The notes below the pieces were generated by a model that ran no database searches, was not told where the DNA came from, and worked only from the letters and a program-made list of their open reading frames with translations. From positions 1 to 38,192 of the IMG/VR virus record IMGVR_UViG_3300030099_001185: a stretch of DNA of 38,192 nucleotides; one strand, given 5' to 3'. The position numbers were made by a program, and so were the translations under genes. Source of the stretch: a virus. Shown one piece after another: positions 1-38,192 of this stretch. Numbering within the stretch: position 1 is the first letter of the stretch; each line of letters begins with the position of its first letter.

Positions 1-12
1 CATTGGGAAATT

Positions 13-378
13 ATGTCTGATGATTCATTTAATAAGACATTAAAATTAGTAATAATAATCTTATATTCTTTTGCTATCATTTCAGTAGCTAGTGAACTCA
101 TAGCAGGAACTTGGAATGACAAACCTGTTATGTGTGCAAAAGAAAAAGAGATGATGTATACGATACAAGATAAAAACGAAAAGTTATTATTTAATGCAGT
201 ACAACTAGCTAAAGTTAGAAGTAAAGAGGGATTACAAGATGAACCTGTTATGATACCTCTACAAATATATGCTAACATAAAAACTAAAACATATACTATT
301 GTGGAGTTCCATCCTGAACATAGTATATATTGTGTGGTTAGTTATGGTACTAATTTAGATTTTACTTCACCAAAATAA
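13..378 (+). CDS. Small membrane-anchored or exported phage protein
   Basis: Function not recognised. The 121-residue product has a short polar N-terminus, then a hydrophobic stretch at about residues 10-31 (LKLVIIILYSFAIISVA) that reads as a signal anchor, then a polar domain with two cysteines. Near the C-terminus TYTIVEF followed by YCVVSYG resembles a recurring pattern in small exported proteins of marine phages and bacteria; I recall this and have not searched it. The frame is open back to the window edge, so the start at 13 is the first visible ATG and may not be the true one; only a weak GGGAA precedes it. It lies just upstream of another membrane peptide and the integrase, read the same way, so the three are probably co-transcribed. 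Confidence 0.65.
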   Translation: MSDDSFNKTLKLVIIILYSFAIISVASELIAGTWNDKPVMCAKEKEMMYTIQDKNEKLLFNAVQLAKVRSKEGLQDEPVMIPLQIYANIKTKTYTIVEFHPEHSIYCVVSYGTNLDFTSPK

Positions 379-395
379 ATAGAGGAGAATAGCAA

Positions 396-479
396 ATGAA
401 CAATGAAGAAATAATATGGTTTATCATGGGTATGTGTTGCATGGCATTCATACTAGGATTTTTAGGAGTAGGATTATGA
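396..479 (+). CDS. 27-residue single-span membrane peptide overlapping the integrase start
   Basis: A very short frame encoding MNNEEIIWFIMGMCCMAFIL and a further hydrophobic tail ending in GVGL. Five polar N-terminal residues are followed by about 22 almost wholly hydrophobic ones, so it should be a single membrane helix with a short acidic end. A strong ribosome site (AGAGGAGAAT, 381-390) sits just before the ATG. Its stop overlaps the integrase start as ATGA (476-479), the usual arrangement for translational coupling. Function unknown: it could be a leader that couples integrase translation, a membrane toxin-like peptide, or a holin-like micro-protein. The ribosome site and exact overlap make it more likely real than accidental. 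Confidence 0.6.
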   Translation: MNNEEIIWFIMGMCCMAFILGFLGVGL

Positions 480-1366
480 AATTAAAAGATTTAATAATAG
501 AATACTTTGGATCATACGAGTTTAAGAATCTAAGAGAAGATACTAAAAAACAGTATGTTTACTTTTTATCTGTTCTTACTGATAGCAGATTAGATGATTC
601 AAAGATTGGTAATTATCAGTTGAAAAATATATCAACAAAAATGTGTAAAGTAGTTTACAAGGATTGGTGTGAACGAGGTGTATCTTTAGCTAATCATGTT
701 TTATCTGTGTCTAAGATTGCTATTAACTATGCTATTGATATGGAGTATATGAAGGTTAATCCTTTTCGTAGTGTTAAGAAGCAAACTACTAAGCCTAGGA
801 AAGTTGTTTGGACTAAAGAAGATATACAAACCTTCTTAGAGGTTGCCTACTCTAACTTTGAGACACGTAATGTAGGACTCATAGCACAAATGGCATACGA
901 GTGGTGTCAAAGACTAGGAGATATGAGAATGCTTACATGGTCTAATTTAGACTTAGAAGCTAAGACTATGCACATAGAACAATCTAAGAGAAGAGCAGAA
1001 GTTTTCTTACCTATATCTGATGGTTTAACTAAAATGTTATTACAACAGAAACAAGATTATGGTTTCCAAAAATATGTCGCACCAAGACCAAAACCATACC
1101 GAGGTGAGTATCAACCCTACTCATTGTTCAAGCTTCCTTTATTGGCGAGAAAAGTTATGAACTTGGCATCTTTGTCTGACGAACTAAGATTAAGTGATCT
1201 AAGAAGAACGGGTACAACAGAGATGGTTGACGCAGGTGTTTCTATGGCGAATATCATGTCTGTAACAGGTCATGCTAATCCTCAGAGCGTAAAACCATAC
1301 ATGAAGCATACCCTTGCTAGTGCTAGTCTTGCGTTGAATATGCGTAATAATTTGACAGAAAATTAA
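476..1366 (+). CDS. int: Tyrosine recombinase / phage integrase
   Basis: Site-specific recombinase that would integrate the phage genome into the host chromosome. I place the start at 476 (MKLKDLIIEYFG), 296 residues, because AGGAG (464-468) lies 7 bases before this ATG and it overlaps the preceding stop; the same frame stays open upstream to an ATG at 416 without such a signal. Residues 1-90 form the SAM-like core-binding domain. Catalytic residues are R146 (QRLGDMR), K171 (EQSKRR), R243 (SDLRRT), H266 (TGHAN) and Y275 (KPYMKHT). The box II histidine expected before DLRRT is serine here (S240). An integrase indicates a temperate option. No attP or tRNA-like core is visible beside it; it may lie left of the window. 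Confidence 0.93.
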   Translation: MKLKDLIIEYFGSYEFKNLREDTKKQYVYFLSVLTDSRLDDSKIGNYQLKNISTKMCKVVYKDWCERGVSLANHVLSVSKIAINYAIDMEYMKVNPFRSVKKQTTKPRKVVWTKEDIQTFLEVAYSNFETRNVGLIAQMAYEWCQRLGDMRMLTWSNLDLEAKTMHIEQSKRRAEVFLPISDGLTKMLLQQKQDYGFQKYVAPRPKPYRGEYQPYSLFKLPLLARKVMNLASLSDELRLSDLRRTGTTEMVDAGVSMANIMSVTGHANPQSVKPYMKHTLASASLALNMRNNLTEN

Positions 1367-1370
1367 ATCC

Positions 1371-2198
1371 ATGTTATGTAAAACATTACCTATGCCCAAC
1401 GATATATATACCTATATAACACATATTAATGTTAGTCTTGATGAAACAGTTAGAATGGATTGTCCTATATGTAATGGACATAACACCTTTACTGTTACAA
1501 ATGAAATGGGATTCTTACTCTATAATTGTTATAAAGCATCTTGTGATGTATCAGGCAAACATAAAGTAAGATTATCTGCTGAAGACATACAATCTAAAGT
1601 GACTAAAAAAGAAGCAGAAAAAACTCTTCCCTACGAGGGAACAGATTTACCAAGCCATGTAGTTTCTTATGAAGGCAGAGATGATGTTATTGAATGGTGT
1701 AAACGTTGGGATTTAGACCCAAAGAAAATTGACATTCATTATGATGTCAAAGAAGAAAGAGTTGTGTTTCCTATCAAACATGATGGTCGTATTGTAGATG
1801 GTGTAGGAAGATCATTAAAAAATTTACTTCCAAAATGGAAAAGATATGGACAAACGAGATTGCCCTTTACCTTTGGTAGTGGTAAAGTGGCAGTAGTAGT
1901 TGAGGATTGTGTTAGTGCCTCTGTCATAGGCAGTGATATGTATTTAGGGGTAGCTGTGTTGGGTACTTCATTGTCTGAAGAGCATAAGAAATATTTAGCA
2001 CGATTCTCAACTGCAATAATTGCATTAGACCCTGACGCTATCCCAAAGACAATGCAATTCGCTAGAGAACTTAGAACATTTGTAAAGGATGTAAAAGTTT
2101 TAAAGCTAAAAGATGACTTAAAATACTTTAACACAGAAGATATAATTAATTTATACAGCTTAACCCCAAAGGAGAAATCAGAATGGAGTTGTCATTAA
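1371..2198 (+). CDS. DNA primase with zinc-binding and Toprim-like domains
   Basis: Lays RNA primers for lagging-strand synthesis; it corresponds to the N-terminal half of T7 gp4, here on its own gene. The 275-residue product has an N-terminal zinc ribbon with C31, C34, C53 and C58 (CPIC...NCYKASC) and a central Toprim core with the acidic residue E178 (VVVEDC) and D220/D222 (ALDPDA), the Mg-binding positions of that fold. It starts 4 bases after the integrase stop and overlaps the helicase start by 16 bases, so primase and helicase are likely made together. No strong ribosome site precedes 1371; MPNDIY at 1392 is an alternative start that changes no domain. Confidence 0.88.
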   Translation: MLCKTLPMPNDIYTYITHINVSLDETVRMDCPICNGHNTFTVTNEMGFLLYNCYKASCDVSGKHKVRLSAEDIQSKVTKKEAEKTLPYEGTDLPSHVVSYEGRDDVIEWCKRWDLDPKKIDIHYDVKEERVVFPIKHDGRIVDGVGRSLKNLLPKWKRYGQTRLPFTFGSGKVAVVVEDCVSASVIGSDMYLGVAVLGTSLSEEHKKYLARFSTAIIALDPDAIPKTMQFARELRTFVKDVKVLKLKDDLKYFNTEDIINLYSLTPKEKSEWSCH

Positions 2199-3412
2199 TA
2201 AGAAGCCTCATGGACAAAGAGTTCTATGATGAACATAGAGGTGCAAAATGTCCAAACAGACTATTCAATAAAGAAACAAGCAAAGTTAAAAAAGCAATTG
2301 ATATTGCTATGGATAGGTACTCTAGATCAGTAACACCTGATGAGATTGAAGCATTGTTTATGGCTAACAATCCGACAATGACTACCTCTCAAAAACAAGC
2401 GTACTCAGTTTTATTTGCACAAATTAAAAACGAACAACCTTTAGGCAAAGACATAGCTCAAGAAGTCTTATCTAAACTCTTTCAAAGAGTTGTAGGAGAA
2501 GATGTAGCTAATTTAGGGTTTGAATATGTGAATGGTACACAATCAAGTTTAGAACCTTTACGTTTACTACTAGAGCAGCACAAAGATGACTTTACACCTG
2601 ATTTAAATGTAGAATGGGATGATATGGAAATAGATACTTTATTAGCAAAAAATGATTTAGAAGCTAGATGGAATTTTAATATACCTGCATTGACTAGACA
2701 TATAAGTGGTATCAATGCTGGACATCTTATTGAAGTTGGAGCAAGACCTAATACCGGGAAGACAAGTTTTCATGCAAGCATTATCGCATCACCAAATGGA
2801 TTTGCTAAACAAGGTGCTAATTGCATAGTGCTATGTAATGAAGAAGGTTCTCATAGAGTAGGTGCTAGATATCTAACTGCTTCAACAGGTATGACTATGC
2901 ATCAAATAAAGCAAGAACCAAATAAAGCTAGAGACTTGTATGCACCTATCAAAGACAAGATTAAAATAAAAGATGCCACAGGTAGAGATATGTCATGGGT
3001 AGAAAGTGTGTGCAAATCTTACAAACCTGACATTGTTGTATTGGATATGGGAGATAAGTTTGCTAGAACAGCAGGTTTTGCTAGACCTGATGAAGCATTA
3101 AAAGCTAATGCCATATATGCAAGAATGATTGCCAAAGAACATGAGTGTGCAATATTTTATATGTCTCAGCTATCAGCAGATGCCGAAGGAAAAGTATTAT
3201 TAAATCAATCTATGATGGAAGGCAGTAGAACAGGTAAAGCAGCGGAAGCTGATTTGATGATTTTGATAGCTAAGAATCCACCTAAACAAGATGACGATCC
3301 CGATGCAGAAGATTTACAAAGACATTTGAATGTAGTCAAAAACAAATTAACAGGTTGGCATGGTACAAGACATTGTACTCTTAATTATAAGATAGGCAGA
3401 TACGAACCTTGA
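2183..3412 (+). CDS. Replicative DNA helicase, DnaB / T7 gp4 type
   Basis: RecA-fold hexameric helicase that unwinds DNA ahead of the phage polymerase. In 409 residues there is a helical N-terminal part (about 1-140) and an ATPase core with Walker A RPNTGKTS (K193) and Walker B IVVLDMGD (D288). Further motifs are FYMSQLSADAEGK and SRTGKAAEADLMILIAK, placed as in DnaB sensor and arginine-finger regions, and a C-terminal KNKLTGWHGTRHCTL like that of T7-type helicases. The ribosome site AAAGGAG lies about 10 bases before the ATG, inside the end of the primase gene. The split primase/helicase arrangement differs from the fused T7 gp4. Confidence 0.92.
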   Translation: MELSLIRSLMDKEFYDEHRGAKCPNRLFNKETSKVKKAIDIAMDRYSRSVTPDEIEALFMANNPTMTTSQKQAYSVLFAQIKNEQPLGKDIAQEVLSKLFQRVVGEDVANLGFEYVNGTQSSLEPLRLLLEQHKDDFTPDLNVEWDDMEIDTLLAKNDLEARWNFNIPALTRHISGINAGHLIEVGARPNTGKTSFHASIIASPNGFAKQGANCIVLCNEEGSHRVGARYLTASTGMTMHQIKQEPNKARDLYAPIKDKIKIKDATGRDMSWVESVCKSYKPDIVVLDMGDKFARTAGFARPDEALKANAIYARMIAKEHECAIFYMSQLSADAEGKVLLNQSMMEGSRTGKAAEADLMILIAKNPPKQDDDPDAEDLQRHLNVVKNKLTGWHGTRHCTLNYKIGRYEP

Positions 3413-3858
3413 GCCAATATACTTTATTTAAAAACTTACCCAAAGATGATAACCCAACTGAAGATGGTGTTGTATGCATTAAGTGTGGCATACGACAACC
3501 TATTACAAAGTTTGCTGTTATGGCATCGGGAGAGATTAAGAGAACTTGTAAATCATGTAAGAATGGACATAGACAAGTTATACAAAAACTAAGAAGAGAA
3601 AATTCATATCCTAATAAAAATTACAAATGTGGTATTTGCAACAAGACATTAGATAAACTTAGTAAGTATGGTCAAATAAGATTAAAGTCTTGGGTGCTAG
3701 ATCATTGTCATGAGACCAATACCTTTAGAGGTTGGATATGTCATAAATGTAATACAGGATTAGGTGGGTTTTCAGATAATTTAAAGATATTAAAAAAAGC
3801 AGTTAAATATTTAAAAAAGCATAAGGAGAAACTAAATGAAACTAACGATAGACGTTGA
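3409..3858 (+). CDS. Recombination endonuclease VII-like HNH nuclease
   Basis: Likely Holliday-junction or branch-resolving nuclease of the phage T4 endonuclease VII family. The 149-residue product has two zinc units. The N-terminal one uses C23, C26, C47 and C50. The C-terminal one is the classic core: C74-x2-C77, then DHCH (98-101) as the beta-beta-alpha metal nuclease motif, then C111-x2-C114-N115 and the helical tail NLKILKKAVKYLKKH. The start is TTG at 3409, overlapping the helicase stop as TTGA; it is preferred because the first internal ATG would remove the N-terminal cysteine pair. The gene overlaps the polymerase start by 23 bases. Confidence 0.9.
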   Translation: MSQYTLFKNLPKDDNPTEDGVVCIKCGIRQPITKFAVMASGEIKRTCKSCKNGHRQVIQKLRRENSYPNKNYKCGICNKTLDKLSKYGQIRLKSWVLDHCHETNTFRGWICHKCNTGLGGFSDNLKILKKAVKYLKKHKEKLNETNDRR

Positions 3859-5854
3859 AAATACAGTAACAAAAAGAGATGGTAAAATGCACCTTGATCC
3901 ATTTGAACCTACTAATAAACTGATTATGGTAGGTATGCTTGAAGACAATAACAAAGAACATCTTTGCAATGTTGATGGCCCTATTGTAAAGTGGAATAAT
4001 ATCATACAAGATTGTTTAGACAGAGCTACTATCCTAATTGGACACAACATAGCTTATGATTTGATGTGGCTTTGGGAATCAGGCTTCAAATATGATGGCC
4101 CTGTTTTTGATACAATGTTAGCTGAATACATATTACAAAGAGGTAACAAAGCTCCTTTATCTTTAGAAGCTTGTGCAGAACGATATATGTTAAAGACACA
4201 AAAACAAGATACTCTTAAACAATATTTCGCAAAAGGTATGGGTGTAGATGAAATACCAAGAGAAGAATTATCACATTACCTAAGTGCAGATTTACACGCA
4301 ACACAAGAACTAGCACATCAGCAAAATATTAAACTTAATTCGTCTGATGCATCTCTAATGGATACAGTTTTATTTACTAACAAAGTATGTGTAACACTAG
4401 CCAAAATATACAAGAGAGGTTTCAAGGTAGATGTTAATGTATTACAAGATGTTAGATTAGAGTTTGAAAAAGAAAAGTTACAGATTGAAAGAGCATTAAA
4501 AGAACAAGTAAGAGAACTCATGGGTGATACACCTATTAATTTAAATAGTCCAGAGCAGTTGTCATGGATTATCTATAGTAGAAAACCAAAAGATAAATTA
4601 ACATGGCAGAATAACTTTTCACCTTATATGTCCAAAGACGATTTTAAAGCAAACATCAATGCTAATTCTAACATAGTTTACAAGACAAGAGCTATAAAGT
4701 GTAGAGTTTGCAATGGAACAGGATTGATGAAGAAACTTAAAAAGGATGGCACACCCTATGCTAGACCACCTAAGTGCCCTTCTTGTAATGGCAATGGCAT
4801 TATATTTGAATCAACAGGACATATTGCTGGATTTAAATTTAACGCTCCAAGTGCAAAATGGGTTAGTGCCAATGGTTTTAGTGTGAATAAAAAGATGTTG
4901 GATACATTACAACATACAGCAAGACGTAATAATTCAATGAAAGCATTTAACTTTCTAAGTGACATTCAAAGATTATCTGCTTTAGATACTTATCTTTCAT
5001 CTTTTGTAGAAGGTATACAAAGTCATGTAAAGACAGATGGTATGTTGCACGTAAGATTATTACAGCATAGAACTGCAACAGGAAGATTTAGTGGAGCAGA
5101 CCCTAATATGCAGAATATGCCTAGAGGTGGTACATTTCCTGTTAAGAAGGTATTTGTTTCACGTTGGGAAGGTGGTAAGATTTTAGAAGCTGACTTTGCA
5201 CAGTTAGAATTTAGAACTGCCGCTTATTTATCACAAGACAAAACAGCAATGAAGGAGATTAAAGATGGATTTGATGTGCACAATTATACTGCTGACGTTA
5301 TTACTAATGCTGGGGAAAAAACTTCTCGCCAAGATGCGAAAGCACATACGTTTGCACCGTTATACGGAGCGACAGGATTTGGCAGATCGGCTGCTCAAGC
5401 TACATATTACAAACACTTCACGGAGAAGTACAAGGAAATTAGGTTATGGCATTCCCGATTGGCTAAAGAGGCTATAACAGATAATAAAATTAAAATACCC
5501 TCAGGTAGGGAGTATTCTTTTCCAAACGTTGTTAGGAAAGCAAGTGGGGATGTAACAAACTTTACACAGATAAAAAATTATCCTGTACAAGGTTTTGCTA
5601 CAGCAGATATTGTGCCATTAGTATTGATGGAAATAGATAAACGACTTACTAATGTACAATCTTGTATTGTTAATACCGTGCATGATTCAATAGTAATTGA
5701 TGTTCATCCTAATGAAATAGATGTAGTCAATAAGATTATTGAAGATGTTAATAAAAACATAGTGCCTATGATTAACTTACAATACAAAATAGATTTTAAT
5801 GTACCCTTACTTTTAGAATCAAAGATAGGGGATAACTGGCTTGACACAAAATAA
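3836..5854 (+). CDS. polA: Family A DNA polymerase with DnaJ-like zinc insertion (HMO-2011 type)
   Basis: Phage replicative polymerase, 672 residues. The 3'-5' exonuclease domain has Exo I D6-V-E8, Exo II ending at D75 (HNIAYD) and Exo III Y148/D152 (YLSAD). A zinc module follows at residues 289-321: C289-x2-C292-NGTG and C314-x2-C317-NGNG, the CxxCxGxG pattern of DnaJ. It sits after INLNSPEQL and before the VNKKML thumb region. The polymerase domain has motif A at D453 (LEADFAQLEFR), the O-helix R498...K502...F506...Y510-G, and motif C V-H616-D617-S618. F506 corresponds to E. coli Phe762. Motif C reads HDS instead of the usual HDE. A ribosome site (AAGGAGAAACTAA) precedes the ATG. The partial DnaJ domain between exonuclease and polymerase is, as I recall, characteristic of phage HMO-2011 relatives. 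Confidence 0.96.
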   Translation: MKLTIDVENTVTKRDGKMHLDPFEPTNKLIMVGMLEDNNKEHLCNVDGPIVKWNNIIQDCLDRATILIGHNIAYDLMWLWESGFKYDGPVFDTMLAEYILQRGNKAPLSLEACAERYMLKTQKQDTLKQYFAKGMGVDEIPREELSHYLSADLHATQELAHQQNIKLNSSDASLMDTVLFTNKVCVTLAKIYKRGFKVDVNVLQDVRLEFEKEKLQIERALKEQVRELMGDTPINLNSPEQLSWIIYSRKPKDKLTWQNNFSPYMSKDDFKANINANSNIVYKTRAIKCRVCNGTGLMKKLKKDGTPYARPPKCPSCNGNGIIFESTGHIAGFKFNAPSAKWVSANGFSVNKKMLDTLQHTARRNNSMKAFNFLSDIQRLSALDTYLSSFVEGIQSHVKTDGMLHVRLLQHRTATGRFSGADPNMQNMPRGGTFPVKKVFVSRWEGGKILEADFAQLEFRTAAYLSQDKTAMKEIKDGFDVHNYTADVITNAGEKTSRQDAKAHTFAPLYGATGFGRSAAQATYYKHFTEKYKEIRLWHSRLAKEAITDNKIKIPSGREYSFPNVVRKASGDVTNFTQIKNYPVQGFATADIVPLVLMEIDKRLTNVQSCIVNTVHDSIVIDVHPNEIDVVNKIIEDVNKNIVPMINLQYKIDFNVPLLLESKIGDNWLDTK

Positions 5855-5869
5855 GAGTCGTGGTATAAC
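5841..5869 (+). promoter_or_regulatory. Near-consensus sigma70 promoter upstream of the SSB-like gene
   Basis: TTGACA (5841-5846), a 17-base spacer, and TATAAC (5864-5869), 11 of 12 consensus bases. The -35 box lies in the last codons of the polymerase gene. A start site would fall near 5876, just before the ribosome site AGGAG (5881-5885). This would let the host RNA polymerase boost the single-strand-binding protein and the genes after it. The evidence is sequence pattern only. Confidence 0.6.
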
Positions 5870-5880
5870 TTAGAATTTTA

Positions 5881-5894
5881 AGGAGATAGATTTG
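5881..5894 (+). promoter_or_regulatory. Ribosome binding site fixing a TTG start
   Basis: AGGAG at 5881-5885 sits 6 bases before the TTG at 5892. This spacing, and the lack of an ATG in frame before residue 15, is the reason for choosing TTG as the start of the next gene. Confidence 0.6.
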
Positions 5895-6821
5895 ACAGAT
5901 TTAGTTACAATTCAAACAGATAATTATGCCAATATGGCAAAGGCTATGGGGTTATCTACAGGAATCCCGGGACAGCCAAAGAAAGTAAATAATTTAAACA
6001 GACTAAGAATTTGGCATTCACCAATCAAAAGTCAGCGTGAAGTAGCTGGTAAGATGATGAACATTGAAGTTGTTGAAGGGGGATGTTACAGATTAGAAAT
6101 ACTCAAAGACGAAACATCAGAATATGTGTATTCAACAACTGCTACAATCAGACCTTTTATGCAAAGATTTATGTATAGAAGATATGTCTCTTACCCTAAT
6201 CCAAAACCGGGAGAATCAAAAGGCGAGTTTCATAGAACAATAATGTCTGATACACTAGCTATTGATTTAAAAGACAATCAAGGCAAATTCAACTGTGGCA
6301 AACCTACAGGTTATGTTGAAGATTTTAAATCTTTACCTAATGAGACACAAGAATTAATTAGGCAGATAAAACGTGTACGTGTTATATTTGGAACTATTGA
6401 TTTAGATAATCCCGTCAACGATAAAGGTGAAACAGTTGAAGTTAAATCATCTATACCTTTTATTTGGGAAATAGATAATAAAACTGCTTATAAAATATTA
6501 GGAGATATTTTTGATCAATATTCTAAGAAACAAATACTGCCTTTACAGCATAATGTTACTTTAGATAAATTAATTGAGAATCCACTACCTAATGGTTCAA
6601 GCTTTTTTACACCTTCTGCTAGTATTAATTTTAAAAAAACAAATCCTGTGATATCAAAAGATAATGAAACATTTACATCATTTTTAGATTGGATTAAAAA
6701 TTATAATGATTATATATACAAAGAGTGGGATGCCAAGACTAATGCTAGGCAAAACGTTATATCTTCAGAGGATAAAGACACTGTTGATGAGTTTGTTGAC
6801 GTTGAAATTGACACTGAATAA
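5892..6821 (+). CDS. Probable single-stranded DNA-binding protein
   Basis: 309 residues, no catalytic motif that I recognise. The call rests on three points. It sits between the polymerase and two nucleases, where podoviruses carry the T7 gp2.5-type protein. It has a mixed beta-rich body with many aromatic and basic residues (RPFMQRFMYRRYVSY). It ends in a strongly acidic tail (DKDTVDEFVDVEIDTE), as in SSB and gp2.5, where that tail contacts polymerase and helicase. Translation starts at TTG with a good ribosome site. A sigma70-like promoter just upstream suggests high expression, fitting a protein needed in stoichiometric amounts. Alternative: a conserved replication protein of unknown role. 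Confidence 0.55.
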   Translation: MTDLVTIQTDNYANMAKAMGLSTGIPGQPKKVNNLNRLRIWHSPIKSQREVAGKMMNIEVVEGGCYRLEILKDETSEYVYSTTATIRPFMQRFMYRRYVSYPNPKPGESKGEFHRTIMSDTLAIDLKDNQGKFNCGKPTGYVEDFKSLPNETQELIRQIKRVRVIFGTIDLDNPVNDKGETVEVKSSIPFIWEIDNKTAYKILGDIFDQYSKKQILPLQHNVTLDKLIENPLPNGSSFFTPSASINFKKTNPVISKDNETFTSFLDWIKNYNDYIYKEWDAKTNARQNVISSEDKDTVDEFVDVEIDTE

Positions 6822-6826
6822 TTTCA

Positions 6827-7567
6827 ATGAAGAGCAACAATCCTTTCAGTGCACATGGTATTAATTACCTTTCTCCAAGTAGTATCAATACTTATATAAG
6901 TGATCCACCTATGTGGATACTGAGATATTTATTTGGAATAAGAACTCAAGGTGGTGTAGGTGCACAGAGAGGAATTGCACAAGAATTTGTTTTAGCTAAT
7001 AAGTATACAACAGGTTCTTTTGATTTTAACTTACTTGATACTAAGTTTTTATCTTTGTGTGCTGAAGCCAACTTAGAGTTAGAAGATGCCAAAACTGTAA
7101 AAGAAAAAAAGTCGTTACATGATTTTGGAAAGATCATTGATGCCAACTTTAAATATAAAAATTTAGAAGAGTATCAAGAAAAGGTAGAAGTTCCTATAGA
7201 AGATTTGCCTATTCCTATTATAGGTTATATAGATTTTAGATTTAAAAAGAAAATAGTAGATTTAAAAACTACAACTAGAATGCCTTCTAGACCTACGGAA
7301 GCACAAAAAAGACAGATGGCATTATACTCTATGGCTTATCCCAATCTTAGCTTAGACTTGTTCTTTGCTACACCAAAAGATTTTAAGAAGTTTCCGTTAG
7401 AAGGATTATCTTTTTACAAGAAACAATTAAAAAAGGCAGCTTTTGGTATTCAAAAACTATTGTCTATCAGCGATGATAAACATGAGATAGCTTCTCTTTT
7501 TTATCCTAACTTAGATTCATGGCTATGGTCAGGCACAAGAGAAGAAGCATATAAAATATGGAGTTAG
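6827..7567 (+). CDS. PD-(D/E)XK exonuclease, RecB/Cas4-like
   Basis: Predicted metal-dependent DNA exonuclease, 246 residues, likely filling the role of T7 gp6 in host DNA breakdown and recombination. Motifs in order: SPSSINTYISDPPMW near the N-terminus (the RecB-family helix that packs on the core), AQRGIAQEF (E53), GYIDFRF (D136), IVDLKTTT (D145-x-K147, the core of the nuclease) and QKRQMALYSMA (Q163...Y167, motif QxxxY of the RecB family). It starts 5 bases after the preceding stop with only a weak ribosome site, so it may be translationally coupled. It is followed within 2 bases by a small coiled-coil gene and then by endonuclease I. Confidence 0.85.
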   Translation: MKSNNPFSAHGINYLSPSSINTYISDPPMWILRYLFGIRTQGGVGAQRGIAQEFVLANKYTTGSFDFNLLDTKFLSLCAEANLELEDAKTVKEKKSLHDFGKIIDANFKYKNLEEYQEKVEVPIEDLPIPIIGYIDFRFKKKIVDLKTTTRMPSRPTEAQKRQMALYSMAYPNLSLDLFFATPKDFKKFPLEGLSFYKKQLKKAAFGIQKLLSISDDKHEIASLFYPNLDSWLWSGTREEAYKIWS

Positions 7568-7568
7568 T

Positions 7569-7802
7569 ATGTCCGATAAAAAAATAGAAGACTTAAAAAA
7601 TGACATTCAAACTATGGAAAAAGAATTAGCTGAAGCTAAAAAAACTCTTCGTGAAATGCGAACAAAAGGTTTGCGTGAAGCTATGGAAGCTAAAAAATTA
7701 GCAGACGAAGCAGTGAAAGAAGAGATGAAAGCACTAGGCTATGATTATTCTAGGTCTGAGTATCAATTCAATCCTTTCTCAGGTTGGAGAAGAATACTTT
7801 AG
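7569..7802 (+). CDS. Small coiled-coil protein
   Basis: 77 residues, function unknown. Residues about 3-60 are charged and helical (KKIEDLKNDIQTMEKELAEA and onward), with heptad-like spacing that suggests a coiled coil and oligomerisation. The last 20 residues change character (YSRSEYQFNPFSGWRRIL), with aromatic and basic residues that could form a binding patch. It sits between the RecB-like exonuclease and endonuclease I, and its TAG stop shares a base with the GTG start of the latter. It could be a cofactor or inhibitor of one of the nucleases, but the sequence alone does not show that. Confidence 0.7.
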   Translation: MSDKKIEDLKNDIQTMEKELAEAKKTLREMRTKGLREAMEAKKLADEAVKEEMKALGYDYSRSEYQFNPFSGWRRIL

Positions 7803-8260
7803 TGTCAAGACATAGTGCACGTAGAGTTGCATTAAAAAATGGTTTCAGAAGTGGTTTAGAACATAAGTTAGCTGAGTATCTAACAGTTGTATGTAAAACC
7901 ACTTTTGACTATGAGACCATAAAAATAGAATGGGAAGACTTATCTTATCGTACATATACCCCTGACTTTATTTTAAATAATGGCATTATTATAGAAACAA
8001 AAGGTAGATTTCTACCCTCAGATAGAAGAAAACATTTAGCTATAAAAAAACAACATCCTAAATTAGATATACGCTTTGTGTTTACAAACAGTAAAAGTAA
8101 ACTGTACAAAGGTTCAAAAACAACCTATGCTCAATGGTGTATAAAAAATAAATTTTTGTATTTTGATAGAATTATTCCACAAGAATGGCTTAAAGAAAAA
8201 GGTAAAAACAAACATCCAAAGTTTATAGATTTTAATAGAAAAAAAATAATAAGGAGATAG
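7802..8260 (+). CDS. Endonuclease I, T7 gp3-type Holliday junction resolvase
   Basis: Structure-specific nuclease that cuts four-way junctions and branched replication intermediates before packaging. I choose the GTG at 7802 (152 residues; T7 has 149). With it the catalytic residues fall on E20 (RSGLE), D55 (YTPDF), E65 and K67 (IIETKG), identical to the T7 numbering. Other conserved blocks are KKQHPKLDIRFVF, KLYKGSKTTYAQWC and IIPQEWLKE. A longer frame from TTG at 7784 exists but is less likely. GGAG (7786-7789) lies 12 bases upstream, inside the preceding gene. The start overlaps the previous stop as TAGTG, so translation is probably coupled. Confidence 0.95.
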   Translation: MSRHSARRVALKNGFRSGLEHKLAEYLTVVCKTTFDYETIKIEWEDLSYRTYTPDFILNNGIIIETKGRFLPSDRRKHLAIKKQHPKLDIRFVFTNSKSKLYKGSKTTYAQWCIKNKFLYFDRIIPQEWLKEKGKNKHPKFIDFNRKKIIRR

Positions 8261-8263
8261 CAT

Positions 8264-8584
8264 ATGAAATTTAACTCAACATCAGTTTATATTGAACTAC
8301 GACCTAGAACCTTTTCAGATTACCCCAAAGTTTGGAATGGTGAAGTTGAAGTAGATATAATAATGGATAAAAAGAATAAACTAGATGAACCATCTAAAGG
8401 TGATCTAATGCATTTAGGACAAATGGTAGCAGCAAGTTTAGGTTTAATGGAAGAAGACAAACATCTAGTTGTTAGATTAGAAGATTATATACAGAAAAGA
8501 TTTGAAGAAGTTAGGAAAAAAGAAACTGTAAAAAAAGATAACGTTATTTATTTTAATTTTAAAAAAGAAAAGGAATTAATGTAA
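8264..8584 (+). CDS. Conserved hypothetical phage protein, early region
   Basis: 106 residues, function not recognised. A strong ribosome site (AAGGAGATAGCAT) precedes the ATG, so it is probably well expressed. The N-terminal half looks beta-rich (SVYIELRPRTFSDYPKVWNG, then VEVDIIMD), with a helix around GDLMHLGQMVAASLGLM. The C-terminus is charged and lysine-rich. It lies between endonuclease I and the DUF3310 gene and its stop overlaps the next start (TAATG), so it belongs to the same transcript. No transmembrane segment or nuclease motif is visible. Confidence 0.7.
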   Translation: MKFNSTSVYIELRPRTFSDYPKVWNGEVEVDIIMDKKNKLDEPSKGDLMHLGQMVAASLGLMEEDKHLVVRLEDYIQKRFEEVRKKETVKKDNVIYFNFKKEKELM

Positions 8585-8901
8585 TGGGTGAATACGCACA
8601 AGATATAAAAAAGATATATAAAAAATTTGGAGACAAATATAGAAAACAAGCACAAGAGCAATCTGACCATAAACAAACTATAGACATGGTTAATAGTCCA
8701 CCACATTATAATGCATCAGGCATTGAGTGCATTGATGCAATCAGAGCTATGCTAGGAGATGGATATAAATATTATCTTCAAGGCAATGTTATGAAATATA
8801 TATGGAGACATGAGTATAAAAACGGTGTTGAAGACTTACACAAGGCACAATGGTATCTCACTGAATTAATAGATGAGATAGAACCGAATGATAAAGATTA
8901 A
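8584..8901 (+). CDS. DUF3310 family protein
   Basis: 105 residues with the clear DUF3310 signature: VNSPPHYNASGIECIDAI at about 39-56, then YKYYLQGNVMKYIWRHEYK and the ending DLHKAQWYLTELIDEI. This family is widespread in tailed phages near replication and nucleotide genes. It is often labelled nucleotide kinase by similarity, but I know of no firmly established activity. Residues 1-38 are a charged helical leader. It overlaps the preceding and following genes by a few bases and lies two genes before ribonucleotide reductase, which fits a link with nucleotide metabolism but does not prove it. Confidence 0.88.
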   Translation: MGEYAQDIKKIYKKFGDKYRKQAQEQSDHKQTIDMVNSPPHYNASGIECIDAIRAMLGDGYKYYLQGNVMKYIWRHEYKNGVEDLHKAQWYLTELIDEIEPNDKD

Positions 8902-9061
8902 ACTAAAAGCTGTAATTAATATTGATGTAGACTCAGATGAATACTTCATGCCAACAGATGAAAATGTTGAAGAAGAGTTAGAAAGTCATATAAAAGATTG
9001 CATCTTTGATGTTGATGGTGTAGAAATAAAATATATTTCAATTACTAGGAGACTTAAATGA
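8888..9061 (+). CDS. 57-residue conserved-type small protein before ribonucleotide reductase
   Basis: Encodes 57 residues (MIKIKLKAVINIDVDSDEYF at the start, EIKYISITRRLK at the end). It overlaps the end of the DUF3310 gene by 14 bases and its TGA overlaps the ATG of the reductase (ATGA, 9058-9061). The product is acidic in the middle with two beta-strand-like stretches at either end, suggesting a small beta-alpha-beta fold. It fills the only gap in this part of the early arm, and the exact overlap on both sides supports it being translated. Function unknown; translational coupling to the reductase is inferred. Confidence 0.65.
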   Translation: MIKIKLKAVINIDVDSDEYFMPTDENVEEELESHIKDCIFDVDGVEIKYISITRRLK

Positions 9062-10986
9062 ACAACTACTTACCCACAGACTACCAAAATTTTATAGCAT
9101 TATCACGTTATGCTAGATGGAATGATGATGAGCAAAGAAGAGAAACGTGGATTGAAACTGTAGATAGATACTTTTCGTATATGAGTAAGCATTTAAAGAA
9201 AAAACATAATTATATTTTAACAAAAGCATTAAGTAATAAATTAGGTGAAGGAATAATTTCTCTAGGTGTCATGCCTAGTATGAGAGCATTAATGACAGCA
9301 GGTGTTGCTTTAGACAGATGTCATGTTGCAGGTTATAATTGTAGTTACATACCTGTTGATAGTCCTCGTTCTTTTGATGAGTGTATGTACATTCTTATGT
9401 GTGGTACAGGTGTAGGATTTTCAGTTGAAAGAGAAAATGTAGATAAGCTTCCTATAGTTAATGAACACTTTGAGAATAGTACAACAGTAATAACTGTAGC
9501 TGATAGCAGACCCGGATGGGCAAGAGCTTTACGTGAATTAATAGCTATGTTATACGTAGGTCAAATACCATCTCTAGATGTATCACAAGTTAGACCTGCA
9601 GGTGCTAGATTAAAAACTTTTGGTGGTAGAGCAAGCGGCCCTCAACCATTAGTTGATCTATATAACTTTTGCATTGCAATATTTAAAAAAGCTGCAGGTA
9701 GAAGATTATATCCTATTGAGTGCCATGATATAATGTGTAAGATTGGTGAGGTAGTAGTAGTTGGTGGAGTTAGACGATCTGCTCTTATATCTTTATCTAA
9801 TCTTGGAGATGATCAAATGAGACACGCAAAGTCAGGATCATGGTGGGAGAATGAAGGGCATAGAGCTTTAGCTAATAACTCTGTAGCTTATAAAGGTAAG
9901 CCTGATATGGGTACATTTATGAGAGAATGGTTAGCATTATATGAATCTAAGTCTGGTGAACGTGGCATATTCAATCGTAAATCTGCTAAGAAAAAAGTAG
10001 AGGAAAATGGAAGACGTGATTCTGATTATGCATTTGGCTGTAATCCTTGTAGCGAAATAATTTTAAGACCTTATCAGTTTTGTAATTTAACCGAAGTTGT
10101 ATGCAGAGAAAGTGATACTTTAACATCATTAAAAGAAAAAGTTAGAATGGCTACAATACTAGGCACATTCCAATCAACTCTTACAGAGTTTAAATATCTT
10201 AGAAGAGTATGGAAAGATAACACAGAAGAAGAAAGATTATTAGGTGTGTCATTAACAGGTATATTGGATTGTCCTATATTAGCACCTAATGAAGTAGGTC
10301 TATATGACACATTAGATCAATTAAAAAAGGTAGCTATTGAAACAAACAAAAAGATTGCTCAAGATTTAGGCATACCACAATCCACTGCTATAACTTGTAT
10401 CAAGCCATCAGGAACTGTATCACAATTAGTTGATAGTGCTAGTGGTATTCATGCAAGACATAATCCATATTATGTTAGAACTGTTAGAGGAGATAATAAA
10501 GACCCATTAACACAGTTTATGAAAGAGGCAGGGATACCTGTTGAACCCGATGTTATGAAGCCTGATAGTGTAGCAGTTTTTAGTTTTCCTATGAAATCAC
10601 CTAAGGGTGCAGTAACAAGAACAGAGATGACAGCAGTAGAACAGCTAGATTATTGGCTAACCTTTCAAAGACATTGGTGTGAGCACAAACCTTCTGTTAC
10701 TGTGTCTGTAAAAGAAAATGAATGGATGCAAGTTGGAGCATGGGTATATGAAAACTTTGATGAAGTATCAGGTATATCTTTTTTACCATTCAGTGAACAC
10801 ACTTATAAACAAGCTCCATATCAAGATATAGAAGAAGCAGAGTATACAAAACTTATGGAAACAATGCCAAAGTCTATTGATTGGAGTAAATTACAAGATT
10901 ATGAAAAAGAGGACACCACTAATTCTAGTAAAGAGCTTGCTTGTACGGCAGGTGTATGTGAAGTGGTTGATATTGAAGCTAGTTAA
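9058..10986 (+). CDS. nrdJ: Class II (adenosylcobalamin-dependent) ribonucleoside-triphosphate reductase
   Basis: Reduces ribonucleotides to deoxyribonucleotides for phage DNA synthesis using coenzyme B12, with no separate radical subunit. 642 residues, of the monomeric RTPR type. Key residues match the Lactobacillus enzyme in spacing: C95 (YNCSY), the thiyl-radical C331 and E333 (NPCSE), C342 eleven residues later (FCNLTE), and the C-terminal redox pair C629/C634 (CTAGVC). Other conserved blocks are GVMPSMRALMTAG, LMCGTGVGFSVER and VVGGVRRSALIS. The ribosome site AGGAG lies at about 9047. No thioredoxin or glutaredoxin gene is in the window, so host reductants would be needed. It is the only clear metabolic gene here. 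Confidence 0.95.
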   Translation: MNNYLPTDYQNFIALSRYARWNDDEQRRETWIETVDRYFSYMSKHLKKKHNYILTKALSNKLGEGIISLGVMPSMRALMTAGVALDRCHVAGYNCSYIPVDSPRSFDECMYILMCGTGVGFSVERENVDKLPIVNEHFENSTTVITVADSRPGWARALRELIAMLYVGQIPSLDVSQVRPAGARLKTFGGRASGPQPLVDLYNFCIAIFKKAAGRRLYPIECHDIMCKIGEVVVVGGVRRSALISLSNLGDDQMRHAKSGSWWENEGHRALANNSVAYKGKPDMGTFMREWLALYESKSGERGIFNRKSAKKKVEENGRRDSDYAFGCNPCSEIILRPYQFCNLTEVVCRESDTLTSLKEKVRMATILGTFQSTLTEFKYLRRVWKDNTEEERLLGVSLTGILDCPILAPNEVGLYDTLDQLKKVAIETNKKIAQDLGIPQSTAITCIKPSGTVSQLVDSASGIHARHNPYYVRTVRGDNKDPLTQFMKEAGIPVEPDVMKPDSVAVFSFPMKSPKGAVTRTEMTAVEQLDYWLTFQRHWCEHKPSVTVSVKENEWMQVGAWVYENFDEVSGISFLPFSEHTYKQAPYQDIEEAEYTKLMETMPKSIDWSKLQDYEKEDTTNSSKELACTAGVCEVVDIEAS

Positions 10987-10997
10987 GGGAGTATAAA

Positions 10998-11252
10998 ATG
11001 AGAGATATGTTAGTAGCAGCTTTAAAGTCTTATTATGTAGGCAACATAAATAAGCATTTGTCTAATATAGAGGTATATTTGCGTCAGCCTGTAGGTGCTG
11101 GAGAACACTCAGATATTGTAGAGACTATTGACAAAGAATTAGAAAAGGTTTCTATGTATGATGATAAGTTAATGATGCTTATTAAATATTTAGAACCTAG
11201 AAAAGAAGAAGTAGCAGATGAGAAAAAAGAAACGAAGTCCACATCTAAGTAA
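10998..11252 (+). CDS. Small conserved phage protein of unknown function
   Basis: 84 residues. The ribosome site is GGGAG, 9 bases before the ATG. The sequence is helical (MLVAALKSYYVGNINKHLSN, then DIVETIDKELEKVSMYDDKL) with a lysine/glutamate-rich, probably disordered tail. I recall similar short proteins in marine phages near ribonucleotide reductase or at the end of early operons, but cannot confirm this by search. It overlaps the RMF-like gene by 35 bases. No catalytic motif is visible. Confidence 0.7.
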   Translation: MRDMLVAALKSYYVGNINKHLSNIEVYLRQPVGAGEHSDIVETIDKELEKVSMYDDKLMMLIKYLEPRKEEVADEKKETKSTSK

Positions 11253-11469
11253 ATACGATGCACCTTTGAGTATTCAATACAAAAAAGGTATGTCGGGATT
11301 TATAAATAATATTAAGACACCATACAATCTAAATACCATGCAGTACAGAGAGTGGCAAAGAGGTTGGAATGATGCATATGCCTATAATTTAAACAGAGTA
11401 CATAATGCCAACAAACCTAGAGCGAGAAGCAAAGAAGTTTATGGAAGAAAAAAACAATACATTTCCTAA
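11218..11469 (+). CDS. Ribosome modulation factor (RMF)-like protein
   Basis: 83 residues. Residues 21-53 follow the pattern of bacterial RMF: Y21-x2-G24-x2-G27, then P35-Y36, then W46-x2-G49-W50-x2-A53. E. coli RMF, as I recall it, has Y-x2-G-x2-G, P-Y and W-x2-G-W-x2-A with nearly the same spacing. RMF pairs ribosomes into inactive dimers in stationary phase. A phage copy could inhibit or protect host ribosomes late in infection, or have been recruited to another role. The basic N-terminus (MRKKKRSPHL) would suit RNA binding. It lies near the 3' end of the early arm and overlaps genes on both sides. The assignment rests on motif pattern only. Confidence 0.55.
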   Translation: MRKKKRSPHLSKYDAPLSIQYKKGMSGFINNIKTPYNLNTMQYREWQRGWNDAYAYNLNRVHNANKPRARSKEVYGRKKQYIS

Positions 11470-11563
11470 AAAATTAGAGGAAGTATTAGAGAACATAAAA
11501 CTTATTCAAAGTTTGTCGGAGATAACCTTAAAGAAAATAAAAGATTTAAGTAACAAAAATTAA
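11405..11563 (+). CDS. 52-residue helical protein, last gene of the early arm
   Basis: Encodes a lysine/glutamate-rich, probably all-helical product (PTNLEREAKKFMEEK near the start, LEEVLENIKLIQSLSEITL in the middle). From 11405 it overlaps the RMF-like gene by 65 bases; an internal ATG at 11441 with a purine-rich upstream stretch would cut that to 29. No strong ribosome site is visible. It ends 6 bases before the stop of the convergent leftward gene, so it explains what would otherwise be a 100-base gap. It could be real or chance; no function can be assigned. Confidence 0.45.
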   Translation: MPTNLEREAKKFMEEKNNTFPKKLEEVLENIKLIQSLSEITLKKIKDLSNKN

Positions 11564-11569
11564 AATTAT

Positions 11570-14500
11570 TTATTTTGGAAACTTAATTGTTTCACCTTTT
11601 TCTAGTTTTAAGGCTAAATCTAAATCCACATTTATGTCACCTTTTTTAAATAAAACTTTGCCTTGACTATCTTTTATATCTTCTGAGTATGTAGGTGTTA
11701 GTTCCACATCTCTTTTAAATCTTCTTTTAAATAGCCTAACTGCTTCTACTCTTGCTAAAGGTCTAGTTCTTCTGAATCTAGTTAATGACTTTTCATATAT
11801 AGCTAATTTAACTTTATAATCTCTAATTTCATCCGTATAATTAGGATTATCTTCAAAAAAGTATTTAGCCTCTCCAAAATTAACTTTACTTTTCTTTACA
11901 CTACGATCAATAAAATTTCGTATCTTTTTCCTAAGATCAATTTTATTTAATTTTTCAGGATCAGCATCATCTAATGAATCATTTTGAAGAACCGTAGTTT
12001 TACCTATTTCAGCTATTGTTGGTAGAACTAAACTAAGCAGTTTATTCTCTCTATTCCTAACAATTACTGAACCTGCTTTTGAAGATAATCCAAAAGTTGT
12101 AAATCCATACTCTTTAAAAAAGTCTGCAGGTGGTGGGTCATCTTCATAGAAAGATAAACCAGCAAGAACCTTTAATTCAGGGTTAACTCTTTTCTTTCCA
12201 TCTCTGTCAAAAGCATATACTTTATCTTCTAAATTAGCTTCGTCTTTTGGTGACATTAGTCCTCTTCTTTGTAAAGGATTTAAGAACGATTTCTTGAATG
12301 AACCATAAAATGTTAAATCTGTTTCTGATGCATATTCTTTTACATTAGGTGTACGAATGCCTAAAGCTCTTTCTGCGTCTTGCACCATTCCTACTGGAAC
12401 AAAATATCTTTGAGCAAAATTACCTAAAGGACTTCCAAAAAATTTACCCAATCTTTCTGCTTTAACTATGTCTCCATCGCCGACTATTTGAGCAAAATCA
12501 GATATTACTGTAAAATCTCTTCCTGTTCTAAGTGAGTTACCCAAAAATGATTCAGCTAATTCTTTTGCATCTAGCAGTTCAGTTGTGCCTAGCATAGCAA
12601 ATCCTGCCTCAGTTTTTTCTTCCTTAGTTCCCTCTACACTATTATATCCCTCTAAAAACTTATTTCCTATTGCAGCTAAATGTCTTAATGGTCTAACTGG
12701 AAATTCAGGAGTAGAATCTATAACTTTTCCATCAGACATTTTTATTTTCTTGTAATCAGGATGTGAGTATTCACTCTTTCCATATTCCATCATTCCGTAT
12801 AGAGCACCTAAACCTACTATATTTTTAGCTATCATGTCTCTATCGTTTGCATCTAATCTACGAAACACATCTCTTATGGGTTGTTTTTTAACCCCTAAAC
12901 CCACCAAACCTAATGATCTTTTTATAGGAACTAGTAATGCTCCACTAGAATATTTTGCCATCAACTCCATTGAGGTAAACATAAATCTTGGAAAAGCAAC
13001 TAGAACGGTTAATCCAGTTCTAGTTATAAAATTATTAATTCCTGCAAATGGTTTAAACTCTGGCTTTGAAGCATAAGTATTTCTTAAAGCATTTTCAACT
13101 GCATCAGTTATAAGTTCTTGAAAGTCTCTAGCTCCTTTTGGCTTAACGCTTGTTGAGTTATTCATAAAATCTTTAAACTTTCCTTTTTTTAATTCTGCTA
13201 TAAAATCTAAGCCATACTCTTTTTTCACTAAATTTTCTATACCTTGTGCAAAGTAACTCCTTCTAATGATATGTTCTTGCCATCTATTTGGTATATTTAA
13301 AAAATCAGTTAAATCTTCTAGTCCACTTAATATACCATCCATAGCTTTTCCCATACGACTAGTAGCTTGCCCTCTTCCTGTAGCTGTTTGTATCTCGTTT
13401 AAAGTGTTAAATAATCTATTAAAGTCACCTGCAAATTCTGGTCTATCTAATATCCAATTTGTAAACTCTTTTAAATCTCCATCTTTAAATGACAAATCAT
13501 CGTACATATATTTCATATGTCTAAAACTGTCCGACCAATTTGTTGGTCTAAAAAATTCATTTATTCCTCTGTAAGCAGAACCTACAAGGCTACCTTTTCC
13601 TGTAACAATATCTCCCATTCTATAGAGAGTGTTATCCATAACTTGTCCTAGACCTTCCATAGGTGCACGATATAATGCTGATCTTACGTTACGCATCATA
13701 GTAGCTATTTGAGATACCATTAATCCTCTTCCAATATTTACAAATCGTAAAAAGTATTTCCATCCTAATGCTTGACCATTTAACTCTTTATTTAATTTTA
13801 ATTGCTCTAATGTTTCTGCTGGTGTTCTAGCTTTTTTCATAGCAGCAAATTTTTGAAGAGTTTTGCCTGCCTCAGAACCCGATCCAACTGTAGCTAATAT
13901 ATATTTCTCAAGTGACAAATCATATTTAGATAATAGATCAGCTAACTCATCACTCGCCTCAAGTTTTTTCTCAATTGTAACTCTAAACAGATCGTCAATT
14001 AATGTTTTACCTTTTCCAAAAGAACCGGGATATTTTTTCTTCAAATCTGATACGATAGCTACAAGTGGGTCTAAAGTTTCTGCATCCAATATAGGATTTG
14101 CTAACCTATCTGTATTATCTTTATCTATTCCAAACATATCCAAATCATCTCTTAGAGTGTCTTTAGAACTATCTATTGACTTTCCTGTCTTTACGTCTAC
14201 TTCAATTCCTGTATGTTCATCGTATATTTTTTTTGCTTCAGACCTACCTACTGTTCTAGCTTTGTTTGGGTCTAATATTAATCTTCCTGCAGATATCTTA
14301 GATACAATCTTACTTTCATCAATTATATTATCAATATTACCTGTGCTTCTAGCACCTATTTTTTGTTCAAACCCTTTTATTAAGTCTTCTTTTATTTTTA
14401 AATTTTTCTTAGCTTTGTCGGATGCTTTCTTTTTTGCTTTGACGGATGCTTCTTGCGTGGCATTTTTCATTCCTTTAACATTGAATTTTCTATTTTCAAT

Positions 14501-15433
14501 CATCTTATTTTTAACTGCCATTTTGATAGCTTGTTTCTTTTCTTTTAATGCTTGCCTTATCAATTGATCTGTCATTTCAGCTGCAGTTTTTACAGGTGCA
14601 GTTAATCTAACAAAAGGCACAGCTTCTGCTGATTCTAAAAGCTGACCAACATCTCCAGTAAAACGTTTTGCTGCTGTTCTAGGACTCATTTGTATTGTCT
14701 TTGTAGCACCTCCATCTGTAAACTCGTCAATGGCTTCGTGCACGTATTGATATCCATCAGCAAATGCTCCTCTCACTGTGGTAAAAGTATTCTTTAAAAC
14801 TGCTAATGCATTTAAACCTGCTTCCCCAAAAACATCTCTATATTTTCTCATGAAAGGTCTATTAGATAAATCTTGTTTCAACATAGCTTCAGTTTGAGTT
14901 TTAACATCCACATAGCTTTTGTCACGCAATGGCATATTTAATCTTGCTTGAGCTTCTTTATATTTAATTAACTCATCTTTATCTCTATATCTAATGGAGT
15001 GTAATTCAGGAGCTAGAGGCATATTTATTTGAGTGTTTTCATCAGTGGCATAATCAACTATTTCTATTATGCCTGCTTCTTCAGCACCTTTTTTGTCCAC
15101 AAGAACGCCATCTTCAAAATATGCTGGATGAGATTTAGCATACTGCTGTATTAATTCTTCTTGTGTTTTTTCAGATTTTATACTAGGGATTGTTTTGCCA
15201 TCATCATTAATGTGTGCATTTAAATTAAAAAACACATCAGGAGGCATACTCATAGGGGATGTTAAATTAATATTAGATTTGTTATCTATTTCTTCTTTAT
15301 TGCCTAGATTAAAAAAATCGTCAGCTTTCATTTTAAAAGTGTTATTAGATTTAGGCTGACTATCTTCTTCCTTTTTTTTAATAGGTGTTCTATCACCACT
15401 TTGATTGAAGAAATCTTCTGCTGATATTTTCAT
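11570..15433 (-). CDS. Large internal virion / ejection protein
   Basis: 1287 residues, the last and longest gene of the leftward virion arm. It is probably carried inside the capsid and ejected with the DNA, by analogy with T7 gp16 at the end of the T7 internal-protein block. The N-terminus has three copies of a short FFN motif (residues 8-10, 40-42, 68-70) in a disordered, polar setting. Residues about 300-350 are very lysine-rich and helical (KAKKKASDKAKKNLKIKEDL). The middle (about 560-900) is helical with amphipathic and hydrophobic stretches such as GLTVLVAFPRFMFTSMELMA. I see no lysozyme or transglycosylase motif. Weak ribosome site (GAAAG). Function is inferred from size and position. 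Confidence 0.7.
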   Translation of the reverse strand: MKISAEDFFNQSGDRTPIKKKEEDSQPKSNNTFKMKADDFFNLGNKEEIDNKSNINLTSPMSMPPDVFFNLNAHINDDGKTIPSIKSEKTQEELIQQYAKSHPAYFEDGVLVDKKGAEEAGIIEIVDYATDENTQINMPLAPELHSIRYRDKDELIKYKEAQARLNMPLRDKSYVDVKTQTEAMLKQDLSNRPFMRKYRDVFGEAGLNALAVLKNTFTTVRGAFADGYQYVHEAIDEFTDGGATKTIQMSPRTAAKRFTGDVGQLLESAEAVPFVRLTAPVKTAAEMTDQLIRQALKEKKQAIKMAVKNKMIENRKFNVKGMKNATQEASVKAKKKASDKAKKNLKIKEDLIKGFEQKIGARSTGNIDNIIDESKIVSKISAGRLILDPNKARTVGRSEAKKIYDEHTGIEVDVKTGKSIDSSKDTLRDDLDMFGIDKDNTDRLANPILDAETLDPLVAIVSDLKKKYPGSFGKGKTLIDDLFRVTIEKKLEASDELADLLSKYDLSLEKYILATVGSGSEAGKTLQKFAAMKKARTPAETLEQLKLNKELNGQALGWKYFLRFVNIGRGLMVSQIATMMRNVRSALYRAPMEGLGQVMDNTLYRMGDIVTGKGSLVGSAYRGINEFFRPTNWSDSFRHMKYMYDDLSFKDGDLKEFTNWILDRPEFAGDFNRLFNTLNEIQTATGRGQATSRMGKAMDGILSGLEDLTDFLNIPNRWQEHIIRRSYFAQGIENLVKKEYGLDFIAELKKGKFKDFMNNSTSVKPKGARDFQELITDAVENALRNTYASKPEFKPFAGINNFITRTGLTVLVAFPRFMFTSMELMAKYSSGALLVPIKRSLGLVGLGVKKQPIRDVFRRLDANDRDMIAKNIVGLGALYGMMEYGKSEYSHPDYKKIKMSDGKVIDSTPEFPVRPLRHLAAIGNKFLEGYNSVEGTKEEKTEAGFAMLGTTELLDAKELAESFLGNSLRTGRDFTVISDFAQIVGDGDIVKAERLGKFFGSPLGNFAQRYFVPVGMVQDAERALGIRTPNVKEYASETDLTFYGSFKKSFLNPLQRRGLMSPKDEANLEDKVYAFDRDGKKRVNPELKVLAGLSFYEDDPPPADFFKEYGFTTFGLSSKAGSVIVRNRENKLLSLVLPTIAEIGKTTVLQNDSLDDADPEKLNKIDLRKKIRNFIDRSVKKSKVNFGEAKYFFEDNPNYTDEIRDYKVKLAIYEKSLTRFRRTRPLARVEAVRLFKRRFKRDVELTPTYSEDIKDSQGKVLFKKGDINVDLDLALKLEKGETIKFPK

Positions 15434-15444
15434 TATATAACTTT

Positions 15445-16668
15445 CTATCTAGGAACAAAAATAAATTCGCCTTGATCTTTAGCTTCTTCTGCATTGGGAT
15501 TAGTTCTTGTCCAAACACCTTTAACTTTTCCTTGGCTTGTGTTTGTTTCATACACACTACCACTAATTAATTTACTATAATTAACATTTCCATTTATCAT
15601 AGGTGTTTGTGTAACTGGAACGCTATTTGCAAAAGTACCTACTGCAGCCATAAATTGATCACTGTTAGTGGCGTTTGCTAACATACCTGCTTTAACTAAT
15701 CCTTGAAAAGCTCCAATCATTACTTTCTTTTTATTTTCCCTAAATGTTTCTCCTACATCACCCGGAGCATTAAGCATTAAAATACCATCATCAGAAAAAG
15801 ACATTTCGTCATCTTTAAAATTAAATTTCCCAGCTGTGGTTCTAAATGCGTTATTATAAGAATTAACCCAATCACTTAATTTCCATTTACTAGCGTCAGT
15901 TTTATTCTTTTTTGCAATCTCTGCATTATTCTTTTGTATTTGTGAATCTGTTAATTCTAAATCTCTCATTAACTTTTGCATACTGAAAGTATCTATAGAT
16001 GCGTCTTCTTTTCTTTGCACTTGCACCATTTCAGGCATAGCACCTGAAAATTTGTCTAATCCCGGTGGCAAGGACATTTTTATCATGTTTCTCATATCAT
16101 CTTCACTTGGGGGTTTTCTAAATATACCTAAACCACCATACATTTTACTTCCCGCTATTAATCCTTCTGGTGAGGCATTGAAGTCTCCTAGTTGCATTCT
16201 AGCCATTCTAGTTGTTTGATCATCTAAAGTTAGATTAGTTTTTATACTTGATAGATTCATTAAACTATCTTTAACAAAATCATATTTATCATATTTAAAA
16301 TTACTACCTTGCTTTAAATCATCTGCAAGTCTTCTCATACCCATGTATTTATCTTGATATGCTTTATTAATATTTTCTATTTTATTTCCGTGGTCGTTCA
16401 TTAAAGCTACAGCAATCCTAACTTTTTGTTCCTTTGACAAATTTTCATCAGGTATATACTGAGATATAATTTGCTCAATATTATCTTTTGCTTTTCTTTT
16501 TATCTTGGCTGTTTTTGTAAGATATTCATCTGCACGAGGCTTAACTTTATCTATCCAACCAGTTAAACTATCTCTTAAATTCTTTTCTCTTTCTCTCTCT
16601 TCCTTACGAATTATTTCAGCCGCTGTGCCTCCAGCTATTAAAGCTGTTCTTAAAAATCCTAATCCCAT
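15445..16668 (-). CDS. Virion structural / internal protein
   Basis: 407 residues. It has a short hydrophobic N-terminus (MGLGFLRTALIAGGTAAEII), then a long charged helical segment (residues 20-130) and a mixed C-terminal half (GVWTRTNPNAEEAKDQGEFI). I place it in the internal-protein block by position: it is preceded by a small structural gene with TAATG overlap and followed 11 bases later by the 1287-residue protein. The GAGGAG ribosome site lies about 10 bases before its ATG. The N-terminal amphipathic or hydrophobic helix could insert in membranes during DNA ejection; this is inference. Confidence 0.65.
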   Translation of the reverse strand: MGLGFLRTALIAGGTAAEIIRKEEREREKNLRDSLTGWIDKVKPRADEYLTKTAKIKRKAKDNIEQIISQYIPDENLSKEQKVRIAVALMNDHGNKIENINKAYQDKYMGMRRLADDLKQGSNFKYDKYDFVKDSLMNLSSIKTNLTLDDQTTRMARMQLGDFNASPEGLIAGSKMYGGLGIFRKPPSEDDMRNMIKMSLPPGLDKFSGAMPEMVQVQRKEDASIDTFSMQKLMRDLELTDSQIQKNNAEIAKKNKTDASKWKLSDWVNSYNNAFRTTAGKFNFKDDEMSFSDDGILMLNAPGDVGETFRENKKKVMIGAFQGLVKAGMLANATNSDQFMAAVGTFANSVPVTQTPMINGNVNYSKLISGSVYETNTSQGKVKGVWTRTNPNAEEAKDQGEFIFVPR

Positions 16669-17198
16669 TACTCTTGCTCCTCATCTTGTTTTGGTCTAGC
16701 CATTAGACCAATAGGTTCTTCGTCTTCTACCTTATTTGTAATATCATCCATAAGTTCTTCAACGGTTTCTTTATTAATAGTATTACTTTCTATTATTTCT
16801 TTTTCTGCTTTATCTAAATCAGCTTCTGTTATATCCATATCTGTGTAATCTCTTTGTGCATCCATAGTATAACTAACTCCCGCTCTATCGGCTAATCCTT
16901 TTATAAACTCTGTTATTATAGGATTTACAATAACACCGACATCTACAGTATGCTTACCTTCCATTACGCCACTTAATGTTAATGTTTCAGCTATAGTTGG
17001 TATAGCTACACCATTTTCTACTACAGATAAAATATTGTAGAGTAACTTTTCATCTCCTACCCTTGATAAATAAAATTCAAGTGTATCTTCAACAGTAGAA
17101 TATTGTGGTGGATTTTGCCAAGGTCTAGCACCTAACTCATGTGTTAAAGACATTCCCGGAATGGGTGCATCTAATTGCGGCTCAAAAACATCTGACAT
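16668..17198 (-). CDS. Virion protein shared with marine cyanophages (PIPGMSLTHELGARPW type)
   Basis: 176 residues. The N-terminal block DAPIPGMSLTHELGARPWQN, then YSTVEDTLEFYLSR, then TIAETLTLSGVMEGKHTVDV and VIVNPIITEFI recalls a structural protein I associate with T4-like cyanophages; this is memory and not a search. The last 50 residues are very acidic (DITEADLDKAEKEIIESN, ending DEEQE). A strong ribosome site (AAGGAGACATAA) precedes the ATG, and its stop overlaps the next start. It may be a scaffold-like or ejection-assembly component; the exact role is unknown. Confidence 0.65.
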   Translation of the reverse strand: MSDVFEPQLDAPIPGMSLTHELGARPWQNPPQYSTVEDTLEFYLSRVGDEKLLYNILSVVENGVAIPTIAETLTLSGVMEGKHTVDVGVIVNPIITEFIKGLADRAGVSYTMDAQRDYTDMDITEADLDKAEKEIIESNTINKETVEELMDDITNKVEDEEPIGLMARPKQDEEQE

Positions 17199-17411
17199 TT
17201 ATGTCTCCTTAAATTGTTCTCTTATAAATTTTACATACCTAGCACTGACATCTAATTCATCGTTATCTGTACTTACATCATCTTGTTTCTTTTGTAACAA
17301 GCTCTGTCTTTTTTGGACTTTAGGTTTTACGTTATTGAGTTCTTCAACTCTTTTTAATTTAGCATCAACTGTAAACCATGACTTTCTATTTGTATCTATT
17401 ATTTGTTTCAT
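17199..17411 (-). CDS. Small basic protein in the virion cluster
   Basis: 70 residues, function unknown. The sequence is highly charged with a basic, coiled-coil-like middle (DAKLKRVEELNNVKPKVQKR) and a C-terminus ending VKFIREQFKET. The ribosome site AGAGGTTGAT precedes the ATG. It sits between the hendecad-repeat internal protein and the cyanophage-like structural gene, directly abutting the latter. It could be an assembly factor or a minor internal protein. Confidence 0.6.
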   Translation of the reverse strand: MKQIIDTNRKSWFTVDAKLKRVEELNNVKPKVQKRQSLLQKKQDDVSTDNDELDVSARYVKFIREQFKET

Positions 17412-17423
17412 ATCAACCTCTAA

Positions 17424-19286
17424 TTAAAAGAACATTTTACCTACAACACTATTAGCACTTGCACCTAATATACTACCAATTAAACTACCTAAACCTGAAG
17501 CAGCTTTTGCATCAGCTTCCATTTCGGCTGACTTAGCCATAGCATCTGCTGATATATTTGATACAGCTAATTTATTAATTCTATCTAATTCACTTTCTGC
17601 ACTTGTCCATGCCCACTCCATGCTATCAGCATAATACTGCCATAGATTATCATAGGCTTGCTTTGACATATCTAGTAAAGCACTAGCATTTAATTCATTA
17701 GCTCTGTTTAAAGCGGCAGTGTCGGCAGTTGCTATTGTTCTTCTCCACTGTGCATTAGATTGAGCTATAACAAGTTGATTTTGTGCATTAAACTGATCAC
17801 GTTGATTATTTAATTCTGCATTAAATCTCTCTACAGTATTGACTTGCCCTGCATTAAACTGTGATTGTGCATTAGCTTGTGTTGCATTAAACTGAGAAAC
17901 TTGTGTGCTTAAATTAGCGAAGAACTGATCTACTTGATTTTGACTTGCAGCGTTAAACTGTCTAGCTGCATTTTCAGCCGCTTGATCTGTAAACAAAGCT
18001 TGTATTCTTTGCTGTGCTTTAAACATATTTGTTTGTTGTTGATTAGATAAGTTAGCCATTTCCATTTGTAAAAAGCTTTGAGCATTCATTACAGATGCTT
18101 GCTGTCTATTACTTAGATTAGCCATATCAAGCTGTGACAACGCCGCTGCTTCTGCCATGACTAATGCTTGTGCGTTAGATAAATTAGCTAAGTTCATACT
18201 ATTTGCTGCACGAGAGTTTTCTAAAGCTATCTGTTGTTCTGTAGTAAAGTTCATATTAGCTATATCAGATATCTTTGTAGCATTCATAACTCTAGCTTGA
18301 AATGCTTGATTAAATTCTTGACCTATAAAGTTTGCTCTCTGTTCTGCGGCTAACATAGCTCTTTGTTGTCTGTTAGATAGATTTTGAGATTCAAACTTAG
18401 CGAATGTGCTTGCATCTGCCATAGCTACAGGTAAAGCTGATTCCATAGCTGCCTGAATAAGAGCTTGTCCAGCAATAGAACTTGATGACAATCCTCTTGC
18501 TGACATCTGTTCTGCAACTGCTCTCATAGCACCTGATGCCCAAGGAGGAGTGTTACCACCTTCAAATTGTGTCATTAAGTCTGAAAGCTGTCCTTGTACT
18601 GTAGCTTTCTCTGTTGGTGTAGCTTCTGCAGCTTGAATTTGCTCTGAAAACTTTGCGGCTTTCTCTGCATTAAATGTTGGTTCTATTAACTCTCCATCTT
18701 GCAATTCTCTTTGCATAGGATTGTCTAGTTTAATATATTTACCTTGAGCTGCGTCTAAATTACCAACACTAGATTCTGTTTGTTGTGCAGCTAAAACTTT
18801 AGCATTTGGATTGTTTGGATCAGTTTGAGCGGCGTTAACTGCATCTAAAGCAGTATTAACTTGATCAGAAGATGTAGATGCATTCATTAGGTTTGCATTC
18901 ATGTCTGCAGGTTGATTAGCTAACGTGGTATTTGCTAATGCTGGGTCTACATTTATAGTTCCTGAAACTTGTCCTGTTCCTTGATCAATTGTTTGACTAG
19001 GGTCTTGAGTCACACCATAAGGAACAACGGTTTGTCCTTCAGTAAGTTTAGGGTCTTGCATTCTTTCAGCAGTAGTTTGACCTATAGTGGCTTTACCACC
19101 TTCTTGCATTTTAATTACTCCACCTTTAGCCATTTGCTGTGCTCTCATCGTAAAGCGATTCATTTCTTGTTGCTTCATCGGATTAGTTGCTAAGTAATTT
19201 TCAAAGCCATTCATCTGACCTTGATAACCCATAGAACGAGCTATCTTCTCCATCCCACTAGGTTTAAATGCTTTAAATACTGCCAT
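17424..19286 (-). CDS. Internal virion protein with long 11-residue repeat helix
   Basis: 620 residues. Residues 1-300 are low in hydrophobics and rich in N, Q, T and A, with a basic-glycine patch (AKGGVIKMQEGGKA). Residues 302-433 divide into twelve consecutive 11-residue units (NLSNRQQRAML, and so on), and 443-519 into seven more (QFNATQANAQS, QFNAGQVNTVE and others), separated by 9 residues. Hendecads form straight or right-handed coiled coils or amphipathic 3/11 helices. The C-terminus has a glycine/alanine/serine hydrophobic stretch (GLGSLIGSILGASANSVVGK), a candidate membrane-inserting segment. Together with its place at the head of the internal-protein block, this suggests an ejection protein that could help form a DNA channel; that is inference. 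Confidence 0.7.
   Translation of the reverse strand: MAVFKAFKPSGMEKIARSMGYQGQMNGFENYLATNPMKQQEMNRFTMRAQQMAKGGVIKMQEGGKATIGQTTAERMQDPKLTEGQTVVPYGVTQDPSQTIDQGTGQVSGTINVDPALANTTLANQPADMNANLMNASTSSDQVNTALDAVNAAQTDPNNPNAKVLAAQQTESSVGNLDAAQGKYIKLDNPMQRELQDGELIEPTFNAEKAAKFSEQIQAAEATPTEKATVQGQLSDLMTQFEGGNTPPWASGAMRAVAEQMSARGLSSSSIAGQALIQAAMESALPVAMADASTFAKFESQNLSNRQQRAMLAAEQRANFIGQEFNQAFQARVMNATKISDIANMNFTTEQQIALENSRAANSMNLANLSNAQALVMAEAAALSQLDMANLSNRQQASVMNAQSFLQMEMANLSNQQQTNMFKAQQRIQALFTDQAAENAARQFNAASQNQVDQFFANLSTQVSQFNATQANAQSQFNAGQVNTVERFNAELNNQRDQFNAQNQLVIAQSNAQWRRTIATADTAALNRANELNASALLDMSKQAYDNLWQYYADSMEWAWTSAESELDRINKLAVSNISADAMAKSAEMEADAKAASGLGSLIGSILGASANSVVGKMFF
17730..18383 (-). repeat. 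Coding repeat: nineteen 11-residue units
   Basis: Inside the 620-residue protein. Twelve units (residues 302-433) are followed, after a 9-residue break, by seven units (443-519), most of which begin QFNA or a variant. Three copies of NLSN recur exactly 22 residues apart (368, 390, 412) and a fourth lies 66 residues earlier, so all share the 11-residue phase. Confidence 0.85.
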
Positions 19287-19519
19287 TATCTACTTCCCAT
19301 TAATATTTTATCTAATTTATCTTCTAGTCTTTTCATTGCATCCATGATGTCATGCATATCGTCTTTAACATCATCTTTACGTGCATACTCTTCACGTGTT
19401 TTATTTAAGAGTATTTGTATACGCTTTACCTCTTGAAACATTTTATTAAATGCCCATCCAAATGGTACAACCACCATTGTTAATATAATATTCCAAAATA
19501 ACATTGCGTCTATTTCCAT
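19286..19519 (-). CDS. Membrane protein with one N-terminal helix and coiled coil; possible holin or spanin-like
   Basis: 77 residues. A hydrophobic span at about 7-24 (LFWNIILTMVVVPFGWAF) is followed by a charged helical region with coiled-coil spacing (MFQEVKRIQILLNKTREEYA, then DIMDAMKRLEDKLDKIL). This layout resembles small phage lysis-accessory membrane proteins (hemolysin XhlA-type or class III holin-like). No endolysin gene is near, so the lysis call is tentative; it could instead be a minor tail membrane protein. Its stop and start overlap both neighbours as TAATG, so it is translated with the tail genes. The ribosome site is AAGGAT. Confidence 0.6.
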   Translation of the reverse strand: MEIDAMLFWNIILTMVVVPFGWAFNKMFQEVKRIQILLNKTREEYARKDDVKDDMHDIMDAMKRLEDKLDKILMGSR

Positions 19520-20025
19520 TAGTAATCCTTTATGTTAGGAAAATTATAAATAGGTGCAATCTCACCTATAGAGGACTCAAACAATTTTTTAAAATCATCT
19601 ACAGAAGAACAAGCAGTTATTTTATCTTCTATAGTTTTGCAAGCTGTTCTTGTATCTGTTCTGTACTTTGTTATGTTATCAGGTATGGCAGTTCCTATAT
19701 CTGCTTTTCTAATGACATACCAATCCGTTGATTGTAGCTGACTATTACAACTATGTTTAGTTTCACTTAACCAAAGAGTTTTTAAATCATCAAGATTCTT
19801 TTCTATTAATTTATTATCAGAATCTACACCACTATAAAATCTATCATCGTAAGATGTAATTGTAGGATCATCTTCCCAAACTAAATTCATTTTTACTTTA
19901 TAATCACTACTCCATGTATTCCATGTAGGTGGGTATTTTAAACCTCTATACGTAAACATTTTACCTATAGGTGGAACAAATGCATTTAATTTTGCTATAT
20001 CATCATATTTTGTTTTCCAAGGCAT
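19519..20025 (-). CDS. Tail-fibre-associated protein, possible fibre assembly chaperone
   Basis: 168 residues. The C-terminal half, STDWYVIRKADIGTAIPDNI then a YRTDTRTACKTIEDK segment, resembles a motif (DWYVxRKxxxGxAIP...YR) that I recall in phage proteins encoded next to tail fibres and annotated as fibre assembly or DUF4376-like. The N-terminal half is aromatic-rich and unfamiliar (FTYRGLKYPPTWNTWSSDY). A strong ribosome site (TAGGAGAAAACA) sits before the ATG. It directly follows the 1108-residue adhesin, the usual place for a chaperone that folds the fibre tip. Alternative: a short structural tail protein. Confidence 0.55.
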   Translation of the reverse strand: MPWKTKYDDIAKLNAFVPPIGKMFTYRGLKYPPTWNTWSSDYKVKMNLVWEDDPTITSYDDRFYSGVDSDNKLIEKNLDDLKTLWLSETKHSCNSQLQSTDWYVIRKADIGTAIPDNITKYRTDTRTACKTIEDKITACSSVDDFKKLFESSIGEIAPIYNFPNIKDY

Positions 20026-20034
20026 TGTTTTCTC

Positions 20035-23000
20035 CTATCTAGCGTTGTTAAATTTAAACGGATTTGAAGCAAAGGCTAAGTACACGTAGGTATTACTCGC
20101 ACCTACATCAGCGTTATTACCCCGAACTTTGAAGCCATTGCTAACAAAGTCTATGTTAAAAGCACTACCACCTGTAGCGTTAGCTGATGAACTAGGTCTC
20201 ACTCCAATCGGTATTGGATTTGCTCTATCTGTATAATATCCACTATGTTCTATATCTCTTATTGTCCAATCTTCATCAGCATCTATATTTTTTATTAAGA
20301 GAAAACTGGGCAAAAACCCTGTGAAAACAAAGGCATTATCACTTGAAGAATTATTACCTTCGTAGCTACCTATTTTACTGAATCCCTCAACCGATTTAAA
20401 ACAGTAAGCTGTGTAAGTTGCATTACTTGAGTTTACTCCAGACGATGTTCCAATAGAAACAACAGTAGCTGTGGGCGATGTATTATTCCAAATAGTTGAG
20501 CTAGTAATTAAATCACTATCTGTGTTTAGTTGTAAATATTTAGTATTTCCAATAGTATTAAATTCTCCAACTGTCCAATTACCAGATACATTTGTTTTCT
20601 TTAGCAATATCATCTCTGGTGCAGAATTTAACCCATGTCCAAATGTTCCATTAACTGCAGTAGCAGCATAAGATACAATGCTAAACCCCGCAGTATTATT
20701 TGATTGCACCTTAGATTGTATAGTGCCTTCAAAATTAGAAGAACCTTTGGTGCTGTTAGTGTTTATAGATCCACCCATACCTCCGTGTATAGAACACCAA
20801 TAATATAACGCAGGTGCTGATGAAGGCACAGTAAATACCAATCGCCTAGTTGTAGCCGATGCATACCCACTTGTGTATTCACTGTATGTTTTAGACACTC
20901 CGTCTAAACTGTACGTTATACCTGAAGTGTAAACAGTTCCATTGGCTGACTCTCCTATACTAAATGGATGACCAGAATTACTAGAGTCATCCATGTTAAA
21001 TGTGTATACACCACCTTCTTGTAGGTCAAGCGTTACAGCTTGTTGACTAAAATCGTTAAATTCATATTTATTATTACTACCACCTGTTTGATTATTTCCT
21101 GTATAATCAACAACTTTTACAGTGTAAGTTATATTAGGTGTAGAGGTATCTCCCTTCCAATTCCATGTTGCGTATTTAGAATTATTTTTGTTTACTGGAT
21201 CATAAGTTGACGCACCTGATGTTACATTTATATTAACAGCAGTAATACTTGATATAACTCCAGTTTCCCCTTGAGTTTGTTCAATACCACCACAATAAGC
21301 TCCATACTCATCGTCAACATAATATCTAAAGTAATTTATAAATTGTATACTACCATCAGAATGAAATCTTGCTCCATAATATCTACAGTTAGGAGAACTA
21401 ACTTGATAAGTATGAGAAAAAAATATATAAGGAGACACATTAGTAGCAGAAGGATTAACATTTTGATTACCTGCACTTGCTCCATAGTAGGATGCATTAC
21501 CACCATTTGTCCAAGCTACATTACGAGTATTTACACCATAAGCACCAAAAATAGTTGTAGTATCAGCAACCGATATGTTGTCTCCTGCATTATATGTCGT
21601 ACTTCCTATTTGAATGCTTATACCAGAGGGAACTTTAGGTCTCCATCTTTGATTTCCACCAGTGCCTGTAACATATGCATCAAATACTACTTGTTGGGTT
21701 GCTCCTGCTTGTGCAGTATGTGTAAATCCATCTGCTGTAAATGCTGAAATCCAACCATTTGATGTTTCAGCATCTGAAGAAGGAGGTTGAAATTCTTTTG
21801 AAGAACCTCTTAAACTATCTACAAGAACATGATTAGTGCTATTGTCTGTTATATTTTTTATCCAAGTAAAATCAGGTTTAAAGTTAATGCCTGTTACGCT
21901 AAAACTTGCACCTGATCCAGTGTAAACTTTGTTTTGAAAATGATCGTTTGGCTGTTCATCTTCGTTAGCAGACAGCGTAACATCGGGTAGGTTAGATGAG
22001 CATAGTGCTAAATAACCACTAGGAGGTGCATAATAAAAATCTCCTTTACCATTACCATCACTAGAATTTGTTGAACCACTTGTTTTGTTGTATGCAAAAG
22101 TTGAATCTTGACCAAAATTTAAATATGTTGTTATTGGACTAGATTGTGCAGATTCTCCCACCATTGGAAAATATGGTGTTGCAGTTAAACTTGTAAAAGC
22201 AGTTCCTTGAGAAACATTATTTTTGTAAAAAGTTAATGTTCCATTATCGGCATCAAATGCTACACCAATTATGTCACCATTTTGAAATGTCGCACCATAA
22301 TTTGAACCACTATTATTATTGTATTTTTGCCCATTGTGTCCTGCATAACCATAAGCATGAGCATCTCCCCCTAAATAATTATCTAATGAGGCAGAAGCAG
22401 TACCTATACCAACCATAGAATCATTATCAGTAGCCAAGCCTTCAAAATACCATTTTCCACTAGTCATTCCAAACGTTGCTCTTGTTGCATAGTAACCTGC
22501 CCCAACTCCACTTTTTCCAGTAAATTTTAAATTTCCCTCTGATAAAGTACCTCCAGATAGTTCAAGAGCATTTAAAACTGCAAAATTATTAGTAGGCGAA
22601 TCAGGCACGATATCCCAACTATCTAAGTGATAAGCAGTATAATCATTACTACCTGCACTATCTTCTCCAATAGCATTACTATTTCCAAAATTTAAATAAA
22701 ATCCGTTATTACCATAAGTTAAGCCTGATACTGCTTTGGGTATCCAAACCCCTTGCTTCGTCTCTCCGAAGGTAGTAGGTGTTAATTGTTGTCCATCAAC
22801 AAAGTGCATCTCAGCCATGTAACCTGTAAAATGACTTCCTACTCTTTCTTTACCAATAGTAATTACATTAGTGGCAGTAAGTAATGTTGAGTTATAAGTA
22901 GCAGATGCGATGGTGTTTGTTGATAGTGTTTGTCTAACTCCGTTAACATAAATTATTGCTTTATCGTCTGTAGTAGAGTTAGAATGATCAACTGCACAAA

Positions 23001-23361
23001 CTACATGATACCAATTACTAGTATCCCGAAATGCGTTATTTGTAATTATAGAAATCCTAGTAGCACTACTAGCATAGTGTGTGTACTGAAGATTATCATT
23101 GCTAAAAGTTAATTGTTCTCCATTGACATTAGATGAAATTATTCCTGCATTTGAGCCTTCAGCATGAAGAACACTTCTTTTTATCCAAACGGATAATGTC
23201 CACTTATACGCACTCGTTGGAGTAACTGCTGCTTTTGTTAGATAAGAACTGTCTGTGGTGTTTGCATTTGGTCCTTCATTAAAACGTAAAGAATCAACTA
23301 ACGTTTTTGTATAGAATGAACCTATAGCATCTCCACTACCATAACTTTTAATTATTGACAT
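20035..23361 (-). CDS. Giant multidomain tail adhesin with LamG-, SPRY- and cupredoxin-like domains
   Basis: 1108 residues, likely a host-binding tail protein. Domains in order: a LamG/concanavalin-like domain at about 25-230 (WTLSVWIKRS, then IIYVNGVRQ, then GYMAEMHFVDG); a SPRY-like domain at about 272-416 (GKWYFEGLATDNDSMVGIG, then NGDIIGVAFDADNGTLTFY); a segment at 490-530 with GFKPDFTWIKN; a cupredoxin-like domain at about 745-870 with H798 (SGHPFSIG) and C856-x2-H859-x2-M862 (YYWCSIHGGM); and a C-terminal region (about 895-1105) of the phage GHGL...PEMILLK type. All are beta-sandwich folds, as in marine phage adhesins. It overlaps the previous fibre gene as TAATG. Domain limits are estimates by eye. 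Confidence 0.8.
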   Translation of the reverse strand: MSIIKSYGSGDAIGSFYTKTLVDSLRFNEGPNANTTDSSYLTKAAVTPTSAYKWTLSVWIKRSVLHAEGSNAGIISSNVNGEQLTFSNDNLQYTHYASSATRISIITNNAFRDTSNWYHVVCAVDHSNSTTDDKAIIYVNGVRQTLSTNTIASATYNSTLLTATNVITIGKERVGSHFTGYMAEMHFVDGQQLTPTTFGETKQGVWIPKAVSGLTYGNNGFYLNFGNSNAIGEDSAGSNDYTAYHLDSWDIVPDSPTNNFAVLNALELSGGTLSEGNLKFTGKSGVGAGYYATRATFGMTSGKWYFEGLATDNDSMVGIGTASASLDNYLGGDAHAYGYAGHNGQKYNNNSGSNYGATFQNGDIIGVAFDADNGTLTFYKNNVSQGTAFTSLTATPYFPMVGESAQSSPITTYLNFGQDSTFAYNKTSGSTNSSDGNGKGDFYYAPPSGYLALCSSNLPDVTLSANEDEQPNDHFQNKVYTGSGASFSVTGINFKPDFTWIKNITDNSTNHVLVDSLRGSSKEFQPPSSDAETSNGWISAFTADGFTHTAQAGATQQVVFDAYVTGTGGNQRWRPKVPSGISIQIGSTTYNAGDNISVADTTTIFGAYGVNTRNVAWTNGGNASYYGASAGNQNVNPSATNVSPYIFFSHTYQVSSPNCRYYGARFHSDGSIQFINYFRYYVDDEYGAYCGGIEQTQGETGVISSITAVNINVTSGASTYDPVNKNNSKYATWNWKGDTSTPNITYTVKVVDYTGNNQTGGSNNKYEFNDFSQQAVTLDLQEGGVYTFNMDDSSNSGHPFSIGESANGTVYTSGITYSLDGVSKTYSEYTSGYASATTRRLVFTVPSSAPALYYWCSIHGGMGGSINTNSTKGSSNFEGTIQSKVQSNNTAGFSIVSYAATAVNGTFGHGLNSAPEMILLKKTNVSGNWTVGEFNTIGNTKYLQLNTDSDLITSSTIWNNTSPTATVVSIGTSSGVNSSNATYTAYCFKSVEGFSKIGSYEGNNSSSDNAFVFTGFLPSFLLIKNIDADEDWTIRDIEHSGYYTDRANPIPIGVRPSSSANATGGSAFNIDFVSNGFKVRGNNADVGASNTYVYLAFASNPFKFNNAR

Positions 23362-26018
23362 TAAGTTAATGCTCCGGATGATGAAATCATTATGCTGTCA
23401 TTTCCTGATGCCGCAGTAACAAAGTATGTTAACATATAAGTTCCTGCCGCTTGTATGGCAGTTAATGTATCTACGTTTATTGCAATCGTAGCTGCTGGGG
23501 TTATAGCGTATGCACTGCCTAGTACTAATTTAATTGTTCCTGATTGACCTACAGATGAAGCGTTTTGATTAGCAAATCCTAAACTAGTAATAGCACCTGT
23601 TGCAGTTAATGTAAAGTTGTTATTAGCAGATAAATCAAAAGTAACTGTACCACTTGTACCACTTGCAGCAGAAGGTGTTCCCGGAGTAGCTCTACCTGTT
23701 ACGTTTACATCATTTGTTATAGTAACATCATTTGCAAATGTAACATCTCCCCCATCTGCAACTGTCATTGCATCATCACCATCTGTGAATGCAATCTTAG
23801 TTGTTTGCACTTCTCCCGGAACATTTACATCTTGATTAAAGATAGCCTTACCTGCCTCCGACATATCTAAGGTTAAAGCTGTTATTTCATTTGTTGCGTC
23901 TTGTCCTTTTATAATAAAGTCTTTGTCATCAACATCAGTAGTAATTACAAAATCACTTGAAGAATTTGTAAACTTCGCAATCGTTGTGCCACCATCTTTA
24001 AATATAATATCAGCATCGTCTGCATCAAGAACTATATCACCACCTGAATCAAGTGTAATTGGATTTGCTGCAATGGTCACACCTGTTGTGCCATCGTGTG
24101 TAATTGTTGCGTCAGCACCTGCACCTAAACTAATAAGAGCACTATCTGAATTTAAAACTAAATCATCTCCTACAGTTAAATCGCCAGAATGTGTAAATCC
24201 TACGTGTGCAGTTACACCTGTTGCTGATATAGTTAGTTGAGGTGTAAGATTACCCTCAACTATGTTACTTATAATAACATCACTGTCTTCAACTCCTGTT
24301 GCGTTGTCTGTTATCTTAGTTTTAATCTCACCCATGATAACTGGATTATTAGCAACATTATCACCTTTAAACTGTATACTACCTATTGTATCATTTATAG
24401 CAGAATTATCATTATCTCTGTCTAATACAAGAATAGGTCCTGCATTTGCATCTGTATTAGAACTTGTTATAGTTAAACCAGTATCTGCTACATGGGTAAT
24501 TGTTATATCGTTATCTACACCAAATCCTAAAACAGAAGCGTCAGTGTTTAAATGTAAATCATTACTAACTCTAACAGTAGTAGCAGTTAAATCTAAAACA
24601 CCACTAGAAGATTGATGCACTTTAGTATTAGCACTACCAAATTGTAACTCACGTGTTGAGTTTAATAATAAACCCGTATCATGCACGTGGGTTAATGTTA
24701 CATCATCCCCTGCACCAAAGTTTATTATAGCACCATCAGTTTTTAATCTTACATCGTCTCCAAAGGTAGCATCAGCACCTACACCTAAACCACCACCTAC
24801 AATTAATGCTCCATCACTTGTCGTAGTGTTTGCAGTAGTAGCATGAACTGTTACATTTAAATTTTCATCAATAGATATTGCAGGAGTAGTGCCTACAGTA
24901 GAACCTTTACCTATTACTAGATCATCAGCACTATCGTCAAGTCCTACATAAAAGTCTTGAGCATTACCATCAAAGACTACTTTAGTATCTTCTTCACCAC
25001 CATCTCCTATTGTTAACGTAGGTGTAGTGCCATTTATTAATATAGAGTTTGCAGTAGTTAATGTGCCATTTAAAGTTAGTCCAGTATTTGCCGCATGAGT
25101 TAATGTTATATCATCAGCTGCACCAAAACTTAAAACTGCACTATCTGACTTTAACTTTAAATCATTACCTAGTACTGCATCTTTAACTACAGACAGACCA
25201 CCATCTGTTTGCAACGAACCATCAGTAGTCGTTGTTGCATCTGTAGTGTCTTCTGTCTTTATAATACCACCTGCAGTTAAAGCATTAGACACATCTACTA
25301 AAGAACTAGCATTTAAATCAATAGTTGCTTCACCATCTATTCTTAATACTCCATCTCCTGATTGTTGTATAAAAGAAGCAACGTCACCAAAAGTTAATTT
25401 GTTAGTACCATTAAGTGTTAATCCTGTTCCATTGGTATGTGTTAAAGTTGTATCGTTGGCAGCACCAAAACCTAACACAGCATCATCGGTGTCTAATTTT
25501 AAATCATTACTAATTAAAACAGCAGTTGATGCATTTATATCAACGGTAGGTGCAGTTATTTGTAGTTCAGTATCAGCATTAATATCTAATTGACCATTGG
25601 CTGAAGAACCAATATTTAAATCAGCATCTCTAAATTGAATAACATTAGCTGTTAATAATCTTAATCCTGTATCAGGTATGTGAGTAATTTTTACATCTTG
25701 ATCGTTACCAAAGAAAATGTTTTTATTATCAGCTAAATATATATCTCCCCATTCTTTTGAAGTTGTTCCTAAAGATACACTTCCTGCACTTGCTCCTATT
25801 CCTAATTCAATAGCAGTAGAAGCTATAGTAAGAATATTAGCTCCCGGACCTAGCTTCGTTATAGGGCCACCTTCTCCTGCAGTTCCATCGTGAGAGTGTC
25901 CACCCGTACCATCAAATGCCGATTGTAAGGCAGTGTATTCTGTAGTAAAATCTTCTGATCGGATAATACTTCCTGATTGTATGTTACCACCAGTGGTAAA
26001 TGTATATGAATTTCCCAT
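23361..26018 (-). CDS. Repeat-rich tail fibre protein
   Basis: 885 residues, probable trimeric tail fibre. The N-terminus (GSIIRSEDFTTEYTALQSAF and GGHSHDGTAGEGGPI) looks like a phage fibre attachment region. The shaft carries about six copies of a diverged repeat with the core D-x-A-(V/I)-(L/I)-x-(F/L)-G-A...T-(L/I)-T-H...T-G-(L/V)-T, starting near residues 96, 172, 285, 421, 487 and 618. The C-terminus is a beta-rich, glycine/serine/threonine domain (SGTVTFDLSANNNFTLTATG, ending MISSSGALT) that is likely the distal tip. It sits between the nozzle-like gene and the giant adhesin, overlapping the latter by one base. The repeat region is also visible at DNA level, which may favour recombination. 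Confidence 0.8.
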   Translation of the reverse strand: MGNSYTFTTGGNIQSGSIIRSEDFTTEYTALQSAFDGTGGHSHDGTAGEGGPITKLGPGANILTIASTAIELGIGASAGSVSLGTTSKEWGDIYLADNKNIFFGNDQDVKITHIPDTGLRLLTANVIQFRDADLNIGSSANGQLDINADTELQITAPTVDINASTAVLISNDLKLDTDDAVLGFGAANDTTLTHTNGTGLTLNGTNKLTFGDVASFIQQSGDGVLRIDGEATIDLNASSLVDVSNALTAGGIIKTEDTTDATTTTDGSLQTDGGLSVVKDAVLGNDLKLKSDSAVLSFGAADDITLTHAANTGLTLNGTLTTANSILINGTTPTLTIGDGGEEDTKVVFDGNAQDFYVGLDDSADDLVIGKGSTVGTTPAISIDENLNVTVHATTANTTTSDGALIVGGGLGVGADATFGDDVRLKTDGAIINFGAGDDVTLTHVHDTGLLLNSTRELQFGSANTKVHQSSSGVLDLTATTVRVSNDLHLNTDASVLGFGVDNDITITHVADTGLTITSSNTDANAGPILVLDRDNDNSAINDTIGSIQFKGDNVANNPVIMGEIKTKITDNATGVEDSDVIISNIVEGNLTPQLTISATGVTAHVGFTHSGDLTVGDDLVLNSDSALISLGAGADATITHDGTTGVTIAANPITLDSGGDIVLDADDADIIFKDGGTTIAKFTNSSSDFVITTDVDDKDFIIKGQDATNEITALTLDMSEAGKAIFNQDVNVPGEVQTTKIAFTDGDDAMTVADGGDVTFANDVTITNDVNVTGRATPGTPSAASGTSGTVTFDLSANNNFTLTATGAITSLGFANQNASSVGQSGTIKLVLGSAYAITPAATIAINVDTLTAIQAAGTYMLTYFVTAASGNDSIMISSSGALT

Positions 26019-26019
26019 G

Positions 26020-27537
26020 TTATCTTCTCTCGTTAGTTGTGTATTCTAATGTCGCAGAGTCAAGTGAAAAAGCTGGATTGCTATCGTTACTTGTGATATT
26101 TATAGCAGCAGTAAATCCTGAACCTATTAGCTGAGATTCAAATTGACTTTGTGTATTAGCAGACCCATATGTAGCTGTATTAAAAACAGCATTAGGATCA
26201 TTAAAAAAGAAAGTGTCACTAGCTGTGCTTGAAAAAGTTATGCTATTAGGCTGAAAATCAGTATCCTTTTCAAAGTCTAATTTTAAACTAACAGTAGTAT
26301 CAACACTTCCTGTAGGCTCTGTGTATAATATTAACTTATAAAATGTCTTTCTAATTCGTGGATCATTTACAGGAAAGAAAGGAGATTCGTAAGTAGCAGA
26401 TATATTAGTGCCATCAAATGAGTTTCCTGATTCTAATCTATATACGTAACCATCATCATTAGCGAAGTAGATAAATTCTGTTTCACTGTCATATGAACTG
26501 TGAGCAACAAAAGAGTTTATGCCTCTTGTCTCTGCCCATGCCATGCCTTCACCACCTTGAGCAGCAAATTGTGTTCCAATTATACCTAAAGCAGAAGCAT
26601 CAGTAAATCCTGCGTTAAATCCAAATATTCTATACTGACTCTTTTCTCTTATAGTTATACTTGAAAAAGATGTTGAGTTAGCAGTAAACTTCGTAAATTC
26701 AGGCTGAATAGTTTTAGATACTACAGCTAAACTAAAGTCACCAATTCTTTCAGTTGCACCAAGAAGCCTTAATCCATCAGCAGCCAAGAACATAATATCA
26801 CCACCAACTTCTTGAACTGTGTCAGCGGCAATTGCTCCTACATCGTCTGTTATTGCATCTAGCCTAAAAGTTTGGTTTGTGTTGCCTGTAAACTTTTTTA
26901 TACTATTCTGAGAAAATATAATTAACTGTTCACGAAAAGTAATTATATCTGTAACAGTACCATCAAGATCAAATGTATCACTACCACTAAAGTCATCACT
27001 TGTTGAACTAGCAGGACCTGAATAAATAACAGTGTTACCAACTACAACAAATAATCTTTCTAAATGTACAGTTACAAAACTTGCACCTGTAAAGTCATTA
27101 CTTAAACTTGTTTGTTGTGTTAACGAATTACCATCATATATAAAAGGCTTTCCGTTACCATCTACTATAAAAAGTTTATCTGTTCCCGTAAAATTATATT
27201 TAGCAAATCTTACTTTGCCTGAACCACCTAAGTTAGTTCCACCACCTGTTAATTCTCCCCATCCACTACCTGTAGATCGCCAAAGTTGATTTCCTCTAGC
27301 AGCTATAACTGCTCCACCAAAACGTACTAAACCTCTTATTACTCCACTTCCATTAATTGCATTAGTATCAGCTTTAGAAAAGCCTTCTATTTTTCTGTAG
27401 CCACCTTCTATTGAAGGTTCAAAGTTTAAGAGTGTAGTAGCACTACCGGGAGCATTAATACCTTGCTGTAAAGGACTAATGTTCTTTAATAAGCCACCTT
27501 TAAATTCAACGGGGAATGTTTGCCAAGAATCTGCCAT
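26020..27537 (-). CDS. Tail nozzle / stabilisation-like protein
   Basis: 505 residues. The N-terminus (WQTFPVEFKGGLLKNISPLQ, then ATTLLNFEPSIEGGYRKIEG) is the characteristic beginning of podovirus tail proteins of the P22 gp10 / T7 gp12 type, which close the tail tube. The rest is beta-rich with repeated blade-like units (KLFIVDGNGKPFIYDG, LERLFVVVGNTVIYSG, DIMFLAADGLRLLG), consistent with a beta-propeller nozzle. It follows the head-tail adaptor gene, the same order as T7 gp11-gp12. The 42 bases before it are the second-longest non-coding gap of the late arm and contain a promoter-like sequence. Confidence 0.8.
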   Translation of the reverse strand: MADSWQTFPVEFKGGLLKNISPLQQGINAPGSATTLLNFEPSIEGGYRKIEGFSKADTNAINGSGVIRGLVRFGGAVIAARGNQLWRSTGSGWGELTGGGTNLGGSGKVRFAKYNFTGTDKLFIVDGNGKPFIYDGNSLTQQTSLSNDFTGASFVTVHLERLFVVVGNTVIYSGPASSTSDDFSGSDTFDLDGTVTDIITFREQLIIFSQNSIKKFTGNTNQTFRLDAITDDVGAIAADTVQEVGGDIMFLAADGLRLLGATERIGDFSLAVVSKTIQPEFTKFTANSTSFSSITIREKSQYRIFGFNAGFTDASALGIIGTQFAAQGGEGMAWAETRGINSFVAHSSYDSETEFIYFANDDGYVYRLESGNSFDGTNISATYESPFFPVNDPRIRKTFYKLILYTEPTGSVDTTVSLKLDFEKDTDFQPNSITFSSTASDTFFFNDPNAVFNTATYGSANTQSQFESQLIGSGFTAAINITSNDSNPAFSLDSATLEYTTNERR

Positions 27538-27555
27538 TCAATTTCCATATATATA

Positions 27556-27583
27556 GTTGTACATATTTACTTGAAAAAGTCAA
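27556..27583 (-). promoter_or_regulatory. Candidate late promoter before the nozzle gene
   Basis: Read leftward, TTGACT (27583-27578) overlaps the stop of the adaptor gene and is followed after 16 bases by TACAAC (27561-27556), then an AT-only run. This is 9 of 12 sigma70 consensus bases. The same stretch also contains a short inverted repeat CTTGA-CTTTT-TCAAG. It is weak evidence, but the only gap of this kind between tail genes. Confidence 0.3.
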
Positions 27584-28296
27584 GGATTTAAGGTAGAACT
27601 CACGGAGGTTCTAGCTATCATAGTTGATCTTACATAATCATATCTATTGATTAATAAAGACCTCATATTCTTTATACCTTCTTCAAATTTATCTTTTGCT
27701 ATCATAGCATCTTGAGAGTTGCCTCTAAACAAGTAAGCGTAGTGCATTGCACCATCTACTATAACATGAGCAAATCTCTCGGGAACTATAGGAACATCTG
27801 TAGCATTTTCTAAATCTACAGGTATTCTATAATATTCATACACTAATGTGTATGCTTTATCAGGTGGAGGTATAAGACCGTATTCTTGATTAGGTGTTCT
27901 AAAAACAAAATCAGGAACTCCTGAACCACCATTGTCTTCATCATATTCATGATGTATATATTTTTCTAAATATTCTTCATAACTTAATATTCTAAGTTTC
28001 TTTGTTGATACACCTAAAGCAGAGCTTTCTTTTATTCTAAATGTATTAACATCTAATATTTTAGAATCATCAGGCACACCATAACGCAACGTATGTGCAG
28101 TTAGTACATCTTCTTGTGTTACGTGATTATAGGGCCAATTGTATTCGTTTTGATTTATGTAACGAATAGATGAATTTATAGAATCTTTTGCTTGAGCATA
28201 AAATCCTACAGCCGATGCAAAATTACTTGATGTTAATTCTACTTCATTTAGTCTTCTATTTATTTGATTAACTAATCCTAAAAAATTATAAGCCAT
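27580..28296 (-). CDS. Head-tail adaptor / tail tubular protein A-like
   Basis: 238 residues. The pattern fits T7 gp11-like adaptors: a helical N-terminus (LVNQINRRLNEVELTSSNFA), then INQNEYNWPYN, then a central part leading to VPDFVFRTPNQEYGLIPPPD and YTLVYEYYRIPVDL, and a C-terminal helix with VPERFAHVIVDGAMHYAYLF and a YDYVRS end. In T7 this protein forms the ring between portal and nozzle. Its position immediately before the nozzle-like gene agrees. The start overlaps the preceding gene's stop (TAATG). Family assigned from pattern and context, not from a search. Confidence 0.75.
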   Translation of the reverse strand: MAYNFLGLVNQINRRLNEVELTSSNFASAVGFYAQAKDSINSSIRYINQNEYNWPYNHVTQEDVLTAHTLRYGVPDDSKILDVNTFRIKESSALGVSTKKLRILSYEEYLEKYIHHEYDEDNGGSGVPDFVFRTPNQEYGLIPPPDKAYTLVYEYYRIPVDLENATDVPIVPERFAHVIVDGAMHYAYLFRGNSQDAMIAKDKFEEGIKNMRSLLINRYDYVRSTMIARTSVSSTLNP

Positions 28297-28619
28297 TATT
28301 TTTCCCTCACTTTAAGTTTAACACTTCGTTCTGCTTGGCTTCCTGTGCTATCTGTAATCCTACAAAAGAAAGTATATTCTAAATTATTTGTTCCAGAACC
28401 TATATTTATTGTTGCAGTTTTACCATCACTACTTTGTGTTTGCGATACATTCTGTATACCATTTACAGTAGCTCCCCCACCTATTGTTGTTTTTACTCCA
28501 CTTGCATTATTAACCGACCATACAACACTACTTATAGTTGCCGAGCCAAGAAATCTTGACCAATCAATACTATAGTCTAATTGTTCGTCAGGGTCTTTAT
28601 TGGGCCATCTAAATGACAT
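28296..28619 (-). CDS. Small beta-sandwich virion protein
   Basis: 107 residues. It begins MSFRWPNKDPDEQLDYSIDW, a start I associate with a short phage protein in which a DPDE...LDY..DW block is followed by an Ig-like beta domain (SVVWSVNNASG, then LEYTFFCRITDSTG and SVKLKVREK). It likely is a minor tail or head-tail protein. The neighbours on both sides are structural and its stop overlaps the adaptor start. It is well formed with no sign of truncation. Confidence 0.7.
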   Translation of the reverse strand: MSFRWPNKDPDEQLDYSIDWSRFLGSATISSVVWSVNNASGVKTTIGGGATVNGIQNVSQTQSSDGKTATINIGSGTNNLEYTFFCRITDSTGSQAERSVKLKVREK

Positions 28620-28628
28620 TGTTATCTC

Positions 28629-29528
28629 CTATGCTGCTACTCTTACCGTTCTTTCGGCACTTGTTGTTTGTCTTTCTACATATACCCTTCTATCTTCAAA
28701 GGGTACAAATATTGTTCTATCTCCTGTTGTTGTCTGCCTCTGAGCAAAAGCAACTCTAGGAAACGCTGAAACATTTACTGTTCTATCTAATGATGTAGTT
28801 TGTCTTTCTACATATACTGTTCTCTTTTGAGAGAAGGTATCTTTTACTGCTTCAAAATCAAATATTACACCTACAGCAGTTGTGTTCGTTGATATGTTAG
28901 CTTTTGTTGATGTAGCTGTTAATGTAAAAGCAGAATCGGCTGATAAACTGACGTTTCCTACATTTGTTTTAGTGCTAACACTTTCAGATATAATTTCTGT
29001 AATCTGAGGTTCTACAGTTCCAATATTAGTTTTAGAACTTATTGCTGTTAAAGTTAGTGAACTGTCATTTACACCTGTTGTATTAGTGCTTATAGCACCT
29101 TTAGTACTTACTGCTGTTGCTACTACAGAACTGCTATTCTTAGGAGTTACTGTTCCTACATTAGGCTTTGTACTCAAGCCTTGTAATATGACTTCAGTAA
29201 CTTGTCCTTCTACTGTACCTATTCTTGTTTTAGTAGAAGTTGCTGTTGCAACAACCAAGCTGTCATTTACAACTGTAACACTAGTATTTATGTTAGGCTT
29301 AGTTACTACAGCAGTAGCAGTAACAGAGCTATCGTTTGCTCCACTAGCACTTCCGATTTTAGTAGGTATCTCAAAACTTCCTACTAGTATAACGCCTTCA
29401 CTTAAAACACTAACAGCACCAATTCTTGCTATACTTCTGCAACTTACCCCAGTTAATATTACAGTAGGTGATACTGTTCCTTGTGAGGCAAAAGGTGCTT
29501 GGCTAAAGGTTGAACTAGCAAAAGACAT
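28629..29528 (-). CDS. Repetitive beta-rich tail/virion protein
   Basis: 299 residues built from two sets of repeats. Residues about 20-225 carry recurring units alternating a strand like TAVSTK or TATSTK with NI-x-T or IGTVE and a V-NDSS-x-T stretch, about nine units by eye. The last 75 residues carry three copies of (R)QTTS/T-x2-RTV (QRQTTTGDRTIFVPF, VERQTTSLDRTVNVSA, VERQTTSAERTVRVAA). Such proteins form elongated beta structures, so a shaft or collar fibre is plausible. It lies between two small tail genes; the function is not otherwise indicated. Confidence 0.65.
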   Translation of the reverse strand: MSFASSTFSQAPFASQGTVSPTVILTGVSCRSIARIGAVSVLSEGVILVGSFEIPTKIGSASGANDSSVTATAVVTKPNINTSVTVVNDSLVVATATSTKTRIGTVEGQVTEVILQGLSTKPNVGTVTPKNSSSVVATAVSTKGAISTNTTGVNDSSLTLTAISSKTNIGTVEPQITEIISESVSTKTNVGNVSLSADSAFTLTATSTKANISTNTTAVGVIFDFEAVKDTFSQKRTVYVERQTTSLDRTVNVSAFPRVAFAQRQTTTGDRTIFVPFEDRRVYVERQTTSAERTVRVAA

Positions 29529-29531
29529 TTA

Positions 29532-29792
29532 TTACTCTTCCTTTGGTGCTACATAATCTGCAACAGTTCCATAATCACCATTTACTGCGTTTGCATAAAT
29601 TTGTCTGCCATGTGCTTCAATGTCATTTGGATCTGCCATAAAAGAAAGATACCCATCGTTTTCTGTTATTCCTATACTAGAGTAATGAGAAAATTTACAA
29701 TCTAATTGTATTAAAGTTTGTTCTTCGTTTGCCCAAACTGGATTTTTAGCATCAACTAATGTTGCATTATTTCCTCGTATTTTTATTGTCAT
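29532..29792 (-). CDS. Small conserved tail-region protein
   Basis: 86 residues from the ATG at 29792 (MTIKIRGNNATLVDAKNPVW). The frame extends upstream, but this ATG overlaps the preceding TAA as TAATG, the pattern used throughout this arm. The C-terminal half reads GYLSFMADPNDIEAHGRQIY then ANAVNGDYGTVADYV, which looks like a short phage protein often found by tail fibres. Function unknown; a fibre chaperone or baseplate-like role is possible. Confidence 0.6.
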   Translation of the reverse strand: MTIKIRGNNATLVDAKNPVWANEEQTLIQLDCKFSHYSSIGITENDGYLSFMADPNDIEAHGRQIYANAVNGDYGTVADYVAPKEE

Positions 29793-30055
29793 TATGAAAT
29801 CCTCTGAAAGACTGTGCCATGCACTGTACCAGATTCTGTTACTCCATGCACTCTCCAAGTACCACTTAAATTTGTAGTTCCACCATTATAACCATTTCCA
29901 TTTGTCCATTTCATACCACTCGCTGCTTGACTACCACCTGACCCACCACTGTGAGCAGTGCCTGTTCTACAAAATGCAAAACTTCCTACAACACCTATGG
30001 CTACTACAGGAATATCTGTGCCTGTTACAGTAGTACCACCAACTATTAAAGCCAT
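29792..30055 (-). CDS. Small glycine-rich tail protein
   Basis: 87 residues. It starts MALIVGGTTVTGTDIPVVAI, a motif found in small phage tail-tip proteins as I recall, then a glycine/serine-rich middle (TAHSGGSGGSQAASGMKW) and an aromatic C-terminus (SGTWRVHGVTESGTVHGTV). It directly abuts the preceding 545-residue fibre gene and its stop overlaps the next start. Probably structural, with no clear enzyme features. Confidence 0.6.
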   Translation of the reverse strand: MALIVGGTTVTGTDIPVVAIGVVGSFAFCRTGTAHSGGSGGSQAASGMKWTNGNGYNGGTTNLSGTWRVHGVTESGTVHGTVFQRIS

Positions 30056-31693
30056 TTACATTTCCTCCAATTTAAATTTGTATTTCTTCCCATTTAATCT
30101 ATTTAATAAAAACAGATCATCAGCACCCTCTTGTATAGTCCAAGAACCTCTAGTGCCATCTACTTCGTTATCTCTTGATCTAGTGTTGTTTAAGTTTATG
30201 TCACCAGTATATATATCTCTCCATTGTTTTGAAGAAGAACCTAAATCGTGAGTATCGTCATCGTCAGGTAAAATGCTTCCGTCTACTGTAAAAGAATTAC
30301 TAAAAACAATACCCCCTGAAATATAAAGATTTCCAGTTCCTAATTCTTGCATATAAGTATCACTTCCATTATGTGTTATTCTAAAGTCTCCAGAAGTACC
30401 CCACCAAGCTGATACGTTATCGTAAAATTTAAATCTACCATACCAATAATCCCAAACTGTGTCTTTACCAGAATTTCCATTAAATATAAAGTTACCAGAG
30501 GTGTCTGTTCCACCAGCCATAGCTGTAAGCCTTACAGTTGTATTATTATACACTAATTGACTAGGAGTACCACCTCCAATACCTAAATTTGCTGGTGTAA
30601 TTTTTTTCATTACTCCACCGTCATTAATTAAAACATGGTCAGCGTCATTCACAGATGTTGTGGTTGTTGGTGAAGAAGCAGTTCCTGTCGTAAGAATAGT
30701 ATTGCCTTCTATTGTTACAACTCCAGCACTTGATCTTGAGAAAGTCGTATCAGTATTACCTAAACTTATATCACCATATACTGTACCACCATCAAGAGGT
30801 AAAAAATAATTTTCCATTCCCCTAGAATTATAATCATATGCAACTATACTTTGAATTCTAATTTGTGATGAAGCTGTTGCCTTTCCGAAAGTATAACGAA
30901 TAGCATTTGTAGCAGTACCCCCACTATCAAAAGTACAAGTATAAACTGTTTTTTTACTGCTATCATTTAAACGTGTTGTCCAACTACTTCCACCATTTGT
31001 ACTTGTTTCAATAAGCATACTAGGGGGAGCAAAGTTATCATGACCAAAAACAACACCTGTATAGGCTGAATAAGCTAAATTTTTTGGTAAATTTGTTAAT
31101 GTAAGAGTAATTGTGCTACCGTTAACATCAACATTATTAATACTACAAAAATCACCACTCGCATTAAACAAAGTACTAGTAGAAGTAGAAGAAGGATCAT
31201 GCCCACCATATAATCCTGACCATGCATACGAACCACCTCTTTCAACAAAATGTCCTAAATCATTATGTAAAAATGGATGAAATACATGATTATCAACTTC
31301 TGGTGGATTTCCTAAATTTAATGCACCAGCAGTGGGAAGTCCTGTGGTTGTTGTGCCACTAGGGAAAACAGTAGCACTAGTCATAACTGCATTTCCACCA
31401 CTAGTGAAGTTTAGTGCGTTTACAGCAATATTGCTATCACTCTGTCCTAATGTAATAGTTCTACCAGTAACTCCTCTTATCTCACCATTTTGTTCAAAGA
31501 TAATATCTACATTTGCAGAACCATCACCTATGTACACATCAGCACTAGTATCACCGATATTTAAACCACCTCCCGGTGCAGTTATATTTAAATCACCTGA
31601 AGAGTTTAATTCTATTTTGCCATCTACATTTCCCGAACTGTCTTTAAATTCTATTTTACGACTTGCTGGGGTAATTAATACATCATCGGACAT
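30056..31693 (-). CDS. Tail fibre protein
   Basis: 545 residues. The N-terminus (TPASRKIEFKDSSGNVDGKI) is followed by beta-repeat segments of the kind seen in marine phage fibres (DVYIGDGSANVDIIFEQNG). The C-terminus has the recurring fibre-tip sequence DDTHDLGSSSKQWRDIYTG and then SWTIQEGADDLFLLN, ending GKKYKFKLEEM; I recall the same ending in cyanophage fibres. It is the second of three large fibre/tailspike genes in transcription order. The stop of the tailspike-like gene overlaps its start (TAATG). Confidence 0.75.
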   Translation of the reverse strand: MSDDVLITPASRKIEFKDSSGNVDGKIELNSSGDLNITAPGGGLNIGDTSADVYIGDGSANVDIIFEQNGEIRGVTGRTITLGQSDSNIAVNALNFTSGGNAVMTSATVFPSGTTTTGLPTAGALNLGNPPEVDNHVFHPFLHNDLGHFVERGGSYAWSGLYGGHDPSSTSTSTLFNASGDFCSINNVDVNGSTITLTLTNLPKNLAYSAYTGVVFGHDNFAPPSMLIETSTNGGSSWTTRLNDSSKKTVYTCTFDSGGTATNAIRYTFGKATASSQIRIQSIVAYDYNSRGMENYFLPLDGGTVYGDISLGNTDTTFSRSSAGVVTIEGNTILTTGTASSPTTTTSVNDADHVLINDGGVMKKITPANLGIGGGTPSQLVYNNTTVRLTAMAGGTDTSGNFIFNGNSGKDTVWDYWYGRFKFYDNVSAWWGTSGDFRITHNGSDTYMQELGTGNLYISGGIVFSNSFTVDGSILPDDDDTHDLGSSSKQWRDIYTGDINLNNTRSRDNEVDGTRGSWTIQEGADDLFLLNRLNGKKYKFKLEEM

Positions 31694-34194
31694 TATTTTA
31701 TTCTTCCTCCTAATCTTATTTTAAAATCTGTAAAGTTGTTTCTAACCTCTGGTGCAAATGATATTTCAGCAGTACTATTAACTGCTGCCATAGCAACTAC
31801 TTCATAAGGTTTACTAAATCCTATTTCTAAGTTTCTCATAAAATATCCTTCTTGATCTGCACCATAGTAATTAAACACACCAATATTGAGAGTTCTAGAG
31901 TAATTTTTGGCAGGAATGGTTAATGTCTTAGTTTGATAATTATCTCCTATCATACCAGAGTCATATGAAACATTATAATACTGACCAGCACCTCTAGCAT
32001 TTCCAGCACTACTATTTCCAATTCTATTGTCATCAAGACCACTTAAATTTTCAGAAGAATATATTCTTGGATATTGTGTATAACTTGTACCAGTCGGTGC
32101 TCTTAAAGCACATCTTGCTATTACAGTTGTTCCAGCAGGCACATAAACATTATGCCCAAATCCAACCCATGTATCATATGCTCTTCTTCTAACAGCCCAT
32201 GCTCCTTCTTCTTCATGCCATATTCTTCTTACTCTATAGTTATATTGTGCAATTCTATCTATTTCAAAACCATATTCAGCTACTGTAACAGAAGCATCTC
32301 CTATACTACCTCTTTGTAAATTTGCATAAAAATGACCTTCTTGAGAAGTACCTCCGTGATCTCCTACTCCAGCATCATCTACTGCTTCAATAGTTGTTTG
32401 TTCTTCTACTCTAGAATATAACATTTTCCATTGTTTACCATAAAGACCGTATCTAATGCCTTTAACATCCCATGCATAAAACCCATCTGCTTTATAATTA
32501 TCTGCACCATTTGAATTCATTGCATAATGATTAGTAGTGTCAATTATACAATGATGATAGCCTTCATTTGGTTCATATTCAGTTGGACTATGAGACATTC
32601 CATAATAATTTCTATTCATATAATTATAAGCAAATGCTTGATATTCTCTTTGTCCATCACACCGAGCACCTCGTTGATCACTTCTTGCAGCAATACAATT
32701 ATAAAACGCTTGACCAGATTCCCACCAAGAATGAAGTCCGTCATTTGAATTGTAACATACAGCACATCTAACTTGAGCGTACCTTGATTGCCAAAGCCAA
32801 ATACCTGAATGATCTCTATTAGCTACAAATGTACAAGTAAATCCTTCTAACCAAGGTTGTTGCTGCCATTGAGGGATTTGTTCTGTGAGAGATACACTAA
32901 TTCCATTATTGTTAACTTGTGATACTTGTGAGTTACCTCTACCTCTTAAAGACCATCCTGAATAAGCATTATTATTTGTATTTCCTATATCTTTAAAATA
33001 AACATCTTTAATAATTGTTGTTTTACTATATGCACCATCACTTAAATATTCACTATAGTAATATGTTCTATCTGAAGTAGTCAAACCACCTATTATAATA
33101 TTACGAGTAAGACGTGTAACAAACGCATTTACTCTTGCAGTATAAGATGGAGCACTTGATAATGTAATATTATTGCCATTTATACTTTGAATAATGTGCT
33201 TGTATTCATATGAGTCATAACCTATATTTGATGTTCCGTCTGCATCTTGATACGGATAAGCTAAAAATATCTCATCTCCTACTGCAAATTTATTTGCGTT
33301 TGCAACTGCTATTGTTGCACCAGTAGACTCACTTGTTATTCTTGTTGCTACTTTTCTAACTTTATCTCCAGATATATGAATCTTTTCCGTTCCAGTTAAA
33401 TAAACAATTTCACCAACAACCGAACCAGTAACAGCAGAATCAAGAGTTATTTCATTAGTTGATAAATTAATAGATGATATTTGTTTAACATTTCTATTAG
33501 AACCTGTTCCAAATATAACATATTGTCCAAATCTATGTTTTTTAGCGTTATTAACTGTAATCGTTGCACTATTCACAGCAGATATCGTTACATCATCAGG
33601 ACCTACAAAATGCCTAAAGTAAATAGTATTTCCATCTATATCATGAATAATAAACCCCTCATCTCTTAAAGAAGAGGCAGCACCGTTAGAAGCACCCATT
33701 GCAGTTTGATGATCAAATATTGCAATCCATTCACCAACAGCAAAGTTTGATGCACTTGCAACTGCTAATGAAGTTGAGTTTTCATTTTCTTGTGCAGATA
33801 ATGTTGTTGAAGGCATTCCATCAACACCCTCTAAAACCATATGTGCATCAGTTTCATTTTCTTGCCACAATCCATGTTGAGCACTATTATTACCATCAAA
33901 TAATATTTTAGTTGTTACTGCACCACTATTATCACAAAGATGTAAACACCCACCACCTTTGATATAAAGTCTACCGTTCATTCTTAATTCTGTGTTTACA
34001 GATTGACTATTCTTTAACATACCATAAATGTATGAATCGCCAAACCCAGAGGAGATACTAAATGCAGTATCTAATGTCACAGTATGACCTGCAGCGATAT
34101 TAAATGTATCATCATTAGCAGATGGTGAACCACCACCTCCCCAAGTAGCTGAAGCTGTAAAGTTACCTGATTGTGTACTTGTATAGGCTGCCAC
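31693..34194 (-). CDS. Tailspike-like protein with G8-like N-terminus and beta-helix
   Basis: 833 residues. Residues 1-110 (SGNFTASATWGGGGSPSAND then IAAGHTVTLD) resemble the G8 domain, an eight-glycine beta module. Residues about 400-640 are aromatic- and cysteine-containing repeats with short strands and turns (HSGIWLWQSRYAQVRCAVCY, then SNDGLHSWWESGQAFYNCIA), typical of a right-handed parallel beta-helix as in tailspikes and pectate-lyase-like proteins. The C-terminus is beta-rich. A role in binding or degrading host surface glycans is possible, but no catalytic pair can be identified by eye. A small acidic gene lies just before it. Confidence 0.75.
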   Translation of the reverse strand: MAAYTSTQSGNFTASATWGGGGSPSANDDTFNIAAGHTVTLDTAFSISSGFGDSYIYGMLKNSQSVNTELRMNGRLYIKGGGCLHLCDNSGAVTTKILFDGNNSAQHGLWQENETDAHMVLEGVDGMPSTTLSAQENENSTSLAVASASNFAVGEWIAIFDHQTAMGASNGAASSLRDEGFIIHDIDGNTIYFRHFVGPDDVTISAVNSATITVNNAKKHRFGQYVIFGTGSNRNVKQISSINLSTNEITLDSAVTGSVVGEIVYLTGTEKIHISGDKVRKVATRITSESTGATIAVANANKFAVGDEIFLAYPYQDADGTSNIGYDSYEYKHIIQSINGNNITLSSAPSYTARVNAFVTRLTRNIIIGGLTTSDRTYYYSEYLSDGAYSKTTIIKDVYFKDIGNTNNNAYSGWSLRGRGNSQVSQVNNNGISVSLTEQIPQWQQQPWLEGFTCTFVANRDHSGIWLWQSRYAQVRCAVCYNSNDGLHSWWESGQAFYNCIAARSDQRGARCDGQREYQAFAYNYMNRNYYGMSHSPTEYEPNEGYHHCIIDTTNHYAMNSNGADNYKADGFYAWDVKGIRYGLYGKQWKMLYSRVEEQTTIEAVDDAGVGDHGGTSQEGHFYANLQRGSIGDASVTVAEYGFEIDRIAQYNYRVRRIWHEEEGAWAVRRRAYDTWVGFGHNVYVPAGTTVIARCALRAPTGTSYTQYPRIYSSENLSGLDDNRIGNSSAGNARGAGQYYNVSYDSGMIGDNYQTKTLTIPAKNYSRTLNIGVFNYYGADQEGYFMRNLEIGFSKPYEVVAMAAVNSTAEISFAPEVRNNFTDFKIRLGGRIK

Positions 34195-34379
34195 TATTCG
34201 TTATCCTCTAAATTTTGCATACGTTGATCATCTCCATCTAATGCAAGTTCACGATTAATAAGAATCGTAACAACCTTATTACCGTCTTCGTTTAGTTTAA
34301 TAGAGATATCAGTATTATCATAATCATCATCTACATTAATAACTTTATTGTCTGAATCTATTTCAAACTTAACTCTCAT
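34194..34379 (-). CDS. Small acidic protein between fibre genes
   Basis: 61 residues, very acidic (DSDNKVINVDDDYDNTDISI; end RMQNLEDNE). It overlaps the end of the upstream fibre gene by 11 bases and the start of the tailspike gene by one, so it is likely translated as part of the chain. An acidic small protein next to a tailspike could be a chaperone or a charge-mimic, but nothing in the sequence shows this. Function unknown. Confidence 0.6.
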   Translation of the reverse strand: MRVKFEIDSDNKVINVDDDYDNTDISIKLNEDGNKVVTILINRELALDGDDQRMQNLEDNE

Positions 34380-36123
34380 ATTCTACGTCAAACCCTTCTG
34401 TATCTTTACGATTACCTTGTATAAAATAAAAACAATCTATTTTTGTAGCTGAAGTATTTTCTACATAAACTTTGTTGTCTCTTATTTCTTTGACATATAA
34501 CTGTTGCATATGTCCTTTTGGGGTTAATTGTGCTGTGATGCTATCTTCATGTACTAATCCTGTCCAATAGTCAGGTAGCTCTATTACATTCTCATCTGTA
34601 AGTATTCCACGAACATATACACCGTGTTCAGGACCTTCTAATGATCCATGCTTCAATCTCATATTATGCTTTGTTGGGTGCTCAATGTCAAATGATTTAG
34701 TTGTTGCTGATAATAATCCTGTAACAGTTACACCAGTAGAAGTAGTTTCTAATTTTTTAACATTATTGTGATATAACTCTACTGCACCATTTGTTATAAA
34801 ACTAGAGACTTTTTCACCAGTATATTCAGTATAGCCAGAAGGCACACTAGTTGTATCTTGAATTACAGTAGTATTCCAAGTTGTATCAGTATAAGCACCA
34901 CGCTGGAAAAAGCACAGATTAACACCAAGTTTATGAATACTACCAGTCTTTCCTTTTATAAGTAGTTTAATAGTATTAGTTGAAGTATTAATCCACAACA
35001 CTGGCTCTACATAATCATCACCTATTTGATGAGAAGTATATCCAATTTCCCTAGAAATACTTCCAGAACTAGAATAGCGAATACCTACTTTAATATCTAA
35101 TACTTGTATATTTTGACTAACTTGTGCCATTAAAGTTCCAACAAAATTATAATTAGAACTATTAGCAGTAGGATTAATGGTTGCAATTTCAATATATTCA
35201 CCAGCTACAAAGTAACTACTTGATTGATAATCTTGTTGAAAGTTTTCAAAACCTCCGTTTATTTCACCATTGCCTCGATTAAGTTGCACACTACCACTAG
35301 CATTAGGTATGGTAACAGTTCTATCTGCTGTAGGGTCTTGTACTGTAAGTGTAGTTTCAAAATCATTATTTGTTGCACCTTCAAAGATTAAATCTGAATC
35401 TACTCCAAGTACAACATCAAACGCTTGTACTCCTATATCAGTAATATTATTAGGATTACCAGTATGATGAATTGTACCAATACCAACTAATTTATTAAGT
35501 TCAGCTGCAGTAGCTGTAACTGCTGTGCCATCTATAGCTAGTCTATTTGGTTTAATATCAAATAATAGATTATTACTAACTCTTGCTACTTCATCGCCAT
35601 TTGTTCTTTGAAAGACTATTGATTTATTACTTTGATTTGGTTTTATAATTGCATTACCAGCATTTTGTTTTATATTAAGAAAATCTAATCCATCATCTTG
35701 AAAACTAAAAGTACCACCATTAGCATCAAAAGTTACGTTACCATCAATGTCTAGTGCAAAGTTTCCTGCATCAGATATAGTGCTACCACTAATTAAACTA
35801 ATATTATTATTATTATCTATTACGACAGATTTCTCAGCAGGAAGAGTACAAAATATCTCTCTTGTTCCTGCAGACCAATTTACTTCGTTGTCACTATTGC
35901 TTGATTGTAATATCGTTGTACGAGCTAAAGTTGTACCACTTGCTGTGTAAGTACCTATACCTACTTCAAAGTCAGTACCATCTGTACAACAATAATAGGT
36001 TGTATTTGAATTACCAATAGAACCAAAAGACTCAAATCCTGTAGAAGCACCTCCAAGTGTATACGTGCCTGTACCTGTCGTAGAAGTCGTTTCTTTTACT
36101 CTATCCGATAAAATAAATGCCAT
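34369..36123 (-). CDS. Tail fibre / virion protein with conserved C-terminal KSFDIEHPTK domain
   Basis: 584 residues. The N-terminal domain (ILSDRVKETTSTTGTGTYTL, then STGFESFGSIGNSNTTYYCC) is a common start of phage structural proteins that attach to the tail. The middle is beta-rich with repeated short elements. The C-terminus (about 475-584: KSFDIEHPTKHNMRLKHGSL, then LPDYWTGLVHEDSITAQLTP) is a domain I recall at the ends of fibre proteins of marine viruses. It is the second gene after the terminator at 36608-36631. Its position suggests a fibre or head-proximal appendage. Confidence 0.7.
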   Translation of the reverse strand: MAFILSDRVKETTSTTGTGTYTLGGASTGFESFGSIGNSNTTYYCCTDGTDFEVGIGTYTASGTTLARTTILQSSNSDNEVNWSAGTREIFCTLPAEKSVVIDNNNNISLISGSTISDAGNFALDIDGNVTFDANGGTFSFQDDGLDFLNIKQNAGNAIIKPNQSNKSIVFQRTNGDEVARVSNNLLFDIKPNRLAIDGTAVTATAAELNKLVGIGTIHHTGNPNNITDIGVQAFDVVLGVDSDLIFEGATNNDFETTLTVQDPTADRTVTIPNASGSVQLNRGNGEINGGFENFQQDYQSSSYFVAGEYIEIATINPTANSSNYNFVGTLMAQVSQNIQVLDIKVGIRYSSSGSISREIGYTSHQIGDDYVEPVLWINTSTNTIKLLIKGKTGSIHKLGVNLCFFQRGAYTDTTWNTTVIQDTTSVPSGYTEYTGEKVSSFITNGAVELYHNNVKKLETTSTGVTVTGLLSATTKSFDIEHPTKHNMRLKHGSLEGPEHGVYVRGILTDENVIELPDYWTGLVHEDSITAQLTPKGHMQQLYVKEIRDNKVYVENTSATKIDCFYFIQGNRKDTEGFDVEYES

Positions 36124-36134
36124 TTATGTACCTA

Positions 36135-36593
36135 TTAAGATGGAGGGTCTAATCTTATGATTGCAGTTGCACCACCAGAACCTATTGCAGGAAATTGAAC
36201 GGTTAAGTCACCTGCTGTTGCAGATATTGTACCACCAAAACTTATTACTGCTATAGCTTTATTAGAAGCACTTGAATTATAAATAATACAGCCTTCAGCT
36301 TGACACGTTACATTAGAAAATACTTCATCGTCTATGTCAACAAAAGCTCTACCTGAAGATGCATCACTAGAAATAGATATGTTATCTAAAGTTTGTCCAC
36401 CTGCAGAATAGTTAGTTCCTGTAGTCTCATCTGAGTTTCCAGTTACGTTTGAATAATTAGTCGTAGTCTTATCATATGTTCCTGAAGAAGAAGGTTTTAT
36501 TAAAGCTAGTTTAATTGTATGAGAATCTAAATCGTGAATGCCTCCCAACAATTCAGTTTTAAAACTTGTGCACAAAGCTGTTGTTATTGCCAT
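36135..36593 (-). CDS. Conserved phage virion protein
   Basis: 152 residues. The pattern LLGGIHDLDSHTIKLALIKP, then GTNYSAGGQTLDNISIS, then CIIYNSSASNKAIAVISFGG and AGDLTVQFPAIGSG is a recurrent phage structural family as I recall, and the all-beta character fits. It is the first gene after the terminator that follows the capsid and decoration genes. The ribosome site AAGGATG precedes the ATG. Likely a head or tail accessory protein; the exact position in the particle is unknown. Confidence 0.7.
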   Translation of the reverse strand: MAITTALCTSFKTELLGGIHDLDSHTIKLALIKPSSSGTYDKTTTNYSNVTGNSDETTGTNYSAGGQTLDNISISSDASSGRAFVDIDDEVFSNVTCQAEGCIIYNSSASNKAIAVISFGGTISATAGDLTVQFPAIGSGGATAIIRLDPPS

Positions 36594-36607
36594 GTTATCA
36601 TCCTTAT

Positions 36608-36631
36608 AATAAAAAGGGGATGAGTCACCCC
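36608..36631 (-). terminator. Intrinsic terminator or attenuator after the capsid genes
   Basis: Read leftward: GGGGTG, loop ACT, CA, one bulged T, CCCC, then TTTTTATT. The stem is GC-rich and strong for this AT-rich genome and is followed at once by a U-run. It lies in the 77-base gap (36594-36670) between the decoration-like gene and the next virion gene, so it should limit read-through from the strongly needed capsid genes into the tail genes. Confidence 0.65.
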
Positions 36632-36654
36632 ACCCCCTCTAAACGCATACATAT

Positions 36655-36671
36655 ACTTATAAAAAATAAGT
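36655..36671 (-). repeat. Perfect AT-only inverted repeat
   Basis: ACTTAT (36655-36660), 5-base loop, ATAAGT (36666-36671), a perfect 6-base inverted repeat just after the decoration-gene stop and before the GC-rich hairpin. It is short and AT-only, so it may be chance or an RNA-stabilising element. Confidence 0.35.
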
Positions 36672-37153
36672 TATGCTAAAGTGTCTCTGTCAACTTCGTT
36701 GGCAGACATATCGCCTTGGTCGCTGATATCCATCATTGCTGCATAAACACGGATTTTACCTGCACTAAAGGATGCACCACTACCTGCTAATAACACATCA
36801 ATTGTGTCATCAGAAGTGGAAGCAGTTAAACCTGTGATTGCAATCTGAGGAGCGTAAGCACCATCCGCTGCACCATCAATATCAAAAGTTGCAACAAACT
36901 CATCAACGTCACCACCTGTAAAACCGAGTGATGCAGTTGCGTCTGTTCCAGTGTTCATAGTTGCACTGTTTACAACTTGAAGACCAGCAGCTACAACAAG
37001 AGTATTAGCTGGAACTGTGATAGCTTGAATGGTATCACCGTTAGGATTAATACTATTAGCAGTTAAGTCAATAACGTTATCTACATAGTATACGTTTCTG
37101 CCTCTTTGGGAGTTGCCAGAAGCGGCTTTTAAAGCAGCTGTAATATTCGCCAT
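36671..37153 (-). CDS. Probable capsid decoration or head-stabilising protein
   Basis: 160 residues, directly downstream of the capsid gene, 13 bases apart. The sequence is beta-rich and low in charge (NVIDLTANSINPNGDTIQAI, then NTLVVAAGLQVVNSATMNTG), ending with an acidic tail (DQGDMSANEVDRDTLA). It is the only other gene in the segment before the terminator, so it would be made at levels close to the capsid protein, as expected for a decoration protein. No homologue is recognised with certainty; a head-fibre or minor head role is possible. Confidence 0.55.
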   Translation of the reverse strand: MANITAALKAASGNSQRGRNVYYVDNVIDLTANSINPNGDTIQAITVPANTLVVAAGLQVVNSATMNTGTDATASLGFTGGDVDEFVATFDIDGAADGAYAPQIAITGLTASTSDDTIDVLLAGSGASFSAGKIRVYAAMMDISDQGDMSANEVDRDTLA

Positions 37154-37166
37154 AATTAAATCTCCC

Positions 37167-38192
37167 TTATGCTAAGTTATAAGCAGCAGTAACGATTGCC
37201 TCAGGTCTGAGAATCTTTCTGCCATACAAATGCATACCACGAACAATGTCAGCAAATGAATCAGGGTCTCTGTAAGACTCTGTTTTGTTGATCTGCTCTG
37301 CAGTAGCTACTGCTGAACTGTGTCCAGCGACAATGATTCCAAAGTTTGAAGCATTTGAACCACCTGTTGTAGAAGGACCTGTGCCTAATGTAGGTAGGTT
37401 GTTAGATGTATAAACTTGGAAACCGTGTAGATTATTAAGAACGAGACCATTCTGTAATCCTGAACCACCAAAATCTGAATTTAAAAGTCTTGAATCTTCG
37501 TCTTTTAAGATTTCAATGAATACAGGGTCAAGAACAAGCCATCTTCCTTGAGTGTCAACATTCTGTTGATCCAATAATCTAGCCATACGTGCTATAACCT
37601 GTAAAGGAAAAGCATTACCTGTAGTGCCTGATTTAGCTGCAGTTGCTCCACCTGCTCTTGGCTCAAGACCAATAGATTGGTTAGCTGTTCCTGCTGTGCC
37701 ATCAGTTTGGGTAAAATCAGAAGCATCTATTGACATAGAAGCTAATAATTCTGCACCAACTAAGTTCGCACCATCAGATGCAGTTGATACTGCTTTTACA
37801 CCATTAACGGTAGTATTTACAGTGTCTGCTACACCATGTATAGCTGATTGCTTAAAACCTGACATATAGCCAAGAACTTCTTGGTCAAATTGGTCAGATA
37901 GTCTGTAAGCTGCTCTGTCACTTGCTAGTGAAGAAAAGTTTACGTGAGAGTGAGCTTCTTCAATATCATCAACCTTGAAAGCAAAGTAGTTAGCTTTATC
38001 AATAGTTAATGAGAACTCCTCATCGTCAAGGTCTTGAGGTGTAATAGTTGTACCTCTAGCATAAGACTTGACAGTAATTTCAGGTTCTTTGATAACCTTA
38101 ACAGAATCGCCCATATTAGCAATTTCACCGAAATAATCGGAGTTAGTAATTGCTTCAACAATAGATGACTTACGGAATGCAAGTTGCACCTG
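37167..38192 (-). CDS. Major capsid protein (5' end outside the window)
   Basis: About 341 residues are visible to the stop at 37167; the frame is open at the right edge, so the N-terminus is missing. Features of a phage coat protein of the HK97 fold (P22/T7-like group): AFRKSSIVEAITNSDYFGEI near the visible start, VKVIKEPEITVKSYARGTTI, the E-loop-like hydrophilic part DEEFSLTIDKANYFAFKVDD, RWLVLDPVFIEILKDEDSRL and the ending MHLYGRKILRPEAIVTAAYN, typical of coat proteins. It is followed by the decoration-like gene and then the terminator. Portal, scaffold and terminase would be expected further to the right. Confidence 0.85.
   Translation of the reverse strand, partial: QVQLAFRKSSIVEAITNSDYFGEIANMGDSVKVIKEPEITVKSYARGTTITPQDLDDEEFSLTIDKANYFAFKVDDIEEAHSHVNFSSLASDRAAYRLSDQFDQEVLGYMSGFKQSAIHGVADTVNTTVNGVKAVSTASDGANLVGAELLASMSIDASDFTQTDGTAGTANQSIGLEPRAGGATAAKSGTTGNAFPLQVIARMARLLDQQNVDTQGRWLVLDPVFIEILKDEDSRLLNSDFGGSGLQNGLVLNNLHGFQVYTSNNLPTLGTGPSTTGGSNASNFGIIVAGHSSAVATAEQINKTESYRDPDSFADIVRGMHLYGRKILRPEAIVTAAYNLA

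Follow-up and report, generated by a model that had tools for sequence, protein, structure and literature searches.

Blue-copper-type sites are known from redox proteins, and the combination of one Cys, two His and one Met is the ligand set of type-1 copper sites. Ig-like domains on phage structural proteins are mobile beta-sandwich modules attached to virion proteins. Metal-binding tails have been described for the T4 gp37 tip and Alteromonas phage R22Y, which have iron-binding HxH tail fibres for which a Trojan or Ferrojan horse hypothesis has been put forward (PMC11705849). A viral nirK has also been reported (PMC8115048), and it is different from the virion-tail domain considered here.

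The window, which is the whole 38,192-base virus record analysed, encodes a DNA polymerase that shares 62% identity with the enzymes of Puniceispirillum phage HMO-2011 and Roseobacter phage CRP-345, and its source is therefore assigned to the HMO-2011-like podoviruses. The record also contains integrase and ribonucleotide reductase genes at 416-1366 and 9058-10986, both on the plus strand. The protein of interest (Table 1) scores 263.7 bits against DUF7483 (PF24299), for which the curated cut-off is 27, and its PHROG matches are to virion structural and tail fiber families. Its DUF7483 region is built from three repeats, homologous to one another and each about 110 residues long (hhalign 96-98%; window 20053-21954). 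A preliminary description of the sequence had called the protein a tail adhesin, which the tail-fibre, SPRY and DUF7483 matches bear out, and had placed H798, C856, H859 and M862 at 20776-20970, positions that are exact to the base.

Table 1. Features of the tail protein, in positions of the 38,192-base window
Feature	Positions	Strand	Basis
Tail-fibre/adhesin-type virion protein, 1108 aa	20035..23361	(-)	SPRY, DUF7483, PHROG virion structural and tail fiber matches
SPRY domain, aa 303-404	22150..22455	(-)	E 2.3e-20
DUF7483 repeat 1, aa 470-553	21703..21954	(-)	hhalign of repeats
Second insertion, aa 553-728	21178..21705	(-)	missing from isolate relatives
Inserted cupredoxin-type domain, aa ~741-873	20743..21141	(-)	conservation, model, structural matches, insertion comparison
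H798, N-terminal His ligand position, motif HPF	20968..20970	(-)	sequence and alignments
C856, Cys ligand position	20794..20796	(-)	sequence and alignments
H859, C-terminal His ligand position	20785..20787	(-)	sequence and alignments
M862, axial Met ligand position (Gln in P-RSM6)	20776..20778	(-)	sequence and alignments
DUF7483 repeat 2, aa 888-991	20389..20700	(-)	hhalign of repeats
DUF7483 repeat 3, aa 993-1103	20053..20385	(-)	hhalign of repeats

The cupredoxin-type domain lies between repeats 1 and 2 of the DUF7483 region. The tail proteins MEP301 gp16, CRP-406 and HTVC024P gp39 share the same framework at 38-45% identity but have neither this domain nor the second insertion, whereas the window protein has both. 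In these isolate relatives the repeats are uninterrupted, with AWNWKAGGTA running directly into VSNTAGTI, at a point where the window protein has about 135 additional residues. In all seven viral-contig relatives examined, the domain occupies the corresponding place, following repeat 1 and preceding the GFSIV of repeat 2. Compared with the isolate proteins, then, the domain is a separate module, cleanly inserted. The second insertion recurs in a further relative (78% identical), and a Pfam search gave no match within it.

The ligand loop of the inserted domain reads CSIHGGM, which has the C-x2-H-x2-M spacing of the amicyanin loop. That spacing appeared in 0.05% of 20,000 shuffles of the same 1108-residue protein, or 0.025% when a His 36-76 residues upstream was included, and among the 16 larger ORFs checked in the window only this one contains the looser pattern C-x(2,4)-H-x(2,4)-M. 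A chance motif is ruled out by the shuffles and, more strongly, by the invariance of the four columns described below. Because the domain contains a single Cys, an intradomain disulfide is impossible, which eliminates such a role for C856.

AlphaFold2, run on 57 sequences, predicted a beta-sandwich (pLDDT 88, pTM 0.84) whose Greek-key arrangement is of the cupredoxin type. The best Foldseek matches of the window-domain model were AcoP (3.9e-4) and rusticyanin (4.7e-4), followed mainly by laccases and NirK, at TM-scores of only about 0.5. VIA gave NirK 2dv6 with a Z score of 9.4 (rmsd 2.9 A over 105 residues), and small laccases were similar. The top Foldseek matches and the listed VIA rows are thus cupredoxins, with moderate scores. 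The structure prediction called for in the preliminary description places the ligands, relative to the strands, as in blue copper proteins: in model numbering, H58 (H798) stands just ahead of strand 60-63, C116 (C856) ends strand 112-116, and H119 and M122 (H859 and M862) precede strand 124-127, as expected of a cupredoxin ligand loop. In BFVD, 58 viral models match the window-domain model at E <= 1e-3, many of them cyanophage structural proteins. The matches in that database include A0A481Z6J5, A0A481Z7Q7 and A0A481YWX9, "beta-sandwich proteins" of Pithovirus- and marseillevirus-like type (124 and 133 residues in two cases); cupredoxins in giant viruses are a possibility that these model matches raise.

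At the level of sequence, a profile of the family matched NirK (2e-5), plastocyanin (3e-3), amicyanin, rusticyanin and pseudoazurin. In an hhalign comparison with pseudoazurin-type proteins the probability was 87% and the alignment paired H, C and H; the same comparison with azurin-type proteins gave no match. The search against cupredoxin profiles and marine virus proteins suggested in the preliminary description had a divided outcome: marine phage relatives proved abundant, but the window domain has no significant cupredoxin match in Pfam or NCBIfam, including PF00127 (Copper-bind) and TIGR02657. One bacterial relative (L208) scored 20.4 bits against PF00127 in one search and 24.0 in a genome search, on either side of the cut-off of 21.2, and the amicyanin model TIGR02657 weakly matched 3 of 28 relatives (best E 2.1e-4). 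PDB sequence searches with single family members found no relative.

These comparisons also bear on whether the fold might instead be immunoglobulin-like, with YYWC imitating the Ig "YYC" and the H/C/H/M pattern unrelated to copper. The family profile matches Ig light chains at 2e-3, similar to the cupredoxin E-values, and a P-HM2 protein is annotated with PF07686. The model of a related gp9-type domain (96 aa, pLDDT 83.5), from a query that may miss the first strand, found its best Foldseek matches among Ig-like folds at E 0.02 or worse, and in structural comparison cupredoxins and Ig folds tied for it at Z under 5. However, the window domain does not have the two-cysteine core of an immunoglobulin-like domain, cupredoxins are the leading matches of its model and recur widely among the rest, and its four ligands are conserved together. 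An Ig-like identity is accordingly regarded as very improbable.

The putative site was also examined for conservation. Among 28 phage domains with 20-93% identity to the window, the sole invariant columns are H, C, H and M, and the same four are the only invariant columns among 39 divergent phage and cellular domains. Both alignments had excluded rows with lost ligands, so the test was redone using a search profile in which these columns had been masked. All four ligands were then present in 231 of 241 distinct domains, a share that is not free of bias because loci had been fetched with peptide patterns, some of which included ligand residues. By source, the set is complete in 189/192 viral, 20/26 phage and 22/23 cellular domains. 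In the three viral exceptions the aligned part ends short of the full ligand loop, and the cellular one reads HCHG, with one additional residue ahead of its Met. A tree of 82 domains contains 11 rows that lack ligands, for which about three changes are needed. The preliminary description had held that homologues routinely losing these residues would speak against the site, and such losses prove to be few.

Most of the losses fall together: nine of the 11 rows are third copies from the wedge proteins of T4-like cyanophages and group as a single clade. Cys, His and Met have disappeared jointly throughout it, and only one row retains the first His. Cyanophage PSS2 gp080 (L251, 2492-2830) is a stand-alone member of 112 residues with its ligands replaced (DATM), only the Met being kept; judged by its sequence, it is a natural metal-free control. 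Its gene adjoins the tape measure gene. In cyanophage P-RSM6 the axial Met is replaced by Gln (CHHHTGQ, hence HCHQ), and Gln is also the axial ligand of stellacyanin, which makes this a Met-to-Gln axial variant of the same kind. The subfamily of the window domain includes the third-copy clade, PSS2 gp080, S-SSM4 (HCHM) and P-RSM6.

The ligand-less copies indicate that the fold can work without metal, and it might be argued from them that the domain is a metal-free scaffold throughout, its ligand residues being kept for structural reasons only. This seems improbable: in the divergent sets the four ligands are the sole invariant residues, Cys, His and Met disappear together where they disappear, the axial substitution is that of stellacyanin, and no structural role suggests itself for the single conserved Cys. 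Another reading has Zn, Ni or Fe in the site as a structural ion; cupredoxin sites do accept Zn and other ions in vitro, while the bacterial cytosol holds more Zn than free Cu. Yet Cys-His2-Met is the copper set of type-1 sites and Met is a poor Zn ligand, so that only a small chance is given to another metal.

The domain is widespread in marine phages. With tblastn (E <= 0.01) it was found in 322 phage records. Cyanophages make up almost all of them, the remainder being a few pelagiphages and other marine phages; many records are near-copies, and the figure is not a count of independent cases. Methylophages have matches only at a laxer cut-off. In viral contigs, at least 599 stretches match one query and 306 another, and the HP...CSxHxxM segments that the preliminary description had suspected in other marine phages were indeed found across phage records and viral contigs. 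The phage proteins that carry the domain are gp9-type baseplate connectors, wedge proteins and tail fibres. T4-like cyanophages have three cupredoxin-type domains in adjacent gp9 and wedge genes; in this trio, two domains have all four ligands and the third has jointly lost Cys, His and Met.

In a collection of bacterial and archaeal genomes, 21 contigs match, some of which are probably phage contigs within MAGs. SAR86, Woeseiaceae and Actinomarina carry the domain (in SAR86 the contigs concerned reach 460 kb), and several cellular copies are in lipoproteins or secreted proteins. Some of these SAR86 and Woeseiaceae proteins also have cadherin-like repeats. Cellular copies are rare, with 5 of 299 genomes positive in a sample of one phylum, and a plasmid search for the domain gave no match.

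Based on the fold prediction and the ligand conservation, which support the type-1 copper-like site in a cupredoxin fold that had been proposed, residues ~741-873 are likely to form a domain of cupredoxin fold, within a SPRY-bearing tail adhesin, in which selection has kept the type-1 copper ligand set complete, most likely with one copper per chain. We conclude that this virion adhesin has a genuine, selected site of type-1 copper type in a cupredoxin domain; its copper occupancy and function we infer. That the domain is common to hundreds of marine phages with all four metal-binding residues suggests that their tails bind copper. Several points count against this reading. The site has His-Pro where cupredoxins usually have His-Asn/Ser, a real difference; the window domain finds no significant cupredoxin match in Pfam or NCBIfam, and its Foldseek TM-scores are only about 0.5; and the Ig light-chain matches and the ambiguous gp9-type model blur the fold assignment. 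Moreover, the bacterial cytosol, where phage proteins are assembled, is thought to be almost free of unbound copper.

A simple model would have the apo or Cu(I) form fold inside the cell, each chain binding one copper ion that is already held or is acquired from the host or sea water. The metal would tie the CxxHxxM loop to the HP strand, and the resulting rigid knob may stabilise the exposed tail tip or join in surface contact. A metal-locked structural or adhesion module is the most likely function, copper-mediated receptor recognition is possible, and redox work is unlikely. More generally, it is tentatively proposed, as an extension that may well fail, that abundant marine phages (T4-like cyanophages, pelagiphages and HMO-2011-like podoviruses) have several type-1 copper centres per tail, loaded from host or sea water and serving attachment or tail-tip stability. 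If this were true, the copper-binding ligands of the ocean would include a pool made up of phage particles.

A direct part for copper in receptor recognition would amount to a copper Trojan horse, with the loaded domain recognised by, or mimicking, copper or cupredoxin proteins of the host surface. No receptor is known for it, phages of unrelated hosts have the domain in common, and T4 gp9 is a connector rather than the tip that binds the receptor, so this version is considered unlikely, even though the domain occurs in tail-end proteins (gp9-type connector, wedge and tail fibre) and, in marine bacteria including SAR86 and Woeseiaceae, in secreted proteins or lipoproteins, and iron-binding HxH motifs in marine phage tails have been discussed (PMC11705849). 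The complete ligand set would also suit a working electron-transfer cupredoxin on the virion. This last reading is extremely doubtful: the protein has no redox partner or enzyme domain, and without a partner electron transfer is unlikely; the domain sits within structural and adhesion proteins; and we know of no electron-transfer chain in a virion.

The predictions can be tested on the cultured phages P-SSM4, S-SSM4, HTVC028P, Melnitz and Baldr. The assignment also names domains in proteins that depositors had labelled hypothetical or merely structural, and in viral metagenomes such domains might be taken for metabolic genes (plastocyanin, nirK). Within the open PMC papers, no description of the domain in virions was found, the closest idea there being that of iron in HxH tail fibres (PMC11705849); the fold is already known, and what appears to be new is its occurrence in virions with the site intact.

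Compared with amicyanin-type cupredoxins (TIGR02657), the window domain agrees in the type and order of its four ligands and in its loop spacing, and its predicted fold is similar, but it is embedded in a viral structural protein, has His-Pro instead of His-Asn/Ser, has no redox partner and includes a helix (aa 826-835) inserted between strands. The cupredoxin domains of AcoP, rusticyanin, NirK and small laccases, its best structural matches, belong to redox proteins and enzymes, whereas this domain has been grafted into a tail adhesin. Grafted Ig-like domains are likewise mobile beta-sandwich modules, but they are without a metal site and differ in topology and conserved residues. The iron-binding HxH tail fibres (PMC11705849) are alike in placing metal-binding residues in marine phage tails, with a bearing on trace-metal chemistry; they use HxH pairs in an intertwined trimeric fibre to hold iron, in contrast to the self-contained domain described here, whose His2-Cys-Met set points by its sequence to copper. 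A conserved blue-copper-type site in the tails of marine phages as numerous as these would place the fold in a new setting and give the iron tails a parallel that uses copper.
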